DNA from: Candidatus Fermentibacterota bacterium
Lineage (GTDB): Bacteria > JAFGKV01
Direction of reading: 5' to 3'
Length of the DNA: 63,148 nt
Assembly (NCBI GenBank): GCA_016928395.1
Contig: JAFGKV010000143.1
Coordinates: 1-63,148 of the forward strand
Shown here: positions 1-63,148 of the stretch, in pieces
Numbering within the stretch: the first letter of the stretch is position 1
Layout of the letters: every line of letters starts with the position of its first letter
The notes under the pieces: generated by a model
Told to the model about the DNA's origin: nothing
The model's input: only the letters and a program-made list of their open reading frames with translations
The model's database searches: none
Made by a program: the position numbers and the translations under genes

Positions 1-65
1 CCGCGTCTCTCCAGAGTCCATTGACCGCCTCTACCTGCTCCATTCCCCTCCAGAAACTTGACATT

Positions 66-521
66 TTACCTACGTCCCGGGGGCCCACCCATCAGGGACG
101 CCACCAAGGAATCCAGATGGTCAGCTAAGGCCTCAGGCCCGTCGGCTTCAAAGTGGAGACGGGCACGCCATCTGTTGAAGACCGATTGGCTCAGCGGATT
201 CTGGTCGGATTCGCGACCAGGCAGGACCACGTGGAGGTCGAGCCCGCAGGCAGCGGCCCCCGCGGCGGCGTTTCGACTGAAGCTCGTGGCCTTCATAGTG
301 GCCACCGTGGTTGCTCGCTTGGCAAGCGCATCTCCCAGGAGGAAGTCAACCTTCCGGGTCTTGTTTCCGCCCAGGCCGAATCCGGTCAGATCATCACGCA
401 GGACATAGAGTTCGCGACCAAAACGGGATGACAACCGTGGCAGCTTATGGATAATCGTCGGTATCTGAATGAGGTTGGCACGTGGATGAGCAGCAAGACA
501 ATCAGATATTGCATCGGTCAT
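66..521 (-). pseudogene. Truncated D-cysteine desulfhydrase / ACC deaminase-like PLP enzyme (cassette 4)
   Basis: The 151 residues match the N-terminal half of the PLP-dependent D-cysteine desulfhydrase/1-aminocyclopropane-1-carboxylate deaminase family (usual length about 320-340). The hallmark GGNKTRK, which carries the PLP lysine, is present near residues 51-57, followed by FLLGDALAKRATTV. In relatives the next stretch is a QSNHxR motif; here it reads TSFSRNAAA, so a substrate-site motif is degraded. The frame stops at 66 after GGPPGRR, leaving out the C-terminal PLP phosphate-binding half. The ATG at 521 sits 18 bases downstream of the GTTCGGT core, as expected for a cassette gene. It could instead be a frameshifted gene continuing past base 1. 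Confidence 0.7.
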
Positions 522-535
522 TCTCGATATCCTAC

Positions 536-600
536 ACTACCGAACGCTCAGCATCAGCGGCGGCGCGCAGCGCCGGGTGCTGCATGATGTTGTCAGACCG
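536..600 (-). repeat. attC-like site of the adenosine deaminase cassette
   Basis: Read on the minus strand this runs from GTCTGAC (599-593, like the R'' box GTCTAAC) to GTTCGGT (545-539, like the R' box). Between them are imperfectly complementary arms and a perfect GGCGC-GCA-GCGCC hairpin at 562-574. The adenosine deaminase stop codon TGA is part of the R''-like box. This is the weakest of the three sites because R' and R'' do not pair fully. Its place exactly at the gene 3' end, just before the next start codon, supports the call. Confidence 0.6.
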
Positions 601-1606
601 ACTCGCACTCTCGGTCCCAGACTGGATCTCGTGTGAACTCCGACTCCAATGTGACCTTGCGCTCTTTAGGCAACCACGCGGAGCGAATTGCAGAGAGAAT
701 CAGACGACGGACCTCCGACCTCGTAAATCCACACTCCTCCTCAAGAAGTCGATACTCGTCAGCGAGACGTGTCTGGAACATCTTAGGGTCGTCCGTGTTC
801 ACACTCACCGGTATCCCGGCATCGAAGAACCTCCGGATTGGATGCTCCGAAAGGCACCTGACAACTCCTGTACGAACGTTCGAGATCGGGCACATCTCGA
901 CAGGGATGCGGTGAGCGACGAGGTATTCCACCAGTTCAGGGTCTTCCCAAGCTCGGGTCCCATGTCCAACTCGTTCCACCCCAAGTTCGCGAATTGCGTC
1001 CCAGATGCTCTGAGCGCTTGCCGCTTCGCCAGCGTGGGCGTTCACGTGAAACCCAGCGGCTCTCGCCTTCGCATAGAGTTTCTTGAATGGAGCCGGCGGA
1101 TACTCTTGCTCTGATCCACCGATTCCAATGCCGACAATACCAAGCCCTTTGACTTCCTTCAACTGCTCCAAGGTCACCATTTCCGATTCGGGCCCGTAGT
1201 CCCTGACTAGGTCCGCGACAAGAGCAACCTCAATCTCAGGCACTCGCCCCAAACCCGTGCGGACAGCGTGGGCTATGTCCTGCACGGCAAGCCCGTGGCG
1301 AACAAAGAGAGAGGGCGAGAAGAAGGCTTCCGCATATCGAACGCCCTGTTCGGCCAAATCGCGAGCCGTCAGTTCAGCGATGTGTGTGAAGTCCTCGTAC
1401 TCGCGCAAGAACTGGTTCTTCCAGGACCATGCTTCGATGAACTGCGGAAATCCCTTGTATTCGAAACGGTCCGCCAACGCGGAAACGTCGGGAACGGACG
1501 GGTCACCACCATACTTCTGGATAAGCGCAAACAAGGCCTCATGAGGTATCGCACCCTCCAGATGGACGTGCAACTCTACTTTGGGAACTCTTTCGTACCA
1601 CGTCAT
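593..1606 (-). CDS. Adenosine deaminase-family protein (cassette 3)
   Basis: This 337-residue protein is a full-length member of the adenosine/adenine/aminofutalosine deaminase family, zinc enzymes that hydrolyse the 6-amino group of purines. The metal ligands and catalytic residues are present: HxH at 13-15, HAGE with H191 and E194, VGHGTRA with H215, and NTDDP with D272/D273. The CPISNVRTGVV motif resembles ADA-like and aminofutalosine deaminase subfamilies more than E. coli Add, so the exact substrate is open. The ATG follows the previous GTTAGGC core by 17 bases, with GGAG as ribosome-binding site. It sits beside a purine-type phosphoribosyltransferase, and together they would suit purine salvage. 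Confidence 0.88.
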   Translation of the reverse strand: MTWYERVPKVELHVHLEGAIPHEALFALIQKYGGDPSVPDVSALADRFEYKGFPQFIEAWSWKNQFLREYEDFTHIAELTARDLAEQGVRYAEAFFSPSLFVRHGLAVQDIAHAVRTGLGRVPEIEVALVADLVRDYGPESEMVTLEQLKEVKGLGIVGIGIGGSEQEYPPAPFKKLYAKARAAGFHVNAHAGEAASAQSIWDAIRELGVERVGHGTRAWEDPELVEYLVAHRIPVEMCPISNVRTGVVRCLSEHPIRRFFDAGIPVSVNTDDPKMFQTRLADEYRLLEEECGFTRSEVRRLILSAIRSAWLPKERKVTLESEFTRDPVWDRECESV

Positions 1607-1623
1607 CCGGCAATCTCCGGCTG

Positions 1624-1673
1624 GCCTAACGTCCTGCGATCAGCAGCGCCGGGACGAACCTCACGAACTAGGC
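1624..1673 (-). repeat. attC-like site of the phosphoribosyltransferase cassette
   Basis: On the minus strand GCCTAGT (1673-1667) and GTTAGGC (1630-1624) form the outer arms, and CGTCC/GGACG (1656-1652 with 1634-1630) an inner arm, leaving a short loop region. The total of about 50 bases is at the short end for attC. The stop codon TGA (1663-1661) of the upstream gene lies inside it and the next gene starts 17 bases beyond the core site. Confidence 0.72.
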
Positions 1674-2251
1674 ACCAACCCAGCATCGGCGTCCGCTTCG
1701 CACCAACCCGATGGTAGCTTCTTGCCTTGGTCTACGGCGGCTTTGATATACTCAGGATGCGCTACCCATTTGTTTCGAAACAACACCCGTTGGTCCCAGG
1801 GCCACAGCACAAGGCTATCGGTCACCAGGGGGCACACATCGGGCTGGGGAGTTGCCCAAGAGTGGCACGCCAAAGTCGCAGTTACTACCCGCTCGGCACC
1901 TGCCTGGCGAACCGCTTCGGCCACGAGCGCGAGGCTCTCTCCTGTGTCAGCTATCTCGTCGACAACTGCGACAACTCCGCCAGCTACCTCTGGTGAAACG
2001 GCCACCTTCCAGACGGGTTTGGCATAAGCCACCACATCGTTCACTCGCCGGGTCACCCGGACAGGGTACAACTCGGTTCGAAGGCTTAGAGCGATCTGAG
2101 TTGCGGGAAATAGACCCGGGCGGGCTATGCCAACCACGGCCCCGACGTTCAGCCTACCTAACTCCTCCACCATTTCCCTGCACAATTCGCTAAAACGCTC
2201 CCAGGAAATCGGGGCAAAGCCGTCGCGGTTCACATAGTCGTAGCTCTTCAC
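1661..2251 (-). CDS. Purine-type phosphoribosyltransferase (cassette 2)
   Basis: This is a type I phosphoribosyltransferase-fold protein. VVDEIADTGESL is the PRPP-binding loop, and the N-terminal ISWERFSELCREM plus VVGIARPGLFPA resemble archaeal/bacterial xanthine-guanine-hypoxanthine transferases that join a purine base to PRPP. The start was set at GTG 2251 because GGGAG stands seven bases before it; the upstream GTG at 2275 would add eight residues without a ribosome-binding site. This gives 196 residues. Its last residues are encoded within the attC site, so the C-terminus (about PDADAGLVPSS) may be a product of cassette formation. The substrate base cannot be read from the sequence. Confidence 0.8.
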   Translation of the reverse strand: MKSYDYVNRDGFAPISWERFSELCREMVEELGRLNVGAVVGIARPGLFPATQIALSLRTELYPVRVTRRVNDVVAYAKPVWKVAVSPEVAGGVVAVVDEIADTGESLALVAEAVRQAGAERVVTATLACHSWATPQPDVCPLVTDSLVLWPWDQRVLFRNKWVAHPEYIKAAVDQGKKLPSGWCEADADAGLVPSS

Positions 2252-2307
2252 GGTAGAGCTCCCTTCCCTGGCCACTATATTTCGTCAGCCCACTCCGTGG
2301 CATAGAG

Positions 2308-2390
2308 CACTAACGTTTCAGCCAACCGGCGGGCAAAAGCAGAGCGAAGCGCCGCTTTTGCCCGTCCGTGTTGAGCGATTTGCTAGGTTG
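2308..2390 (-). repeat. attC site of the CDF transporter cassette
   Basis: This is the best-formed attC of the window. A perfect 11-bp stem (cgggcaaaagc 2330-2340 with gcttttgcccg 2354-2364) encloses a 13-base loop. Outside it, on the minus strand, the order is CCTAGCAAATCGCTCAA, then CGGAC, stem, GCCGGTTGGCTGAAAC and finally GTTAGTGC. This matches the R''-L''-L'-R' arrangement of classical attC sites. The transporter stop codon TAG (2385-2383) lies in the R'' box. Confidence 0.85.
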
Positions 2391-2997
2391 CTGCACTAAG
2401 TTCTGCCTTGGCTGAAGCGATAACGCGAATTGCAGAGCGCATTAGAAGCCACACGAGCCCCAGTGCAACGATAATATCTGGCCAACCGGAACCGGTGAAC
2501 CAGACAGCACCAGCCGCCACAAAAACAGAAAGATTTGACGCTATGTCGTTTCGCGAGCATTCCCACACCGAACTCATGTTTACATCTTCGTGGCGGTGGC
2601 GCCAAAGCAGGTAAAGACAGAATGAGTTTGCGACAAGACCGAGAAGACTGAACGCACCCATAACCTCAAAGATAGGGACGCTTGGAACGAAAAACCTGTA
2701 AGCAAGTTGGGCAATAACGGCACAGGCCGCCAAGAAAATTAAGCCGCCCTTGAAAAGCGCGACCTTGGCCTTTACGGTAGCGCCCCTCGAAACAGCGTAC
2801 AGGCTAAGGCCGTAAGTCAAAGCGTCCCCCAGATTATCAAGACTGTCGGCCAACAGTGCTGTTGATCTTCCGTAAAGCGCGGCCACAGCGATAACTAGAA
2901 ACATCACGGCATTTATGCCGAGCACAACCAGCAGTGTTCCCCGTTGCCTCTCGCGAAGGGCATCTATGGCGCAATTGTCATCACAGCAATTACTCAT
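2383..2997 (-). CDS. Cation diffusion facilitator-type transporter (cassette 1)
   Basis: This 204-residue inner-membrane protein is a CDF-type metal/proton antiporter. The signature is ADSLDNLGD (D51, D54, N55, D58) in helix II, and a second polar set, SRNDIASN (N150, D151, N155), in helix V. A His-rich loop HRHED (134-138) and a Cys-rich N-terminus (CCDDNC, 4-9) may bind metal. About six transmembrane segments can be seen. It lacks the cytosolic C-terminal domain of full CDF proteins (about 300 residues), as do several short cation transporters of this kind. It is the first cassette after the integrase relic and its base composition looks more AT-rich than the rest of the window. Confidence 0.85.
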   Translation of the reverse strand: MSNCCDDNCAIDALRERQRGTLLVVLGINAVMFLVIAVAALYGRSTALLADSLDNLGDALTYGLSLYAVSRGATVKAKVALFKGGLIFLAACAVIAQLAYRFFVPSVPIFEVMGAFSLLGLVANSFCLYLLWRHRHEDVNMSSVWECSRNDIASNLSVFVAAGAVWFTGSGWPDIIVALGLVWLLMRSAIRVIASAKAELSAAT

Positions 2998-3009
2998 TCT
3001 GTAACCCCA

Positions 3010-3062
3010 TTTGGCAACCTAACTGCGTGATATGCAGATCCGTATGACACCCACTACCAGCC
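3010..3062 (-). other. Probable attI / first recombination junction
   Basis: This is the 53-base stretch between the stop of the integrase relic (3063) and the first cassette. It contains GTTAGGT at 3023-3017 on the minus strand, the expected core crossover sequence, 20 bases before the CDF gene's ATG. The location, not a recognised attI consensus, supports the call. It could instead be the scar of a lost cassette. Confidence 0.5.
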
Positions 3063-3400
3063 TCACAGCTGGTCCATCGGGCTCCGCACGCCGCGTCCCC
3101 CGCGATTCAGCACGGGCGTGCAGACCATGGTCGTGCGCACGTCCTTGTGACCAAGGAGCTCCTGCACCGTTCGATGACCTATCCAGACTCCAGAAAGTGC
3201 GTGGCGCGAATGAGAAGACGGGGGTGCTGACTGGAGAAGCGCTGCGAATGGGCGGGAGCGGTGCCAGGCGCAGCGGGGGCGCGGGGAGAACCCGGTAGGG
3301 AGCGGGCATTCTGAAGATATCCGATGGGCTGCATCACGACCCCACAGCGAAGGCATCGATCGGGATTGGATGAACCGAAGGAAGAGCCTCAGATCCTGCC
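3063..3400 (-). pseudogene. intI: Integron integrase remnant (intI), catalytic Tyr lost
   Basis: The C-terminus reads [16 protein letters not shown], then [18 protein letters not shown]. It matches the integron integrase ending (…[21 protein letters not shown]) closely, but the nucleophile Tyr of the IYTH motif is Cys and the following His is Pro. Upstream, the conserved HSFATHLLESGYD block survives only in another frame (RATHFLESG then a stop, around 3190-3230). A region like SRSIDPRSGRDRRHH is recognisable as [15 protein letters not shown] near 3320-3360. There are at least one frameshift and several substitutions. It is a tyrosine recombinase fragment that cannot be active. Its 3' end faces the cassettes on the same strand, the inverse of class 1 integrons. 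Confidence 0.8.
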
Positions 3401-3500
3401 TGTCAAGGCGCCGAGTTCGCGACCCTTGCCGCCAGTGCAGGCCGCGACGGATGCCGGCGTGCGCCGTCAGGCCACAATGCCCCATGTGGGCGGTGCACGC

Positions 3501-3534
3501 GGGCGCGCGTTGGCGCGCGTTGGCGCGCGTTGGC
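3501..3534 (+). repeat. 10-base tandem repeat
   Basis: There are three successive near-identical units of GGCGCGCGTT ending in TGGC. It lies between the integrase remnant and the promoter region of the next gene. No function is apparent. Confidence 0.8.
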
Positions 3535-3574
3535 AGGTTGTCAAGGTACCCTGCCTACCCGGCGGCGCGGCGGC

Positions 3575-3603
3575 TTGACATTACGCCAGCCTTTGTGTAC
3601 CTG
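3575..3603 (+). promoter_or_regulatory. Possible sigma70-type promoter for the GyrI-like gene
   Basis: TTGACA at 3575-3580 is a perfect -35 box, about 80 bases before the GTG start. The -10 region 17 bases on (TACCTG) is poor, so this is a weak candidate. Confidence 0.3.
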
Positions 3604-3660
3604 CATCGAGTATGCGAGACGGTTGTCTCGCAGTCAGGGCATCCCACAAGGAGGTCACGC

Positions 3661-4221
3661 GTGATCAAGATCGGCGCCATCGCTCTCCTTCTCATGTGCG
3701 CACACCTCGCAGCCGAGGAGCCGGCTGAGCCCGCGCCCCCACCCGCGGAACCGGCCGCCCCGGCCGAAGTCTCGGCCAAGCAGGTCGACTCGCTCTGCGT
3801 GGTCGTGCTCCCCATGAAAGGCTCCTACGCTCAGCACGAGTCGGCCATTCCCCAATTAATGACGTATCTCACCGAGACCCTTATGGTTGCCCCCCTGGGG
3901 CCGCCCTTCGGCCGCTATTTCAACAACCCCATGGAGGCGGCTGAAGCCGACCTCGAATGGGAGATCGGCATGGAGGTGGCCCCCGGGACAGTGGCGGAAG
4001 CTCCCTTTGAAGCCAAGACCCTTCCCGGCGGCGAAGTAGCGTTCATCGTGGTAAGGGGGCCCTATGAGACCGCGGGGAATGCGTGGCCCGGTGTGTACAT
4101 GTGGGCAATGACCCGCGGCTACACGCCCACAGGCCCGCCCATGGAACTGTGGCTGGGCGGCGAAGGCCCGGAGACCGAGCTTCGCCTCCCCATAGCCAAG
4201 CCCGCACCTGCAACGCCGTAG
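3661..4221 (+). CDS. Secreted GyrI-like (AraC effector-binding) domain protein
   Basis: This 186-residue protein has an N-terminal signal peptide (IKIGAIALLLMCAHLAAEE) and then a Pro/Ala-rich linker (AEPAPPPAEPAAPAEV). The single GyrI-like small-molecule-binding domain is recognisable from LGPPFGRYFN, the charged central strand EWEIGMEVAPG, and the C-terminal GPYETAGNAWPGVYMWA helix followed by ELWLG. Such domains bind hydrophobic or cationic small molecules and usually sit in transcription factors; here it is exported alone. The GTG start was chosen because a perfect AAGGAGGT lies at 3648-3655; longer frames upstream have no such site. It is convergent with mntP. Confidence 0.75.
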   Translation: MIKIGAIALLLMCAHLAAEEPAEPAPPPAEPAAPAEVSAKQVDSLCVVVLPMKGSYAQHESAIPQLMTYLTETLMVAPLGPPFGRYFNNPMEAAEADLEWEIGMEVAPGTVAEAPFEAKTLPGGEVAFIVVRGPYETAGNAWPGVYMWAMTRGYTPTGPPMELWLGGEGPETELRLPIAKPAPATP

Positions 4222-4229
4222 TTTGAACC

Positions 4230-4252
4230 GAGGCCGGGCATCGCCCGGCCTC
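4230..4252. terminator. Hairpin between convergent genes
   Basis: A perfect 10-bp stem (gaggccgggc / gcccggcctc) with a 3-base loop lies nine bases after the GyrI-like gene's stop and 21 bases before the mntP stop. No T-run follows on either strand, so it may act as a bidirectional stem terminator or transcript stabiliser. Confidence 0.5.
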
Positions 4253-4273
4253 ACCTCCCTCATCCCGGCTGAG

Positions 4274-4852
4274 TCAACCGAGGTGCTCCGCCAGGATCCG
4301 TACGCCTATGCCGACGAGAAGCAGTCCGCCGAGGATCTCCATCCGCGCTCCCAGCGGCTTTCCGAGTTTTCCCCCTGCCATCACCCCCAGAAACGACAAT
4401 GAAAATGTGACTGCCCCGATGATGAGCACCGGGGTCACGATGGAGCCGTTGAGCATGGCAAAGCTCAATCCCACGGCCAACGCGTCAATACTGGTCGCCA
4501 GGGCCAGTACCAGCAGGACGCGCGCATCCAGCGGATTGAGGTTCTCTCGTTCGTGTTCGGGCCTCATCGCCTCGTAGATCATCTTGCCGCCCACCAAAGC
4601 CAGTAGAACGAAGGCGACCCAGTGATCCACGCTCTCGATGAGGGGCCTGAAGGCACTGCCCACCGACCACCCGACAAGCGGCATCACCGCCTGGAACGCG
4701 CCGAAGGTCCCCCCAATAATCGCCGCATGGCGGCAATTCGGGCACCCCAGGGCAAGGCCGCTGGAAATCGACACCGCAAAGGCATCCATGGCAAGGCCCA
4801 CGGCGACGAGGAGAACGGTGAGAGTGTCCAGGCGGTTACCTCCGGTGCTCAC
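4274..4852 (-). CDS. mntP: Manganese efflux pump MntP
   Basis: This six-helix inner-membrane protein of 192 residues (family about 190) belongs to the MntP/YebN family, which exports Mn2+. The two repeats each carry the acidic metal-pathway motif: AMDAFAVS with D23 and SIDALAVG with D123. The frame opens with GTG at 4852. However, GGAGGT stands six bases before a CTG codon at 4831, and a start there would put 14 residues before MDAF, as in characterised homologues, so a CTG start is possible. No yybP-ykoY riboswitch was recognised upstream. It is convergent with the GyrI-like gene. Confidence 0.9.
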   Translation of the reverse strand: MSTGGNRLDTLTVLLVAVGLAMDAFAVSISSGLALGCPNCRHAAIIGGTFGAFQAVMPLVGWSVGSAFRPLIESVDHWVAFVLLALVGGKMIYEAMRPEHERENLNPLDARVLLVLALATSIDALAVGLSFAMLNGSIVTPVLIIGAVTFSLSFLGVMAGGKLGKPLGARMEILGGLLLVGIGVRILAEHLG

Positions 4853-4945
4853 CCGGCGAGGAGTTCACCGCGTGCGCTCTCAATCCGCAGTTTTCGGTTC
4901 TGGATTCCCGATTCGCCCCTCCGCACTGCGCACTTCAGGCACTTC

Positions 4946-5983
4946 CTACTCCCCGCCCCCTACCGCCGACAGGTAGCGGGACAGAGCTTCCAGGCACACA
5001 GCCGTAGTCAGCTCCTCCGATCCCCACCATACGCCGTCCCTGCGGGCTACGTAGAACGCGCTGATGGGCCATGAACCGTCGGGCCGCTGCCTTCGAAGCA
5101 GATAGGTCGCAGCCCCAGCCATGGCCGAGTCGGGGTCGACGCCGAAGTTGAGCCGGGCGCAGATGCCAAATCCGGTGGCCAGTTCATCGCCCATGGCGCC
5201 ATCATGGCCTTGCATATCGCCGAGCCGAGACAGCACCGCATCCCTTGATGCCCCCAGGCAATTCGCCCCATGAAGGAACGCCCTGGAGAGCATGTAGTAG
5301 AATGCAGTATCGTGGACGTAGTACACGGTGGAAGATGCCTCTGTGCCCCGGGCGATCACGTTATTGACCCAGGCGCAGGCGGCCTGCGTACGGGCGTTCG
5401 ACCCCAGATAGAGGAGCACATTGGCGTTCACGACGCAGTCCACGTCGTTGGGCGTGGATGATCCGGCCTTCCTGAGCCAGGTCTTGAAACGGCCGCGGCT
5501 GTCGGTGTTCCCATAGAAGACCTCGTGGTTGGCCGGTACCGTCTTCCGGTGCCTGCGGAGCAGGAAAGAAATGCACGCGGTGTCATCAAGGTCGGGATCT
5601 ATCGCTTTGTCATTCAGCGAGGACCAGTAGCGCCAGGTTCCCTCACGATCCATCTCCTCGGCTAGAAAGCAAAGAGCCCTCGCCGTCATCTCCTCGACCC
5701 GGGGATCGGCAATGTAGCTCAGCGAGTACGCGACAAAGCTGGTCACGAACGGCGAGCTGTCGAAGTGCCGAATCCGGGCGAGGGTGCTGTCTGGGGAGGC
5801 GTAGGTGCGGAACTCGCCATGCTTCATCTGATTCGTTTCGAGAAACCCGACGCCTCGGCCGATAGCGGATCGGAGCCTGGCGGGATCGACGGGTGAAACT
5901 GCCGCCGTCGCCGGCTCACCCCCGCAAGGGCCCTGGCTACTGGCGCACAGAATCAAGAAGGCCAACAGGAGTGGGGAGCGCAT
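4946..5983 (-). CDS. Exported alpha/alpha-toroid (prenyltransferase/squalene-cyclase-like) protein
   Basis: The first 20 residues (MRSPLLLAFLILCASSQG) form a signal peptide, so the protein is exported. The remaining 325 residues are helical, with the repeat pattern of the terpenoid cyclase/prenyltransferase alpha-alpha6 barrel: GVGFLETNQMKHGEF near the start, a QRPDGSW motif near 310 and GSEELTTAVCLEAL after it. At 131-136 it carries DLDDTA, close to the DxDDTA acid motif of class II diterpene cyclases. Known exported proteins of this fold often bind other proteins rather than terpenes, so catalysis is uncertain. GGTGG precedes the ATG. Confidence 0.65.
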   Translation of the reverse strand: MRSPLLLAFLILCASSQGPCGGEPATAAVSPVDPARLRSAIGRGVGFLETNQMKHGEFRTYASPDSTLARIRHFDSSPFVTSFVAYSLSYIADPRVEEMTARALCFLAEEMDREGTWRYWSSLNDKAIDPDLDDTACISFLLRRHRKTVPANHEVFYGNTDSRGRFKTWLRKAGSSTPNDVDCVVNANVLLYLGSNARTQAACAWVNNVIARGTEASSTVYYVHDTAFYYMLSRAFLHGANCLGASRDAVLSRLGDMQGHDGAMGDELATGFGICARLNFGVDPDSAMAGAATYLLRRQRPDGSWPISAFYVARRDGVWWGSEELTTAVCLEALSRYLSAVGGGE

Positions 5984-6083
5984 AGACCCACCAAGGTGAA
6001 AGGAGCAAGATCTGTGAGCCTACCAATGTCTCTGTGTGCTACGTACCACGCAAGGGTAGGCACTTCTAGGCGGCCTGGCCGGG

Positions 6084-6174
6084 CACGAGGAGCAGCCGGG
6101 GTACGAACCCACACCAACGGACATCTCGCAGCAGATGCCCAACTCTAAGCCCCTGAGCTATCTTGCTGTGCCGT
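6084..6174 (-). pseudogene. tRNA-like relic
   Basis: On the minus strand TAGCTCAG plus TTAGAGT (D-arm), an anticodon-arm-like hairpin (GGCATCT / AGATGTCC around GCTGCG) and GGGTTCGTACCCC (T-arm) follow one another with tRNA-like spacing. Outer GGCAC/GTGCC could pair. However, the anticodon loop has six bases, position 58 is T instead of A, and the acceptor stem does not close at the right distance. It is best read as a decayed tRNA, or a chance resemblance. Confidence 0.3.
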
Positions 6175-6210
6175 TGTGTGCTCAGCAACAGAGCTCTTCC
6201 GGAGCGCATC

Positions 6211-6420
6211 ATGGGGCGACTGATCGTGGCTCTCTGGCGCGTCTTGTCAGTCGGCACGCTGGCACCCCTCCGACCCCGACCGATGTCGCCCTGTGGCACA
6301 GCCCGCTCATCGCCGATCTCCCCATCACCGACCGCGGAGGCGATGCCGATGACGTCGGCGATGCCTTCGCCCAGGGGGGTGCCGCGTCGTTCTGGACGCC
6401 GTCGCCCAGCCGGTCGCTAC
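6211..6420 (+). pseudogene. Broken copy of the 5' end of the glycosidase-like gene at 7962
   Basis: An ATG with GGAG upstream opens a signal-peptide-like stretch (MGRLIVALWRVLSVGTLA). After a frame change near 6265 the sequence reads PPTPTDVALWHSPLIADLPI and on to DAFAQGG. This matches the mature N-terminus of the 7962 protein (PPTPTDLVLWPSPLIADLPI … DAFAQGE) at both the DNA and protein level. Similarity fades by about 6420, where the convergent Cache-domain gene begins. It is a truncated, frameshifted paralogue. Confidence 0.75.
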
Positions 6421-6428
6421 GTGACAGG

Positions 6429-7181
6429 CTACATCGCGATCGCGAATCGCCACTGGGTGAGCGGGGATGTATGGTAGGTGGCCCTTTTCATCCTGTTGTC
6501 GAACTCGTAGGTCACCTCACCAGAGGTGTCCGAAAGCATCCTCTCCACCGCGGCCTTGAGCGACTCACTACCCAAATCGCGGGGATCCAAGAAATGACGA
6601 TCCGTGTGGCGATGAAGAGCTGTTAGGGCGTTTGGAGCCAGGGCAAAGAAACTTGCATCCGGCCCAAGGGCGAGCATTGTGTTGATCTCCTCGGAGAGCT
6701 TGTCCAGGAACAACGAGGCGCCGACCGCCCCGACAACAACATCACCATTCTTCACGGGGGCCGCTATGATGGCGGACCGCTGGGCGGTGCTCTTGCTCAC
6801 GACGACTTCCCCCGTGACCACCTTGCTCGCCATGAGGTCCGGGAAATAGCTTCGATCGCTCAGCGTGACATCCATGAGGCCCTTGTCGACGGTGTAGTAC
6901 GTCCCATCGGGATGGACATACCAGACAATGAGTCCTTCCTCCGTCTCTTGGTACCCCGCGAGCAGATCCTTCATCTTCTCCCAGTCGCCTGATTTGGCCT
7001 CACTCGTCGAGGCAAGAATCCTCACGCTCCGCTGGACCGAACTGATTCGCAGATCCGTATACGACACAAACGCCGACAGCAAGCGCTGGGCATCCAACGC
7101 CGGAGACGGCGTGCCGCAACCGAAGCCCGCGACAAGCACCAAGAAGAAAACCATACACAGAACAAGGCGCCTCTTGACCAT
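6429..7181 (-). CDS. Lipoprotein with a stand-alone dCache sensor domain
   Basis: This 250-residue protein starts at ATG 7181, chosen because GAGGAGGTGAG lies directly before it; a longer in-frame start at 7268 lacks a signal peptide. The N-terminus (MVKRRLVLCMVFFLVLVAGF) ends in a lipobox-like GFGC with C22. The rest resembles the extracellular double Cache domain of chemoreceptors and sensor kinases: IVWYVHPDGTYYTVD, then LSDRSYFPDLMA and VVGAVGASLFLDKLSEEI. No transmembrane exit or signalling domain follows, so it would be a periplasmic ligand-binding lipoprotein. It lies convergent to the broken glycosidase-like copy and divergent from the intact one. Confidence 0.75.
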   Translation of the reverse strand: MVKRRLVLCMVFFLVLVAGFGCGTPSPALDAQRLLSAFVSYTDLRISSVQRSVRILASTSEAKSGDWEKMKDLLAGYQETEEGLIVWYVHPDGTYYTVDKGLMDVTLSDRSYFPDLMASKVVTGEVVVSKSTAQRSAIIAAPVKNGDVVVGAVGASLFLDKLSEEINTMLALGPDASFFALAPNALTALHRHTDRHFLDPRDLGSESLKAAVERMLSDTSGEVTYEFDNRMKRATYHTSPLTQWRFAIAM

Positions 7182-7268
7182 ATTCTCACCTCCTCGGCTC
7201 TTCTTCCGCTCGCTCTCTCCCCTACCTGGGCTGAGAGACTGACTAGATCGTGATGGTTCCCGCGACAA

Positions 7269-7961
7269 CCTCGGTCCTCATGGTGACCGGCTCAGCCTTG
7301 GTCGCCGCCGAGATCGTTCCGTCGAACTCACGGAACGGAGCAACCCCGGTACTAGCATGTGCCGGAATACCAATGTGGGGCGCAAGACTGATGTGCCCAG
7401 CAGCCCTCCGTTGACGCCGTGTGGTATCGCCGATTTAGACCTTGCAGCGCAAGGTCACAATCACCGGGTAATAAGATGCCGCCCTGGTGCAACCGTCAAC
7501 TCCCACTCAAGACGCCCACCGAAACCGGTTAAGCCCGGCTCAGCAAGCGAGCCATGGGTGCAGATATCCGGTGGGATATCGACCCGACTCGTGGGGGCGA
7601 AGCACAGCGTAGCCCCATCGGGCAACAGAACTGGTCGGGATGCAACGGCGATCGAATGCGATCCCATTTGTGAGTCCGAGTACTAGGCGTCGTCGACTGC
7701 ATCAGCTTCATCACCATGAGAGGGCTGGGAATCCGCCACGCTCTCACCTTCGATCGGCACTTCTATGAACAGGGGTTTGGGCGAATCGGGGGAGGATCGC
7801 CCGGCTGACTGTCCTGCACCCGAGTGCCACGCCGAGGGGGTACTGTGCCTGCGCGGAACAACGGCCTGTTCCGCGGGTCTGGCCACGTGCGGTCATCCGC
7901 GCTATCATGCGTGGTCACGACCCCATACACGCCCCTGATACCATCTCCCGGGAAGGGTGAG
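7269..7961. other. Gene-poor stretch between the Cache lipoprotein and the glycosidase-like gene
   Basis: No convincing gene is seen. Short frames on both strands lack ribosome-binding sites and family resemblance. The only clear structure is a 7-bp inverted repeat GTTCCGT/ACGGAAC at 7316-7336. Confidence 0.5.
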
Positions 7962-10900
7962 ATGCGCCGATTACTGCCCACTCTGCTCCTAACTGCCGGC
8001 TCTTCGCTGGCCGCCCCTCCGACGCCGACCGACCTCGTCCTCTGGCCCAGCCCGCTCATCGCCGACCTCCCCATCACCGGCCGCGGGGGCTATGCCGATG
8101 CCGACGGCGATGCCTTCGCCCAGGGTGAGTACCGTTTCGTTCTGGACGACATGTCCCAATCGGCCGAGGCGCTCCCCCATGCCCTGGTACTCAATGCCGA
8201 CGGCAGCGCCATGGGCGAGGGGCTTCATGCGCCGGCCGAATCCACGGCCGTGGCCTATACCGACGGCGTGTGGGGCCAATCCTTCGACTGCGGCGGTAAC
8301 CCCCGGCTCCGGTTCACCTCAAGCCCGCTGGGCGACCCCGCCGATGGCGCCGTAGACTTCTGGTTTCGCCTCCACCACGGTCTCTCCGACAGCATCTATG
8401 CCGGCTGGCGCATCTTCTTCTGGCTGGAAACCACCACCGGTGATGCAATCTATGTCGAGACCCATGTCAACACCATATACGGTGCGAGCTACTCCGGCGG
8501 GCAGTATGCAGGAGCGTGGACCGGCAGCCTCGACCTCGGAGCCGGTGACTGGCATCACTTCCTCTATGGATGGCGGGCTGCAGACTCGACCGCCGTGGTC
8601 TTCATCGATGGGGTACAGCGGGGTCTATCCACCTCGTGGCCCGGTGTCACAGGTTTGGCTTCTGCAGTCTACATCGGCAATGCGCCGTGGGGGAATCACG
8701 CGGCCTTGGCGGATGTCGACGCGGTCCGCGGGTGGACGCGCTTGCCCACCCCCGCGGAGGCGGCCTGGGCGGCCTGCTCCACGGTGCCGCCCAGCCAGTG
8801 CTCGGCCGTGCTGGCGGATCCCGTCCCGACGGGTACGACCGTACGGTATGAAGTCAGAGTCGCCGACACCACGGGTTCCTGGAGTGACTGGGTTTCCAGC
8901 ACCACGGATACCCTACGCCCCTCTCTCATCGACACCGTGCTCCCGCCGCCGCGTCTGGCCGCCCACGATGCCGCAACCCTTCCTCTGGAAGTGCACACAG
9001 GCATCCCCTGTCAGTGCCGTGCGTCGGAGACGATGGATGCGTTCGCGCAGATGACCACGGTGCTCGCATCGGCCGACGGCCTGGTACATACCGGGGTATG
9101 GCCCATAGACCCGGCCGACGAGTATCGCGAGATAGCGGTACGCTGCTCGAGTCTCGCCGGTGACATCGATCCGGATCTGGTGGCGGCTTCCACCGGCTAC
9201 CGGCAACTCAGGCCCTACGATCCGCCTTACCCCCGGCCCGCGCTCCTGTGGGGGAACTACGATCCGGAACTGGGGCTTGGCTTCTTCAGCAACTACGCGC
9301 TCATCATCACGTGGTCTGGGAGCAGCTTCACCGGGGAAATCCAACGCTCACTCCGTGCCTTCAACCCCGATCTCAAGATCCTGACTACCGGGCACCTCTC
9401 GTATGGCGGGCCGCCCATGGAAGACTGGGCGGCGCTGACCGACCCGGAAGACCCGCACTTCAACTGGGTCCTGCGCGATCCATCCGGTGACGTGATCCTG
9501 GAATCCTACTGGGGTCACGCCTTCTACAATCTCACCGATTCGAGCTGCGTGGAGTGGCTGGTCGACTACAACGTCGATCAATGGCGGGCTGCCGAGTTGA
9601 TCTTCGACGGCATCTATTTCGACCGGGTCCACGACTTCATCTCCCATGTCTCCGACGACATCGATGCCGATCAGGACGGCGTGGCCGACAATCCCGCCGT
9701 GCTGGACAGCATCTGGTCTGATGGCATGGAATACTACCTCCAGCGCTTCCGTGCCGAGCTTCCCAACGAGGTCATCTGCGGCAACGACACGCCGCTGCAC
9801 TTCGGCCCCTACATCAACGGCCGTCTGTTCGAAATGGGTCTGGCCTACATCATGGATGAGGATGGCGACTGGGTGCCCTTCTTCGACGAATACCGTCAGT
9901 GGGAAGACGTGCATCGCGAGCCCTATTGCCTGCCCATCGTGTGCAACCAGGCACCCCTGGACTTCCTCTGGCGATGGGGCCTCAATCCGCAGAATTCAGT
10001 TCCACCGGATTCAGTCGAATGGGTGCGCACCCGCTATAAACGTATGCGTTTCGGGCTGGGCACGGCATTGCTCTCCGAGGGGGTCTCGGTCTACGACTTC
10101 GGCACCACGTGGTGGGGCAATCCCTGGTGGTACGATGAGTATGACGTGAACCTTGGCTATCCCACGGGGGCTCCCTACCGGATCACCGATCCCGCGACCA
10201 TTGTGGCCACGGAAGATTTCGAGGCGGGTACGGAGGGCATCTTCAACCTGAACCACTGGGGCACCATGTGGGCGGAGATCACCGATGATCCGAGCGAGGT
10301 GATCAGCGGCTCGTATTCGCTCAAGGGCGGCAACGACAACATGGGGCAGACGTGGAATGAGTTCGCCCACTCCGATCTCGACAGCCTGCCCCTGTCGGGT
10401 GATTCGACCTACACGGTCACCTTCACCTACAGAGTGCTGGAGGCGCCGCCGTCCACTGGCCACTTCTACTTCTTTGCGCGCTCCCTCACCGGAGGCGTGG
10501 CCTCGGATGTGGGTAGCTACTCCTGGCGGGGGGCGTCAGGCGCCATGGATACGGTAACCGTGACCTTCGCCTTGGAGTCGTATCCTGACTACTACCTGGT
10601 GTTCGGTCTCAAGTACACGGGCGAGTATGCCGTGGATGACATCGAGATCGCCGCGGGCGGGGGTGGGCTGTGGAAGCGCGACTTCGACCATGGCGTCGTG
10701 GTGGTGAATCCTGTCGGCATGCCCCAGACGGCCGATCTGGGCGACACGCTCTGCCGCTTCCTCGGAGCCCAGGACCCGGTTCATAACGACGGCCAGCCGG
10801 TGAGATTGCTCACCCTCCAGGGTCATGACGCGATCCTTCTGCTCTCGACCTCGTCGGGCCTGACGCCCCCGGGACCCCTCACAATCACGCCCTCTGGCTC

Positions 10901-11225
10901 GGATGCGCTGCTCGATTGGGGACCCAGCTCTGGTGCGGCAGGCTATCACGTCTATCGAGACACGACGGCCTGGTTCATGCCATCCGGGGCGAACCGCCTG
11001 ACCTCGAACCCGTTGTCCGGCCTCACCTACACCGATCCTGGCGTGCTGGGCGATCCCGCCGCGCCGGTGTTCTACGCGGTCCGCGCCCTCAGCTCCGCCG
11101 GCATCGAGTCCGCCCCCTCCAATCGCGTCGGCGGCATGGCGACAGGCCTGGACAGCCGACGCGTCCGAAGGACGCTCCACGCTCCTCCCCTTGTCAAAGG
11201 GAGGATGGGAAGGAATAGGCCCTGA
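7962..11225 (+). CDS. Secreted multidomain glycosidase-like protein (LamG, GH-like barrel, FN3)
   Basis: This 1087-residue exported protein starts at ATG 7962, preceded by GGGAAGGGTGAG; upstream in-frame starts have no signal peptide. After the signal peptide (MRRLLPTLLLTAGSSLAA) come: a laminin-G/concanavalin-like domain (about 60-280, with the DGVQRGL strand); a putative glycosyl-hydrolase TIM barrel (about 400-760), seen from LLWGNYDPELGLG, the FDGIYFDRVHDF strand with clustered acids, and ALLSEGVSVYDFG; a carbohydrate-binding-like beta sandwich (about 760-900); and a C-terminal fibronectin III domain (about 965-1060). The barrel resembles hypothetical glycosyl hydrolase families, so substrate is unknown. 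A broken paralogue of its 5' end lies 1.7 kb upstream. Confidence 0.75.
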   Translation: MRRLLPTLLLTAGSSLAAPPTPTDLVLWPSPLIADLPITGRGGYADADGDAFAQGEYRFVLDDMSQSAEALPHALVLNADGSAMGEGLHAPAESTAVAYTDGVWGQSFDCGGNPRLRFTSSPLGDPADGAVDFWFRLHHGLSDSIYAGWRIFFWLETTTGDAIYVETHVNTIYGASYSGGQYAGAWTGSLDLGAGDWHHFLYGWRAADSTAVVFIDGVQRGLSTSWPGVTGLASAVYIGNAPWGNHAALADVDAVRGWTRLPTPAEAAWAACSTVPPSQCSAVLADPVPTGTTVRYEVRVADTTGSWSDWVSSTTDTLRPSLIDTVLPPPRLAAHDAATLPLEVHTGIPCQCRASETMDAFAQMTTVLASADGLVHTGVWPIDPADEYREIAVRCSSLAGDIDPDLVAASTGYRQLRPYDPPYPRPALLWGNYDPELGLGFFSNYALIITWSGSSFTGEIQRSLRAFNPDLKILTTGHLSYGGPPMEDWAALTDPEDPHFNWVLRDPSGDVILESYWGHAFYNLTDSSCVEWLVDYNVDQWRAAELIFDGIYFDRVHDFISHVSDDIDADQDGVADNPAVLDSIWSDGMEYYLQRFRAELPNEVICGNDTPLHFGPYINGRLFEMGLAYIMDEDGDWVPFFDEYRQWEDVHREPYCLPIVCNQAPLDFLWRWGLNPQNSVPPDSVEWVRTRYKRMRFGLGTALLSEGVSVYDFGTTWWGNPWWYDEYDVNLGYPTGAPYRITDPATIVATEDFEAGTEGIFNLNHWGTMWAEITDDPSEVISGSYSLKGGNDNMGQTWNEFAHSDLDSLPLSGDSTYTVTFTYRVLEAPPSTGHFYFFARSLTGGVASDVGSYSWRGASGAMDTVTVTFALESYPDYYLVFGLKYTGEYAVDDIEIAAGGGGLWKRDFDHGVVVVNPVGMPQTADLGDTLCRFLGAQDPVHNDGQPVRLLTLQGHDAILLLSTSSGLTPPGPLTITPSGSDALLDWGPSSGAAGYHVYRDTTAWFMPSGANRLTSNPLSGLTYTDPGVLGDPAAPVFYAVRALSSAGIESAPSNRVGGMATGLDSRRVRRTLHAPPLVKGRMGRNRP

Positions 11226-11338
11226 GAGAAGTCGAGGGGGATCTGGGCTCCGCCCACCAGCCCAACCCCTCGTTCAAGCCTCGCCCCGCATCTGCAAGTG
11301 CGGGGGCGACCGGCGCTCCTACCTCACCTGCGACGACC

Positions 11339-11470
11339 TGTACGAGCGGCTTCAGCCGCGACCTCCGGGATCCATGTCGGGCCTGAAGGCCCTCCTACAC
11401 TGCCTGTGCACCGCATTCCCCAGAGTAGGAGTGGCCTGTCTGCGGAAGGCAGGCGTACGCCGCGAATGCA
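11339..11470 (+). repeat. REP-like repeat block A, copy 1
   Basis: The 132 bases are about 95% identical (six mismatches counted by eye) and equal in length to 12958-13089, in the same orientation. The block contains the GCGGCTTCAGCCGC and GGGCCTGAAGGCCC palindromes and ends in CGCGAATGCA. Confidence 0.88.
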
Positions 11471-11500
11471 GCCAGCGGACGACGCGAATCGAGCTCATAT

Positions 11501-11580
11501 TCGCGCCTCACGGCGCTCCCACAATGCGGGAGCTGAGCTGCCGCGGTCAAAGCGCAACCAAGGTCGCGCACTCCAAGGAT
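11501..11580 (+). repeat. REP-like repeat block B, copy 1
   Basis: It consists of TCGCGCCTCACGGCGCTCCC…GCGGGAGCTGAGC, then CGGTCAAAGCGCAACCAAGG…CACTCCAAGGAT. Both halves recur at 12672-12710 and 12798-12834, where 87 bases separate them. Here B follows A, whereas around the second copy B precedes A. Confidence 0.85.
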
Positions 11581-11780
11581 ACTCGGCTCGTCGCGGTTCA
11601 CACCGCTCCAACAACGAAAGGGAACTGCAACCGACAACAGTCAGCCCTCGGTGTTGATGATGTAATCGAGACGGCCAGGCGGGCTGGGTTCCGCACTGCC
11701 GGATGCCTGCGTCGAGGCGGAATCCGACACTTTGCGCTCATGCCCCAGGCACATCCTTTCTCGTCGTCGCATAGCCGGGG

Positions 11781-11813
11781 TTGACACAGGGTCACTTCGC
11801 CCTAATGTATACA
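11781..11813 (+). promoter_or_regulatory. Promoter and palindromic operator of the toxin-antitoxin operon
   Basis: TTGACA at 11781-11786 is followed 16 bases later by TAATGT (11803-11808). The overlapping 8-base palindrome TGTATACA (11806-11813), with a related TGCATACA 17 bases on, would suit binding by the ribbon-helix-helix antitoxin for autorepression. The -10 box is only a partial match. Confidence 0.45.
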
Positions 11814-11834
11814 GCTGAAGGAGATGCATACACC

Positions 11835-12152
11835 ATGAAAACCGTGACACTTTCCACACGGCTCAGCACGGCTGAGGCTGAACGCATCGACACGCTCGCG
11901 GCTGAGTTGGGGCTCGATCGTAGTTCGCTGCTCAAGCAACTGGTACGCAGGGGATACCACGATCTGCAGACTGCCCATGTGCTTGACGGCTACCGTCGCG
12001 GTCTGCTGACGCTCTCACGCGCGGCGGAACTTGCCGGCATCGGGGTGCGGGACATCCTGGCTCGACTCCCTCAGGAATCGGTCGAACTGAACTACGACCT
12101 GCATGAGCTACAGCGTGACCTCGACAACCTCCCCGATGCGCCTCGTCGCTGA
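11835..12152 (+). CDS. Antitoxin: ribbon-helix-helix plus UPF0175-like C-terminus
   Basis: This 105-residue protein has two parts. Residues 1-45 (KTVTLSTRLSTAEAERIDTLAAELG) are a ribbon-helix-helix DNA-binding fold, and residues 50-100 (GYRRGLLTLSRAAELAGIGVRDIL…) match UPF0175, the antitoxin family usually paired with DUF3368 PIN toxins. It would bind operator DNA as a dimer and neutralise the toxin encoded next. The start at ATG 11835 was chosen for the RHH beginning; AAGGAG lies 11 bases upstream. The toxin's start lies inside its last codons, which suggests translational coupling. Confidence 0.82.
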   Translation: MKTVTLSTRLSTAEAERIDTLAAELGLDRSSLLKQLVRRGYHDLQTAHVLDGYRRGLLTLSRAAELAGIGVRDILARLPQESVELNYDLHELQRDLDNLPDAPRR

Positions 12153-12633
12153 CTCAGCCCCCCTCATCTTCCTCGGCAAGCTCGACCGGCTTTCCTTGCT
12201 GCGCCGGCTCTTCGATGCCGAGATCGTCATGCCTCGGCTCGTGCGAGACGAACTACTCCCCCACTCGTTGCCGCCCGACGAGAGACGGAGGCTCGCCGCA
12301 TTCCTGGAAGGCTGCCGCATTGTTGATCCGAGAGAGACGGAGAGTCCCGCAGCCGGCTTGAGTCAGGCTGACAATGCGATTCTCAATCTGGCAAGGGAAC
12401 AGCACGCGGAGGTGGTCATCTCAGATGACAGGCTGCTCCGCAGGATTGCCGCCATCGAGGGCACGGGTGTCATCGGAACCGTGGGGATCCTCATCCTGGC
12501 GACAAGGCGGGGAATCCTGACCGCGACCGAGACGGAGAGCCTCCTGTCTCAACTGGTCAGGCATCACAGCTTTCGAATCAGCACCGCCCTGTATGACGCC
12601 TCCCTCCGGGCTATCCGCACCGGCCGACCCTAA
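12136..12633 (+). CDS. PIN-domain toxin, DUF3368 family
   Basis: This 165-residue protein is a PIN-like ribonuclease of the DUF3368 type, a VapC-like RNA-cleaving toxin. The acidic metal site is present: D6 in VADSAPL, E39 in VRDELL, D79 in LSQADNAIL and D97/D98 in VISDDRLL. The DUF3368 signature GVIGTVGIL follows at 111-119. The start at ATG 12136 overlaps the antitoxin's end by 17 bases in another frame; starting further upstream would add residues that do not fit the family. The pair is flanked on both sides by REP-like repeat blocks. Confidence 0.85.
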   Translation: MRLVADSAPLIFLGKLDRLSLLRRLFDAEIVMPRLVRDELLPHSLPPDERRRLAAFLEGCRIVDPRETESPAAGLSQADNAILNLAREQHAEVVISDDRLLRRIAAIEGTGVIGTVGILILATRRGILTATETESLLSQLVRHHSFRISTALYDASLRAIRTGRP

Positions 12634-12671
12634 CCCGTTCGCCCGTTCGCGCCTCTCGGCGGTTGGCTCCG

Positions 12672-12834
12672 TTCGCGCCTTACGGCGCTCCTACAAGGCG
12701 GGAGCTGAGCCGCAGCACCTTCGCATGCGGCAGAAGAGGCGAAGGATGATGCTCTCCGCACCAGGCACCGCACGAGGGTGCTGGACATACGCTCCCACGG
12801 TCAAAGCGCAACCAAGGTTGCGCACTCCAAAGAT
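12672..12834 (+). repeat. REP-like repeat block B, copy 2 (split)
   Basis: Bases 12672-12710 and 12798-12834 match the two halves of block B at 11501-11580. The second half contains a perfect GCGCAACC-AA-GGTTGCGC hairpin that is imperfect in copy 1. The 87 bases between the halves are unique. Confidence 0.82.
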
Positions 12835-12840
12835 GCTCCT

Positions 12841-12882
12841 CCTCTCCGGAAAGCGGCGGCTTGCCGCCGCTTTCCGGAGAGG
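12841..12882. repeat. Perfect 20-bp inverted repeat with 2-base loop
   Basis: CCTCTCCGGAAAGCGGCGGC (12841-12860) pairs fully with 12863-12882 across a TT loop. It is part of the REP-like mosaic. No T-run follows, and no gene ends here, so it is not an ordinary terminator. Confidence 0.9.
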
Positions 12883-12957
12883 GAGCAAGCTCCCGCCACG
12901 GCCAGACGGGCGGGCACAGGTCCCGCCCCTACAGTGGCCGTACACCTCATTCAACGG

Positions 12958-13089
12958 TGTACGAGCGGCTTCAGCCGCGACCTCCGGGATCCATGTCGGG
13001 CCTGAAGGCCCTCCTACACTGCCTGTGCACCACATTCCCCAGGGTAGCAGCGGCCTGCCTGCGGTAGGCAGGCGTACGCCGCGAATGCA
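12958..13089 (+). repeat. REP-like repeat block A, copy 2
   Basis: The 132 bases match 11339-11470 in direct orientation with about six mismatches. The two copies bracket the toxin-antitoxin module. Confidence 0.88.
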
Positions 13090-13159
13090 CCTCCTATGGA
13101 GTGCTGGGGCAAGGTCCAGCACCTCTGGATGCTGGGGCACCGTGAAACGTGGCGCGATC

Positions 13160-14503
13160 CTACGGCAACGCGAAAGCGAAGGCTCCGACCCGGGGGGAAT
13201 CGGGTGATTCCCAGATGGCGCGATAGGCACGAACGATGTAGTAGTAGTTCGTGCTCGGATCTACACCGGCGGCGGGGTCGGCGTAGGATGTGGCCGTGGT
13301 CTCCCCCAATAGGTTCGAGCCTCCGAAAGGATCGGGCGTGAAGTACGGATTCGTGGAGCGATAGACCCGATACTTCGCCGCGCCACTCACCGCGGGCCAG
13401 GAGAGCTGCACCCCGCCCATCGCTCCGGGTTGCGCCTCCAGCGATGCCGGCTCCGGAAGATTCGTGATGACCTCGTGCTGCGCGAAGTCGTAAACGCCCA
13501 GGTACCACGGCGGTCCTGCGGCGTCCTGGCAATACGGTAAGCTGTAGACGGGATACCCTTGACTTGCCCGCTCCCGGTTGATCAGTTCGATTCCCCAGTG
13601 CTCCAGGGTGACGGGGTCGGTGGAGAGCATGATCGAGTTGGGTCTCAGCTCCTCGGGGAAGAGGGACCAAGAACTTGGTCCTCCGGGATTGGGGCCACCA
13701 TTCCATACGCCGTAAATGGCCGATGTAAGGATGAGCTTCGTCTTCTCCTTGACGTGGGGAGAGGCACTGATGTTCAGTAGCCGAGGATTGGGTGCGTGGC
13801 AGTTCGTGCCATCTGAGCTGGAACCGTAGACGCTACCGATGTGGTTCTTGAAGGCCAGGGTCCATCGCTTGTCCGATTGACCGTGATCCTTGAGCACCGG
13901 GCAGTTGATAAGGTAGTCGCAGTTCACAATGTGAGAGCTGAGCTTCACCGTGACTCCGGGCGCAATCTCGATAGTGGTAGTAGGATCAACATTGGCTCCA
14001 CTCGCAATCGTCACGTCAGGGAAATTCGTGCTATTGAATCCGAATGATCCAATGCCCCGGTTATCGAAGATGGTGATGTTGGCGGGCGGATAGAGGCTGC
14101 CACAGGTCTGTCGAAGCAGATCGGTGACGGCTCTCACCATCTCCCAGCGGGTGGGAACATACGTGCCAAGGCAGTTGACCTTGAACGTTACTCGTTTCGT
14201 TACATCCAGCCCCGGAAGGAGGCTCTCCAGAGCAGACAAGGCCGTTGGCTGCCCGGTCAATGCCATCAAGCCGTTCTCTACCATGGTCTTAACCGTGACG
14301 AGGTTCACGCTCGTCCCGCTGCTTGCCCCCAGATCCTCCCAGATGACGATCTTTCCAGGCATGACATTGCCGGAACGCGTCGGCTCGCCCCAATTCCGAA
14401 CCGGAATCGTCGCGCCCGCTGCGGCCATGGCCGCGGTCTGGATGAAACGCCGCCTGGAGATCCCTCTCCGCAGGCGGTCCTCATTTCGCGATGATGCACT
14501 CAT
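13160..14503 (-). CDS. TAT-exported DUF362 protein with C-terminal FN3 domain
   Basis: This 447-residue protein begins MSASSRNEDR and has a twin-arginine signal (SRRRFIQTAAMAAAG), so it is likely exported folded. Residues about 60-330 form a DUF362 domain (VTFKVNCLGTYVPT, NITIFDNRG, LINCPVLKDHGQ, LAFKNHIGSVYG). That domain is of unknown function and is often found with Fe-S proteins. A fibronectin III domain follows (about 355-445: VQLSWPAVSGAAKYRVYRS). ATG 14503 was taken over the upstream 14539 start because AAAGGA lies before it and the TAT signal then sits at the N-terminus. A strong promoter lies 60-95 bases upstream. A second DUF362 gene lies at 40396-41352. Confidence 0.82.
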   Translation of the reverse strand: MSASSRNEDRLRRGISRRRFIQTAAMAAAGATIPVRNWGEPTRSGNVMPGKIVIWEDLGASSGTSVNLVTVKTMVENGLMALTGQPTALSALESLLPGLDVTKRVTFKVNCLGTYVPTRWEMVRAVTDLLRQTCGSLYPPANITIFDNRGIGSFGFNSTNFPDVTIASGANVDPTTTIEIAPGVTVKLSSHIVNCDYLINCPVLKDHGQSDKRWTLAFKNHIGSVYGSSSDGTNCHAPNPRLLNISASPHVKEKTKLILTSAIYGVWNGGPNPGGPSSWSLFPEELRPNSIMLSTDPVTLEHWGIELINRERASQGYPVYSLPYCQDAAGPPWYLGVYDFAQHEVITNLPEPASLEAQPGAMGGVQLSWPAVSGAAKYRVYRSTNPYFTPDPFGGSNLLGETTATSYADPAAGVDPSTNYYYIVRAYRAIWESPDSPRVGAFAFALP

Positions 14504-14569
14504 GTAGATTCCTTTCAAGCACCGGCCGACGCCGATCATCGGGCCGGTGTGTCATAACACTGCTTCGCC

Positions 14570-14598
14570 AATATAGTAACAATTCCTGTTTATGTAAA
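14570..14598 (-). promoter_or_regulatory. Sigma70-type promoter for the DUF362 gene
   Basis: On the minus strand TTTACA (14598-14593), a 17-base AT-rich spacer and TATATT (14575-14570) make a near-consensus promoter. It is placed about 67 bases before the ATG in an otherwise GC-rich region. Confidence 0.68.
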
Positions 14599-14653
14599 CT
14601 GCTCCCCCCGCCCCAACATGAACCGCGAACAACCGTACACGCCCAACCCATGA

Positions 14654-17206
14654 TCACCGGAGCACGACCGCCGGGGCGGAGGCTGTCTTCGTCCCGACTT
14701 TACCCGCGCATACATAGGCACCATTGCGAACCGGTTCGCCGCTGTCGGTACGACCGTCCCAACGCAGCCGATGTTCACCTCGCGGCAGCCATCCGTCGAT
14801 CAAAGTTCGCACACGCCTCCCCGATACGTCGAATACGCCGAACTCGACGCGTTCAGGCTCCGCCAGGGTCATGACGACGTCAACCCCACCCGGTGTCGGC
14901 ATCGCGCCCTCAAACCCCAGATCCAGTTCTCGACGCCCACGCCCGCCGATCTGTGCGGAGACGCCCAGGCGCTTCACGCGCAGCCCGTTGCCGAAACTGG
15001 TGACCCACAGCTCATCGGCATCGCTCGGATGGTAGAACATCCGCACCGCGTGCCTGAACGGATAGTCGGAGACCTCCGTGAACGTCGGCGTCACAGCCGT
15101 CAGGTTCTCGGTGCGCCACAGGCCGGCGGTCTCCGTGGAGAGATAGGCCACATCGGGGTTCACAGGGTCCACGGTGATCGACTCGACCCGGTAGAGGTCT
15201 GAGATCCTCGTCCAGCTCAGACCCCGATCTTGAGTCCGGTACAGCCCGCCCACCTCGTTGGGAGAGCTCCCCCAGTGGCTGAACACCGCGGCATACCATG
15301 TGTTCTGCAAGGAATCATGCGGGTCGATGACCACATCCTTTGTCCAGCGGTACATGCCCGGGTCGCTGCGATCCTCCCAGGTCGCGCCCCCGTTAGTGCT
15401 GAGAAACACGCCCGAACTCTGGGTGAACGCGCCGCTGGGGTTGCGCCGTCCGGAGTAGCCGGCCACCAGCGAGCCGTCATCCAGCACATGGATGCAGAGC
15501 GGATGTCCTTCGGTGCGCGGTGGCGACGCCAGTCTGACCCACGAGGCGCCGCTGCCCTGATCAAGATTGTGGGTGACATAGATCCCGCCCTGGGTGCTGT
15601 GCACCACGCTGGCATACATCGTCTGGCTGTCGTTGGCATCGAGGCAGAGCCAAATCACCGGATGGTTAAAGTCGTGAAGCACCTGCCACGATGCCCCGGC
15701 ATCGTCCGATACGATAACCCAGCCATCGCCTCCATCGATCTGGGCGTCGCGAAGATAGGTGCTCTGATACAGGTCATGCACCGTGGAGGTCGCCGCGTAG
15801 AGCGCCCCGCCGGGATGCCCGACCACATGGTACGTGGAGTTATGCGGCAACCCCAGGGCGGCGCCGGCGGTCCACCGAGTTCCCCCGTCGATGCTGCGCA
15901 TGCCCCTGATGTCGGTCAGGGCCGCGATCATGGTATCCTGACTGACCCACTGGACCCACCAGCCGCTGGTATCCTCCAATCCGATGCCCCCGTAGGCCTG
16001 GCCCTGGGGGGTGTCACTGGCTGCGGCGTGCTCGTCGGCCGAATCGACATAGGCCTGCCGCCAGAGGTCTCCAGCGGAATCCGTTACGTGCACGAACCCC
16101 AAGTCGGTGAGGACTGCGAACCTTGGATCCACCGGGGATACCGTGAAACCCAGGGCATACTCGCCGTACCACCAGTCAGCATCACCGCCGTCGCCGCTCC
16201 AGCCCGTGATGATATTGCCGTTGTGGAGCGTGATGAAGACATCACTCCATGATTGACCGCCGTCGGTGGAGCGATACACCATCGGGGCATACGAGCCTCC
16301 ATCGCCTCCGGCGACGTACACCGTATCGACATCGTCCAGCGCCATGCCCACGAAGAATGGGTACTGGCCTGGCGGCAGCCCGTTCGTCGCCGGTTCCCAT
16401 TCCCCGATGCCCCAGTCGATGCGGTACACGGCCCGGTAGCCCCAGAACTCGCTTCCCGTAATGCCGGCCCAGATATCATCCGTGCCCATGGTAACCGCGA
16501 AGAACCGGCGGACTCCCCCTTCCTTGCCGCCGGCAAAGGACACCATGGCCTCGTCATCAGGGATGCCCTGGCCGTAGGAGAAGGTGAAACACGGGTGGAA
16601 TGACAGGCCGCCATCCTGGGAGACCAACATCCCGTCATTGGTGCCCACGAAGATGTCATCGCCATCCCAGAAGACACCCGCGATGTGCAACCCGGCACCG
16701 GGGTTGGAGGCGGAATGAACAGATGAGAAGCCGGCGCCACCGTTGCCGGAGAAGAACAACTCATCCCAACTCGAGACCAAGATCCGTTGGGTCGAACCGG
16801 GATCGGCATGAAGCGAAAACGCCTCGGCGTAGGTCGGATCCGAGGCCAAAGGTACCCACGTCGCGCCGCTGTCCGTGCTCTTCGAGGGCGTGCCCGCATC
16901 ATCGGCCCGGTTGACCGCGTAGAGAATGGAAGGGTTTGAGGTGAACCGAACATGCGAATCGATGCCGCCCTGGAGCTGGCCGAAGCGAACGGTATCCCAA
17001 CTCCTGCCGTAGTCCCCGGTGCAAAACACGGCGCTCATGTCGGTGGCCAGGTAGACGACACCAGGGTGGAATGGGCTCAGAGTCGGCGAGTAGAATGCTC
17101 CCCCGCCACCGATACCCCTGGATTCCCAACACCAGCCTGCACGGGGAATCGTGCAGAGTGCCCACATCACGCAAACGGTACCAATCATCCTGCAACGCTC
17201 AGACAC
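14654..17206 (-). CDS. Secreted VPS10/BNR-repeat beta-propeller with FlgD-like C-terminus
   Basis: This 850-residue exported protein consists mainly of sortilin/VPS10-type (xyloglucanase-like) propeller blades. There are many Asp-box-like repeats such as STDSGATWVPL, SQDGGLSFHP, STDGGQSWSDV, SDDAGASWQVL, STNGGATWED and TQDRGLSWTRI. The last 65 residues (FGVFDVSGRRVRTL…GEHRLRWDGRTDSG) are a FlgD-like Ig module of the kind found at C-termini of secreted proteins in FCB-type bacteria. Start at GTG 17206 because AGGAGGTGATC lies before it; the signal peptide is MIGTVCVMWALCTIPRAGWC. A protein-binding or carbohydrate-related role is possible; catalytic acids of GH74 were not identified. Confidence 0.75.
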   Translation of the reverse strand: MSERCRMIGTVCVMWALCTIPRAGWCWESRGIGGGGAFYSPTLSPFHPGVVYLATDMSAVFCTGDYGRSWDTVRFGQLQGGIDSHVRFTSNPSILYAVNRADDAGTPSKSTDSGATWVPLASDPTYAEAFSLHADPGSTQRILVSSWDELFFSGNGGAGFSSVHSASNPGAGLHIAGVFWDGDDIFVGTNDGMLVSQDGGLSFHPCFTFSYGQGIPDDEAMVSFAGGKEGGVRRFFAVTMGTDDIWAGITGSEFWGYRAVYRIDWGIGEWEPATNGLPPGQYPFFVGMALDDVDTVYVAGGDGGSYAPMVYRSTDGGQSWSDVFITLHNGNIITGWSGDGGDADWWYGEYALGFTVSPVDPRFAVLTDLGFVHVTDSAGDLWRQAYVDSADEHAAASDTPQGQAYGGIGLEDTSGWWVQWVSQDTMIAALTDIRGMRSIDGGTRWTAGAALGLPHNSTYHVVGHPGGALYAATSTVHDLYQSTYLRDAQIDGGDGWVIVSDDAGASWQVLHDFNHPVIWLCLDANDSQTMYASVVHSTQGGIYVTHNLDQGSGASWVRLASPPRTEGHPLCIHVLDDGSLVAGYSGRRNPSGAFTQSSGVFLSTNGGATWEDRSDPGMYRWTKDVVIDPHDSLQNTWYAAVFSHWGSSPNEVGGLYRTQDRGLSWTRISDLYRVESITVDPVNPDVAYLSTETAGLWRTENLTAVTPTFTEVSDYPFRHAVRMFYHPSDADELWVTSFGNGLRVKRLGVSAQIGGRGRRELDLGFEGAMPTPGGVDVVMTLAEPERVEFGVFDVSGRRVRTLIDGWLPRGEHRLRWDGRTDSGEPVRNGAYVCAGKVGTKTASAPAVVLR

Positions 17207-17604
17207 GGCGATCACCTCCTGAAGACACCCTCTACCCAGAAGACACATATCAAGCTAGTCAACATGGCAAGTGTCATGCCAACGCTGGGACCGGGGAGCG
17301 ATGGAATGATGGAATGATGAGATGATGGATGAATGGAGGGCTCGCTACGCGAGTAGGGAAAAGGGTTCGGGGTTCAGTCGGGGCTGCCGACCAGCCCCTC
17401 GCTTTGGCAAAGGGGAGATACTTGGAACGATCGGATGACCGCATGACGAATATTCCATTTGTGGAATATTCTGACGTGTGATATCTGCATGCATGGGTGA
17501 GGGCCAAGGATTCTGAATACTCTTTCGCCCGGACTGCGGACTGCCTATGCCCAGTTGCGCACGGTGCCCAGATCCGCTAGATTCGGTTCGTGATACTCCC
17601 ACCC
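17207..17604. other. Divergent intergenic region with an inverted repeat
   Basis: No gene is seen between the propeller gene and the J-domain gene. A perfect 9-bp inverted repeat GAATATTCC/GGAATATTC (17448-17456 and 17463-17471) is the only clear site. It could be an operator or a hairpin. A tract of GGAATGATGG-like repeats lies at 17300-17336 and a 'ggttcggggttcag' phrase near 17366, both of which recur in other gaps of this window. Confidence 0.5.
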
Positions 17605-17643
17605 ATGAGTGTCCTTGAAGCAAAGGAGCATTGGCCGAAAGCC

Positions 17644-18198
17644 ATGACTGAGACCCCTCACAAGGTGCTGGGCGTCGCCGCCACTGCGACCCCGGCGGAG
17701 ATCAAACAGGCGTATCGGCGCAAGGTGCTGCAATGCCACCCCGACACCGTCGGTTCAGGACAGGAGGCAGAGTTCCGAAAGATCCATGAAGCGTACGAGG
17801 CCTTGTCTGGAAACAGCCACGGTGACGAGAGGGTCTCTGTCTGCACTGAACCTCCAAAGCGACGTCCTTGGTCGCAGCACAACGTCACGGGAAGGCCGGC
17901 GTATGCACCCTCCGATGCCCGGCTGGAACTGGTCCTGGATCCCCGCGAGGCCGCTGCCGGGCTCGCGCTCTCCTTTCCGGTGGAGGTGGAGGCGCCGTGC
18001 CCCTTGTGTCATGGCACGGGCCTGTTCTCGCTCTTGTGTCCCGTGTGCGGAGGCCGGGGTACTATGAGATACCCTGCCAGGGCGCATGCCCGAGTTCCCG
18101 CCGGAATCGAACACGGAGCAATCATCCCCGCCACGGGGATTGCCCCTGGCATAGGGCCCGTGGCCATCGACCTGCACGTATCCATCTCGGGCGGCTGA
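17644..18198 (+). CDS. Short J-domain (DnaJ-like) protein
   Basis: This 184-residue protein has an N-terminal J domain (about 5-65) with the HPD motif (QCHPDTV) that stimulates Hsp70 ATPase. Then comes a low-complexity linker and a reduced zinc-finger-like pair (CPLCHGTG…CPVCGGRG, about 121-140) instead of the four repeats of DnaJ. The C-terminus (ARVPAGIEHGAIIPATG) recalls the DnaJ substrate-binding domain, shortened. In-frame starts also exist at 17590 (GTG) and 17605 (ATG). AAGGAG lies 15 bases before ATG 17644, so the start is uncertain. It is a co-chaperone of the cytosol, with its Hsp70 partner not in this window. Confidence 0.7.
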   Translation: MTETPHKVLGVAATATPAEIKQAYRRKVLQCHPDTVGSGQEAEFRKIHEAYEALSGNSHGDERVSVCTEPPKRRPWSQHNVTGRPAYAPSDARLELVLDPREAAAGLALSFPVEVEAPCPLCHGTGLFSLLCPVCGGRGTMRYPARAHARVPAGIEHGAIIPATGIAPGIGPVAIDLHVSISGG

Positions 18199-18244
18199 TG
18201 CGCAACTGATGGGGCACGCCGTAGGACCGCTTCCTGTCTCGCCT

Positions 18245-19426
18245 CTATCGGGCCGGGGGCTGCCGACGGATCACTGCCCAGATGATCCACAAGGCCAAGG
18301 CCGCGGCTCCCGCCCTGTGTATATCCCGGATCATGGGGACGATCCCGTCCAGGGCCGGTGTCAGCGTGGGCGCCAGCAAGGCTATCCCCGATACCGAGAG
18401 AACTGCCACGAGAGTCATCCGAATCGACGGCAGGACCCTGCGCAAAGGGATGCCGTGCCGGGCCAGAAGCAGCACGGGTTCGGCGTACGCCGCCAGCAGC
18501 AACGCTCCCGCCAGGACATGCACATGGGAGACATGCTCAAGCATCCAACCCCCGCCGAAGTAGATGACTCCGCCTGACAACAAGAGCATCAGCGCGGCCC
18601 CCGCTCGCAGTGCGGAGGCCGGCCCCGCCACAAGCACGGTAGGCCGCCTTTGAGATGGAAGCCTGAGCGTCAGCGCTGCCACTGCCACCAGTACCGCGGC
18701 GACCGCGAGTGCTATCTCGCCACTCCGGTCCCCACGCCACCCCGGGATACCCCTTCCCTCCCAGGCGTCGGCCCGATCGCCGAACCGGGCCATGGCATGC
18801 TCCCTGGAATGGCATGGCCGGCAGTCTCGTAATGCCAGGCCCTTGGGGAGCACGGCATGGTTCTCTCCGCGCTCACCGGGGGCAAAGTGGCACGCGGTGC
18901 ATCCCGTCCGCCGGAGGTGAAGGCCGGCTGAAGGCAGCCAGTAGTGCGAGCGCAGCATGGCGGAGCCCTGATGGCAGTTCCTACATACAGGGTTGCTCTC
19001 ATGCACATCCGGGCAGGGCGCCTGCCTCGCCGAGTGCGGATCATGACAGGAGGCACATGTGAACCCTGGCCCCAGAAGACTGACGTGAAAGTCGGCCATC
19101 GCCGCAGTCTCATAGACCTCTAGGGGCGTATCGCTGCACCCCGACGGGTCCGTTTCATGGCATTCACCGCACGAGGCGGCCGCATGTGGCCCGGGCGGAT
19201 GGGGTACTGCGGTGAAAGACTGCCCATGGCACGCGCGACACGAAAGGGAGCCATGACTCCCTCGACCATATGGCTCTTGGCTCAGCGCCACCGAATGCCC
19301 CCCACCCAGCGTATCTGCCCGCACCAGCGACACCCTCTCATGGCACCCCATGCAGCTGGCGTCTTCAGGCGGCACCCCGGGGCCTGATACTGCAAGAGCC
19401 ACCGATGTCAACACAATGGGAAGCAT
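18245..19426 (-). CDS. Seven-haem c-type cytochrome with C-terminal membrane domain
   Basis: This 393-residue protein has a signal peptide (MLPIVLTSVALAVSGPG), then a periplasmic domain with seven CxxCH haem sites (CMGCH, CRACH, CGECH, CASCH, CRNCH, CTACH, CRPCH) in about 200 residues. The last 165 residues contain four to five hydrophobic helices (IALAVAAVLVAVAALTL, ALMLLLSGGVIYFGGG, HVHVLAGALLLAAYAE, AVLSVSGIALLA, AALALWIIWAVI) with several His, like a cytochrome b-type anchor. It could pass electrons between the quinone pool and periplasmic partners. ATG 19426 was taken because a signal peptide begins there. Confidence 0.82.
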   Translation of the reverse strand: MLPIVLTSVALAVSGPGVPPEDASCMGCHERVSLVRADTLGGGHSVALSQEPYGRGSHGSLSCRACHGQSFTAVPHPPGPHAAASCGECHETDPSGCSDTPLEVYETAAMADFHVSLLGPGFTCASCHDPHSARQAPCPDVHESNPVCRNCHQGSAMLRSHYWLPSAGLHLRRTGCTACHFAPGERGENHAVLPKGLALRDCRPCHSREHAMARFGDRADAWEGRGIPGWRGDRSGEIALAVAAVLVAVAALTLRLPSQRRPTVLVAGPASALRAGAALMLLLSGGVIYFGGGWMLEHVSHVHVLAGALLLAAYAEPVLLLARHGIPLRRVLPSIRMTLVAVLSVSGIALLAPTLTPALDGIVPMIRDIHRAGAAALALWIIWAVIRRQPPAR

Positions 19427-19820
19427 ACCGGGACCTTTCGTGGGTCTTGAAGTGTACAAGCGGGTGCGATGTTATGCTGGGTGGAACGCGTCGTCCAGAC
19501 TCTACGCCGGGAACCATGTACCAAATCGCCGTTCAATCAGCTCTTCGGCGACGATGTGCGCCCTGCTCTTGTCCTCAGTGGTCAAGGCTCAGGGTAGAAG
19601 GAAACGACGTATGTGTTCCGCTGCCGGTGTTCCCCGGGTACACGCGAGCACTCCTTGCGTGTACCCTTGTTTCTTGTGGGCTGCGAGGGAACGCCATCCG
19701 AGCCCAAAGACTCATCCCACCGCTGCCTCGAGGCTCGCCTGATGCGATACCACGACTGGTATTCACAGTTGCGTCCCGCGGGCGGACGAAGGCCCCAAAC
19801 AGCACGAGGGAGGTACACCC
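19427..19820. other. Intergenic region; possible leader or small RNA
   Basis: No protein-coding gene is convincing. A terminator-like hairpin lies at 19636-19680 although no plus-strand gene ends nearby. This is consistent with a small RNA or a transcription-attenuation leader for the downstream plus-strand genes. Confidence 0.4.
19636..19680 (+). terminator. Intrinsic-terminator-like hairpin
   Basis: GGGTACACGC (19636-19645) pairs perfectly with GCGTGTACCC (19657-19666) across an 11-base loop. It is followed by TTGTTTCTTGT, a T-rich run for this GC-rich DNA. The nearest plus-strand coding end is 1.4 kb upstream. Confidence 0.6.
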
Positions 19821-20240
19821 ATGCCGAAACGCTGTGCCATCTGGCTTGATCACCGCAATGCGTGGATAGTGACCTTCACTCCCGAGGGTGATGCACAGGT
19901 CGAGAAACTGGAATCCGGAATCACGGCCCTGCGCAAAGCAACGGGAGGAACGCGATCAGCAACGCCGTATGTCCATGGGTATGCGGCCCGCAACACAGAT
20001 GACGAGAAACGATTGCACCAACTCTCGAGGTTCTACGAAGCCATCGTCGCCAGGGTTCGCGATTTCTCCCGGGTGCTGGTCATGGGCCCGGGACAGGCCC
20101 GGCAGGAGCTGGGCAAAGCTTTGGATGATCTTCCCGGGCAGGCCAGGCCACGGATCACCGTTCACCCAGCCGAGAAAATGACCCAACGCCAGCTCGTTGC
20201 GCGCGCCCGCAAGGAACTGGACATGCCGACTCCTCTATGA
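19821..20240 (+). CDS. eRF1/baeRF-like 'translational machinery protein'
   Basis: This 139-residue protein resembles a small family annotated as translational machinery protein, related to the central domain of release factor eRF1. Its features are the N-terminal WLDHRNAWIVTF strand, an HGYA segment, the helix FYEAIVARVRDF followed by RVLVMGPGQARQEL, and a C-terminal QLVARARKEL. The role is unclear; relatives may act in ribosome rescue or hibernation, which is inference. GGGAGGT precedes the ATG. The flippase gene starts four bases past its stop, so the two are probably co-transcribed. Confidence 0.7.
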   Translation: MPKRCAIWLDHRNAWIVTFTPEGDAQVEKLESGITALRKATGGTRSATPYVHGYAARNTDDEKRLHQLSRFYEAIVARVRDFSRVLVMGPGQARQELGKALDDLPGQARPRITVHPAEKMTQRQLVARARKELDMPTPL

Positions 20241-20243
20241 CGA

Positions 20244-21545
20244 GTGCAGACGGTAGCCCGGCCGCCATCATGGAGAGGGCCGCTGACCACCGTCGTCCCT
20301 AACTCCGGACGACTCAAAAGAGTCGCCCGCAGCGGATTCATCCATGTCTTGGGCGCCCAGGGAGCCGTGCGTACTCTGATCGCGGTTCAAGGCGTGCTGA
20401 TGGCCCGCATCCTCGGTCCGCAGGACCTTGGCCGATTCGCCGTGCTGACGTCAGCCTTGACATTGTCGGCCATCGTGGCTCAACTCGGCATCCCCAGTGC
20501 GCTCTCGCGATACCTTCCCCTGTGCCGCGAGCCTGCCCTCCAGTCGCGGCTGCGGGATATGGCCGCCGCCACTGGCATCGTATGGTCGTGCGTGGTGGGT
20601 CTCATCCTGGCACTTCCGGCTACCGGGCGCCTGCTCTCTGAAGAACCCTGGGTACGGGCCTGGCTTGTCAGTGGCGTGGTGGTGCTCCCCCTACAGACTC
20701 TTATCCAGGCATCGCTCTCGCTGCTGCACGGCCAGTCCAGGTTTCCCCGGAAGGCCGCTGTCGAGACAAGCGCGGCCGCGATCACCTTCATGCTCATTAT
20801 CGCAGGAACGCTCACCCACGGCCTGAGCGGTGCGGTGTGGGGCAAACTGGCGGCCGCACTGGTTGTTGCTGCCGTGGTATCGGCGGCGACCGGAGTACGG
20901 CGGCCGAGACGCATCGGCTTTCCCCCGGGGTTCTGGCGGTTCGCGGTGCTCAGTCTTGCCAGCAGTTCATTCTCCACCATGTTGCATACCGCCGACACCT
21001 TGGTTCTTGGCGCGCTCCGGATTCCCGCTGGCGACATCGGATCGTACCGCCTGGCCTCGTTGATGTACTCTTTTCTCTCCATGGTACCCGCGGCAGCAAT
21101 GCACACGCTGTTCCCCCGCCTGGTCCAGGCGTACGACAAGCCAGAACAGCTGCGCGCCATCTGTCTCGGCAGCATCCGCTATCTGATGGTCTTCGGCATT
21201 GCTGCGGCAGCCATCGGCATCTATGGGGTTCCCCTGGTGGTGGCGCCCCTGGTGGGGACTGAATACTCGGCGGGGATACCGTTCGTCCGTGCGCTCTCCC
21301 TGGGGCTCCTGTTCCGACCCATTGTTCTCTGGGCCGGCAGTGTGATTCTCGCCATGGGCCGGCCGGGCCTGAATCTTACACTCCTCATGGCCACGGGAGC
21401 GTTGAACCTGGCACTTAACATTGTGCTGGTATCCTCCCATGGTCCTATCGGTGCGGCGTGGGCCACCGTCGCGTCGGAGGCGACCAGCGCACTGCTGGGC
21501 GGCGGCGCGGTGCTGTGGCTCCTGCGGGACGGACGCCGTGGGTGA
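20244..21545 (+). CDS. Polysaccharide flippase (Wzx/MATE-like)
   Basis: This 433-residue integral membrane protein has 12-14 hydrophobic helices and the N-terminal pattern of the oligosaccharide flippase family (GAQGAVRTLIAVQGVLMARILGP, FAVLTSALTLSAIVAQLGIPSALSRYLP). It would move lipid-linked oligosaccharide units across the inner membrane. The GTG start directly follows the upstream gene's TGA. The next gene overlaps its 3' end by 8 bases. Together with the FemAB-like protein and the GT4 downstream it suggests a surface-polysaccharide set. Confidence 0.85.
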   Translation: MQTVARPPSWRGPLTTVVPNSGRLKRVARSGFIHVLGAQGAVRTLIAVQGVLMARILGPQDLGRFAVLTSALTLSAIVAQLGIPSALSRYLPLCREPALQSRLRDMAAATGIVWSCVVGLILALPATGRLLSEEPWVRAWLVSGVVVLPLQTLIQASLSLLHGQSRFPRKAAVETSAAAITFMLIIAGTLTHGLSGAVWGKLAAALVVAAVVSAATGVRRPRRIGFPPGFWRFAVLSLASSSFSTMLHTADTLVLGALRIPAGDIGSYRLASLMYSFLSMVPAAAMHTLFPRLVQAYDKPEQLRAICLGSIRYLMVFGIAAAAIGIYGVPLVVAPLVGTEYSAGIPFVRALSLGLLFRPIVLWAGSVILAMGRPGLNLTLLMATGALNLALNIVLVSSHGPIGAAWATVASEATSALLGGGAVLWLLRDGRRG

Positions 21546-22503
21546 CTGGTTGCTGCTCCGCGGTGAGGAGGCAGTGACCAACGCCGTGTGGCGCACACTG
21601 GCCCACGACGGTCATGTTCGGGCTTTCACCCAGCTCCCGCAGTTCAACTACATTTGTCTTCGCGAACTAGCGTGGCAGGCGATGTGCCTGGTTCGGGTAT
21701 CGCCCCCGACCGTGGTTCCCATGGTGCTGAGGAAGCGACGTGGAGGGCTTGCCGTGCGCGTAGAGTCTCTGGCATACGGATTGGCCGGAGGCCCCATCAC
21801 CGGGTATGCCCCGGATGAGCGAGCCGTTCGGGAGATAGCTCGGGCTCTTGCCCGATGCGCGTTGGAGGTCTTCGTCTACCCAAGCCGTGGCACCTTCGCC
21901 CCGCATGGATGGGACCGAATCGATTTCGCCGCCCATGAAGTACCCCTTGAAAGTCCCCACAAGGTCTGGTCGCAGGCCTCCAGATCCTGCCGAGGGGCCG
22001 CCCGCCACGCGCAACGGTGTGGCGTCCATGTCGTGGAGGTCGCCGAGGGGCCGTGGGTGGAAGCAATCACCGTGCTGCATGAGCAACAGCAGCGGGCGCG
22101 GAAGGCCCGACGCTATTCCCTGGGATGGATCTCGAGCATACTGCGCGAGATGCCTGACCACACCGGCCTCTGGGCGGCAATCCATGATGGCCGCCCCGTA
22201 GCCGCGTTGCTCGTCGGCTGGTGCAAAACGGCTGCCGTCGCTCTCCTGTCAACGGGCGACCCCGGCGCACGGCCTCTGAAAGCGGGGAACCTGCTCTATC
22301 TCACCGTGTTGGAAGAGTTGGCCCGGCGAGGCATGAGTACGCTGGACCTGGGCGGGAGCAGGAGTCTGCCAGCTCTGGAGGCGTTCAAGCGATCGCTGGG
22401 TGGAGTCTCTTCGGCGCGCCCCTTCTACCTCCACCGTCACCCGGGACTATCGCTCTACCAGCGCGTCGTGGGGAACACTCCAGGATTGACAGCCGGGGAT
22501 TGA
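21538..22503 (+). CDS. FemAB/GNAT-like acyltransferase
   Basis: This 321-residue protein resembles the peptidoglycan-bridge/polysaccharide-biosynthesis GNAT family (FemAB-like, two tandem acyltransferase folds). Features include AYGLAGGPITGY, ESPHKVWSQASRSCRGAARHAQR (helix and basic patch), LWAAIHDGRPVAALLVG and the closing STLDLGGS…ALEAFKRSLGG, which is typical of the family. It probably adds an amino acid or acyl group to a cell-surface substrate. GTG 21538 was chosen: it overlaps the flippase stop and GGGACGGA lies before it. Frames reaching back to 21421 run inside the flippase gene. Confidence 0.75.
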   Translation: MGDWLLLRGEEAVTNAVWRTLAHDGHVRAFTQLPQFNYICLRELAWQAMCLVRVSPPTVVPMVLRKRRGGLAVRVESLAYGLAGGPITGYAPDERAVREIARALARCALEVFVYPSRGTFAPHGWDRIDFAAHEVPLESPHKVWSQASRSCRGAARHAQRCGVHVVEVAEGPWVEAITVLHEQQQRARKARRYSLGWISSILREMPDHTGLWAAIHDGRPVAALLVGWCKTAAVALLSTGDPGARPLKAGNLLYLTVLEELARRGMSTLDLGGSRSLPALEAFKRSLGGVSSARPFYLHRHPGLSLYQRVVGNTPGLTAGD

Positions 22504-22551
22504 GGTGCGTAGTTCCGTACACACTTCGGACTATAGCAGGAGCAGCTGAAT

Positions 22552-22965
22552 ATGAAGCGCTACATCATCGCCGCAATCCTTCTCGCCCTCGCCTCCGGCG
22601 CCGGTGCCTACTCAGGCGTCACCGGAGTGGCGGCCAAGGAACCCATGGGGCATTTGGGTTTCTTCGATCCATCACGGCTATCTATTCAGAACAGCATGTT
22701 CTTCGGGTATTCCAGCGGCGGAAGCCACCAGCATGGGAGCGGTGCGCTCATGACAACGATAGGCTATTCGTTTGCCCCCACCCTGGCGTTTAGGGCAACG
22801 CTGGCCAAGGAGTTCACCTTCCTGGGTCGTGGTGCTTCCGATGAAGGCATCTCCCTCTCCGGCCTGTCTTTGGAGTGGTCTCCATCCAGGAACCTGTTCT
22901 TCCAGCTTTCCTTCTCCGCTCCGGTGGCGACCACCATAGATCCCCGCATGATGACCTGGCGCTAG
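22552..22965 (+). CDS. Small exported protein, unknown function
   Basis: This 137-residue protein has a clear signal peptide (MKRYIIAAILLALASGAGAYSG) and then alternating hydrophobic strands (MFFGYSSGG, LMTTIGYSFAPTLAFRATLAKEF, LSLEWSPSRNLFFQLSFS). These look like the transmembrane strands of a small outer-membrane beta-barrel or a curli-like sheet. AGGAG lies nine bases before the ATG. It separates the FemAB-like gene from the GT4 within one direction of transcription. No family was recognised. Confidence 0.65.
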   Translation: MKRYIIAAILLALASGAGAYSGVTGVAAKEPMGHLGFFDPSRLSIQNSMFFGYSSGGSHQHGSGALMTTIGYSFAPTLAFRATLAKEFTFLGRGASDEGISLSGLSLEWSPSRNLFFQLSFSAPVATTIDPRMMTWR

Positions 22966-22993
22966 CCGCCCGCGGGCACCGTTCGGCCTGCCC

Positions 22994-24169
22994 TTGTACC
23001 GCGTCCTTGGTATCGCGCCGACGCCGTTCTTCTCCGACCGGGGTTGTCATGTCCGGATTCTGGAAGAAGCGAATGCCCTGCAGGAATTAGGTCACCAAGT
23101 CACCATTTGCTCGTATCATCTGGGTCGAACACCCCCCGGGTTAATCGTACATCGTATCCCTCGCCTCCCCTGGTACTCGAAGCTTGATGCGGGGCCATCC
23201 TGGCACAAGTACTACATCGACATACTCCTCACCGTTCGCTCATTACTCACCGGCCTTCGGGACAAGCCCGACATCGTGCATGCCCACCTTCACGAAGGAG
23301 TCTTCATCGGCTACTTCGTGAGCCGCATTCTTGATGTGCCGCTGGTGTTCGATCTCCAGGGAAGCCTCATCGGGGAGATGCTCGCCCACGAATTCATCTC
23401 CGATCGCGGCATATCCTTCCGCCTTAACCGCTTTCTTGAAGCGCTGACGACACAGATGGCGGATGTCATCTTGGCCTCCTCGGTGGGCGCGGCCTCGTAC
23501 CTGCGGGAGGATCGAGCCCTTCAGGCCAAGAAGGTTCACGTGGTCCCGGAAGGGATCGACGTGGCGGCATATGAAGACTGTCAGGATCGTGACTCCGTGC
23601 GCCAAACCTTGGGTATCGACAACAATGCTCCCGTCTGCGTATACTTGGGTCTGCTCTACCCGTACCAAGGCATCGATTCGCTTATCCGAGCCGCACGGAG
23701 CGCGTTCGACCAGTGTCCCGACTTGCATTTCCTGATCATCGGGTTTCCCAATGAGGCTCACTATGAGCGAATGGCTGCGGACACTGGGTTTGGTGATCGC
23801 TTTCACTTCGTCGGCCGGGTACGATACGAGGATCTACCCTCCTACCTAGTAGCCGGCGACCTGGCGGTGACGCCAAAGGATTCGCGCACCGAGGCAAACT
23901 CGAAGGTCTACAATTTCATGGCCGCAGGCCTGCCAGTAGTCGCATACGATACTCCTACCAACCGTTCGATTCTTCAGGATCTGGGGACCTATGCCTCCCG
24001 CGGTGACGAGGACGGCTTGGCCCGCGCCGTCGGCGAGTTGGCGACGGATCGTGACCGGAGGCATGTCGTCGGACTTGCGGCAAGGGAGCGTGCTCGGGAG
24101 TTTAGCTGGCTTAATGTCGGCAAAAAGATCGTGACTGTGTATGACGAGGTTCTTCGCGCGCGGGAATAG
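22994..24169 (+). CDS. GT4-family glycosyltransferase
   Basis: This 391-residue protein has a GT-B fold. The N-terminal domain has SDRGCHVRILEEANALQELGH and HAHLHEGVFIGY; the C-terminal domain has VYLGLLYPYQGIDSLIRA, the nucleotide-sugar-binding DLAVTPKDSRTEANSKVYNFMAAG (EX7E-like) and a final ERAREFSWLNVGKKIVTVYDE. It is a retaining transferase that would add a sugar from an NDP-sugar in the cytosol. The start is TTG at 22994 with no strong ribosome-binding site. Its 3' end lies in a perfect 10-bp inverted repeat. Confidence 0.87.
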   Translation: MYRVLGIAPTPFFSDRGCHVRILEEANALQELGHQVTICSYHLGRTPPGLIVHRIPRLPWYSKLDAGPSWHKYYIDILLTVRSLLTGLRDKPDIVHAHLHEGVFIGYFVSRILDVPLVFDLQGSLIGEMLAHEFISDRGISFRLNRFLEALTTQMADVILASSVGAASYLREDRALQAKKVHVVPEGIDVAAYEDCQDRDSVRQTLGIDNNAPVCVYLGLLYPYQGIDSLIRAARSAFDQCPDLHFLIIGFPNEAHYERMAADTGFGDRFHFVGRVRYEDLPSYLVAGDLAVTPKDSRTEANSKVYNFMAAGLPVVAYDTPTNRSILQDLGTYASRGDEDGLARAVGELATDRDRRHVVGLAARERAREFSWLNVGKKIVTVYDEVLRARE

Positions 24170-24188
24170 CCCGAAGCCATTCCCGCGC
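24158..24188. terminator. Inverted repeat overlapping the GT4 stop codon
   Basis: GCGCGGGAAT (24158-24167) and ATTCCCGCGC (24179-24188) form a perfect 10-bp stem with an 11-base loop. No T-run follows. The next gene's ribosome-binding site starts about 10 bases on, so it may be a 3'-end stabiliser or partial terminator. Confidence 0.45.
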
Positions 24189-24208
24189 ACCCTGAAAGGA
24201 GGAGGTTC

Positions 24209-25831
24209 GTGCTGAAAAGGTCATTCTGTTCCCTCGTGATAGGGATGGTCTCGCTGGCTCTTGCCTGTACGACCGTCAAACAGCCTGCGGACGAAGTGCT
24301 CGTCGAGGGCGACGGGATTCGCATCACGAAACAGGATTTTGACGAATACCTGACGCAGGTTCCCCCGCACGCTCGGAGTCAGTACTCCGATGAGAGGCTG
24401 CTGGATTTCTACATCAAGGGTGAGCTGGCCTACTACGATGCCCTTCGCTTGGGCCTCGACCGCGATCCCAAGGTGAGAAAGGCAATAGACAACAGTGTGA
24501 AACAGCTCCTACAGCGAGAGTACAACCGCAGGGAAATCGGTGGAAAGATGGGTATCACGGATGCCCAAGTGCGGGAGTACTATGAACTCCACAAGGAGGA
24601 GTTCAGGGCCCCTGAGCAACGCAAGTGCTGGCATATCCTGACGCGAACCCACGAGGACGCGGAGCGGGCGATGCATGCAGTTTTGGGCGGAGAGGATTTC
24701 CGCGATGTGGCCACCCGTTTCTCCATCGATGACGCCACCCGCGATAAGGGAGGGCAACTGGGCATCTTTTCCCAGGACTCCCCGCCCGAACCTCTCAAGG
24801 CGATGCCGGCGGTGGTAGAGAGCTTGTTCGCCCTTCCCCCCGGCCACGTGAGCGGCGTAATTGAGAGCAAGGCGGGATTCCACGTGCTTAAGGCCGATCC
24901 CGCCAAACGAATGCCGTTTCTTTCGGTGGACGCCGTCGCCAAGGCTATTCGAGAGAGACTCCTGGTCCCTGATTCACTGGTACAGGGGCATTATGAAGCC
25001 AACCGCGAGTCGTATCGCGCCGAAGACAGGGCTCAGGTGCGTGTAGTCGTGGTGCCGCGCCGGGCTGACGCGGATTCACTCCGGCAACGAATCCTCGCCG
25101 GCGAAGACATGGCCGATCTGGCGCGCCAGCGAAGCATCGACACGCGCACATCCTATCGTGGAGGTCTGACGGACTGGCTGCGGCGAGGTGTGCCCAAGCC
25201 AGGGTTGGATCCTGCCGTGGAGCAACTCCTCTGGGACGTACCCCAGGGAGAGATTGGCCCGGTGGTCAGGACGAGCGACGGGTATGCGGTATTCAGGGTC
25301 GAACGGCGGGAGCATGCAGGCATCCAGCCTTTGGAGGCTGTCCAGGAACGGATCCGTGGCCAACTGCTGGTGGGCGCCCGCGAACGTGCCATGGAAGGCG
25401 CCTTCGATGACCTGAAGAGCCGCTACCGGATCAAGCGGCGTACTCATGAGCAGAAGACGGCGATGCGCACGGCGTCAGCCCCCTCCCAGCGTCCCCGGGA
25501 AACCATGGGTGAGGAGGAGCTCTTCTCCATGGCATCGGCTGAGACTGATCCGGCCGCGAGGTTGGATGTCTACCGCGAACTCGTGACAAGATTCCCAACA
25601 GGGGATCGGGCAGATGACAGCCAGTTCATGATAGGGTTTGTGCTCATGGACGAACTGCACGACAGCGCTGGAGCGCGTCAGGCCTATCGCGATCTGATCG
25701 GCAGGTTCCCCGGGAGCGAGTGGGCGGATGATGCCGAGGCCATGCTGTCGATGATGGATGATACTCAGGTCGGCGTGTCCGACATGGGTGCGGATGAGAA
25801 GGCCACGACTGCCGGTGAGCCGATCAGGTAG
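24209..25831 (+). CDS. Lipoprotein with two parvulin (PpiC) domains and a TPR tail
   Basis: This 540-residue periplasmic protein begins with a lipoprotein signal (MLKRSFCSLVIGMVSLALAC, lipobox LALAC, C20). Next are a SurA-like N-terminal helical domain (about 25-120), a first rotamase domain (about 125-235: RKCWHILTRTHEDA…FSIDDATRDKGGQLGIF…AGFHVLKAD), a second (about 270-375: AQVRVVVVPRRADADSL…RQRSIDTRTSYRGGLTDW…DGYAVFRVERR) and a C-terminal TPR-like repeat pair (about 440-520). It probably assists folding of outer-membrane or exported proteins. GTG start with AAAGGAGGAGG before it. Its last 67 bases overlap the convergent methyltransferase gene. Confidence 0.87.
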   Translation: MLKRSFCSLVIGMVSLALACTTVKQPADEVLVEGDGIRITKQDFDEYLTQVPPHARSQYSDERLLDFYIKGELAYYDALRLGLDRDPKVRKAIDNSVKQLLQREYNRREIGGKMGITDAQVREYYELHKEEFRAPEQRKCWHILTRTHEDAERAMHAVLGGEDFRDVATRFSIDDATRDKGGQLGIFSQDSPPEPLKAMPAVVESLFALPPGHVSGVIESKAGFHVLKADPAKRMPFLSVDAVAKAIRERLLVPDSLVQGHYEANRESYRAEDRAQVRVVVVPRRADADSLRQRILAGEDMADLARQRSIDTRTSYRGGLTDWLRRGVPKPGLDPAVEQLLWDVPQGEIGPVVRTSDGYAVFRVERREHAGIQPLEAVQERIRGQLLVGARERAMEGAFDDLKSRYRIKRRTHEQKTAMRTASAPSQRPRETMGEEELFSMASAETDPAARLDVYRELVTRFPTGDRADDSQFMIGFVLMDELHDSAGARQAYRDLIGRFPGSEWADDAEAMLSMMDDTQVGVSDMGADEKATTAGEPIR

Positions 25832-26508
25832 GCGAGCCCTACTCCGCGCATGATCCGTTCCAGGGCCCGCGATAGCCACGGCCTCCCCAGCTTTCGGTGA
25901 AGGCGGTAGGGCAACACGAATCCATGGCGTGCCCGGACCTCTGTGAACCCTACCGCAGCGAAGGCGCCGCGTACCTCGCGGCGCGTGAAGACGCGGTGGG
26001 GCGGGTGCGCATCGCGGCGGATGATGCCCCAGAATCGCGGTTCCAGAGCGGCCAATGACGGTGAGACTGGGAAGTCAAGCAGCACGTTCTGCCTTGCCAC
26101 CCGACAGGACTCGCACACCATGCGCCGCCATTCCGTCAGGTGCATGAGGAGGCGGGAGGCGGTCACGACATCCACCGATCGGGAACGGAAGGGCAACGCA
26201 TGGGCATCGCCGACCACCAGAGGAATCGATGGATGGCGAGTCTTCAGTGCCCGCAGCATCTGGAGGCTTCGATCCATACCCACATGGCGAGATCCGATAT
26301 CGAAGGCGCCGATGAGTTTTCCCGTTCCGGCGCCCAGGTCGAGCACGACCGTCTCGGGAGGCAACCGGCCGGCCACGACGCGGAAGCTGTGGACCTCCTC
26401 CCGGAGAAAGAACTCCCCTATCGCCCCGCCGTACCGGTCATCATGGAACGCGGCGGCGGTGGTGGGGTCGGAGTAGAATGAGATGACATCTCGTTGGAGG
26501 TGGTTCAT
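25765..26508 (-). CDS. Class I SAM-dependent methyltransferase
   Basis: This 247-residue protein has a Rossmann methyltransferase core: VVLDLGAGTGKL (motif I, about 54-65), VGMDRSLQML (motif II) and VVGDAHALPFRSRSVDVVTASRLLMH (motifs III-IV). It is most like the UbiE/Methyltransf_11 group, and the substrate cannot be told. Its stop lies inside the 3' end of the parvulin gene, and its ATG (26508-26506) overlaps the ATG of the TPR lipoprotein gene on the other strand (26507-26509). GAGGT stands before its start. This gene runs against all its neighbours. Confidence 0.82.
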   Translation of the reverse strand: MNHLQRDVISFYSDPTTAAAFHDDRYGGAIGEFFLREEVHSFRVVAGRLPPETVVLDLGAGTGKLIGAFDIGSRHVGMDRSLQMLRALKTRHPSIPLVVGDAHALPFRSRSVDVVTASRLLMHLTEWRRMVCESCRVARQNVLLDFPVSPSLAALEPRFWGIIRRDAHPPHRVFTRREVRGAFAAVGFTEVRARHGFVLPYRLHRKLGRPWLSRALERIMRGVGLAYLIGSPAVVAFSSAPMSDTPT

Positions 26509-28147
26509 GCGTCAACCTCGCCGATCCGTCTCGGTGGGGATCATGGCGGCAGTGTGCCTTTCCTGCGGGTCTGGGGCCCGCACCGTTCGCCCTACGCGGG
26601 AAGACCCGTACGTCCATGCCATAGCCGGGGCCATGGAAGAACAGAATCGCCGGCTTTCGGCGGCATTGCGGGAGTACGCCGCGGCAGCACACATTGAAGA
26701 CTCCCCGTACCTGTGGCACAAGGTCGGAACACTGTCGCTCAGAGTGGGCGATGTCGAGCGTGCGTCCTCGGCCCTGGCGGTGGCGGTGCATGGCCCCGAT
26801 GCGCCCATCCCATGGCTGAGGCAGGCTGCCGCGGTGCACAGCCTATCCGGACGACCGCTGGAAGCGCTCAAGATACACCTGCGCGTGCTGGACGCACAGC
26901 CCGGCGATCACGGCTCGGCTCTGGCTGCAGCCAAGATCCTCGTGGGCATAGACGAGAGCGATAGCGCTGCGGCTGTGCTGGAGACAATGGATCCTCCCTG
27001 GCCGATGGAACGAGCGCTGGCACTGGATCGAGCCCGGCTGCTGCTGAGCGTGGGCCGGCCCGATCTGGCGTCAACCCTGTGCGAATCGCGAGGAAGTGGC
27101 GACCCCGAGGCCCTTCTCATCTGTGCGGAGGCGTTGGGCTCTCTGGATCGTGTCGATGACGCAGCCAGGCACTACCTGCGGGCGGCCGGGGAGGCCAGAT
27201 GCCAGGAGCGCATAGCAGACCTGTGCTTCCAGTCGCTTCTACGCCTGGGACGACCCGCCGAGGCCGCCGAGGTGGCAGCGTGGTCCCAGGAGTGCCCCGG
27301 CAGTCCCGGTGCCTGGGTCACGAGAAAGGCGTTGGCACTGGCCATGAACGATCGACGGGAGGAGGCGCAGGACCTGCTCCACGCTCGATTGCGCATTGAG
27401 CCCGACGACATTGCAGCCCTTGATCTTCTGGTGTCGATAACCCACAGGATTGGCGAGCACGGAAGGATGGAGTCTCTTCTCCAGCGGGGAATTGCGCGTT
27501 TCCCCGAGGTATCGTGGCTTCGGCTGAGACTGGCAGGGTTCTACCGTGACACGGGCCGGACCGTCGAGGCGGCGCGGGTTCTGGAGGGTATCGGCGCACG
27601 CGTCGACACCTCGGTGACAGCGGCATGCATGGCGGGGCTGGCCGGTGCAGGCTTCCCGGACCGGGCCGTCGCGCTAGCTCTTGATGGGCAGGCGGTCAGT
27701 ACGGAGATAGCATTCCAGGTCGCGGCCGGTTGGGAGCGTCTGGCCTGCATCCGGCACAGCATCGCAGCGTTTGAAGAGCTGCTCCGGCAAGAACCCACCA
27801 ATGCTCTGGCCTGCAACTACCTGGGCTACATGCTGGGCGAACGAGGCCTGCATCTTGATCGTGCAGAAAGCCTGGTGCGGTGCGCATTGAGCATCGAACC
27901 TGAGAATCCCTACTACTTGGACAGCCTTGGATGGATCCTTTACCGTCAGGGGCGGCATGCTGAAGCTCTCACACTATTGCGGCGAGCCCTGGCCGAGACG
28001 CCTGAGGAGCCTGAAGTCATGAAGCATCTCGGCATCGTACTCTACGAGACCGGCTCCATCGAAGAGAGTCGCACCCTGCTACGACGGGCCTCGGAGGCAA
28101 TGCCGTGGGACATGACGATTCCGGTGATGGAGGAAGAGCGTCAATGA
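26507..28147 (+). CDS. TPR-repeat lipoprotein
   Basis: This 546-residue protein starts at ATG 26507, preceded by GGAGGTGG, and has a lipoprotein signal ending VCLSC near residue 20. The rest is a string of tetratricopeptide repeats, clearest at 420-530 (ACNYLGYMLGERGLHLDRAE, YYLDSLGWILYRQGRHAEAL, VMKHLGIVLYETGSIEES). It resembles outer-membrane-attached TPR scaffolds found with lipoprotein or polysaccharide export. Its stop overlaps the mutS2 start (ATGA), so both are probably translated together. Its start codon overlaps that of the divergent methyltransferase. Confidence 0.82.
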   Translation: MRQPRRSVSVGIMAAVCLSCGSGARTVRPTREDPYVHAIAGAMEEQNRRLSAALREYAAAAHIEDSPYLWHKVGTLSLRVGDVERASSALAVAVHGPDAPIPWLRQAAAVHSLSGRPLEALKIHLRVLDAQPGDHGSALAAAKILVGIDESDSAAAVLETMDPPWPMERALALDRARLLLSVGRPDLASTLCESRGSGDPEALLICAEALGSLDRVDDAARHYLRAAGEARCQERIADLCFQSLLRLGRPAEAAEVAAWSQECPGSPGAWVTRKALALAMNDRREEAQDLLHARLRIEPDDIAALDLLVSITHRIGEHGRMESLLQRGIARFPEVSWLRLRLAGFYRDTGRTVEAARVLEGIGARVDTSVTAACMAGLAGAGFPDRAVALALDGQAVSTEIAFQVAAGWERLACIRHSIAAFEELLRQEPTNALACNYLGYMLGERGLHLDRAESLVRCALSIEPENPYYLDSLGWILYRQGRHAEALTLLRRALAETPEEPEVMKHLGIVLYETGSIEESRTLLRRASEAMPWDMTIPVMEEERQ

Positions 28148-30483
28148 ATGCCCATGCGGCTCGCGTGCTGGAACTTGATCCTGTTCGGCGCTTGCTGGTC
28201 CGTTGGATAGCCTCGCCCTTGGGCACTGCGCGGCTGGAGCGGCTGCGTCCATCACAATCAAGGCGTGTGGTCACGACCCGGCTTGCTCGCACCAGGGAGG
28301 CCATGGACCTCATGAGAGGGGGCGAATCGCCTCCACTGGAGGCCATAGCGGATCCGGCGCCCATGATTCGACGAGCGGGCGCCGATGCAGTGCTCTCAGG
28401 CGAGGAGCTTCATGCCGTGGGGGCGTTTGTCTCCGAAGGCGTTCGTCTGGGCGAGTTTCTGCGTCGCCCGGCCTGCCCCGAGCTCTGCGCCTTGCTCAAG
28501 GGCATTTCGGCGAGTGCCTGGGAAGAGCTGGAACGAGCCGAGACGGCAGTGCGAACGGCAATCGACGAGAATGGGGCAGTACGGGACGAGGCATCGCCCG
28601 CACTGCGCACCATCCGGGCTTCTCTTCACGCCATCGATTCCCGCGTCAGAGACGCAGCCCATCTGGCGATGAAAGATCTTGCCGTGCGGGAGGCCTTGCA
28701 GGAGACCGTCGTCCACTACCGGTCCGGGCGTGCCGTGTTGCCCGTACGAGCATCGATGAAGGACAAGGTCAAGGGAGTGCTGCGGGATGTCTCGGGAAGC
28801 GGAGCGACACTCTTCGTCGAGCCTGTGGAGGCTGCCAAGCTGAGCCGCCAGAAAGAGCGGCTGCTGAAGGAACAGGACAGGGAGGAACGCCGGATCCGCC
28901 GGGGACTGACCAGAAGAATCGCCGAACTGGCGCCTGCGCTGAGTTTGCTCAGGGCAGTAGTCGCGCGGGTCGAAGTGGTGTTCGCGGCGGCGGCCTTCGG
29001 GCTGTCCCGCGGGGGTGTCTGCGCCGAGCTGTCCACAGATGGGCGGCTGGAGCTTTGCAGCATCTACCATCCCTTGCTGCCGGAGGACAGCGTTCCGCTC
29101 TCACTGAGCCTCGACGCCGCTACCCGCACCCTGCTGATCACCGGCCCCAATACCGGTGGCAAGACAGTCGCCGTGAAGAGCGTGGGCCTGACCGTGCTTA
29201 TGACCGCTTGCGGTTTGCCCGTGTTCGGGCGCGAGGGGACGGTGGTGCCGTTGGTTCGCGATATCTTGGCGGACATCGGCGATGAGCAGTCCATCGAACA
29301 ATCGCTGAGCACCTTCAGCGGTCATATGTCCAATATCGTAGGCGTCATCCGGCGCGTGAAGGAAATCGGCGAGGGCTGCTGCCTTGTCCTGTTGGATGAG
29401 CTGGGCGCCGGCACCGATCCGGCCGAGGGCGAGGCGTTGGGGTGTGCCGTATTGGAATGGCTACACCGGGAAGGCGGGCCCCATCTCAGGATCCTGGCCA
29501 CAAGCCACTTTGCCCGCCTCAAGGAGTTGGCGGCCAGTGAGGACGGCATGGCCAATGCTCGCATGGAGTTTGACCCGACGACATTGCGCCCCACCTTTCT
29601 GCTTTCCATGGGAGCCGCGGGAGCTTCGCAGGCATTTCCGGTGGCCCAACGACTGGGCCTGCCTTCGGGCGTGCTGGCACGCGCCAGGGAGTTTCTGGGA
29701 CCTGAGAGGGTCGAATTCCAGAAGCTGGTAGCCTCGATGGACGCCGAGCGCCACCACCTGAGGGAAGCGCGAAGCCGGGCTGACGAGCTGGCACGGAATC
29801 TTGAAGACGAACGGCGCATTGCCAGAGAACAGGCCTTGGAGGCCCGAACCCAGGCCGTCAAGGCCCACGATGCGTTCAGACGTGACGCGGAGGAGGTTCT
29901 GGAGTGGTCTCGCCGTGAACTCAAGAAGGCGCGGGCGGAGGAGGGTGTCAGCATCGCCCAACGCCGCCACGTTACCCTGCACGAGAAGCTGATGTCGGTG
30001 GCTCCCGATCCGGCTCCCGCAGAGAGGCAGAGGCTTGCCGCGGAGCCTTTCCTGCGACCTGGAGACCAGGTCGTGATCGCCGGGGTGGGAAGGGGTGTGC
30101 TGGAGGCGGTCAACGACGAGACGAGTCTGGCGGCAGTGCTGGTGGCGGGCAAGCGGGTGGAAGTATCGCTGAATCAAATCGAGAAGGCATCCCCGCGTCC
30201 CCAGAGCGCAGCCTCCTACGTGACAACGCCCGAGGAGACGGTGGGCGGTGAAGTCCTTTTGGTGGGGCTGCGCGCGGATGAGGCCCGTGACCGGGTGGTG
30301 CGGTATCTTGATGACGCCAGGGCTGCAGACATGGCCACTGTGCGCATTGTCCACGGGCTGGGCAGGGGAGTCCTTAAGGAAATCGTCCGGGATGCTTTGC
30401 GCTCCCATCCTGGTGTGGCAAAGTTCCGGACCGGATCGCCCCAGGAAGGAGGTCACGGCGTCACCGTTGCGTATCTTCAGTAA
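28144..30483 (+). CDS. mutS2: MutS2-family ATPase/endonuclease
   Basis: This 779-residue protein is full length. It has an N-terminal core/lever (1-310), an ATPase domain with Walker A GPNTGGKT, Walker B CCLVLLDELGAGTDP and a signature region DEQSIEQSLSTFSGHMSN, a coiled-coil (about 520-620) and a C-terminal Smr nuclease domain with VRIVHGLGRG. MutS2 acts on recombination intermediates and collided ribosomes. The usual LDLRG/LDLHG of the Smr start reads LLVGLRADEA here, so the catalytic D-L-R/H motif is altered. The start follows from the ATGA overlap with the TPR gene. Large antisense frames over it are codon-bias shadows. Confidence 0.95.
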   Translation: MNAHAARVLELDPVRRLLVRWIASPLGTARLERLRPSQSRRVVTTRLARTREAMDLMRGGESPPLEAIADPAPMIRRAGADAVLSGEELHAVGAFVSEGVRLGEFLRRPACPELCALLKGISASAWEELERAETAVRTAIDENGAVRDEASPALRTIRASLHAIDSRVRDAAHLAMKDLAVREALQETVVHYRSGRAVLPVRASMKDKVKGVLRDVSGSGATLFVEPVEAAKLSRQKERLLKEQDREERRIRRGLTRRIAELAPALSLLRAVVARVEVVFAAAAFGLSRGGVCAELSTDGRLELCSIYHPLLPEDSVPLSLSLDAATRTLLITGPNTGGKTVAVKSVGLTVLMTACGLPVFGREGTVVPLVRDILADIGDEQSIEQSLSTFSGHMSNIVGVIRRVKEIGEGCCLVLLDELGAGTDPAEGEALGCAVLEWLHREGGPHLRILATSHFARLKELAASEDGMANARMEFDPTTLRPTFLLSMGAAGASQAFPVAQRLGLPSGVLARAREFLGPERVEFQKLVASMDAERHHLREARSRADELARNLEDERRIAREQALEARTQAVKAHDAFRRDAEEVLEWSRRELKKARAEEGVSIAQRRHVTLHEKLMSVAPDPAPAERQRLAAEPFLRPGDQVVIAGVGRGVLEAVNDETSLAAVLVAGKRVEVSLNQIEKASPRPQSAASYVTTPEETVGGEVLLVGLRADEARDRVVRYLDDARAADMATVRIVHGLGRGVLKEIVRDALRSHPGVAKFRTGSPQEGGHGVTVAYLQ

Positions 30484-30599
30484 GGAGACGGTTCGCTGCG
30501 TGCGGTTCCCTGTTCAGAGTCTGAGCCTTGGAGGAACCTGTCGGCAGGACTGAACCCTTGACCCTAAGCACTTGCCCGACAAAGGGAAAGGAGTCGACT

Positions 30600-31067
30600 A
30601 TGGACAGCAGGAGACGCGGGCTTTTCTTTGATGAGTTTGAGCAGGGTCTGTCCATCCTCACTCCGCGGAGGACCATAAGCGAGGCAGACATTGTCAACTT
30701 TGCCGGCCTCTCGGGTGACTTCAACCCCCTGCACATGGATGAGGAGTTCGCCCGCACGACTCCCCACGGTGGGCGTATCGCCCATGGGATGCTCAGTGCC
30801 GCTGTCTCTTCTGGTCTGGCCGCCTTGACTGGAATCTTTGATGGCACGGTAGTGGCGCTGTTGGAGGTTGATGCCCGATTTGTGGGTGTCGTTCGAGCTG
30901 GCGACACGGTGCAACTTGAACTGGAGTTTGGCGCAAAGAAGAAGGCCCCTCAGGGGGACAGTGGATTGGTGGTGCTCAAGACCACACTTCGCAATCAAAG
31001 GTCAGAGGTGGTCTCCGAGGGCAAATGGAAACTTCTTGTCCGGTGCGCGGGGGCGCCGTCTCAGTAG
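30600..31067 (+). CDS. MaoC-like (R)-specific enoyl-CoA hydratase
   Basis: This 155-residue hotdog-fold protein carries the hydratase-2 motif FAGLSGDFNPLHMDEEFA (Asp and His catalytic dyad) followed by GGRIAHGMLSAAVSSGL. Such proteins hydrate trans-2-enoyl-CoA or act in polyketide or fatty acid pathways. GGAAAGGAG lies six bases before ATG 30600; frames from 30528 have no such support. It stands between mutS2 and rfbB and is probably in the same transcript. Confidence 0.87.
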   Translation: MDSRRRGLFFDEFEQGLSILTPRRTISEADIVNFAGLSGDFNPLHMDEEFARTTPHGGRIAHGMLSAAVSSGLAALTGIFDGTVVALLEVDARFVGVVRAGDTVQLELEFGAKKKAPQGDSGLVVLKTTLRNQRSEVVSEGKWKLLVRCAGAPSQ

Positions 31068-31097
31068 CCTCGTGCACGGCGAGGCCTGGAGGACTTC

Positions 31098-32129
31098 ATG
31101 CGTATTCTTGTGACTGGCGGAGCCGGCTTCATAGGCTCCAACTTCGCCCGTCTAGTGACGAAGGAACGCCCAGAATGGGAGACCATCGTCCTGGACAAGC
31201 TGACCTATGCCGGGAACCCTGCCAATGTCAGGGATTTGCGCGCCATGCAGGGGTTCTCCTTCGTCCAGGGTGATATCTGTGACAAGGCGTTGGTGGGCGA
31301 CCTGATTCCCGGGTGCGACGCAGTGGTCAATTTCGCCGCTGAGACCCATGTGGACCGATCGCTGGCCGGCGCCGATGACTTTGTGCGGACCGACATCCTC
31401 GGCACCAACACCATGTTGGAGGTCGTTCGCCACCATCCTCGGATTCGCTATCTACAGGTCTCCACCGACGAGGTCTACGGCAGCCTGCCCACGGGTAGCG
31501 CCGTGGAAGACTCACCTCTGAACCCCGGCAATCCTTACTCCGCCAGCAAGGCCGGCGGCGACCTGTTGGCCTTGAGCTACCACAGGAGCTTCGGGCTCGA
31601 TGTGGTGATCACGAGGAGTTCCAACAATTTCGGCCCCTACCAGTACCCGGAGAAGGTCATGCCGCTGTTCTTGACCAATGTGCTGGAGGGCAAGCCCGTT
31701 CCCCTGTATGGTGACGGCATGAACGTGCGGGACTGGCTGTTCGTCGAAGACAACTGCCGGGGTGTGCTCACCGTGCTGGAGAAAGGCGTCTCGGGCGAGG
31801 TCTACAATATCGGCGCAGGCAATGAGCTCCCTAACATAGAGGTCACCATGATGATCCTGGATGCCGTCGGCGCCTCATCCGACATGATCCGCTATGTTGA
31901 GGACCGACCGGGCCACGACCGGCGTTATAGCCTGAAATGCGATAAGATTGCCCGGCTTGGATGGGCGCCTTCGGGGGATTTCCCCGGCCAGCTTTCCCGT
32001 ACCGCGGCGTGGTATCGCGACAACCGCGCCTGGTGGGAACCCTTGAAAAGCGGGGAGTTCAAGGACTACTATCGTCGCATGTACGAAGGTCGCCGTGGGT
32101 ACTCGGAAACGTCGCCTGTTTCCGGATGA
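31098..32129 (+). CDS. rfbB: dTDP-glucose 4,6-dehydratase
   Basis: This 343-residue short-chain dehydrogenase/reductase of the RmlB type makes dTDP-4-keto-6-deoxyglucose, the precursor of L-rhamnose and other deoxysugars. It has the NAD motif TGGAGFIGSNFARL, NFAAETHVDRSL, the catalytic STDEVYG and YSASKAGGD (YxxxK), and NNFGPYQYPEKVMPLF. RmlA, RmlC and RmlD are not in this window. Its stop overlaps the start of the kinase gene (ATGA). It links this region to the glycosyltransferase genes on both sides. Confidence 0.93.
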   Translation: MRILVTGGAGFIGSNFARLVTKERPEWETIVLDKLTYAGNPANVRDLRAMQGFSFVQGDICDKALVGDLIPGCDAVVNFAAETHVDRSLAGADDFVRTDILGTNTMLEVVRHHPRIRYLQVSTDEVYGSLPTGSAVEDSPLNPGNPYSASKAGGDLLALSYHRSFGLDVVITRSSNNFGPYQYPEKVMPLFLTNVLEGKPVPLYGDGMNVRDWLFVEDNCRGVLTVLEKGVSGEVYNIGAGNELPNIEVTMMILDAVGASSDMIRYVEDRPGHDRRYSLKCDKIARLGWAPSGDFPGQLSRTAAWYRDNRAWWEPLKSGEFKDYYRRMYEGRRGYSETSPVSG

Positions 32130-32794
32130 TGGAGGGTAGGACAACGCACGCGGATCATTTCGTCGCCATCGCCGGCAACATTGGTGTGGGCAAGACCCGG
32201 CTGACGCGTGAAATCTCACGGTTGCTGGGCTGGAGCCCCTACTTTGAGCCCGTAGACATCAACCCCTATCTTGACGACTTCTATGCCGACATGAACCGAT
32301 GGAGTTTCCACCTCCAAGTGTACTTCCTCTCCAAGCGATTCATGATGCACAAAGATCTGGTGGATATGGGAGTTCCCTGCATTCAAGATCGCAGCATTTA
32401 CGAGGATGCCGAGATCTTCGCGCGCATACTCCACTCGCGGGGCCAAATGGACGAACGAGACTACGAGAACTACGCAGCCCTGTACCGCGTCATGACCCAT
32501 TACCTGCGTCCTCCCGACCTCATTATCGGGCTCTGGGCTTCCGTTGACACCCTCGTCCATCGTATCTCCCTGCGGGGCCGAAGCTGCGAGAAGACCATAA
32601 GCCGCGACTACTTGGAGGAGCTGAACGACGCGTACTCCTCATGGTTTGGGAGAGCCGGCGGCATCACGCAGTTCATGCTGGTTGACACTGATCGCATCGA
32701 CCTGCTCCGGGAAGAGGAAATGCACGGTCTGGTTGAGGAGGTTGCGCGCCGGGTAGGATACCAGCTCGAGTTGCCTCTGGAGCGATCATCCTGA
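32126..32794 (+). CDS. Deoxynucleoside kinase-family protein
   Basis: This 222-residue P-loop kinase is of the dNK/dGK type. It has IAGNIGVGKTRL (Walker A), FEPVDINPYLDDFYADM, QDRSIYEDAEIFA (the D-R-S catalytic motif), LRPPDLIIGLWASVD and LRGRSCEKTISRDYLEEL (lid). It would phosphorylate deoxynucleosides using ATP, or in this context another small substrate. ATG 32126 overlaps the rfbB stop; a second ATG follows at once. Longer frames run inside rfbB. Confidence 0.87.
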   Translation: MMEGRTTHADHFVAIAGNIGVGKTRLTREISRLLGWSPYFEPVDINPYLDDFYADMNRWSFHLQVYFLSKRFMMHKDLVDMGVPCIQDRSIYEDAEIFARILHSRGQMDERDYENYAALYRVMTHYLRPPDLIIGLWASVDTLVHRISLRGRSCEKTISRDYLEELNDAYSSWFGRAGGITQFMLVDTDRIDLLREEEMHGLVEEVARRVGYQLELPLERSS

Positions 32795-32826
32795 GCGGGT
32801 CTTCCCCCACGGGGCCGACCAGTCTC

Positions 32827-34794
32827 GTGTTCCGCTTCCTCAGACCCTACGCGGGCAGGCTGATACTGTCGCTGGTGTGCATGATGTTCTTCTCCCTGCT
32901 CAGCGGGGCCACTCTCGGCATGATTTCTCCCTTTGCCCGGGCGCTGTTCCAGCCCGAGATATCCCTTGATGCGTCGGTGGGGGAGACACATGCAGCTCCT
33001 CCATCCGACTTCGCCCCTCTGGCAGCAGTGCAAGGGATGGCCAATCGGGCCAAAGGCTGGGCACTTCGTCTCGTCTCGGGCGCGACCCCCTATGAGACCC
33101 TTCAGCGCGTATGCGTCGCAGCCCTGGCGCTCTTCCTGATCAAGGCTCTGTTCTGGTATGCCCAGGCATACCTGTTCGCCACGGTGGAACAGGGTCTGAT
33201 CCGTGACCTTCGCCACGCCCTGTATGGCCACATCCAGGGGCTTTCCCTGTCGTTCTTCCATTCGGTTCGAACCGGTGACCTGGTGTCCCGCATCACCAAC
33301 GACGTCACCTTGGTGCGCACCATGATCCGGGGCATCATGCGGGATCTGCTTCAGAAGGCGTTCGAACTCGCGGTCTACCTGATTATCGTGTTCTGGGCGA
33401 GCTGGCAACTGGCGCTGGTATCGCTGGGTATCTTCCCCCCCATAATGTTCATCGTCGCCCGGATCGGAAAAAGGCTCCGAAGACAGAGCGTCCGGGCCCA
33501 GGAGCGAATGGCCGACATCTCCAGTACGGCCCAGGAGCGCATTGCGGGAATACGGCTGGTCAAGGCCTCCCACACTGAAGACCAGGAGGTTTCTCGGTTC
33601 TCCATGCTGACCGGTTCCTATTACCGCGCCATGGTGAAGATGATCCGTCTTTCGCAGCTCAGCGGCCCCCTGGCCGAGTTTCTGGGCGCAGTGGGAGCTA
33701 TCTCGGTGCTCATCTTTGGCGGCAAGCTTGTCCTTGCCGATGATGCCCTTTCAGCGGACCGGTTCCTGGTGTTTTTGGCTGCGCTCCTCTCCACCATGTC
33801 ACCCGTTAAAGCGATATCCAAAGTGCACAATGAAGTGCAGGAGGGCTTGGCCGGGGCTGATCGAGTCGCTCAGATCCTTCGGGAGCGACCTATGGTCACC
33901 GAGCGGCCTGATGCCCGCGACGTCCGGGACATCCATCAGGGAATCCGCTTCAATGACGTGCATTTCCACTACTCCAATGGCCGCGGTCCGGCGCTCCGGG
34001 GTGTGTCCTTCACGATACCCGTGGGCCAGGTCACCGCGGTGGTTGGCCCCTCGGGGGCAGGCAAGAGCACCATCGCGGACCTGCTGGTGCGCTTCTATGA
34101 TCCGACCCAGGGCGCCGTGCTCCTCGACGATGTGAGTCTACCCGGCATTACGCTTTCCTCGTTGCGGGCCATGACGGGGATCGTGAGCCAGGAGACCATT
34201 CTGTTCCACGACTCCATCGAAGCCAATATTGCGTACGGCTGTTCCGCTGCCGGCAGGGAACGTATTATAGAGGCAGCTCGAGCCGCCAATATCCACGATT
34301 TTATCGCCTCCCTCCCCGACGGCTACGCCACGACCGTGGGTGAGCGCGGCGTCCAGCTTTCGGGAGGTCAACGTCAGCGGATCGCCATCGCCCGGGCCAT
34401 ACTGCGTGATCCACGGCTCTTGGTGTTCGATGAGGCCACCAGCTCTCTGGATACGGAATCCGAACGGCTCGTGCAGGAGGCGATGTCGAGATTGATGGCC
34501 CATCGTACGTGCTTCGTCATTGCCCACCGGCTCTCGTCCGTGCAAAACGCCCATCAGATCATCGTACTGAACGATGGACAGATCGTGGAACAAGGTTCCC
34601 ACGCAACCCTCTTGGGCCAGCGGGGATTGTACTGGCGGCTCTACCAGTGGCAGCTTTCAGGAGAGGGTGCCGCCGCCGTGGATACCCCAGGCACAGCCCT
34701 TGAGGAAGAGAAAGACGCACCCTCGATAGCCGACCGGCGGGTGATCCGAAGAGAAGGGGAACCGGCGGACGGGAGGATTGATACCACGCCGTGA
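32827..34794 (+). CDS. MsbA-type ABC exporter (fused membrane and ATPase domains)
   Basis: This 655-residue half-transporter has a six-helix membrane domain (about 10-330) with the coupling segments FFHSVRTGDLVSRITND and ERIAGIRLVKAS, then a nucleotide-binding domain: VVGPSGAGKST (Walker A), Q-loop IVSQETILF, LSGGQRQR signature, LLVFDEATSSLD (Walker B) and IAHRLSS (H-loop). It probably moves lipid A or another lipid-linked glycan. A periplasmic insert of about 50 residues (ISLDASVGETHAAPPSD…) lies between the first helices, and there is a charged tail of about 50 residues. GTG start. Confidence 0.92.
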   Translation: MFRFLRPYAGRLILSLVCMMFFSLLSGATLGMISPFARALFQPEISLDASVGETHAAPPSDFAPLAAVQGMANRAKGWALRLVSGATPYETLQRVCVAALALFLIKALFWYAQAYLFATVEQGLIRDLRHALYGHIQGLSLSFFHSVRTGDLVSRITNDVTLVRTMIRGIMRDLLQKAFELAVYLIIVFWASWQLALVSLGIFPPIMFIVARIGKRLRRQSVRAQERMADISSTAQERIAGIRLVKASHTEDQEVSRFSMLTGSYYRAMVKMIRLSQLSGPLAEFLGAVGAISVLIFGGKLVLADDALSADRFLVFLAALLSTMSPVKAISKVHNEVQEGLAGADRVAQILRERPMVTERPDARDVRDIHQGIRFNDVHFHYSNGRGPALRGVSFTIPVGQVTAVVGPSGAGKSTIADLLVRFYDPTQGAVLLDDVSLPGITLSSLRAMTGIVSQETILFHDSIEANIAYGCSAAGRERIIEAARAANIHDFIASLPDGYATTVGERGVQLSGGQRQRIAIARAILRDPRLLVFDEATSSLDTESERLVQEAMSRLMAHRTCFVIAHRLSSVQNAHQIIVLNDGQIVEQGSHATLLGQRGLYWRLYQWQLSGEGAAAVDTPGTALEEEKDAPSIADRRVIRREGEPADGRIDTTP

Positions 34795-36353
34795 AGCGCC
34801 CGGTTCCCTTGTACGTACGGATACTCCGGATAGCGGCTATCGGTATACTCTACGGGTTCCTCAACAAGGCCGGGATCCTCTTCGCCGGATCTTTGGGCGT
34901 GTCATTGGTCTATCCTGCCTCCGCGTTGGGTGTCGTCGCTGCCCAGTTCTGGCGGGTGGAGACAGGATGTGCCGTGTTCATGGCAACGGTGCTCACTCCC
35001 TGGCATGCCGCCAATCCGTTCTGGCTGATGATGGTCTATGGTGTGGGCAATGTGATAGAGGCGCTACTGCCGACACGACTTCTCCGCCCCGTCGCTCCGG
35101 GCAAGGAGATCATGACCGCGGTACGGGTTGTGTGGGGAACCATCGTGGTGAACACCCTTCTCAATGCGGCGTTGGGGGTAAGCGGGCAGGTCCTGACTGG
35201 CCGGTGGCAGAGCCTATCTGATGCCTCCCAGGCCTTGTGGTCATGGTGGGTATCCGACGCCATCGCAATCGCGATCTTGGCCTTTCCCGTGCTTGGCCTC
35301 TTCAAACAAGGGCTCTTCCTGGCAGGCCACGAACGAATCCCTCCTAGGCGCGCATTTCCATGGCCCGGCACTGCCGTCGTGGTGGTTTCTATCATCGGCG
35401 TCGCCACTTTCGGAGGGTGGATCGCTGCGCGGAGCCTGATCACGTCCAACTGGACGATGCTGCTGCTGCTCTTTCCCTTGGGATGGATCACGGTCAAACG
35501 CGGGCTCCCCGGTGGCGCGTGGGCCTATGGCGTGACGGGGTGTGTCTACTTGGCTACCGTCGGCTTCCACGCCCGGGACTACCGCCTACACGAACGCCCC
35601 GATGAAGTGCTGGCACTCTACGGAAACCTGCTGGCGTACTTTTCCTTCGTGCTGTTTGGCGGTGTGATCTCCAGCAGAAACATGGAGCTTGTGCGGCGGC
35701 TTCATGCCCGTTTTCAGAACCTTCGCTCCTCCTTCGACGCCGCGGTGCTGGCCTTGGGTGCGGCCATCGAAGCGAAAGATCCCTACACCGAGGGGCATGT
35801 CGAGCGGGTTGCAGATTCGGTGGAGCAAATCGCCCGGGTTATGGGCGTGGAAGGAGAGGATCTCGATCTCGTTCGGTACGCCGCGCTCCTGCACGATGTC
35901 GGCAAGATCGCCGTCCCGGAGTCTATCCTGACCAAGCCTGGGCCTCTCACCGTCAAGGAGAGGGAAATCATGGAACGGCATGTCGAGACCGGCCCTGCCA
36001 TTCTGGAACGCATCGGGTTGCTGGAGGAGGCCGCCCCTCTCATCCGGTATCACGAGGAGCGGTACGACGGCAAGACCGACGGACCCTATGCCGGGGAGTT
36101 CGGGCTCAGAGGATCGGAGATTCCCCTGGGCGCACGGATCATCGCCGTGGCCGATGCGTATGACGCCATGACCTCCGATCGTCCCTATCGCAAGGCATTC
36201 ACCCAAGAGAAAGCCCTGGCTGAACTCCAGCGTAATGCCGGAAGCCAGTTCGACCCCGAGGTGGTACGGGCGTTCTTCCGGGTTCTCGAGGTCTCCCCCG
36301 CGAGCCTATCCGCCGGCACTCGCAGCGGCCGGCGCTCCCGAAGACGACACTAG
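34791..36353 (+). CDS. Membrane-sensor protein with variant HD-GYP domain
   Basis: This 520-residue protein has eight or so transmembrane helices (about 10-295, MASE1-like) and a cytosolic HD-GYP-type domain (about 315-500). HD is intact (ALLHDVGKIAVPE, H368-D369), as are HVETG and ARIIAVADAYDAMTSDRPYR. In the GYP segment HEERYDGK is followed by TDGPYAGEFGLRG: the GYP tripeptide is absent and about five residues are inserted. The family hydrolyses cyclic di-GMP, but activity of this variant is uncertain. The GTG start overlaps the ABC exporter stop (GTGA). Confidence 0.85.
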   Translation: MKRPVPLYVRILRIAAIGILYGFLNKAGILFAGSLGVSLVYPASALGVVAAQFWRVETGCAVFMATVLTPWHAANPFWLMMVYGVGNVIEALLPTRLLRPVAPGKEIMTAVRVVWGTIVVNTLLNAALGVSGQVLTGRWQSLSDASQALWSWWVSDAIAIAILAFPVLGLFKQGLFLAGHERIPPRRAFPWPGTAVVVVSIIGVATFGGWIAARSLITSNWTMLLLLFPLGWITVKRGLPGGAWAYGVTGCVYLATVGFHARDYRLHERPDEVLALYGNLLAYFSFVLFGGVISSRNMELVRRLHARFQNLRSSFDAAVLALGAAIEAKDPYTEGHVERVADSVEQIARVMGVEGEDLDLVRYAALLHDVGKIAVPESILTKPGPLTVKEREIMERHVETGPAILERIGLLEEAAPLIRYHEERYDGKTDGPYAGEFGLRGSEIPLGARIIAVADAYDAMTSDRPYRKAFTQEKALAELQRNAGSQFDPEVVRAFFRVLEVSPASLSAGTRSGRRSRRRH

Positions 36354-36528
36354 CGGCCCTGGATACCTGGAGTCTGGGAGTGCACACGGCGCCCCCAGGG
36401 TGAGCAAATGTGAACCTCGAACTCCTCGCGGCCGGGTCTACTGCCCCCTGCGCGGCGAGGAGATTCACCATCAGCCTCATTCGATCTCGGCGGCACTCAG
36501 GGCCTTAAAAGCAGCGCTGATTCTCATA

Positions 36529-38208
36529 TCACTCGAAGTTGCAGGTGAACTCGAACTCCTCAGTCCCACCGTCGTGGGTCATCACCCGTATGCGGATGAC
36601 TGTCGGAGTGCGCGGCGGATCCGGGAGTGTGGCGATGGCAAGGAAGCCCGGGGCAAGATCGGACAATCTGGGAAACCTGGCGAGCACATCCGGCCTCAAG
36701 AGACCACGCTTCGCGTCAGGCATGTCGTTCCCGTCAACCGAAACGCCAATTCTCCTGATGGCACGGCCTCCCCTCCCCATCGCCCATCCGCCAAGCCTCA
36801 GATACCGTCCCGCGATGATGCCCACGTCGTCAACTGCACACACGGTACGCGCGAGGAGCCTTCGAAATCGATTGCTGGGACTGGACAGCAGCTTCCCCTG
36901 GATAATGCTCTCGAAGGCATAGACGACCTCAAACTCCTCTGTCTCACCGTGTGCGGTCCTCAGCACGAGACGGATTGTCACCACGACATCAGGCGGCCTC
37001 GGGAGTGTGGCCGAAAAGAAGAAGCCGGTACCTCTGTCGGCAAATTCCGGGCATGTGGCGTTCACGTCTGGACGGGGAATACCCAGCGTGGCATCACTAC
37101 CCTCGTGACGATCGGCAAAACCACGAATCCCTACGATTCGGTTCTCCCTGGAACCCATCGCCCAACCACGAAGCGTCAGGTAGCGCCCCGATATGAGCCG
37201 CACATCATCTACCACGCACGTAGTGTGTTCTAGAACTCGGCCAAGACGACTGTCCCTGAGAGACAACGGTGTCCCTCTGACGCTCAGGCCGGTGGAAACG
37301 GGAGTCCGGTCGAGGCTTGTGAACGGAGTCTGGATGGGTATGAACTCTACCCCCTCGGTATGGAACCTCTTCGACTTGAACTCCGTGTGGGTCATCACAA
37401 ACGAGAGCGCGTCGACGCCGAGGTCTGCGGCCTTGTGCTGGGCAGCAATCAGCTCACCATCGCTGTCATTGAATTCGAAGAGGATGTACTTCCAGACAAC
37501 GAGCGGGGCGTGATCGCCTTGGCCGTGCTTGGCTTCCTCCATGAAGCGAAGCGCTTTCTGAACCGATCCGTTGACGCGATACCGCTCATAGCTCTCTTGA
37601 TAGACCCCGTCACAGGAGACATAGATCTCGTCCAGGCGTTCGCCTCTCATAACCTCGTGGTAGCTGCAGTTGCCGTTGGTGATAAGACGCTGCCTCGTGT
37701 CGGGCAGGATCGTTCGGGCAAGATGCACCAATCCATGAAACTCGGGATGAGTGAGCGGTTCTCCCTGACCGCAGTACTCGATGAAGTCCACCGTGTAGCC
37801 CTCCTCGACGCAACGTTCGAGCAGCGTCTCAAAGAGGCCAAGCGGCAGCACATGGGGAGGACGGCGTTCCTCCATCTGCCGGAGCCTGGAACAGCAGGGA
37901 CAGCGGAGGCCGCAGTAAATCGACGGCTCGACCTGGAGCTTCGTGATGCGGCCGATTCCGAGCGTATCGCGGGTCGCCTCGTGAGGCCGCAAGAACGAGC
38001 ATGCCGAGCACACGGCGCCCCACGGTGCCTCATCCCGGGCGAGCGCGGCCCTCACGCGGAGGTAGGCGTCATTATTCAGGGTCTCCCAAAGCGACCACCC
38101 CGAACCTGCTTCAACGCATCCCAGGGTCACTCGCTCGCCCGCGTCACATTCACACGGAATCTCCCCATTGGCTTTGACATACAGGGTGCTGAGGACTTGG
38201 CAGTTCAT
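36529..38208 (-). CDS. Radical SAM protein with Cys-rich N-terminus and two C-terminal repeat domains
   Basis: This 559-residue protein has the radical SAM cluster motif YCGLRCPCC (C99, C103, C106) and a TIM-barrel region to about residue 300 (FIEYCGQGEPLTH, RLITNGN, EIYVSCDG). Before it, Cys 3, 19, 21, 31, 67 and 70 could hold an auxiliary Fe-S cluster in the manner of a SPASM domain, but at the N-terminus. After it come two similar domains of about 100 residues (each with GRYLxLxGWAMG … RPDV … GF … TEEFE). Their RPDV/GF pattern is also seen in glycosyltransferase-associated beta domains. The substrate is unknown. It is convergent with the HD-GYP gene. Confidence 0.78.
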   Translation of the reverse strand: MNCQVLSTLYVKANGEIPCECDAGERVTLGCVEAGSGWSLWETLNNDAYLRVRAALARDEAPWGAVCSACSFLRPHEATRDTLGIGRITKLQVEPSIYCGLRCPCCSRLRQMEERRPPHVLPLGLFETLLERCVEEGYTVDFIEYCGQGEPLTHPEFHGLVHLARTILPDTRQRLITNGNCSYHEVMRGERLDEIYVSCDGVYQESYERYRVNGSVQKALRFMEEAKHGQGDHAPLVVWKYILFEFNDSDGELIAAQHKAADLGVDALSFVMTHTEFKSKRFHTEGVEFIPIQTPFTSLDRTPVSTGLSVRGTPLSLRDSRLGRVLEHTTCVVDDVRLISGRYLTLRGWAMGSRENRIVGIRGFADRHEGSDATLGIPRPDVNATCPEFADRGTGFFFSATLPRPPDVVVTIRLVLRTAHGETEEFEVVYAFESIIQGKLLSSPSNRFRRLLARTVCAVDDVGIIAGRYLRLGGWAMGRGGRAIRRIGVSVDGNDMPDAKRGLLRPDVLARFPRLSDLAPGFLAIATLPDPPRTPTVIRIRVMTHDGGTEEFEFTCNFE

Positions 38209-38690
38209 CCGGCATCATCCTCTTTGACTCGGGCCCTCTCGCTCGAGGGCCGGGCCTGTGTCTCGTGATCAACGAAAGCGTTCTGGGGAGATAGAATCCG
38301 GCCCGTCTGCCGTGTCCGCCCGCCTCACAGTCACCGCGAATCATGCAGGGGCACAGTCACGGCTTCAGAGGCCTCTGTCAGAACGCCACGCAGGGAGCCG
38401 GTCCCCGGTACCATGAACAGGAGAATAACCGCCCGAAGGAAGAGAACGCAACGTGGACATGGCCTGAGGCATGCCAGAGGCCCCTCGACGATCGCGCCAT
38501 CAAAGGCGTACGCTGCAGGGGCCCGGCGAGCCGGAGGCACGACGGAATGTCGAGTCGGGGATTGATACAGGACCTATGCTTTGGGTGTGACGGCCGCTAT
38601 GGACAAATGTGCACCGCGGTCACGGTGCCGGCATTGTCCTTTCGCGGCGAGGGCACTGGGAACAGACCAGGCAACTCGAAACTCAGGCAG
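38209..38690. other. Intergenic stretch, no gene seen
   Basis: A 7-bp stem GGCCCTC/GAGGGCC (38232-38251) lies 23 bases upstream of the radical SAM start. Frames on both strands lack ribosome-binding sites and family resemblance. Confidence 0.5.
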
Positions 38691-40184
38691 TTACGACAGA
38701 AGAAACGGCCCGCCTCGGGATTCGCCGACGGCGGAGACCCGGATGGCGGGGCGGTCCTCCACGGGGCAGTGATACTGGCAGATGCCACAGCCGATGCAGC
38801 GGGCAGGGTCAACCTGAGGACGTTTCAACGTGATGGCTTCACCGTCGCGGGTCTGGACCGTCGCGTCCTGGGTCCAGATGGCCTTGGGTGATACGGGGCA
38901 CACCTCCTCGCACACCACGCAGGGCCTATCCATGGCCCACGGCAGGCACCGGCCACGGTCGTAGAATGCAGTGCCGATTTTGACGGGAGTCTGTTCATCC
39001 GCCTCGCGCCCGAGTTTTCGGGCAGGCGTCAGGGCCTGAATCGCCCCTGTGGGGCATACATGGCCACAGAGCACGCATGAGACCTCGCAGTAGCCGGCAT
39101 CAAACCGCATGACCGGGGTCCAGATACCCTCAACGCCGGCCTCGGAGGTAGCGAGTTGGATGACTCCGGTGGGGCACGACCGGGCGCAGAGACCACACCT
39201 GGCGCACCGCGCCAAGAACTCGTCTTCAGGCACGGCTCCCGGCGGCCGAACCCGCCGCTCGGCGGCTTCGGCCGGCGAAGGAGAACCTGCTCTGATTGCT
39301 GGCCAGGCCACCAGCCCCACCACGGCGGCCAGGGCCGCTCTCCTGCCATCGATGCCCGGCGGACGCCGTTCCGGCACGGGAGCGCCGACTCTCCCATATG
39401 AGAGTGCTCCCTCGGGGCAGCGTGTCCGGCAGTTCATACAGACGACGCACTCCGATCGGGCCAGCTCGGCACTGGGCGTAGCTGCCCCGCTGCACGTCAG
39501 GTCGCATACTCCGCAGGAAGTGCAGAGGGCACTATCCCGGCCGATGCCAAAGGGAGCATACCGGGAGAGCAGGCCCAGGAGAGCGCCCAAGGGACAGAAT
39601 GCTTTGCACCAGAGACGCGGGATGAAACGGTTTGCCGCCAACACAGAGGCCAGGAGCAACGCGGGCAGGATGCCTCCGGGCAGATAGACGTCGTGGCTGA
39701 ACAGGGGAACACCCACCCCCGCCAGCAGTGGCCCGACGAGGGTTTGCAGGCCCCGGGCTACAAGGGAGAGGGGATCCAGCATCCCGGCCAGCAGGGTGCC
39801 CAGCAAGGCCGCCACCAGAAACCCAACCAGAAGGTAATACTTGGTGCGAAACAGGGCTCGGGGCGCATTGGCCGCGCGCTGCTTGGCAGCGCTGCCGCGC
39901 CCTCTCCATCCGATGGCGTCGTTGAGGGTGCCCAGCGGACAGACCCATCCGCAGAACACCCGGCCCAAAAACACCGTGGCCAGGACGACCCCCAATGACA
40001 GAGCGAGCCCGCCATGGAGGCTGCGACTGGAAAGCATGGTGCCGATGGCCAGGAGGGGGTCGGCATGGAAGAACAGGTCAACCGGCCAACCGCGGATCCA
40101 GCCGGTTCGGCCCACTGTCAGCAGAAACAGGAAGAGCAGGAGGAAGAACGTCTGGTAGGTGCGGCGAAGAGCTCGGTGGGTCAT
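38691..40184 (-). CDS. NapH/NapG-like membrane polyferredoxin
   Basis: This 497-residue protein joins an N-terminal four-to-five-helix NapH-type membrane part (with FCGWVCPLG and WCKAFCPLG) to a string of 4Fe-4S sites: CTSCGVCDLTC, CVVCMNCRTRCP, CARCGLCARSCPTG, CEVSCVLCGHVCP, CVVCEEVCP and CIGCGICQYHCP. A hydrophobic segment near 300 (RRAALAAVVGLVAWPAIRAG) sits between the NapH-like and NapG-like halves. It would pass electrons from the quinone pool to periplasmic or membrane partners. It lies downstream of the DUF362 gene with 211 bases between. Confidence 0.88.
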   Translation of the reverse strand: MTHRALRRTYQTFFLLLFLFLLTVGRTGWIRGWPVDLFFHADPLLAIGTMLSSRSLHGGLALSLGVVLATVFLGRVFCGWVCPLGTLNDAIGWRGRGSAAKQRAANAPRALFRTKYYLLVGFLVAALLGTLLAGMLDPLSLVARGLQTLVGPLLAGVGVPLFSHDVYLPGGILPALLLASVLAANRFIPRLWCKAFCPLGALLGLLSRYAPFGIGRDSALCTSCGVCDLTCSGAATPSAELARSECVVCMNCRTRCPEGALSYGRVGAPVPERRPPGIDGRRAALAAVVGLVAWPAIRAGSPSPAEAAERRVRPPGAVPEDEFLARCARCGLCARSCPTGVIQLATSEAGVEGIWTPVMRFDAGYCEVSCVLCGHVCPTGAIQALTPARKLGREADEQTPVKIGTAFYDRGRCLPWAMDRPCVVCEEVCPVSPKAIWTQDATVQTRDGEAITLKRPQVDPARCIGCGICQYHCPVEDRPAIRVSAVGESRGGPFLLS

Positions 40185-40395
40185 GGTGTCAGGTGAGTGG
40201 AATGATGGATGAATGGAAACACTTCTGACGTCTCACAGCTCGTCACACCGCTCTTCCCGCGCCTCCCGCTATCGACATCGAACAGCGAACGTTGAACCGT
40301 CTGCACCCCATCATTCCATCCCTCCAGTATCCCACCATGTCCGCGGGGAGGCTGGTTGGCCGGCTGGAGTCGGCCAACCGCGAGCGCAGCGAGCC
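40185..40395. repeat. Intergenic region with a distant inverted repeat
   Basis: GGAATGATGG at 40199-40208 and CCATCATTCC near 40310-40319 are exact inverted copies about 100 bases apart. The same decamer family recurs near 17300 and 44510. No gene is seen. Confidence 0.55.
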
Positions 40396-41352
40396 TCATG
40401 TCATCACCGGGTTGAGGCTGCGCCAGGTGGAGGTCCCGAAGCCTCGTCGCTCGGCCAGTCGAATGCTCTTGATGGCCCGGGAGGAGCGGCCCATGAGTTC
40501 GGCGGCCCACGAGTCCAATGCGACTTGGTCTGTTCCCGCAGCAACTTGATCGGTGGCCATGACATCCGACGCACGGCCTCCCGTTGGCCCGTTGCGGATC
40601 AGAGAACGTGTCCCGTCCACCACCACCAGCGTCGGGGCAAACGCACCGGCCAGATCGGCGATTACCTCATCCAGCTTCTGATGAAACGTATTGCGTCCGG
40701 TGCCAAGAAATCCGTACCAGTTTTTCATGGTGACGGAGATGCCGGCCAGGTTGTGGTCCTTGACCGTGGGAATCCCTATGAGCCGGTCCGCGCGGCCAAG
40801 GAGATCTGCCAGGCCTTCCCACGACCCAATCGCCTCGCCCTGGATGACAATAGATCCGAAGTCAGAGGCACGGGGCAGGAGGACGGTCGCCCCCGCAGCC
40901 TCGGCGGCGGATCCGATACCGCTGACCGCGAAGCATCGCCGCGGGTTGTTGATGGGATTATCGGTCACCCACACCTCCCTGGCGCCGGCTTCACGGCAGA
41001 GCCGCACCACGGCGGAGACTACCTCCGGCGAGGTTGTCGCGCCGAAAGACGGCGGACGATCGAACCCCACATTGGGCTTGATCAGCACTCGGTCGCCGGG
41101 GAGCACGAAGCGATCCATTCCCCCCAATGCCTCGACGGCTCGTCTGACACCGACATCCGGCAGGCGTGCGTCCGCGGCGGACATGGCGATGTCAAGAGAC
41201 TCCAGGCCCTGCCGGTAGTCGGGGAGCACGAGCCCTTCAGAGCCCCGGCGAATCGGGCGGCGGTGCAGCACAGCATACCCGCCAGTAAGCAGAAGCCCCG
41301 CGCCCGACGCCCGGGCCAGCAGGGACAGAAATGCCCGCCGCTGAGGCTTCAT
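40396..41352 (-). CDS. DUF362 domain protein with TAT-like signal
   Basis: This 318-residue protein begins MKPQRRAFLSLLARASGAGLLL, a twin-arginine-like signal or anchor. The DUF362 domain covers most of the rest: DRVLIKPNVGFDRPP, VWVTDNPINNPRRCF, LIGIPTVKDHNLAGISVTMKNWYGFLG and TLVVVDGTRSLIRNGPTGG. The family's function is unknown, though it is often encoded next to ferredoxin-type proteins, as here. Its start overlaps the DUF6599 gene's stop (ATGA), so the two are coupled. Confidence 0.85.
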   Translation of the reverse strand: MKPQRRAFLSLLARASGAGLLLTGGYAVLHRRPIRRGSEGLVLPDYRQGLESLDIAMSAADARLPDVGVRRAVEALGGMDRFVLPGDRVLIKPNVGFDRPPSFGATTSPEVVSAVVRLCREAGAREVWVTDNPINNPRRCFAVSGIGSAAEAAGATVLLPRASDFGSIVIQGEAIGSWEGLADLLGRADRLIGIPTVKDHNLAGISVTMKNWYGFLGTGRNTFHQKLDEVIADLAGAFAPTLVVVDGTRSLIRNGPTGGRASDVMATDQVAAGTDQVALDSWAAELMGRSSRAIKSIRLAERRGFGTSTWRSLNPVMT

Positions 41353-41888
41353 GCGGGGAGGCTCGCCATGACTCGCCGACCGATGGCTTGGACGGCGGCC
41401 CGGGTTCGCGGCGTGTCCACCGCGGCCAGGATTTGTACGTAGAGGTCTCCCCTCACCATAAACAGGCTGGCCTCCGCGAAGTAGCCGCCGAACTCGGCGT
41501 CTTCGGCTGCGTCAGGGGGTTTCTCCAGCGCATGCATGGCCGATGCCTGGTCTCCCTGATCGTAGAGGAAGACCTCCACGTAGTCGCCACTCTCCGAATG
41601 GAGGAAGGAGTGAACCTGCAACCGCCGGAATCCATGAGCCAAGTAGACGTCCGCTCCTCCGTTTATCTTGGCGTACAGCTCCCCGGGGCCGAAGGTTTCG
41701 GGTTCGAAGGCCTCCTCCCACCCTTCGCCCAGCGCTGCCGGATCAATGGCCAGGCCGGTCACGCCCGTCGTTTCTTCCGGTTGGAGTTCTGGCTGCGGCA
41801 GGTCCTCCGGACCGGAGTGAAGCCCCAGGATCATCACACCCACGGCAATGACCACCAGGGGAAACACCGAGAGGACGCAGCGAACCAT
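41349..41888 (-). CDS. DUF6599-like exported protein
   Basis: This 179-residue protein starts with a single hydrophobic segment (VRCVLSVFPLVVIAVGVMILGL), a signal anchor. It then has the DUF6599-type pattern: FGPGELYAKINGGADVYLAHGFRRLQVHSF, then DYVEVFLYDQGDQASAMHAL. The function is unknown. ATG 41888 was chosen because it gives a membrane-targeted protein starting 13 bases after the subtilase stop; the longer frame to 42119 lies inside the subtilase gene. It is part of the subtilase-DUF6599-DUF362 operon. Confidence 0.75.
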   Translation of the reverse strand: MVRCVLSVFPLVVIAVGVMILGLHSGPEDLPQPELQPEETTGVTGLAIDPAALGEGWEEAFEPETFGPGELYAKINGGADVYLAHGFRRLQVHSFLHSESGDYVEVFLYDQGDQASAMHALEKPPDAAEDAEFGGYFAEASLFMVRGDLYVQILAAVDTPRTRAAVQAIGRRVMASLPA

Positions 41889-41901
41889 GCCGAACACCGA
41901 C

Positions 41902-44292
41902 CTAGGGTGATCCCACGGTGAGCTCCCACACGATGTCGCCGGCCGTGTTGGACGGCGCCGAACGGTTGCCGGCCGCATCGGCCGCGATGATGCGATAGAA
42001 GTACTGCTCGCCGGGCGCGGCCCCCGCGGCAGGATCAATCCACGTGCACGGCGGGGGATTGCCCAAGAGAGTGTGCAACTCCCCACCGAGCGCAGGCACA
42101 TAGTGCCCCATACCGGCACGATAGATGTCGTACCTGGTCACCCCCACATTGTCGCCGGGGTTGCTCCAGGTCAGCCGGATGCCGTTCACGGGGCCGGGTC
42201 CCGCCATGAGGTCTCCGATGCACCCCGGGGACTCCGTATCCGGCGTGCCGCCACCCAGGTCGCCCGTGACCACCACGGCGAAAGGCTGGGGACCGTAAGG
42301 GATGTTATGGCCGCGCACGGTTATGGAGTAGCTTCCGGCTGCCGGCGTGTTGAACTGGGCGCATTCCACCACGTTTCTTCGGTCGGCACTGCCGCCGGTA
42401 CATGATTGACCGCCTGAGTACACATTGCCGAGATAGAACCCCGTGGGAGCAGTGACTTCCAGATCGAGGTCGTTTACCAGGGCAACGCCCGTTCCCTGGG
42501 CCGCGGGATAGTCGGTCCAGACCAACACAATCTCCAAGGGCTGCGACGTCCCCGCAGTGTAGGCGTATGTCCGCGTCTGGCCGGTGGTAATGCCCACCGA
42601 CTCATCCACCACGCTGAGTTGGCGAGGATCAGCCGGGAAGTAGAGGGCGTCGTCCAGCAGTATCCGTCCCCAGCCCTGGTTATTGTCAGGGAAGGTGCCG
42701 CCGATGGTCGTCCCGGAGTTGACCAGCGTCGCCTTGATTAGTGCCGCCGACGGAAGAAAGGCATTGGCTGGAACCGGGACTCCGGTGGGGTAGTAGCCTT
42801 CGGTGAAGTACTGGCGCACCAGAAGCCCGGCGGCCGCCGAGGCGGGCGTGGCCATGCTGGTTCCCCTGAAGGGGTTTCCCTGCACATTGCAGGTCTGGGA
42901 AGGAGGATTGCCGGTGGTGTTGTTGGCCGAGTTGATATAGTTGCCAGTCTCGCCCCCCGGCGCCACGATTGTCGGCTTGCGGCGAGTGTCATAGGCCGGC
43001 CCGCGGCTGGAGTAGGAGGCCATGAGGTGCTGGCTGGGGGCCTGTTGGGTCGCACCCACGGATACGCAGTTCTTGGCCGTGGCCGGGCTGCCGATGGTGC
43101 CCGAGTTGGGGCCGGCATTGCCCATGGCGAAGAAGATGAGGAAGTTCTTGTGATTCCACATGAAGTTGTCGACATCCTGCGCCATGGAGTCATAGGTGTT
43201 CGAGGAGGATCCCCAGCTGTTCGTGTGGAGGTAGGCGCCGTCATTGAGAGAGTTCAGATACGAGGGCTCTAGGTCGCTCGGAATGTTGACCGATCCTGTC
43301 GAGCACGCCCAGGAATCGTCCTGGCCCACGTCCTGGAATGTCAGACGCGCCTTGTAGGCGAGGCCATTGTACGCGGAGTTGGTTCCGAAGATGTCCTCCC
43401 CGAGGACCGTACCCGTGACATGGGTGCCGTGACCGTCGGCGCACCCGTCATACGCCGCACCCCCGGTGAGACGGTATGCCTGCACCTTGCGGTGGTTGGC
43501 GCCGAAGGAGTCGCCCTCGGGATCTCGGAAGAAACAGGAGTTGTAGTCGAGCCCCGAGTCCATGATGCCGATGATCTGCCCTTCGCCGTGAAGCCCCCGG
43601 TCCCACGCAGGGGTGCCATCCGTCTGGTTGCTCTGGAGCACCCACTTCGTACGGTTATTGAGCAGGAAGCACTCGGGTATCTCCTCGATCCATTCGACTC
43701 CGTTCATGCGGGCGAGGGGATGGACGAGTTCCGGTGGGGCGTGCACCACCAGCAGATCGCCCAGGGGTTTGGTGATGATCTCCCGCACTTCGCCACCCAT
43801 TGCTTCCACCTCGTCGGCGAGGACTGAACCCCGCTCCGTGGGGAACAGCCGGACCTTGAGCCACAGAAGTGGATCCTCGGCCCGGGCCGGGTGCATGAAT
43901 GTCTGGTTTCCCACGGTCGACGCGATCTTGAAGGCCGGATGATACGGCCCGACCCACGTGACCCCTCCATCGCCCCGCCAAGACAGGATGGCCGCTCCGT
44001 CACCGCGGACTATCCATGCATGGTAGGGCAGATACCGAACGGGTTCGACGCCCCCCTGGCGAAGCCCTTCTAGGGCCGTTTCGGTTGTCGGCCCGTCGAA
44101 CTTCACGATGCCATACGTGACGACTCCCGCCTCGAGGCGGCTTGACAGCTCGGGCGGGACCACCGGTCCCCCGGTTCGCGGATCGATGGCATACCTCTGG
44201 AGTATGATCATATCCTCGATCGGCTCGGCGACGCGTGCCTGAGCAATCATGAGAGGCAGCACCACAAGGAATCCAAGACACCGAATCATCAC
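41902..44292 (-). CDS. Secreted subtilisin-like serine protease (S8) with FN3 domain
   Basis: This 796-residue exported protease has a signal peptide (MIRCLGFLVVLPLMIAQARVA), a propeptide-like region (about 25-200) and a subtilase domain with all catalytic residues: Asp in IIGIMDSGLDYN, His in GHGTHVTG, the oxyanion Asn in FAMGNAGPNSG and Ser in FRGTSMATPASA. A proprotein-convertase-like beta sandwich follows (about 570-680: LVWTDYPAAQG…VNDLDLEV), then a fibronectin III domain (about 695-790). GGAGGG precedes the ATG and a near-consensus promoter lies 50-80 bases upstream. It heads the operon with DUF6599 and DUF362. Confidence 0.92.
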   Translation of the reverse strand: MMIRCLGFLVVLPLMIAQARVAEPIEDMIILQRYAIDPRTGGPVVPPELSSRLEAGVVTYGIVKFDGPTTETALEGLRQGGVEPVRYLPYHAWIVRGDGAAILSWRGDGGVTWVGPYHPAFKIASTVGNQTFMHPARAEDPLLWLKVRLFPTERGSVLADEVEAMGGEVREIITKPLGDLLVVHAPPELVHPLARMNGVEWIEEIPECFLLNNRTKWVLQSNQTDGTPAWDRGLHGEGQIIGIMDSGLDYNSCFFRDPEGDSFGANHRKVQAYRLTGGAAYDGCADGHGTHVTGTVLGEDIFGTNSAYNGLAYKARLTFQDVGQDDSWACSTGSVNIPSDLEPSYLNSLNDGAYLHTNSWGSSSNTYDSMAQDVDNFMWNHKNFLIFFAMGNAGPNSGTIGSPATAKNCVSVGATQQAPSQHLMASYSSRGPAYDTRRKPTIVAPGGETGNYINSANNTTGNPPSQTCNVQGNPFRGTSMATPASAAAGLLVRQYFTEGYYPTGVPVPANAFLPSAALIKATLVNSGTTIGGTFPDNNQGWGRILLDDALYFPADPRQLSVVDESVGITTGQTRTYAYTAGTSQPLEIVLVWTDYPAAQGTGVALVNDLDLEVTAPTGFYLGNVYSGGQSCTGGSADRRNVVECAQFNTPAAGSYSITVRGHNIPYGPQPFAVVVTGDLGGGTPDTESPGCIGDLMAGPGPVNGIRLTWSNPGDNVGVTRYDIYRAGMGHYVPALGGELHTLLGNPPPCTWIDPAAGAAPGEQYFYRIIAADAAGNRSAPSNTAGDIVWELTVGSP

Positions 44293-44343
44293 ATCTGCCC
44301 TCCAAAGGGATGTACGACCGCTACCAGCACGCCCACCAGACCA

Positions 44344-44372
44344 TTGTTAGGATGAGCAGAGATTGTTGTCAA
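44344..44372 (-). promoter_or_regulatory. Sigma70-type promoter for the subtilase operon
   Basis: On the minus strand TTGACA (44372-44367), a 17-base spacer and TAACAA (44349-44344, followed by T) stand about 52 bases before the subtilase ATG. It is in the divergent gap with the DUF6754 operon, whose own promoter was not identified. Confidence 0.62.
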
Positions 44373-44688
44373 CGGCATTGCGGCAGCGTCCGTCCGTCTG
44401 AGCTCGCATCGTGCGTACGCGAGGGCGAGAAAACAGCAATGCGGAAAAAGGAGATCGGGCGTGTCTGACTCCGATCTCCCGTACCATTCACCGAATGATA
44501 CAGCCCCCATCATTCCATGCCGTGGGTCTGGGACTTCGAGCTCCCTGCGTCGGATTTCCCACGGACCCGCGGCGTTCATGCATCACCTCTTCCGGGAAAC
44601 CTCGGCGTTTGTCTGGACAGGCCACGGATCGGCGCCTACCTTTCTTGCTTCGGTTTCGATCACTCGTGTCCCCGAGGACCGCAACGGC

Positions 44689-45801
44689 ATGATGTATTCG
44701 ATCGTCCCTCTACTCGTGGCCGCGTTCCTCTCCTCGGCGGAAGCCGAGGTGCGCATGACCGCGGTGGATACGCCCAACGACGGCGGCGGCTCCATAACCC
44801 TCCGCTGGATCCCGTTGGTCCAGACGGAATACGCCGAGTCGGTCTCTGTCTTGGGGCTCTATCGCCGCGACGGCCTCGGCGGCGAACGCATCGGGCTGGC
44901 GGAACTTGCCCTCGGGGACAGTGCATTCATCGATGAGGACGTGGTGAACCGCCAGCGGTACGTCTACGAGATCGAAGCAGAGTTTCCGTCGTCCACCGCC
45001 ATCCTGGGCACGGCAGAAGGAACTGCGGCGACCCAGTGGTTCCGCACCGACCGGTCCGCGGTGTTCGTGGCCGTGGTGGTCTTCACCGGGCTTCTCCTCT
45101 GGTTCACCTACCACGCTCGATCAGGCCGGCGAATGTTCATTCGGCGTATCGCCGGCCTGGAGGCCGTGGAAGAAGCGGTGGGTCGCGCCACCGAGATGGG
45201 CAAGCCCATCATGTACATCCCCGGCATCAGCTCCATGGATGATGTGGCCACCATCGCCTCCATCCAGATCCTGGCGCAGGTGGCCAAGAAGGCCGGCGAG
45301 TATGGCACCCGGCTCATGGTGCCCAACCGCGACCCCATCGTGATGGCGGTCGCCCAGGAAATCGTCAAAGAGTCGTATAACCAGATAGGCAGGCCCGATC
45401 TCTACAATCATGATGACATCTACTACGTAACCTACAGCCAGTTCGGCTATGCCGCCGCAGTCAGCGGCATCATGCTCCGAGAGCGCCCGGCCACAAACTT
45501 CCTTCTGGGCATGTTCTACGCGGAATCTCTCATACTGTCGGAGACCGGCAACACCACGGGCGCGATCCAGATCGCCGGCACCGACTCAGATGCCCAGTTG
45601 CCGTTTTTCATCACGTCCTGTGACTACACGCTTATCGGGGAAGAGCTCTACGCGGCCAGCGTCTACCTCTCCCGCGAGCCCATGCTCCTGGGCAGCCTCA
45701 AGGCGCAGGACTATGCCAAAGCCTTGCTCCTAGCCCTGACCGCCATCGGCGTCGTGCTCTCCATCGCCGGCATCCCCCAGTTTGCCCGAGCGTTCCACTG
45801 A
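44689..45801 (+). CDS. DUF6754 membrane protein
   Basis: This 370-residue protein has a signal peptide (MMYSIVPLLVAAFLSSAEA), an extracytoplasmic FN3-like domain (about 20-120), a transmembrane helix (VFVAVVVFTGLLLWFTYHA) and a cytosolic domain. The last has the conserved DUF6754 pattern: KPIMYIPGISSMDDVATIASIQILAQVAKK, LMVPNRDPIVMAVAQEIVK, YYVTYSQFGYAAAVSGIMLRERPATNFLLGMF and AIQIAGTDSDAQLPFFITSCDYTLIGEELYAAS. A last helix lies near the C-terminus. Function unknown. ATG 44689 was chosen because the signal peptide starts there. It heads a four-gene membrane operon and overlaps the next gene by one base. Confidence 0.8.
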   Translation: MMYSIVPLLVAAFLSSAEAEVRMTAVDTPNDGGGSITLRWIPLVQTEYAESVSVLGLYRRDGLGGERIGLAELALGDSAFIDEDVVNRQRYVYEIEAEFPSSTAILGTAEGTAATQWFRTDRSAVFVAVVVFTGLLLWFTYHARSGRRMFIRRIAGLEAVEEAVGRATEMGKPIMYIPGISSMDDVATIASIQILAQVAKKAGEYGTRLMVPNRDPIVMAVAQEIVKESYNQIGRPDLYNHDDIYYVTYSQFGYAAAVSGIMLRERPATNFLLGMFYAESLILSETGNTTGAIQIAGTDSDAQLPFFITSCDYTLIGEELYAASVYLSREPMLLGSLKAQDYAKALLLALTAIGVVLSIAGIPQFARAFH

Positions 45802-46433
45802 TGTTCAGACGAACCATTCCCACCATCCTTGCCTTCGTGGTGGGCGTGTTCATGATCGTGCAGTTCTTCGTGCCCCATCCCGTGCTGCAGACACTGTACA
45901 ACATGGTCTTGGATTGGAAACAGGTCGTGTTCGGCTGCGTGCTCATCGTGGGAACTCTGACCCTCGTGCGTCACCATGCGGTCAGGATACGATTCCGGAA
46001 GCAGGGCTATGGGTACAGCGTCATCGCCTTGGTCAGCCTGTTCGCCATGGTGCTGGCCGGCGCCGTATGGGGCATCGAGAAGGGGCCGTATCCGTGGCTC
46101 TTCGACTATGTGCAGATCCCGGGCCAGGCGACGATGTTCAGCTTGCTGGGGTTCTTTATTGCCACGGCGGCCTATCGCTCGTTCCGGGCCCGCAATGTCA
46201 CGGCCACGCTGCTCTTACTGTCGGGAGTGATCGTCATGCTGGGCAGGGTCCCGGCGGGCGAGCACATCGCCGTGGCGGGGGTGTCCTTGTCCGATCTGGC
46301 GACGTGGATCCTGGACTATCCTAACAATGCTGCGAAGCGTGGCATCCTCATAGGGGTTGGCTTGGGGATGACCTCCACCGCATTGAAGATCATCATTGGC
46401 ATCGAGCGGTCGTACCTGGGGAAAGGAGACTGA
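45801..46433 (+). CDS. Polytopic membrane protein of the DUF6754 operon
   Basis: This 210-residue protein has six or so hydrophobic helices (IPTILAFVVGVFMIVQFFV, VVFGCVLIVGTLTLV, VIALVSLFAMVLAGAVWGI, MFSLLGFFIATAAYRSF, TLLLLSGVIVMLG, GILIGVGLGMTSTALKIII). No family was recognised. Its ATG begins at the last base of the upstream stop, and the next gene starts three bases after its stop, so the three products are likely made in balanced amounts and may form one complex. Confidence 0.82.
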   Translation: MFRRTIPTILAFVVGVFMIVQFFVPHPVLQTLYNMVLDWKQVVFGCVLIVGTLTLVRHHAVRIRFRKQGYGYSVIALVSLFAMVLAGAVWGIEKGPYPWLFDYVQIPGQATMFSLLGFFIATAAYRSFRARNVTATLLLLSGVIVMLGRVPAGEHIAVAGVSLSDLATWILDYPNNAAKRGILIGVGLGMTSTALKIIIGIERSYLGKGD

Positions 46434-46436
46434 GGC

Positions 46437-47285
46437 ATGGCCGACTCCAGTCGAATGACCCGCACCATCATCTACTGGGGTGTCGCCCTGTCCATCGTTA
46501 TCCCGCTGCTGCGGCCTATCGGTTTCACCACCGAAGTGTCCTCCCAGGTGCGCGACGTGTACGATTTCATCGAGGCCATGCCAGAGAACAGCCCCGTGAT
46601 CATGAGCTTCGATTATGAGCCGGCCACCCTCGCCGAACTGGATCCCATGGCTGAGGCGATGCTCAAACACCTGTTCCGTAAGAATGCCAGGGTCATGGGC
46701 ATGACCCTGCTTCCGGGCGGCGTGGGCCTGGCGGAAAACCTGCTCCGCCAGGAGGCGGCGGCCGCGAACATGGAGTATGGGCACAACTGGCTCTTTCTCG
46801 GATATGTCCCCGATGGCACGGCGGCCATGCTGCGTATGGGTGAAAACGTAGCCATGGTGTTCCCGACCGATCAGTACGGCACTCCCCTGGACTCATTCCC
46901 CATGATGCGCGGCGTGAAGAACTACCGGCACATCGGGTTGGTTATCTGTTACTCTTCCACGGCGATGCCGCAGCTATGGGCCCAGTACGCCCATGACCGG
47001 TACGGTGCCGCCGTTGCCGTGGGGGCGACCGCGGTGGAAGCCGTGCGGCTGTACCCCTACCACGACTCCGGCCAGATGGTAGGGTTCTTGGGCGGCCTCA
47101 AGGGCGCGGCGGAGTATGAGACTCTCATCGAGTCCCCCGGTGACGGTATCCGGGGCATGGACGCCCAGACGATCTCACACGTGTTCATCGTGGTAATGAT
47201 CATTCTGGGCAATGTGGGCTACGCAGCGTCCACGTGGCGCAGCAAAGGCGCCCCAAGCGGGAGGACCCATGCACCCGTCGCCTGA
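46437..47285 (+). CDS. Membrane-anchored protein of the DUF6754 operon
   Basis: This 282-residue protein has an N-terminal helix (IIYWGVALSIVIPLLRPIGF), a large soluble region (about 40-245) and a C-terminal helix (HVFIVVMIILGNVGYAAS). The soluble part has alternating strands and helices (SPVIMSFDYEPATLAELDPMAEAMLKHLF, ARVMGMTLLPGGVGLAENLL, HIGLVICYSSTAMPQLWAQYAHDRYGAAVAVGATAVEA) like a Rossmann-type fold. No family was recognised. GAAAGGAG precedes the start. It overlaps the next gene by 17 bases. Confidence 0.8.
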   Translation: MADSSRMTRTIIYWGVALSIVIPLLRPIGFTTEVSSQVRDVYDFIEAMPENSPVIMSFDYEPATLAELDPMAEAMLKHLFRKNARVMGMTLLPGGVGLAENLLRQEAAAANMEYGHNWLFLGYVPDGTAAMLRMGENVAMVFPTDQYGTPLDSFPMMRGVKNYRHIGLVICYSSTAMPQLWAQYAHDRYGAAVAVGATAVEAVRLYPYHDSGQMVGFLGGLKGAAEYETLIESPGDGIRGMDAQTISHVFIVVMIILGNVGYAASTWRSKGAPSGRTHAPVA

Positions 47286-47895
47286 TCCCGGCATCTGGCT
47301 CGCCGCCATTCTGACCTTGGCGGGGTTCTCGTTTCTATGGAGAGACAATCCGTTCTTCAAGGTCATGGAGCACATGCTGGTCGGCGTGTCGGCGGGGTAC
47401 TACCTCGTTCAGTACGCCTATTCGGCCTTGTACAAGAAGCTGTATGTTCCGCTAGTGGTACAGGGGAACCTCCTGTTTGCCGGGTGCGCGATACTGGGGC
47501 TCATGGTGTTCGCCAGGTTGTTCCCCAAACGCTCGTGGCTCAGCCGCTATCCCGTTGCCTTCTATGTGGCGGCCGGTGCCGGCTACAGCATTCCCTCCAC
47601 CATTCAGGCGCGGGTGGTGAAACAGATGCAGGTCACCATGGTAAACTTCCTGGATCAGGGGTCGGTCATCGCTGTGATCTCCGGATTCCTGCTGTTCCTC
47701 GGCGTGGTGACCGTCCTGTTGTACTTCTTCTTCTCCGCCGAGCACAGGGGAGTGCTAGGCGCTGCATCCAAGATCGGAATTGTAACCTTGATGATCGGAT
47801 TCGGCGCGTCGTTCGGCTACACGGTCATGAGCCGCATCACGCTGCTGATCGGGAGGTTCCAGTTCCTGCTGGGAGACTGGTTGGGATTTCTCTAG
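47269..47895 (+). CDS. Polytopic membrane protein, fourth gene of the DUF6754 operon
   Basis: This 208-residue protein has about six helices (IWLAAILTLAGFSFLW, HMLVGVSAGYYLVQYAY, LLFAGCAILGLMVFARLF, YPVAFYVAAGAGYSIP, VIAVISGFLLFLGVVTVLLYFF, IGIVTLMIGFGASFGYTVM). A soluble loop carries TIQARVVKQMQVTMVNFL. No family was recognised. ATG 47269 with GGGAGGACCC before it was preferred to a start at 47212. Both ends lie close to neighbours: it overlaps the previous gene and the next begins 16 bases on. Confidence 0.8.
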   Translation: MHPSPDPGIWLAAILTLAGFSFLWRDNPFFKVMEHMLVGVSAGYYLVQYAYSALYKKLYVPLVVQGNLLFAGCAILGLMVFARLFPKRSWLSRYPVAFYVAAGAGYSIPSTIQARVVKQMQVTMVNFLDQGSVIAVISGFLLFLGVVTVLLYFFFSAEHRGVLGAASKIGIVTLMIGFGASFGYTVMSRITLLIGRFQFLLGDWLGFL

Positions 47896-47910
47896 CTTTG
47901 GAGGGGGAAC

Positions 47911-48600
47911 ATGCCTACTCGACTTACGTGGCTTGGCCATTCGGCGTTTCTCGTGGAAATGGGCGCCCATCGGTTGCTCATCGACCCATTCCTGACGGGC
48001 AATCCGCAGGCAAACATGAGCCCCGATGATGTCCAAGTCGATTTTGTTCTGGTGACCCACGGCCACGGGGATCACCTGGGCGACACGGTGGCTATCGCCC
48101 AACGTACGGGGGCGACGGTGATCTCCAACTACGAGATCATTACCTATTTATCGTCCCATCATGGCATTACGAAGGTCAGCCCACAGCACCTCGGCGGCCT
48201 CGTCCACTATCCGTGGGGGTCGCTGAAGCTTACCCCGGCGATGCACGGCTCCAGCCTGCCGGATGGTTCCTACGGCGGCAACCCCGCCGGCCTGCTGCTT
48301 CGGCGAGACGGAGCGACGGTGTACCACGCCGGCGACACCGGGCTGTTCGGCGACATGGCGCTCATCGGCGAGGAGGGCATCGACGTGGCGTTGCTTCCCG
48401 TTGGCGACCGGTTCACCATGGGTCCATCCGATGCGCTTCGCGCGCTTCGCCTCCTTCGACCAAACGTGGTGATTCCCATGCACTACAATACATTCGACGG
48501 GATTGCCCAGGACATCGCGCCCTGGGCGGATGAAGTAACCCGCACCGGTCTTGCGATGCCGGTGCTGCTCTCCCCGGGCCAGAGCTACGCGGTCAACTGA
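47911..48600 (+). CDS. UPF0173 metallo-beta-lactamase-fold hydrolase
   Basis: This 229-residue cytosolic metallo-hydrolase is of the UPF0173/UlaG-like type. It has THGHGDHLGD (metal motif 2), the family's LTWLGHSAFLVE start with IDPFL, YGGNPAGLLLRRDGATVYHAGDTGLFGDM, LLPVGDRFTMGP and IPMHYNTF. The physiological substrate is unknown for the family. GGAGGGGG lies before its ATG. It directly follows the membrane operon and may be its last gene. Confidence 0.92.
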   Translation: MPTRLTWLGHSAFLVEMGAHRLLIDPFLTGNPQANMSPDDVQVDFVLVTHGHGDHLGDTVAIAQRTGATVISNYEIITYLSSHHGITKVSPQHLGGLVHYPWGSLKLTPAMHGSSLPDGSYGGNPAGLLLRRDGATVYHAGDTGLFGDMALIGEEGIDVALLPVGDRFTMGPSDALRALRLLRPNVVIPMHYNTFDGIAQDIAPWADEVTRTGLAMPVLLSPGQSYAVN

Positions 48601-48777
48601 CCACCTGATCTTCGCCCCGGTAACGGCCTCTGTGGGCTGGGGGCCATCGCCCCAGCCTGATCACGGCAAAACCAGGTGCCAGGAGACATGCGGCCCTAAG
48701 GTGTCAAGCGGTTTCGCACGCAGGCTTGCCCGGCGCGCCTGCCCCCGGGAGGCCCGGCCTCGAGGAGAGCCCGCCGC

Positions 48778-51700
48778 ATGAAGCGCGCCCGCGTCGCCCC
48801 GACCGTCCCGGTTGGCCCCGGACGCCTGCCCCGCGTCGGGGAAGTTGTCGGCACCCGCTACCGGATCGCAGCCCATGTCGGCAAGGGCGGGTATGGTGAT
48901 GTGTTCAAGGCGCATGACCTCCGGCTGGATCTGCCCGTGGCGCTCAAGTTTCTGCGGGGCAGCATCGCCCAGGACCAAGCGGCGTGGGAGGCGCGCTTCG
49001 GCCGCGCGGTGGTGCATCCGGTCATTGCACGGATCCATGATTTGGCGTGGGAGCACGGCATGCCCTATCTGGTCATGGAGCTGGTGGAGGGGCCCACGCT
49101 CAGCGCCGATCTGGCAATCCACGGCCCGTGTTCGGTGTTCCAGGCGCTCTATCTTCTTGAAACGATCTGTCCCGCCCTGGAGGCAGCCAGCGACAAGGGT
49201 ATGCTCCACGGCGATCTCAAGCTGGCCAACATAATGGTACGGCCTGACGGCACTCTGGCATTGGTCGACTTCGGCACGGCCTTACTCCTGGCGCGCGAGG
49301 ACATCCCCGCGGCGGGAACGCCCGACTACATGGCGCCCGAGGTCCTGGCAGGCGGGCCACTCACGGCGAGTAGCGAGATCTACTCACTGGGGATTTGTCT
49401 CTACGAGTTGCTCACCGCCAGCCTGCCTCGAGATACCGCTCCCACCGGGAAGCGTTCCTCAAAACGGCCAAGCATTCGGTTGAGCAATGTCCGACCGGAT
49501 GCCGATCCCCGGGTCTGCGACCTCGTTGCGACCATGATCCAACCCGATGTAAGCCTGCGTCCTAAGACCCTTCGCGAGGTACACGACATGGCGCAGACGG
49601 CGATGCGTCAAATCAGGATCGAGGGTGCCCGTTCCTTGCTCGCCGATCTCTGGAGCAAACGCGTAGCCGTAATCGCCCACGATGCGGGCCGCAATCCCGA
49701 CCTCTATCGCGTTCTTCTGGCACAGCGCCCCCACGTGCTTATCCCGGCTGACGACCAGGCATCCTGGGATTTCGTCAGCCGCGCGCACCCCTCAGGCCCC
49801 CATGCTCCGGAGCACACGACTGCCTATGCAACGGTGGCGGAGCTGGAGAGGGCCTTTCAGCAAAGCGGGGCACACAAAATCGTCGTGGTGGGAGTATCGC
49901 CATCCCCAGGCCCGGCCACTACTGCGCTGCTACTCATCGTGCCCGAACGGGATGCGGCGTGGACCACCCTGAGGAATCCCTCACCCACGGCGTGTGCCGT
50001 CCCCCTGACTCTGCAAGATCTCGGGAGTGCGTCGGAGGCCATGGAATCCATGCCGGAGCTGGCCCCGGAACCCGCCCCTGGAGGAGGGCCCTACACGCGC
50101 CGGAGCCGCCGGGCCTATCGATCGCTCTCCAAGGTAACAGGCGCCCTGATAAGGGTAGTGCTCGAGCACCCGGTCACCCTTGTGGACGGCCTGGATGTTT
50201 CCGGCCGCACCTCCCTGGCATTGTGCGCTCTTCTGCCCGTTTTGGCGAACTTGGGCAAGAGAACGGTCTACGTCCCTCGCCTCCTGCCATCATCGAGGAT
50301 CATTGATGCGCTCAGTACAGACTCCTCAGACGACGGCGCCATTGTCGTGGTGGACGACCATCGCCAATGGCCCTTTCCCCCCACGTGGCCGTGGGACCAC
50401 GAGTCGTGGGCAGGGGTGGCACCGGCGCTCTCGGCCTCAGGTGGCCGGCGACTGGTGCTGATTGCCCACACGGCTCATGCCATGGAAGCCGAGACGGCCG
50501 CTCGCCATGCCGGAATAGAGGCCGCACGGCTCACGCTCCCCCAGAACGACCACGATCGAATGCTGGACCTCTTCCAGCGCGCCGGTGCGAGTGACGAGAC
50601 AGCGAGCCGCCTCGCGACGCGTCTGGGCGAAGATGGGTGGCTCCCTTTCGAACTCCAACTGGCGCTACGGTGGGCTCGAACCGGCGAAGGGCTGGAGGGT
50701 TGGAGCCTGGAGGCCGCACGGAAGATGCATGTACACGAGGCCCTGGGGGCCGTCTCGCTGGGATGGCAGGAACCGGCGCGACGCGTCATCGCAGCGCTGG
50801 CAACAGGCCGGGGTCGGACATCGCTGGACGAGGCTGCCACCATTGCCGGCCTTTCGATGGAGGAAATGAGAGGGCTTGGCAGGAAGCTGGTGGCAGTGAA
50901 GCTCCTGAGGGGTGTCTGGCACGGCAAAGACCCGTGGCTTGAGATCCCGCGCGGGTTTGCCACGCCGTTGCTGGAGATGTTCGGGCCCGAATTCATAGAG
51001 GCCCGGGCACTTCGGCAGTCGCTGGAGCTTGAGATCTCTCTGGCCAAGAGTTTCGAAACTCGGATCGAAGGCCCTCGTTTGGCCCTGCTACGGCAGTTGT
51101 CCGATTCGTGCATGCTGGATGAAAGAGAGCGTGCGTTCCTGGAAACGGCGACCGAGCACCTCCGCGAAGAGGAGCGTACGGTGAGAATGGCGGTCGAGGC
51201 GTATGCCCTCTGCTGTCAGCGCCTGGCCGACGCCCGAGCCGCACTGGGGGATCTGCCGGCCACGGTATCGTTATCCACCGAGAACGGCTATGCCCGAGCC
51301 CGCGGTCTTGCTGCGGGCCTGGCCGCCGAGGAGGCTCGCCAGCAAGAGTCCTTCGACGAGGCGACCCTGGGATGCCATCGGCTTCTGGTCAAGGACCCCT
51401 CAAATGCAGAGGCACGGGGATCTTTGACCGATCTGCATTGGCGCGCCATGGCTCAGGCGGAGGAACAGGCACGGTGGAACGCCGCCAGGCATCACCGTGA
51501 CCTCGCCCTCTTGTACGGAGGGAAGCACTTTCGACAGCGGCTGGAGAAAGGCGCCTCCGTACTCATCGATAGCAGCCCCAGGGCCTCGGTGTCGCTCTAC
51601 CGCCTGATCGATCGCGATGGCATACTGGTTGATGAGGGAGAGGGGGTCACCGCCGCCACGCCGTGCATGTTGGAGGGTTTGGAGAGCGGCCCGTGGCGCG

Positions 51701-52560
51701 CCGTGGTGGAAGGACCCGGGCACGTGGCCGCTGCCGTGGCGTTCAATCTCCGGTGCGGTCATGAGGAGCGTATCGTTGCTCACCTGTACCGGCATGCATG
51801 GCTGGGTGACGACATGGTGCATGTTCCAGCCGGCGTCTTCAGGTTCGGGGGGGATCCAAAGGCTCCCGGTGGGGGCTTTGAACGCGACGTCATGGTGGGA
51901 GACTTCTTTCTGGCGAGGTTCCCCATCACGTTCCGTCAGTATTGCCAGTTCCTTGATGCCCAGGCTCTACCGTTGGATGACTGTCTGATCCCCCGGGGGG
52001 AGCAAGGGCAGGAGCTGGTCATGCGTACCTCGGATGGGCGACATCTCCCCGTGCCGGCGCGCCTGCGTGTGGATGGGACCATTCGCTACCGGGGATCGTT
52101 CGAGCTGGAGATACCCGTGGTGGGCGTAAGTTGGGAGGCGGCGTGCCGGTATTGCCGCTGGCTGAGCGCCGAGGAACATCGTTCCTACAGGCTCCCGTCG
52201 GAGGTGGAATGGGAGAAGGCCGCCAGATCAGGTCAAGGCAGGGCCTTTCCGTGGGGCGATGGGTTCAGCCCGGCCCGATGCAAGATGAGAGATTCCCGGC
52301 CCGGCCCCCCTGGCCTCGAACCTGTGGGCGTATTCACGGCCGACCTGTCTGTCTGCGGTATCCGCGATCTCGCCGGAGGCGTTGCCGAGTGGTGTAGCGA
52401 TCTGGAGGCGGGACTCCTGGGCCTCCGGGTGATACGGGGTGGATCGTGGATCGCAGGTGCCGATGGCTGCCGTGCCGCCGCCCGAGGCGCACTTCCCGAG
52501 GAATGGCAAGGCCAGTGGGTGGGATTCCGCGTCTGTTTCGGCGCCGACGACGAGCCATGA
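48778..52560 (+). CDS. Serine/threonine kinase fused to a formylglycine-generating-enzyme-like domain
   Basis: This 1260-residue protein starts with a eukaryotic-type kinase domain (about 27-275): glycine loop GKGGYGDV, catalytic Lys in VALKFL (K57), HGDLKLAN with D146 (Arg of the HRD motif is Gly), DFG at 164-166 and MAPE. The central 600 residues contain no family I recognise; part (about 460-720) has the pattern of an AAA/STAND-like regulator. The C-terminal 275 residues are an FGE-sulfatase fold (MVHVPAGVFRFGG, GVSWEAACRYCRWLSAEE, RLPSEVEWEKAARSG, AEWCSDLEAG, VIRGGSW, VGFRV). This combination signals or binds ligands in several bacteria and need not modify sulfatases. Confidence 0.85.
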   Translation: MKRARVAPTVPVGPGRLPRVGEVVGTRYRIAAHVGKGGYGDVFKAHDLRLDLPVALKFLRGSIAQDQAAWEARFGRAVVHPVIARIHDLAWEHGMPYLVMELVEGPTLSADLAIHGPCSVFQALYLLETICPALEAASDKGMLHGDLKLANIMVRPDGTLALVDFGTALLLAREDIPAAGTPDYMAPEVLAGGPLTASSEIYSLGICLYELLTASLPRDTAPTGKRSSKRPSIRLSNVRPDADPRVCDLVATMIQPDVSLRPKTLREVHDMAQTAMRQIRIEGARSLLADLWSKRVAVIAHDAGRNPDLYRVLLAQRPHVLIPADDQASWDFVSRAHPSGPHAPEHTTAYATVAELERAFQQSGAHKIVVVGVSPSPGPATTALLLIVPERDAAWTTLRNPSPTACAVPLTLQDLGSASEAMESMPELAPEPAPGGGPYTRRSRRAYRSLSKVTGALIRVVLEHPVTLVDGLDVSGRTSLALCALLPVLANLGKRTVYVPRLLPSSRIIDALSTDSSDDGAIVVVDDHRQWPFPPTWPWDHESWAGVAPALSASGGRRLVLIAHTAHAMEAETAARHAGIEAARLTLPQNDHDRMLDLFQRAGASDETASRLATRLGEDGWLPFELQLALRWARTGEGLEGWSLEAARKMHVHEALGAVSLGWQEPARRVIAALATGRGRTSLDEAATIAGLSMEEMRGLGRKLVAVKLLRGVWHGKDPWLEIPRGFATPLLEMFGPEFIEARALRQSLELEISLAKSFETRIEGPRLALLRQLSDSCMLDERERAFLETATEHLREEERTVRMAVEAYALCCQRLADARAALGDLPATVSLSTENGYARARGLAAGLAAEEARQQESFDEATLGCHRLLVKDPSNAEARGSLTDLHWRAMAQAEEQARWNAARHHRDLALLYGGKHFRQRLEKGASVLIDSSPRASVSLYRLIDRDGILVDEGEGVTAATPCMLEGLESGPWRAVVEGPGHVAAAVAFNLRCGHEERIVAHLYRHAWLGDDMVHVPAGVFRFGGDPKAPGGGFERDVMVGDFFLARFPITFRQYCQFLDAQALPLDDCLIPRGEQGQELVMRTSDGRHLPVPARLRVDGTIRYRGSFELEIPVVGVSWEAACRYCRWLSAEEHRSYRLPSEVEWEKAARSGQGRAFPWGDGFSPARCKMRDSRPGPPGLEPVGVFTADLSVCGIRDLAGGVAEWCSDLEAGLLGLRVIRGGSWIAGADGCRAAARGALPEEWQGQWVGFRVCFGADDEP

Positions 52561-52564
52561 TGCC

Positions 52565-53548
52565 ATGGCGACGGCGTGCGGCGACTCCGGGCATGCGAGT
52601 GTGACCGAGACACCCCCTCGAGGGGCGCGGCGGCCCCCAAGCATTCTGGTGGTCATACCCTCGCACAACGGAGGCGAACTCACCGTGTCATGCCTTGAGC
52701 GCCTCCTGCCCCAGCTTCGCGAGGGAGATCGGGTAGTGGTGGTGGACAATGGATCATGGGATGGCTCGGCCCAGACAATCAGGAAGCGCTTCGACGGTGA
52801 GGTGCCTGTTATCCGGCATCGAAGACCTTTGGGGTTCGGCCCGGCCTGCAACCTGGGCGCCACCGGAACCCGGGCAGACCTGATCCTGTTCCTGAACCAG
52901 GATCTTCTCCTCTCACCGGACGGATTGGCCACTCTTCGGGAAAGCGCCGACCTCCGCCCCGGCGCCATCATTGGCGCCCTCCTCTTTGGTCCAGAAGGCA
53001 TGCAGGTGCAGCACGCCGGGGGCATCATTCTGCCCAATGCCTTGACCGAGCATCCTCATCGCGGAGTGGCGGCGGGAGAGCTCCCCCGCATGGGATTTGT
53101 CACGTGCGACTATGTCACCGGGGCGCTGTTCATGGTGCGCGCCGACATCTTCCGCGCTCTCGGAGGCTTTGACGAGCGGTTCAGGCCCGCCTACTATGAG
53201 GAGACTGATTTCTGTGTCAGGGCCCGCGCCCGTGGCATCCCGTCGCTGGTCGCCCTACGGGTCACCGCCCGACACTTTGAGGCAGTGGTGATGGGCAGGG
53301 ATAGCCCCAGATATCATCGTGCCTACCATAGAAACAGGTTACGATTCGTCATGAAGCACTACACCCGGCACGCCATTCGGACAGCCTTCGTTCCCGCTGA
53401 ACGCCGCTGGCGGCACTCAGCATTGTCCGCGTCAGCGCGTCGGGCTGTCTTCCACGCCTACGCGGCAACGCTGCTCGAATCTCCACGGTGGGTCTTCGAG
53501 CGGCGAAGGAGGCCGCCATCATTCGCTCCCCAGGAGGTTGCGCCGTGA
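52565..53548 (+). CDS. GT2-family glycosyltransferase
   Basis: This 327-residue GT-A protein of the rhamnosyltransferase-like GT2 type has IPSHNGGELTVSCLERLLPQL, VVVDNGSWDGS, LFLNQDLLLS (DxD-like metal site) and a YEETDFCVRARARG acceptor segment with a catalytic Asp. ATG 52565 was taken just past the kinase stop; upstream starts lie inside the kinase gene. Its stop overlaps the next gene's GTG. It opens the glycosyltransferase run. Confidence 0.83.
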   Translation: MATACGDSGHASVTETPPRGARRPPSILVVIPSHNGGELTVSCLERLLPQLREGDRVVVVDNGSWDGSAQTIRKRFDGEVPVIRHRRPLGFGPACNLGATGTRADLILFLNQDLLLSPDGLATLRESADLRPGAIIGALLFGPEGMQVQHAGGIILPNALTEHPHRGVAAGELPRMGFVTCDYVTGALFMVRADIFRALGGFDERFRPAYYEETDFCVRARARGIPSLVALRVTARHFEAVVMGRDSPRYHRAYHRNRLRFVMKHYTRHAIRTAFVPAERRWRHSALSASARRAVFHAYAATLLESPRWVFERRRRPPSFAPQEVAP

Positions 53549-55398
53549 ACGTTACCGTGCTCGGAATGGGACCCCTGCCAGGGCAGGAGTCAGACAAGAC
53601 CCACGCGCCAGGCATCCGCACGGCGCAGTTCGTGCGAGGGCTCATTGCCGGGGGACACGACGTGTCTCTGGCGGTCCGCACCCACACGGAAGCGGGCATC
53701 GCCGCCGATGCTGCCGCTCCTTCGGATCTGCCCGTCGCGAACTACCAGTCGTTCTCCGATGAGGAGTTCATGACCGGCGATACGCTTCGCCGCGTGATCG
53801 GGCAATGGGCTCCGCGGGCGTTGGTGGCTGTCACCTTCCTGCCGTCCTTCCGCGCCGCCAAGATTGCGGGTGATTTCCCCGTGTGGATGGACCTCTTTGG
53901 AGAGCCTTTGGCCGAGGGCCAGGCCAAGGCCGCCCTGCTGGGCGACGATGAGGTCATCCAGCCGTACTACGACATGCTTATGCCGATCCTGCAGCGGGGC
54001 GACCGTTTCTCTGCGGTGAGCAGGGCGCAGGCCAATGCCCTGGAGGGCCAGCTTGCCTTGGCGGGCCGCATGAGCCGGCGGACAGCATACTACCGCACGG
54101 TGCACACGATTCCGTGCGCGCTCGATCCGACCGTATCGCGCGCCTCAACGAACCCGTTGCGCGGCACCTTGGTGCCGGAGGATGCATTTGTGGTTCTTTG
54201 GTCGGGCGGATTCAATACCTGGTGCGACGTGGACACCCTGTACTTGGGCATCGAGAAGGCCATGAGTCACAATGACAAGATTCACTTCGTGTCCACCGGC
54301 GGCGCCCTGGGTGAGCAAGACTCGTCAACCTACGCCCATTTCGCCAATCTCGTTGACCGCTCCACCTGTAAAGCCCGGTATCATCTTGAGGGATGGATTC
54401 CCTACTCGCGCTTGGGAGACTACTACGGGTTGGCCGACGTGGCAGTGAACTCAGACAGGAGTCTCCTGGAGGTGCGCCTGGGCACAAAGACGCGGTTCAT
54501 GGAGTGGATTGCCTGCCACATTCCCATCATCACCTCACGGCTCTCGGAATTGAGCAGGGACCTGGAGCGCACCAAGGGAGCGTTGGGATTTGCGCCCGGC
54601 GACGGCGAGGCGCTGGCGACCCATCTCTTGTGGGCCGCCGCCAACCCTGAGGGGCTCACGACCATCAGTTCGCGGGCGCACCAGTTCGCGACCTCACGAC
54701 TCACCGCGGAGTCGACCGTGCATTCAACATCGCAATGGGCCCGTAGACCCCGCCGTGCACCGGACTGGCGGGGAGGCTTGGGGCTCATGCAGGCCGGCGA
54801 ACTCAGGATGCGGCGCGAACTGGAGTTGACCCAGAACCACGTGCGCAACCTCGATGAGACCATCGCGCATCTCAAGGAAGCCGTCGAAGGAGCGCGACAC
54901 GAGACAGACCTCGCCCGGCAGGAGACCGAGGAGGTTCGCGGCCAGGTGACGAAGGCCGAGGAGAAATCGGTGCAGTTCGAGGGCGAGATATCCAAGCTCA
55001 TTGCCGACCGCGACCACTGGAAGGAGAACTCGGCCAAGCTTCAGGAGAGGCTGACAACCCAGGATCAGGATTTCACCCGGCTTCGTGACGGCCTTGATCA
55101 GCAGATTCAGCAACAGCGGGAGTTGCTGGATGAAGTGGCCAAGCAGCTCCGGTACTGGGAAGGAATCGTTCGCAAGCGGGACAGCCGCATCAGCGAGTTG
55201 GAGACCAAGGCTGCTGAGGTGCAGCGGGAGCATCTGGAGATGCAGGGCCAGATCACAACGCTGCGGCGGGAAATCGAGCGGCTGACAGCCGGCCTCGCGG
55301 ACCGAGAGCAACAGGTGGCCGAACTCAGCGCCTGGGGCGAGCGAGTCCGCGGCACCCTGCCCTACAAGATGTACAAGTTCGTGAAGAGGGGTTCATGA
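53545..55398 (+). CDS. GT4-like glycosyltransferase with long coiled-coil tail
   Basis: This 617-residue protein has an N-terminal GT-B fold (about 1-410). The C-terminal half has FVVLWSGGFNTWCDVDTLYLGIEKA, YHLEGWIPYSRLGDYYGLADVAVNSDRSLLEVRLGTKTRFMEWIAC and a final LWAAANPEGL. From about 425 to 600 it is a continuous coiled coil rich in E, K, R and Q (ELTQNHVRNLDETIAHLKEAVEG … QQRELLDEVAKQL), ending in PYKMYKFVKRGS. Coiled-coil tails of this kind can measure or tether glycan-assembly enzymes. AGGAGGTTGC precedes GTG 53545, which overlaps the upstream stop. Confidence 0.85.
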   Translation: MNVTVLGMGPLPGQESDKTHAPGIRTAQFVRGLIAGGHDVSLAVRTHTEAGIAADAAAPSDLPVANYQSFSDEEFMTGDTLRRVIGQWAPRALVAVTFLPSFRAAKIAGDFPVWMDLFGEPLAEGQAKAALLGDDEVIQPYYDMLMPILQRGDRFSAVSRAQANALEGQLALAGRMSRRTAYYRTVHTIPCALDPTVSRASTNPLRGTLVPEDAFVVLWSGGFNTWCDVDTLYLGIEKAMSHNDKIHFVSTGGALGEQDSSTYAHFANLVDRSTCKARYHLEGWIPYSRLGDYYGLADVAVNSDRSLLEVRLGTKTRFMEWIACHIPIITSRLSELSRDLERTKGALGFAPGDGEALATHLLWAAANPEGLTTISSRAHQFATSRLTAESTVHSTSQWARRPRRAPDWRGGLGLMQAGELRMRRELELTQNHVRNLDETIAHLKEAVEGARHETDLARQETEEVRGQVTKAEEKSVQFEGEISKLIADRDHWKENSAKLQERLTTQDQDFTRLRDGLDQQIQQQRELLDEVAKQLRYWEGIVRKRDSRISELETKAAEVQREHLEMQGQITTLRREIERLTAGLADREQQVAELSAWGERVRGTLPYKMYKFVKRGS

Positions 55399-56504
55399 GC
55401 GATTCCTCCGTGGGAGTCGTCACGGTCTCCTACAATGGGCTGGACCACCTTCGCCACTTCGTCTCCGCGCTGGAGGCAACGTCCGCCACCGATCCCGTAG
55501 ACCGGCTGCTGGTCGTAAACAATGCGTCCACTGATGGCACCGGGGAGTGGCTGGATACCCGTGGCATCGAGACCATCACTCTGGGCGAAAACAACGGTTT
55601 CGCCAAGCCAAACAACCTCGGCATTCGCCATCTGGCCGATTGCAACTTCGTGGCGATTCTCAACAATGACACCGCGGTTGAGGAGGGGTGGCTGGCGCCC
55701 TTGCTGGAGGTTCTCCAGCGAGAGCCTTCCGCAGTCATGACGGGTGCCGTACTCACCGACTGGAGCGGCGAGCGGCTGGACTTCGGCGGCGGCGTGGTAT
55801 CATACACTGGTCACGCCCATCATCTCTCCGAACAGGAGATCCCTCCCCGCACGCAGCCTGCGCGCCGCGCGCTCTTTGCCTGCGGCGGCGCGGCGTTGGT
55901 CAGGCGCGAGACCTTCCTGTCGCTGGGGGGCTTCGACGAGGACTTCTTCGCGTACTTCGAGGACGTAGACTTCGGGTGGCGGGCCTGGCTCGCAGGATAT
56001 GAGGTGTGGATCGCCTACGGGTCGCGGGTTCGCCACCGGCACCAGGGCACGGCGTCCCGGCTTCCGTTTCCTCCGCGTATGCGGCTCTACGAGCGCAATG
56101 CCCTGGCCACCGTGCTCAAGAACTACGGCGACGACACCGTGTGGCAGGCCTGTGCCGGGGCGCTGCTGTCCCTGTTCGCCCGCTCGGTTGCCTATTCACC
56201 GCTGGACGTCGGCGATTTCGCCGTGGGCGGATCGCTGCCTCCCCAGGCGCCTCCCGAGCCGGAATCGGTGATCTCCGGCTCCTCCGCAGCACAGCTGCTT
56301 GCCGTTGAGGATATCGCCCACGGCTGGGATCTGTGGATGGGGAAACGGGCCTCGGTGCAGGCATTGCGCCGCCGACCCGACCGGGACATCTTACCCCTGT
56401 TCGGGGACTTCGCCGTCCCTCCCCTCTTGGACAACCCGGCATACGAGGCGGCGCATCGGGCCGTGATTCAAGCCTTGGGCATTGACGAGATGTGCAGGGA
56501 GTGA
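55395..56504 (+). CDS. GT2-family glycosyltransferase
   Basis: This 369-residue GT-A protein has VVTVSYNGLDHLRHFVSAL, LLVVNNASTDGTGEW, GFAKPNNLGIRHL, AILNNDTAVEEGWL and GGFDEDFFAYFEDVDFGWRAWLAGYEV. It adds a sugar from an NDP-sugar to a growing chain. A C-terminal extension of about 110 residues (SSAAQLLAVEDIAHGWDLWMGKRASVQALRRR) parallels one in the next protein and may be a shared docking part. ATGA overlap with the upstream gene. Confidence 0.87.
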   Translation: MSDSSVGVVTVSYNGLDHLRHFVSALEATSATDPVDRLLVVNNASTDGTGEWLDTRGIETITLGENNGFAKPNNLGIRHLADCNFVAILNNDTAVEEGWLAPLLEVLQREPSAVMTGAVLTDWSGERLDFGGGVVSYTGHAHHLSEQEIPPRTQPARRALFACGGAALVRRETFLSLGGFDEDFFAYFEDVDFGWRAWLAGYEVWIAYGSRVRHRHQGTASRLPFPPRMRLYERNALATVLKNYGDDTVWQACAGALLSLFARSVAYSPLDVGDFAVGGSLPPQAPPEPESVISGSSAAQLLAVEDIAHGWDLWMGKRASVQALRRRPDRDILPLFGDFAVPPLLDNPAYEAAHRAVIQALGIDEMCRE

Positions 56505-56508
56505 GGCC

Positions 56509-58974
56509 GTGGATCAGTCCGTAACCATCGTCATTCCCAGCCATGACGGCCTTGAGCTGCTGAAGCAGAGCATTCCCTCGCTGCTGCAAATGCACTGCAG
56601 CCGCGACTCTTTCTCTGTGCTTGTGGTGGACAACGGGTCCGGCGACAAGACCGTCGCGGCTATCCCTGCCCTTTTCCCCGGCGTGGAAGTCAGGGCCATG
56701 GGCCGCAATGCAGGGTTCGCCAGAGCCTGCAATGAGGGCGCGCGGCGTGCCTCGAGCCGGTACGTGGCCTTCCTCAACAATGATATGAAAGTGGATCGCG
56801 AGTGGCTTGCCCCTCTGGTGGCCGCGCTGGAGGAGTCGCCTGATGCCATCGCCGCGGGCAGCAAGGTGCTCTCGTGGGACGGCAAGACCGTTGATTTCGC
56901 AGGGGGTGATCTGAACTTCGAAGGTCGGGCCTTTCAGCGGGACTGGGGCACCGCCCATGACCCCGCGGCCTACGAAGCCTGCGACAGCATCTTCCTGAAT
57001 GGGGGCGCCATGCTCGTCCGGCGGGATGACTTCCTCCAGATCGGCGGATTCGACGAGGACTTTTTTGTCTACTACGAGGACGTGGACTTCGGCTGGCGGT
57101 CATGGATCCTGGGACGCACGCTGCGATGGATTCCCGAATCATTCACCTTTCATTATCATGGGGCTACGGCCGCACGGATGACGAAGGCCCAGAAGCGCTT
57201 CCTTCTGGAGAGAAACGCGCTGCTGGCCATGTACAAGAACTACGATGACGCCAGCGTGGGCAGGGCCATGAGCGCGGCACTCCTCATGGCCGGGGTGCGA
57301 AGCGTCTCGGGGGCCGACATTCAGCGCGCCGCCTTCCTCTTGACACCGCCATCTCCCCCTCAGGACACAGTGCGCCTTACCCCGGAGGGTGCCGCCCATC
57401 TGGCGGCAGTCACCTCGGCCATCGGTCTGCTGCCGGCCATGGCGTCGAAGCGCGCGTTCATCCAGTCCAACCGCAAGCGGAGCGATCGGGAGGTGCTGGA
57501 CAGATTCGGCAAGCCCATGGAGGCGATCCATCCCGGCCGCGACTATGCCAGGATCCAGCACGCAGTACTGGCAGGCTCGGGTCTGGCCCGCACGCTGGCG
57601 GGCAGAGCGCGACGGGTGCTGGTGGTGAGCCCCGATGTGTTACCCCTGGAAGGATTGCCCACGACGGGCGCGGGGCTTCGAGCCTGGGGCATCGGTCAAG
57701 GGCTTGAGACCAGTGGGTTCGACGTGCGCTTCAGCATGCCCAAAGCGGCCCTGGCATCCTATCCCTCCGTGGAGGCCGGAATCGCGGCGCTGGCCTGGGA
57801 TGAACGGAATCTTCCGGCGGTGGTCCATGCCAGCGGCGCCGATGTGGTCGTGGCCTGTGGATGGCCGCTGCTGGAACAGCTTGGAGACTGTCCGCGCCCC
57901 ATCGCGCTGGACTTCCATGGTCCTCATCTTCTGGAACGAACGATCCAGGGCCATTTAGATCTTGAGACCAATATTAGGACCAAACTTGGATGCATCGCCA
58001 GGGCCGACTACTTCACCTGCGCAGGAGACCGGCAGCGGTCGTATTTCATTCCGTGGCTTCTCATGGCAGGCATACCCTATCGGGACGACATGATCACCCA
58101 GGTGCCGGTTTCGCTGTCGCCCGAGATGCCGCCTCGGCGTGAGCATCTCTCGAGCGAACCGGTGTTCGTCTACGGCGGCGTGTTCCTGCCGTGGCAGGAT
58201 CCAGCCCTGGCGCTGACGGTGCTGGTGGAAGAGCTGGAACGCGCAGGCCGAGGCCGCTTGGATCTTTACGGAGGCAGACATCCTTTCATACCGCTGGATA
58301 CGCGGCGCTTCGAGGCTTTGGTGCGGCGGCTGGAGGGATCGGCCCGGGTCCACGCCCACGGCATGGTGGATCACGATCACCTGCTCCGGGCGTATGGTGA
58401 AGCCACCGTTGCCATGGATGTCATGGCCCGCAACCCTGAACGGGAGCTGGCCTTCACCACGCGTACAGTGGAGTATCTCTGGTGCGGCTTGCCGGTGATC
58501 TACAATAACTACGCTGATCTCGCCCATCTCATTCGCGAGTTCGACGCCGGGTGGGCAGTTGATCCGGATGATGCGGAGGCGATTCGCCGTGCGGTGCGGG
58601 CGGCACTCCACGACCCTTCAGAGATGGCTCGCAAAACGGGCAATGCCCGGCGAATGGTGGAGGCCCGCCTGACGTGGGACAAAGCGGTTGCACCTTTGGC
58701 CTCCTTCTGCGCCGAACCGGAGTTCCGGCCGCACATGACAACCCATGTCAGCTCATCGGCCGCGGTTGAACTCGCGGCTCTTCGCCGCGCGGTGTATGAC
58801 AAAGACGTGCACATCCGCAATATCGAGGCGATGCTCGCCCAACGGTCACGCCTGGCTCGATCTCGATACCTCCTGGGGCGCGTGAAGCACTACTACCAAA
58901 GGGAAGGCCCGGCAGCGGTGGTGGCGCGGAGTGTCGCCAAGGCCCGATTCCTGATGTCCTCGAGGCGCGGATGA
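56509..58974 (+). CDS. Bifunctional GT2-GT4 glycosyltransferase
   Basis: This 821-residue protein joins a GT-A domain (about 1-260: TIVIPSHDGLELLKQSIPSLL, VLVVDNGSGDKT, FLNNDMKVDREW, GGFDEDFFVYYEDVDFGWRSW) through a helical linker (about 265-365, with MASKRAFIQSNRKRSDREVLDRFG) to a GT-B domain (about 370-760: RRVLVVSPDVLPLEGLPTTGAGLRAW, VYGGVFLPWQDPALAL, LAFTTRTVEYLWCGLPVIYN). A short coiled tail closes it. It could add two sugars in turn. GTG 56509 was taken because AGGGAGTGAGG precedes it; upstream frame lies in the previous gene. Confidence 0.87.
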   Translation: MDQSVTIVIPSHDGLELLKQSIPSLLQMHCSRDSFSVLVVDNGSGDKTVAAIPALFPGVEVRAMGRNAGFARACNEGARRASSRYVAFLNNDMKVDREWLAPLVAALEESPDAIAAGSKVLSWDGKTVDFAGGDLNFEGRAFQRDWGTAHDPAAYEACDSIFLNGGAMLVRRDDFLQIGGFDEDFFVYYEDVDFGWRSWILGRTLRWIPESFTFHYHGATAARMTKAQKRFLLERNALLAMYKNYDDASVGRAMSAALLMAGVRSVSGADIQRAAFLLTPPSPPQDTVRLTPEGAAHLAAVTSAIGLLPAMASKRAFIQSNRKRSDREVLDRFGKPMEAIHPGRDYARIQHAVLAGSGLARTLAGRARRVLVVSPDVLPLEGLPTTGAGLRAWGIGQGLETSGFDVRFSMPKAALASYPSVEAGIAALAWDERNLPAVVHASGADVVVACGWPLLEQLGDCPRPIALDFHGPHLLERTIQGHLDLETNIRTKLGCIARADYFTCAGDRQRSYFIPWLLMAGIPYRDDMITQVPVSLSPEMPPRREHLSSEPVFVYGGVFLPWQDPALALTVLVEELERAGRGRLDLYGGRHPFIPLDTRRFEALVRRLEGSARVHAHGMVDHDHLLRAYGEATVAMDVMARNPERELAFTTRTVEYLWCGLPVIYNNYADLAHLIREFDAGWAVDPDDAEAIRRAVRAALHDPSEMARKTGNARRMVEARLTWDKAVAPLASFCAEPEFRPHMTTHVSSSAAVELAALRRAVYDKDVHIRNIEAMLAQRSRLARSRYLLGRVKHYYQREGPAAVVARSVAKARFLMSSRRG

Positions 58975-60764
58975 GAGGTGCGCTTCTGGTCTGTGTGCTC
59001 CTGATTGGAGGATGTACCCGCCGCGAGGAGCATGTGTTCGTCGACCTGACGACAACCTTCTCGGATTCTCTGGTTTCAGGCGCCGAAGCCCGGCCGATAG
59101 CCGTCCGAATGGCGGGACGAACCTACCCTGCCATCGTGGCGCCCGGTGACGGTGCATTTCGGGCACGCGTGGTGGTGCCCCCCGACGCCCGTCTCACCTT
59201 TGCGCCCATGCTGCCTCCCGCCCTCCGGGGCAACGGCGATGTGACCTTCACGGTGTCAGGTCGCACCAGGGGGAGCGCGCCTGAGAAACTCTGGGAGGGA
59301 CACAAGACGTCCCGAAGCCGCAGACCCCGGGAGGTCAGCGTCGACCTGGGCCGCTACCGAGACGTCGCGGTTGAGCTGTGGTTCGAATCCAGTTCACCTC
59401 TGCCCCAGGACACGCCGGGAGCATGGGCCGTCTGGTGCATGCCGAGGGTGCTCTCCAGTGCCAAACCCCGTGGCTCTTCCAGTGTGGTGATCATCACCGT
59501 CGATGCGCTGCGGGCAGACCGCGTGGGCGCGTTCGGTGATACCCTGGCTCATACTCCCGTCATGGACGAGTTGGCGCACCAAGGCGTTATGTTCAGCGCG
59601 GCCTACTCCGCCTTCAATGTCACCAATCCCTCGCTGGCTTCGGTTTTCACCGGCCTCTATGGCAGAGACCACAGAGTGTACAACCTCAACACCCCGCTGG
59701 AGGGGAGATTCACCACCCTGGCAGAGATGCTGAAGGGGTACGGATATCGGACCGGTGCCGTGGTGGCTGTCCGTCATTTGGCCGCGGATATGTCCGGGCT
59801 CGATCAGGGGTTTGACAGCTTCCAGGCTCCGTCGGAGGGTGAGTGGCGGGCCGATGAGACGACGGAGAGGGCGTCCGAGTGGCTATGCAATCAGGGGAGT
59901 CATCCGTTCTTCCTGTGGGTGCACTACTTCGATCCGCACATGCTCTACACGCCGCCGGATTCCTTTGCCCGGATCTTTGCGCCCGAGGGTCCGATCGTGC
60001 CTGGAAGGGCAAACCTTGCCGACTCTTTGGCCGCCCGAACTGACCTCACACACCACGGCCCCGTCGGGACGGAGTGGTTGGCGGGAATGACCAATCCCGC
60101 GTACCCCGAGGCCATGTACCGCGGAGAGGTCGCGTTCGTTGACCAGCAGATCGGCAGGCTTCTGGCCGTGATCAATCAGCGGCTTCTGGCCTCACGAACC
60201 TTGATCGTCCTCACTGCGGATCACGGCGAATCCATGGGTGAGCATGACATCTTCTTCGACCATATCGGCTTGTACAGCCCCCAGGTTCATGTGCCCCTCA
60301 TCTTCCACGGGCCGGGCCTGGTGCCCCGGGGATACAGGCGAGACGACCTTGTGAGCACCGTGGACCTTGTTCCAACCATCATGGATCTGCTCTCCACCGC
60401 GCCCGCCCTTGAGGTCGGCGGCTTTTCCTTCGCCGGCAGTATCCTCAACGGAGCGAAAGGGCCGCGTGACATGGTGATCGCGCAGCACGCCGATCATAGG
60501 GCTGCAACCCTGCGCACCTCCGCGTGGTCCCTCCTGCGGGCGTGGCTTCCGTATTCGGTCGTACGGGTTGATACGTCGTTCTTCGATCTGACGTGCGACC
60601 CTGACGAGCTGGAGGATAAGTCCCGCACTGATCCTCGAGCCGCACGCATGGTGGCTGAGCTGCAGAGCTGGATGAACCGGGCCCGAGCCGGAGAGGCGCC
60701 CTCGGCGACCTTGGACGAGGCGGCGCGACGGCATCTGGTGGCCTTGGGGTATATGGAGGAGTAG
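58971..60764 (+). CDS. Sulfatase/alkaline-phosphatase-superfamily lipoprotein
   Basis: This 597-residue protein has a lipoprotein signal with lipobox IGGC (C15), an N-terminal beta domain (about 20-165) and a sulfatase fold (about 170-590): metal Asp in VVIITVDALRADRVG, HYFDPHMLYTPP, LTADHGESMGEHDIFFDHIGLYSPQVHVPLIF. At the nucleophile position, sulfatases have C/S-x-P-x-R, but this one reads TNPSLASVFTG. Thr here would be used without formylglycine, as in phospho-transfer enzymes of the superfamily, so it may be a phospho- or glycerophosphotransferase of a surface glycan. ATGA overlap with the upstream glycosyltransferase. Confidence 0.83.
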   Translation: MRGALLVCVLLIGGCTRREEHVFVDLTTTFSDSLVSGAEARPIAVRMAGRTYPAIVAPGDGAFRARVVVPPDARLTFAPMLPPALRGNGDVTFTVSGRTRGSAPEKLWEGHKTSRSRRPREVSVDLGRYRDVAVELWFESSSPLPQDTPGAWAVWCMPRVLSSAKPRGSSSVVIITVDALRADRVGAFGDTLAHTPVMDELAHQGVMFSAAYSAFNVTNPSLASVFTGLYGRDHRVYNLNTPLEGRFTTLAEMLKGYGYRTGAVVAVRHLAADMSGLDQGFDSFQAPSEGEWRADETTERASEWLCNQGSHPFFLWVHYFDPHMLYTPPDSFARIFAPEGPIVPGRANLADSLAARTDLTHHGPVGTEWLAGMTNPAYPEAMYRGEVAFVDQQIGRLLAVINQRLLASRTLIVLTADHGESMGEHDIFFDHIGLYSPQVHVPLIFHGPGLVPRGYRRDDLVSTVDLVPTIMDLLSTAPALEVGGFSFAGSILNGAKGPRDMVIAQHADHRAATLRTSAWSLLRAWLPYSVVRVDTSFFDLTCDPDELEDKSRTDPRAARMVAELQSWMNRARAGEAPSATLDEAARRHLVALGYMEE

Positions 60765-60766
60765 TC

Positions 60767-61432
60767 GTGAAGAGGGCACTTGGGGTATCACTCGTGGCGC
60801 TTTCTCTGTTCTGTGGGTCAAAGGCCCGTGGCGACGACCTTCCCGGTGGGGTTACGGGGACCGTGTACGTGCAGGATGATTCCACTGACATGTGGGTTCC
60901 TCTCCAGGACGCAGTGGTGGTGGTGGCCGCCTCGGCTGAGGACAGTCTCGCCGTAGCCGGGGAAGGCAGCGTGATGGTCGATGACACGGGACTGCATCCC
61001 CGGATTCAGGTCGTGAAACCGGAAGGAACGCTCAAGGTCGTGTCGAGGAGTTCTTCGGTGCACCGGCTGCACGGGATCTCGGACAGTGGCCAGCGGGTCT
61101 TCTCGTTGGCGCTTACCATGCCTGGTTTAGAGATTCTCAAGAGGTTGACCGGCCCCGGCCTCGTGCGGCTCACATGCGATGAGGGGCATCTCAGCCAGCA
61201 ATCGGCGTACGTACTGGTCACGCCTCATGCCGGGTGGGCAGTGACTGATTCGAAGGGTCGCTACTTGATACCCGGCGTGCCGCCCTCTCCACGAGCCGTC
61301 CGAGCAGTGCATCCGGAAATCGGCAGCATGGTGGACTCAGTGGTAGTCACGCCCGCCCGTGCAGCCGAATGTGACTTCTACCTCATCCGGCTCGATCGAC
61401 CCCTGACGCGTCCAGACTCGGCTCGCGAGTGA
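60767..61432 (+). CDS. Exported cupredoxin/carboxypeptidase-regulatory-like protein
   Basis: This 221-residue exported protein has a signal peptide (MKRALGVSLVALSLFCGSKARG) and a fold like the methylamine-utilisation/plastocyanin-related proteins. It shows HPRIQVVKPEGTLKVVSRSSSVHRLHG, then a strand with LVRLTCDEGHLSQQSAYVLVTPHAGWAVTD and KGRYLIPGVPPSPRAVRAVHPEIG. Possible copper ligands are His, Cys and His in these motifs, but the set is not complete by eye. Its function here is unknown. GTG start three bases after the sulfatase stop; its stop overlaps the murC start. Confidence 0.7.
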   Translation: MKRALGVSLVALSLFCGSKARGDDLPGGVTGTVYVQDDSTDMWVPLQDAVVVVAASAEDSLAVAGEGSVMVDDTGLHPRIQVVKPEGTLKVVSRSSSVHRLHGISDSGQRVFSLALTMPGLEILKRLTGPGLVRLTCDEGHLSQQSAYVLVTPHAGWAVTDSKGRYLIPGVPPSPRAVRAVHPEIGSMVDSVVVTPARAAECDFYLIRLDRPLTRPDSARE

Positions 61433-62853
61433 CGCGCGGCTGTGCGCCTGTGACCGCCTTGAAGGCCCAGCGCCGTGTCGATTGCCTTCGAATTCCCGGC
61501 CCGGTACATGTGATGGGTGCCGGTGGCGCCGGAATGAGCGCCCTGGCAGAGCTTCTAGTGGACTGCGGTGTGCTGGTGACCGCGTGCGACCGTGTGCCCT
61601 CGTCCCGGCTGGACTCGTTGTCGCATCGAGGGATCAGGACCTGGATTGGGCATGATCCTGCGGATCATCTGGCCGGCGCTCGAACGGTGATCCACACTGC
61701 TGCCATCGGGCGTGATCACCCTGAACTGGCCGCCGCCAGGGCGCGACATCTGGGCGTGGTACCGCGATCCTTGGTACTGGGCCGCCTCAGCAGAGCAATC
61801 CGGTCGGTGTGCGTCGCCGGCAGCCATGGCAAGAGCACGGTCACGGCCCTCGTGGCCCATATCCTCGTCCTTGCGGGCCGTGAACCCGGCTACTTGATCG
61901 GTGGTGTACTCCAGGGACAGGATCGGGGAGGTGCCCTGGGCCGGGGTGAGGTGGTCGTGGTGGAAACCGACGAGTTTGACCGCAGCATCGAACGGGTTGC
62001 CCCGGCTCTGGCCGTCATCACCAACATCGAACCCGAGCACCTGGATATCTACGGGAGTCTCGACCGACTCACTGCGGCGTTCACCCGGTATGCCCGCCGT
62101 GCCTCCGGCGGCGTGGTGGTATGGAATGATGGTATGGCTGCCCGGGCCGTATCCTCGCTGCCGGCCGGGCGCGTTATCCGATGCGGCATGGGTTCCGGTG
62201 GCGATGTCACCTGTGCGGTCACCCGACGGTTTGGCCCCCGATTCCGCGTGGCGATTCGTCTGCCGGATGGCACCACGATCCACGCGAATCTGGCGCTTTC
62301 GGGGCTTCACAATGTCCAGAACGCTACCCTCGCCGCGGCGGTAGCCTGGCGGCGTGGCGTATCTTCTGAGACCATCGCCTCGGGTCTTGAGACCTACCCG
62401 GGATTGATGCGGCGCTTCGAGGTTCTGGGAACAGCCGGGGAATCGATGCTGATCAGCGATTATGCCCACCATCCCACCGAAATCCGCGCAACGCTGGCCA
62501 CCGCTGCCTTGTACGGCAAGCCTGTCGTGGCGGTGTTCCAGCCCCATTTGCACTCGCGTACGGCTCTGCTCTTTGACGACTTCGCCCGATCCTTCAACGC
62601 TGCCGCGCGTGTGGTCGTAACGCCGGTGTATGCGGCCAGAGAGACTCCCCTCCCGGGGATCACGGGCAAGCGGCTGGCCGAGGCCATACGGGCCCGGGGA
62701 ATCCCGGCGGAGCATGCGGAGCCGGGAGACGCCCTGCATTCACTACTCGCACCTCTGCCGGCATTGGGAGTGACCATGGTCTTCCTCTCAGCCGGCGATC
62801 TCGACGGATTCGCCCGGCAGTTCGCCGCAGAGGAGTGCGGCGCGGGGGGGTGA
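61429..62853 (+). CDS. murC: UDP-N-acetylmuramate--L-alanine ligase
   Basis: This 474-residue Mur ligase adds L-Ala to UDP-MurNAc in peptidoglycan synthesis. It has the MurC-type dinucleotide motif MGAGGAGMSALAELL, the ATP loop VCVAGSHGKSTVTAL (usually GTHGKT; the Thr is Ser), ETDEFDRSIERVAP…VITNIEPEHLDIYG and ISDYAHHPTEIRATL. The GTG start overlaps the previous stop (GTGA). It lies at the end of the glycan cluster, outside a usual division/cell-wall operon, so it may be the only copy or a second one. Mpl is a less likely alternative, as its N-terminal motif differs. Confidence 0.92.
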   Translation: MTRGCAPVTALKAQRRVDCLRIPGPVHVMGAGGAGMSALAELLVDCGVLVTACDRVPSSRLDSLSHRGIRTWIGHDPADHLAGARTVIHTAAIGRDHPELAAARARHLGVVPRSLVLGRLSRAIRSVCVAGSHGKSTVTALVAHILVLAGREPGYLIGGVLQGQDRGGALGRGEVVVVETDEFDRSIERVAPALAVITNIEPEHLDIYGSLDRLTAAFTRYARRASGGVVVWNDGMAARAVSSLPAGRVIRCGMGSGGDVTCAVTRRFGPRFRVAIRLPDGTTIHANLALSGLHNVQNATLAAAVAWRRGVSSETIASGLETYPGLMRRFEVLGTAGESMLISDYAHHPTEIRATLATAALYGKPVVAVFQPHLHSRTALLFDDFARSFNAAARVVVTPVYAARETPLPGITGKRLAEAIRARGIPAEHAEPGDALHSLLAPLPALGVTMVFLSAGDLDGFARQFAAEECGAGG

Positions 62854-63148
62854 AGAGAGGACAGTCTACAGGGTTCAGGGTTCGGGGTTCAGTGCGGCCT
62901 CTGAGGTCACGGGATTCCCTCAGGTCTTTCGAGGTGGAGAGTACGGCCGGCAGTTGGCTCTCGGCTATCAGCTCACTCCTATCTCGGGGTCGCCGTCGGG
63001 ATCGCTATCGCTATCGCTATCGGAGTCGCAGCTCCGCGTACGACTACGAAGTCGGGATGTACTCTCACACAAGTGGGGGCCCCGGGCTCGCCCGGACGAT
63101 ACATAGCGCAACTTCCACGCTTCCCCCCGTCATTGCCCGACTCGTTCG
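62854..63148. other. Intergenic end of the window with simple repeats
   Basis: No gene is seen. A phrase of GGTTC/AGGGTTC units lies at 62875-62892 (the same phrase occurs near 17366). A hexamer ATCGCT is repeated three times at 63001-63018. No terminator for murC was identified. Confidence 0.55.

Follow-up and report, generated by a model that had tools for sequence, protein, structure and literature searches.

Reverse integrons, in which the cassette array lies downstream of intI on the same strand, tend to be treated as a peculiarity of Treponema and a small number of other groups. Those of Treponema have been described (PMC3607928, PMC7691350), and typical Spirochaetota IntIs are generally of reverse orientation (PMC9668308). 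The locus analyzed here lies at the start of a 63,148-nucleotide stretch of Candidatus Fermentibacterota DNA (the window), which is contig C183 of the MAG G000, base 1 of the window being the first base of the contig, so that the further 10 kb on the left that the initial annotation wanted included do not exist. It resembles the integrons of Treponema denticola and its relatives (PMC3607928, PMC7691350) in that intI is transcribed toward attI and the cassettes are co-directional with it. It differs from them in that only a stub of intI is left, the array is very short, several platforms are present in one genome and the host belongs to a different, poorly sampled group. The locus also resembles CALIN and other degraded chromosomal integrons (IntegronFinder, PMC9024848), in which cassettes and attC sites occur but a functional intI does not; in contrast to CALIN, an intI 3′ stub and attI survive here, so that the original orientation is still legible.

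On the minus strand, the locus is composed of the intI 3′ stub and its stop codon, an attI-like segment, an R′ site and four same-strand genes, and the 3′ end of the stub faces the array and lies on the strand of the cassettes, as is also the case on contigs C130 and C22. We conclude that the locus is most probably what remains of a chromosomal integron of the reverse type, a judgment that concerns the integron and its orientation and is separate from the RIT (recombinase-in-trio) step discussed below. The attC sites are degenerate, and the case therefore rests on the ensemble of features and on sister loci in the same MAG (4.79 Mb in 343 contigs, 94% complete and fragmented). An Rfam scan of the window gave zero gathering-level matches, and no sigma-70 promoter for the array was seen upstream of the first cassette.

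The intI 3′ stub occupies positions 3066–3205 (minus strand). Its profile match (3066–3176, minus strand) corresponds to positions 279–315 of the 315 positions of TIGR02249 (E = 2e-12), and it can be aligned to about position 3205 against the stubs of C130, C22 and C47. The stub also matched the PRK15417 integron integrase in the profile search, and the same search reported no Xer family for it, in agreement with the initial annotation, which had proposed an integron relic and had named an ordinary XerC/XerD as the result that would speak against it. The last 37–50 codons are all that is left of the window intI; they are frameshifted, and in comparison with C130 the catalytic Tyr codon has become Cys and a His codon has become Pro. 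The MAG yielded no N-terminal half of intI and no TIGR02249 match above cut-off, hence no complete intI, which agrees with the earlier proposal that the array is frozen. An intact intI could sit on a missing contig of this fragmented assembly.

The point at which the stubs begin recurs between loci. The C130 stub, which retains 52 open codons from the R-H-S box through the stop, begins precisely at the R-H-S codons; the stubs of C47 and the window begin at roughly the same place. On C130, where the stub junction lies about 100 bases in from the contig start, a RIT-type element end abuts the R-H-S codons, with AGTCGGCATAATCCTGAAGTCGGCATAATGGCGGTTATGCCGACATCGGCATAAT preceding the stub in the arrangement found at the right end of L185. 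The latter is an acidobacterial reverse intI that is split at its R-H-S codons by a 3.3-kb element. Three adjacent tyrosine recombinases and CGGCATAAT-type terminal inverted repeats identify this element as a RIT; RitB relatives are common on rhizobial and other plasmids, those of Cupriavidus among them. The likeness to known RIT elements (PMC3414803, PMC10214605) thus consists of the recombinase trio and terminal inverted repeats within the L185 intI and the matching end at C130, whereas the window itself holds no RIT part.

Junctions of this kind were also found in other genomes. The pattern of a RIT end followed by RHSFATH codons was present in 2 of 386 genomes (G000 and G033, with the RIT end abutting the RHS codons on contig C188 of the latter) and in 3 of 50 genomes with IntI loci, while the reversed controls gave none in either set. 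A RIT end joined to the RHS codons as on C130 was seen in four other genomes, two of which hold complete RITs, and viral contigs gave zero such junctions. Among the genomes that carry the pattern, one (L234) has another tyrosine-recombinase gene whose halves, cut at the R-H box, flank a complete RIT, and another (L235) has two stubs placed head to head around a palindrome. When plasmid RITs were picked before their flanks were viewed, four of five adjoined tyrosine-recombinase halves cut at the R-H box (L237–L240). The broader proposition that all RITs target recombinase genes was ruled out by more distant RITs at other sites, including three at HExxH codons in ArdC/zincin-like genes (L243, L245 and L246) and four at unassigned sites (L241, L242, L244 and L247). 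Outside the window, it is highly likely that one RIT branch targets the R-H box DNA of tyrosine-recombinase genes, IntI included. Insertion at active-site codons may be true of several RIT branches, with the branch nearest L185 using tyrosine recombinases. RIT target specificity is listed as not tested in PMC10214605, and the literature searched yielded no report of RITs inserting at R-H box codons in tyrosine-recombinase genes. This lead, which lies outside the window, is more surprising than the relic itself.

For the window, intI has lost everything upstream of about the catalytic R-H-S codons and the remainder has decayed. The recurring truncation point is best explained by RIT insertion into the R-H box codons, an event that is visible on C130 and in the acidobacterial reverse intI. 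We tentatively propose that a RIT branch inserting at the R-H box turns integrons off at a fixed codon and leaves a stub, attI and a frozen array, with the window as a late product; that the window intI was likewise cut by a RIT that has since been lost is possible, if on balance doubtful. A rival to this step only, which we judge about as likely as not, is that independent neutral deletions happened to produce a shared stub start, or that the R-H-S box, as the best-conserved part, is simply the last to remain recognizable. It is favored by the lack of a RIT end near the window and C47 stubs, by the tendency of profile alignments to start at strongly conserved motifs, and by C326 and C296, which retain only the last few codons of intI. 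The motif CGGCATA is absent from positions 1–4200 of the window, where repeat A (see below) rather than a RIT end lies beside the stub, neither a RIT recombinase trio nor a terminal repeat was found at the window junction, and a search of the G000 assembly gave no RitB homologue. This rival accounts less well for C130, where the RIT-type end adjoins the codons without a gap, for the recurrence of that junction in unrelated genomes, and for the observation that no intI is recognizable in any frame upstream of any stub. If RIT insertion was the cause, the stubs would represent a testable route of integron death, in which a mobile element carrying recombinases of its own strikes another member of the same enzyme family at its active-site codons.

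Immediately past the intI stop codon, the window carries the attI-like segment GGCTGGTAGTGGGTGTCATACGGATCTGCATATCACGCA (3024–3062, minus strand), which recurs in the MAG and is followed by the R′-type crossover site GTTAGGT (3017–3023, minus strand) at the boundary with the first cassette, 26 nt before the cassette 1 start. Judged by sequence, this 39-nt segment together with GTTAGGT has the properties of an attI with an R′-type crossover site. The segment shows 0/39 differences between the window and C130, while the stubs of the two loci differ at 14/105 positions (P = 0.009 for the split). Its core is found at five places in the MAG (C130, C183, C326, C301 and C296; 0 in the reversed control) and is absent from both relatives searched. 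In the intact state, intI would have been transcribed toward this attI, the orientation that the anatomy of the locus displays, and IntI would have inserted cassettes at the R′ just past the intI stop codon. Insertion at a site beyond the stop codon would therefore place intI and the cassettes in the same direction.

The order of stub, attI and same-strand cassettes recurs on C130 and, in a variant form, on C22, and it is partly preserved on C326 (stub end and attI) and on C301 and C296 (attI core). Stubs similar to that of the window are found on C130, C22 and C47. The attC covariance model matched behind the first cassette with 18.3 bits on C130 and 13.1 bits on C22, and a strong match of 28.9 bits was obtained on C95. 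Between the window and C130 stubs there are 8 synonymous and 3 non-synonymous codon changes, from which we infer that the two copies probably diverged mostly while still coding and decayed afterwards. The genome holds several wrecked platforms. Each has an intI stub, repeat A or both, together with attI and from one to a few cassettes.

The sister loci also bear on the reading that a classical divergent integron once stood here and that its intI fragment was flipped or moved locally, so that the reverse orientation would be an artefact of decay. A decayed locus that is ringed by repeats, with a stub that cannot be assigned to the reverse side of the IntI phylogeny, would be compatible with such an event. 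The same order and 39-nt spacer are shared by C183 and C130, however, with the variant on C22 and partial copies on C326, C301 and C296, and one local rearrangement would be insufficient for all of these loci unless it took place before their dispersal. We consider a flipped fragment improbable, and the reverse orientation given in the initial annotation is borne out by the recurrence of the stub–attI–cassette order at other loci of the MAG.

All four cassette ORFs lie on the minus strand, as seen by both ORF calling and profile search. Cassette 1 (2383–2997) encodes a cation diffusion facilitator (CDF) of 204 aa (PF01545, E = 2e-14; TIGR01297, E = 8e-17), cassette 2 (1661–2275) a phosphoribosyltransferase, also of 204 aa (PF00156, E = 1.5e-13), and cassette 3 (593–1606) an intact adenosine deaminase of 337 aa (TIGR01430, 277 bits, above cut-off). 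Cassette 4 (66–521) is the 5′ third of a D-cysteine desulfhydrase/ACC-deaminase-like PALP gene (PF00291), with matches to XcbE, CuyA and PRK14045 that end at residues 104–130; this PLP-dependent lyase is cut after about 110 of 330 residues by the repeat at the contig end. The array had been described as four same-strand cassettes, which is correct for the four genes and their strand, while only the first three are intact. These genes were presumably kept for their function.

The repeat that truncates cassette 4, and at which the contig breaks off, is the end of a multi-copy IS-like element (1–87, minus strand) with the terminus GGACGTAGGTAAAATGTCAAGTT at 55–77. Positions 1–87 of the window are 100% identical to C296:1–87, likewise a contig start, and the terminus is found at 27 places in the MAG (0 in the reversed control). 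On the other side of the locus, upstream of the intI stub, lies a remnant of the dispersed leader repeat A (3316–3474, minus strand), 69% identical to the C326 copy. Repeat A is positioned upstream of a stub or attI on C183, C47, C326, C296 and C301 and elsewhere also stands alone. It was considered as a RIT end and ruled out, as it lacks CGGCATAAT repeats.

Three degenerate attC-like junctions separate the cassettes, all on the minus strand. The first (2308–2388) has R″ ACCTAGC and R′ GTTAGTG and a long hairpin; it is without a good covariance match, and it folds much better than its shuffles (z = −4.3). The second (1624–1673) has R″ GCCTAGT and R′ GTTAGGC, and the third (539–598) has R″ GTCTGAC, L″ CATGCAGC with an extra G, L′ GCTGATG and R′ GTTCGGT. 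The AAC end is missing from all three R″ boxes. R′-like sites (GTTAGGT, GTTAGGC and GTTCGGT) are positioned 24–26 nt ahead of the start codon in three of the four genes; in the remaining one the site is GTTAGTG, at 38 nt. With a relaxed pattern that was set after the sites had been seen, an R′-like site lies at such a spacing before 6 of the 61 control ORFs taken from the window; with the strict R′ pattern the count is 1 of 61, against two of the four cassette genes.

A first, loose attC heuristic could not distinguish the window from background and was replaced by a strict scan and a covariance model built from 33 attC sites of other genomes. The two best matches of this model in positions 1–3200 coincide with two of the three inter-gene gaps. 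The best, at 544–593 (minus strand), reaches a weak 5.8 bits; the other, at 1624–1673, scores 4.8–5.1 bits and is nearly palindromic, with the plus strand ranking second and the minus strand (4.8 bits, weak) third, and both are lost in background when the whole window is searched. The gene order and the R′ spacing fit the attC-like junctions of the initial annotation, the covariance matches lie in the gaps with weak scores, and the three covariance hits that it had looked for were not reached at a convincing score. By sequence, the putative attC sites of the window have lost their R″/R′ pairing, and for this reason the array is very probably immobile while its cassette genes stay open, in a MAG in which no integrase was found. 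Chance proximity of a recombinase remnant and an ordinary four-gene operon that was never an integron would fit the weak covariance scores and is nonetheless very unlikely, given that the stub matches integron-integrase models only, the R′-like sites lie at a near-constant distance from the starts (against 6/61 control ORFs), the two best covariance matches sit in gene gaps, and the sister loci share the stub and attI while having better attC sites and unrelated genes.

To place the relic, we compared 80 IntI loci that the C130 stub retrieved when named genomes were scanned with it, a sample thus selected by similarity to a short query. By strict scan and covariance model, reverse-side arrays are found among these loci in at least eight phyla (Acidobacteriota, Actinomycetota, Omnitrophota, Spirochaetota, Gemmatimonadota, Fibrobacterota, Planctomycetota and Fermentibacterota), with some orientation labels taken from single or weak attC matches, for example at L153, L157 and L161. 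Classical arrays, upstream of intI and on the opposite strand, are mainly from Pseudomonadota, and also from Cyanobacteriota and others. In a tree of full-length IntIs, one branch (support 100/96) separates 8 reverse from 25 classical sequences, and a second tree, which includes outgroups, likewise puts 9 reverse sequences on one side (91/83). Rooting on Xer-like outgroups was tried and gave long branches and no settled root. The best stub, that of C130, takes no settled position in the IntI trees, its 52 residues being too short for placement. Typing of the stub by residue log-odds leaned toward reverse, but the classifier failed cross-validation and was dropped.

The view that reverse intI is known from only a few lineages is therefore too narrow. 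With reverse arrays in at least eight phyla and reverse IntIs on one side of the tree, the additional lineage suggested in the initial annotation is one more lineage within a broad and already known type; what the window holds is one further reverse-integron relic of that type. The survey suggests a single broad IntI lineage over at least eight phyla in which orientation tracks phylogeny, which makes its history testable. Loci from Acidobacteriota (L165), Omnitrophota (L160) and Gemmatimonadota (L143) share with the window a same-strand array past the intI 3′ end; in contrast to the window, all three have strong attC sites, and IntI is intact in L165 and L160.

RIT elements, trios of adjacent tyrosine recombinase genes, lie at the codons for the R-H(-S) catalytic box in other tyrosine recombinase genes, including those of integron integrases. 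The sites are the acidobacterial reverse-type intI split by a RIT (L185:1670-6156), a further tyrosine recombinase gene split by a complete RIT (L234:453-4786), the recombinase halves abutted by plasmid RITs (L237-L240), the sister intI stub of the same assembly (G000:C130:1-125; L009) and locus L228 (1-126). In several of these cases one flank of the element carries a palindrome of 20-24 bp, built from the repeat tips. In an Olavius symbiont (L235:624-1004), the palindrome TATGCCGAGCTCGGCATA is flanked by two integrase 3' stubs in head-to-head orientation, and no element separates the stubs.

More distant RITs, at L243, L245 and L246, have trio flanks that adjoin the codons for HELxH in genes of ArdC/zincin-like metallopeptidases, which suggests that RIT branches may differ in the gene family whose active-site codons they target.

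A dispersed leader repeat, repeat A, with the layout GGGACGTAG..TGTCAAG ... GCGCCTTGACAGG ... CTTCACCAGGGGCTGTGATGGA, is found in G000 on the window contig (C183) and on C47, C326, C232, C281, C296, C95, C13, C211, C301 and C148. It lies upstream of an integron stub or attI at five loci and stands alone at others.

Two Actinomycetota MAG loci, L151 and L157, hold reverse-type integrons with full-length IntI, both with modest attC support; complete integrons have been reported absent from RefSeq Actinomycetota (PMC9024848).

The window also contains a 162-bp segment in two copies of 84% identity, one (8005-8166) forming the beginning of the gene at 7824-11225 for a large secreted-type protein, the other (6257-6416) an out-of-frame fragment. 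A short tandem array of GGCGCGCGTT units (3492-3531) is positioned upstream of the gene at 3661.

Follow-up and report, generated by a model that had tools for sequence, protein, structure and literature searches.

ECF transporters supply a parallel in logic to the system described here: one single-copy energising module per cell, built on ABC ATPases, serves several exchangeable membrane modules. Proteins of the MutL/GlmL family (PF13941), canonically of about 450-490 aa, are accessories of B12-dependent glutamate mutase and ornithine aminomutase. MutL/GlmL has been called a chaperone for the reactivation of glutamate mutase (PMC4682846), which is the only function that we found for this family; no paper pairing PF13941 with MutL was found in our literature search, in which subscription journals were thinly covered. 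The RnfC and NqrA subunits of the Rnf/Nqr complexes carry an N-terminal barrel-sandwich hybrid domain, a common domain type. DUF6754 (PF20539) is a domain of unknown function, and the same thinly covered search found no paper naming it. The FESNov catalogue (PMC10849945) falls in the same general category, that of conserved unknown families of uncultured phyla; in its main text there is no mention of the phyla that we searched for.

The window analysed here is the whole 63,148-nucleotide stretch of contig JAFGKV010000143.1 from a Candidatus Fermentibacterota bacterium. A sequence-only reading of it had singled out four tightly coupled genes, starting with one for a DUF6754 protein, and the frame of each gene was verified by translation:

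44689-45801, forward strand: gene A, DUF6754 protein (Pfam PF20539), 370 aa
45801-46433, forward strand: gene B, six-helix membrane protein, 210 aa
46437-47285, forward strand: gene C, Rossmann-like domain between two transmembrane (TM) helices, 282 aa
47269-47895, forward strand: gene D, polytopic protein of about six helices, 208 aa

The coupling across 44689-47895 is as close as that reading had it: A and B have one base in common (TGATG), three bases separate B from C, and D starts inside C with an overlap of 17 bases. Compared with the nearest relative (locus L019) all four frames are under purifying selection (dN 0.08-0.15, dS 0.8-1.3). It was also correct that DUF6754 alone gives a family: the B, C and D proteins of the window match no Pfam or NCBIfam model, no consistent Pfam match appears over 40-85 relatives of each, and NCBIfam has no family for any of the four.

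Protein A is a member of PF20539 (E 5e-120; 399.7 bits against a cut-off of 27; profile positions 2-254 of 257). It consists of a signal peptide, an FN3 domain (about 19-117), a first TM helix (about 120-144), the Rossmann-like DUF6754 domain (about 155-330) and a second TM helix (about 331-359). In a structure search with its AlphaFold2 model (pLDDT 93.9, built from 80 relatives) residues 19-117 form an FN3 beta-sandwich with Z scores of 10-11 to many FN3 structures, and by profile the ectodomain matches titin FN3. The DUF6754 domain is predicted to face the cytosol from the charge bias of 125 sequences, and the order of secondary structure elements in the model reads as Rossmann-like; the earlier picture of an FN3-like outer part and a conserved cytosolic domain thus stands. 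Mean information per position is 3.18 bits in the cytosolic domain versus 1.61 in the FN3 part. The length of A varies widely, from 259-285 aa in some genomes, which leaves no room for FN3, to 914-1019 aa in others, and repeated FN3-like stretches were seen by eye in the A of L089. A conserved ligand pocket at the C-edges of the strands of A was considered and found unsupported (3.14 versus 3.18 bits).

The remaining three proteins also have the anatomy first read from the letters, namely two polytopic proteins and one two-helix protein with a soluble domain. B has six hydrophobic segments, is predicted by charge bias (125-145 sequences) to have both termini inside, and carries the conserved motif TMFSLLAFFxASAAYRAFRAR. 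D has about six hydrophobic segments and the conserved motifs SFLYKDNPFYKFAEHLxVGVSAGY and YFFFSxEHxG...FGASFGYTVMxRISLLIGR. In C a first TM helix (about 9-25) and a second (about 236-270) enclose a Rossmann-like domain (about 36-230), which is probably extracytoplasmic to judge from charge bias over 125-145 sequences. The strand C-edges of C are slightly more conserved than the rest (2.66 versus 2.31 bits). B and D gave no sign of homology in a profile comparison. A and C agree in how their strands and helices are ordered and in being closed by a TM helix, yet homology between them was not significant in profile comparisons run with and without secondary structure (P 0.016-0.027).

These folds bear on the idea that the four proteins are an enzyme in the membrane that acts on a lipid or envelope precursor, in which the Rossmann-like domains of A and C would be catalytic or nucleotide-binding. 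Both soluble domains are confidently modelled (pLDDT 94.6 for C, built from 85 relatives), and the best structure matches of C are the CODH epsilon subunit at Z 9.7 and, at Z 8-8.8, short-chain dehydrogenases. Such matches, however, are generic for the fold, and the strand C-edges of A, the site of pockets in Rossmann folds, show no concentration of conservation. We consider an enzyme of this kind the less probable by some distance, perhaps the case in slightly fewer than one world in five.

The sequence-only reading had proposed a search for the four genes together in other phyla. A scan of GTDB genomes yielded 70 loci; carriers include Zixibacteria, WOR-3/Stahlbacteria, Eisenbacteria, Fermentibacteria, Calditrichota, Sumerlaeota, CSSED10-310, TA06 and others. 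The same order is found in many candidate phyla. When a profile of each of the four genes was used, 89 loci gave 137 complete A-B-C-D cassettes in the same order and on the same strand, with median intergenic distances of 9, -1 and -1 bases. Because order and coupling recur in this way, the locus in the window is not a chance arrangement. Divergence is congruent among all four proteins (Mantel r 0.85-0.92 for every pair; maximum of 200 control permutations 0.11). In the bacterium of the window (G000) itself the complete cassettes number five, alongside an A at a contig edge and a B-C-D that lacks A; a 402-aa frame ahead of this orphan B-C-D (contig C262) was examined as a candidate and is not an A.

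In many loci of the Zixibacteria type cassettes follow one another head to tail, as pairs or triplets. A tree of 15 such triplet arrays groups the first copies together and comes close to doing the same for the second copies and for the third, with 3 changes of copy position versus 21.8 after shuffling (it is a fast tree, on which long branches are flagged). By this tree the triplet appears to be old, retained and position-specific. A mobile element was considered and rejected, with no relative found among the plasmids or viral contigs searched.

That A, B, C and D form one membrane complex is very probable, although the physical assembly is something we infer. The other way to read the gene order is that of a merely conserved operon, co-transcribed for one pathway and not for one assembly. 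Contact is indeed not provable from gene order alone, and A can be encoded away from B-C-D: three related genomes have an A without adjoining B-C-D (L013:2383-3420, L103:7146-8321, L110:7211-8380). Nevertheless, genes that overlap and keep their order across phyla, proteins that diverge congruently and copy numbers that match are typical of obligate complexes, and we regard the simple operon as very unlikely. G000 and G002 also have a C without A (in G000 as a B-C-D), as if one cassette had been split. In G138 a distance of 3.2 Mb separates A from C.

The four-gene set proved to be a recurring unit, as proposed, but an incomplete one: a MutL-like ATPase (M) and a barrel-sandwich protein (E), both encoded outside the window, belong to it as well. 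M is a MutL/GlmL-family protein of about 600-650 aa, and E is a protein of about 376 aa that resembles barrel-sandwich domains of the RnfC/biotin type and has a KOW-like end. The two lie directly upstream of A in WOR-3, CSSED10-310, Sumerlaeota and further lineages and divergent from A in Zixibacteria, and E adjoins M or sits one gene away. E is found downstream of M within 3 kb at 54 of 74 M places, and in 30 of 73 cases E is in turn followed by A within 5 kb. The genome of the window encodes M and E side by side on contig C93, unlinked to the cassette of the window and about 25 kb from a different one.

M matches the whole PF13941 profile above its cut-off, with 400-440 bits in general, 430-439 for L089/L090 and 428.8 in the genome of the window. 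Its best NCBIfam model is GlmL (NF040745), against which the M of L090 scores 245 bits, below the cut-off of 475; by these profiles M is of the same superfamily as GlmL and of a different subfamily, not GlmL itself. The phosphate and adenosine motifs of ASKHA ATPases are intact in 20-21 of 21 M proteins. M differs from the described MutL/GlmL proteins in its greater length, in occurring together with DUF6754 and not with mutase genes, and in being paired with or fused to E. At the M loci whose surroundings were scanned, a part of the total, M lies next to E and A, and no B12-dependent mutase was seen among its neighbours. E has no Pfam family. Its N-terminal part gives a weak RnfC/NqrA match (PF13375, PF05896) in 8 of 17 members at E<=0.05 (best 2.2e-5), and the E of L093 reaches 24.8 bits with the Pfam cut-off at 25.6. 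Neither B nor D matches a subunit of Rnf or Nqr. The likeness to ECF transporters is one of logic only: M belongs to the ASKHA ATPases, and no relation to them was found in sequence.

Paralogues that join M and an E-like domain in one frame, of 956-1050 aa in the genome survey, occur at nine places in seven genomes (G000 and G083 with two each, G001 of the same genus as G000, G002, G117, G242 and G254). The two in the genome of the window are:

G000:C331 (L151:492-3527), reverse strand: fused MutL-like and E-like paralogue, 1011 aa
G000:C20 (L152:7826-10663), reverse strand: fused MutL-like and E-like paralogue, 945 aa

These two have no A-D nearby and no common neighbours, and may point to a second use of the M-E pair. 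Neighbours of the fusions include GGGP synthase, enolase, EPSP synthase, radical SAM, aromatic lyase and peptidase M3; they share no theme, and an identification of the fusions as KamB of a lysine aminomutase operon was rejected on that account.

Co-occurrence was counted in 290 genomes, of which 78 have A (71 of 263 genera). Strong C matches are present in 75 genomes, all of them A-positive, and in no A-negative genome (Fisher p ~1e-66); E is present in 73 of the 78 genomes with A and in none of the 212 without (p ~1e-63); and for long M the counts are 71 of 78 and 2 of 212 (p ~1e-56), values to be read with the non-random sample in mind and as ignoring shared ancestry. A and C thus go together near-perfectly, as the sequence-only reading had expected of its four genes. 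At a permissive threshold C is found in 78 genomes, 76 of them common with A (C without A in G095 and G233), and E in 74; four A-positive genomes have no E match at all, and G009 has no M. DUF6754 is absent from 14 well-known control genomes. The number of A copies per genome ranges from one to seven, each a count of at least that many, and correlates with the number of C copies (r = 0.92 among the matches listed), while full-length E is single-copy in all 73 genomes carrying it.

C-only genome G095 contains a highly divergent relative of the cassette (L162:7148-12375, on G095:C20). The operon encodes D, C, a B of 503 aa into which a large soluble domain is inserted and, at the place of A, a TM-soluble-TM protein of 243 aa; it also holds a 485-aa protein with an M-like stretch that is not significant (2.2 bits).

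From its distribution and its fusions the M-E pair is, with good confidence, a functional partner of A-D. What it does there could be maturation or reactivation: A-D would be a membrane enzyme complex that loses activity in turnover or has to be assembled, and M-E its ATP-dependent reactivase or chaperone, by analogy with the role proposed for GlmL/MutL with B12-dependent mutases. The family membership of M and the reactivation role described for MutL/GlmL fit this, and one M-E per genome for one to seven cassettes would suit a shared chaperone. Against it, A-D have no match to a B12, radical-SAM or other cofactor family, and the M-E fusions lack a conserved enzyme neighbour. We give maturation about one chance in five.

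The genes around the cassette differ between lineages. In the window D is followed after 15 bases by a gene that is lineage-specific and not part of the core:

47911-48600, forward strand: PRK00685-type metal-dependent hydrolase

Elsewhere it was seen only beside the orthologous cassettes L019 and L020. Further on (48778-52560, forward strand) lies a gene for a protein of 1260 aa that combines a Ser/Thr kinase domain at the N-terminus with an FGE-sulfatase (formylglycine-enzyme-like) domain at the C-terminus; its orthologues follow the cassette in L019 and L020. On the other side, divergent from the cassette (41902-44292, reverse strand), a 796-aa secreted protease of the subtilase family is encoded, the C-terminal region of which reads like an FN3 repeat. 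In WOR-3/Stahlbacteria (L022, L025, L028, L031, L036) the genes after D keep one order, which runs from a DUF4388 protein through four small unknowns, ExbB, two ExbD and TonB to a TonB-dependent receptor-like protein.

These WOR-3 neighbours have some weight for a sensor or signalling device, in which FN3 and the outer domain of C would sense the envelope or a ligand and alter M-E inside, with no transport. The variable ectodomain set against a near-invariant cytosolic domain and the many specialised copies would agree with it. The DUF4388 and ExbB/ExbD/TonB neighbours are restricted to one lineage, however; no kinase, GGDEF, receiver or regulator was found to accompany the set from phylum to phylum, and two polytopic subunits exceed what a sensor needs. 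A sensor seems to us about as improbable as maturation.

The explanation that we prefer, and hold to be likely, is that A-B-C-D are an inner-membrane complex served by one shared M-E ATPase module. B and D would make up the polytopic core, flanked by A and C, with the Rossmann-like domain of A in the cytosol and that of C outside. The FN3 ectodomain of A, which ranges from absent to several repeats, may meet a partner in the envelope or outside the cell, and multiple cassettes per genome would be non-interchangeable versions with different outer partners. The single-copy, cytosolic M-E module would work on all cassettes of a cell. One soluble ATPase module for several cassettes, together with the near-invariant DUF6754 domain, suggests that E most likely docks on this domain and that the ATP cycle of M acts there; both this contact and the side on which the C domain lies are what we infer. 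ATP binding or hydrolysis by M could then remodel, recharge or drive the complex. 'Drives' is a guess, and M could be a maturation chaperone instead. Counted against the shared-module explanation are the M-E of the window's genome, unlinked to the window's cassette; the splits between A and B-C-D, including the distance in G138; the one orphan B-C-D; the four A-positive genomes with no E match; and G009 with no M. Transport or remodelling across the inner membrane as the output of the complex is speculative, and it is likewise a tentative suggestion that M and the adaptor E drive interchangeable A-B-C-D modules, each having an outer FN3 part of its own, as a new class of ATP-powered membrane machine that would move or remodel something in the envelope of many uncultured phyla.

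The sequence-only reading had put this locus forward as its best candidate for an undescribed system. No paper describing the system was found in our literature search, E is, like B, C and D, without a Pfam family, and M is of a different subfamily from GlmL. An isolated DUF becomes a set of six proteins with stated, putative contacts. With the set in about a quarter of the sampled genomes, M and E in single copy and up to about seven cassettes, it points to a sizeable piece of unknown cell biology in lineages such as Zixibacteria, WOR-3, Eisenbacteria and Calditrichota; if it is true that M powers the complex, this would be a new use of ASKHA ATPases.
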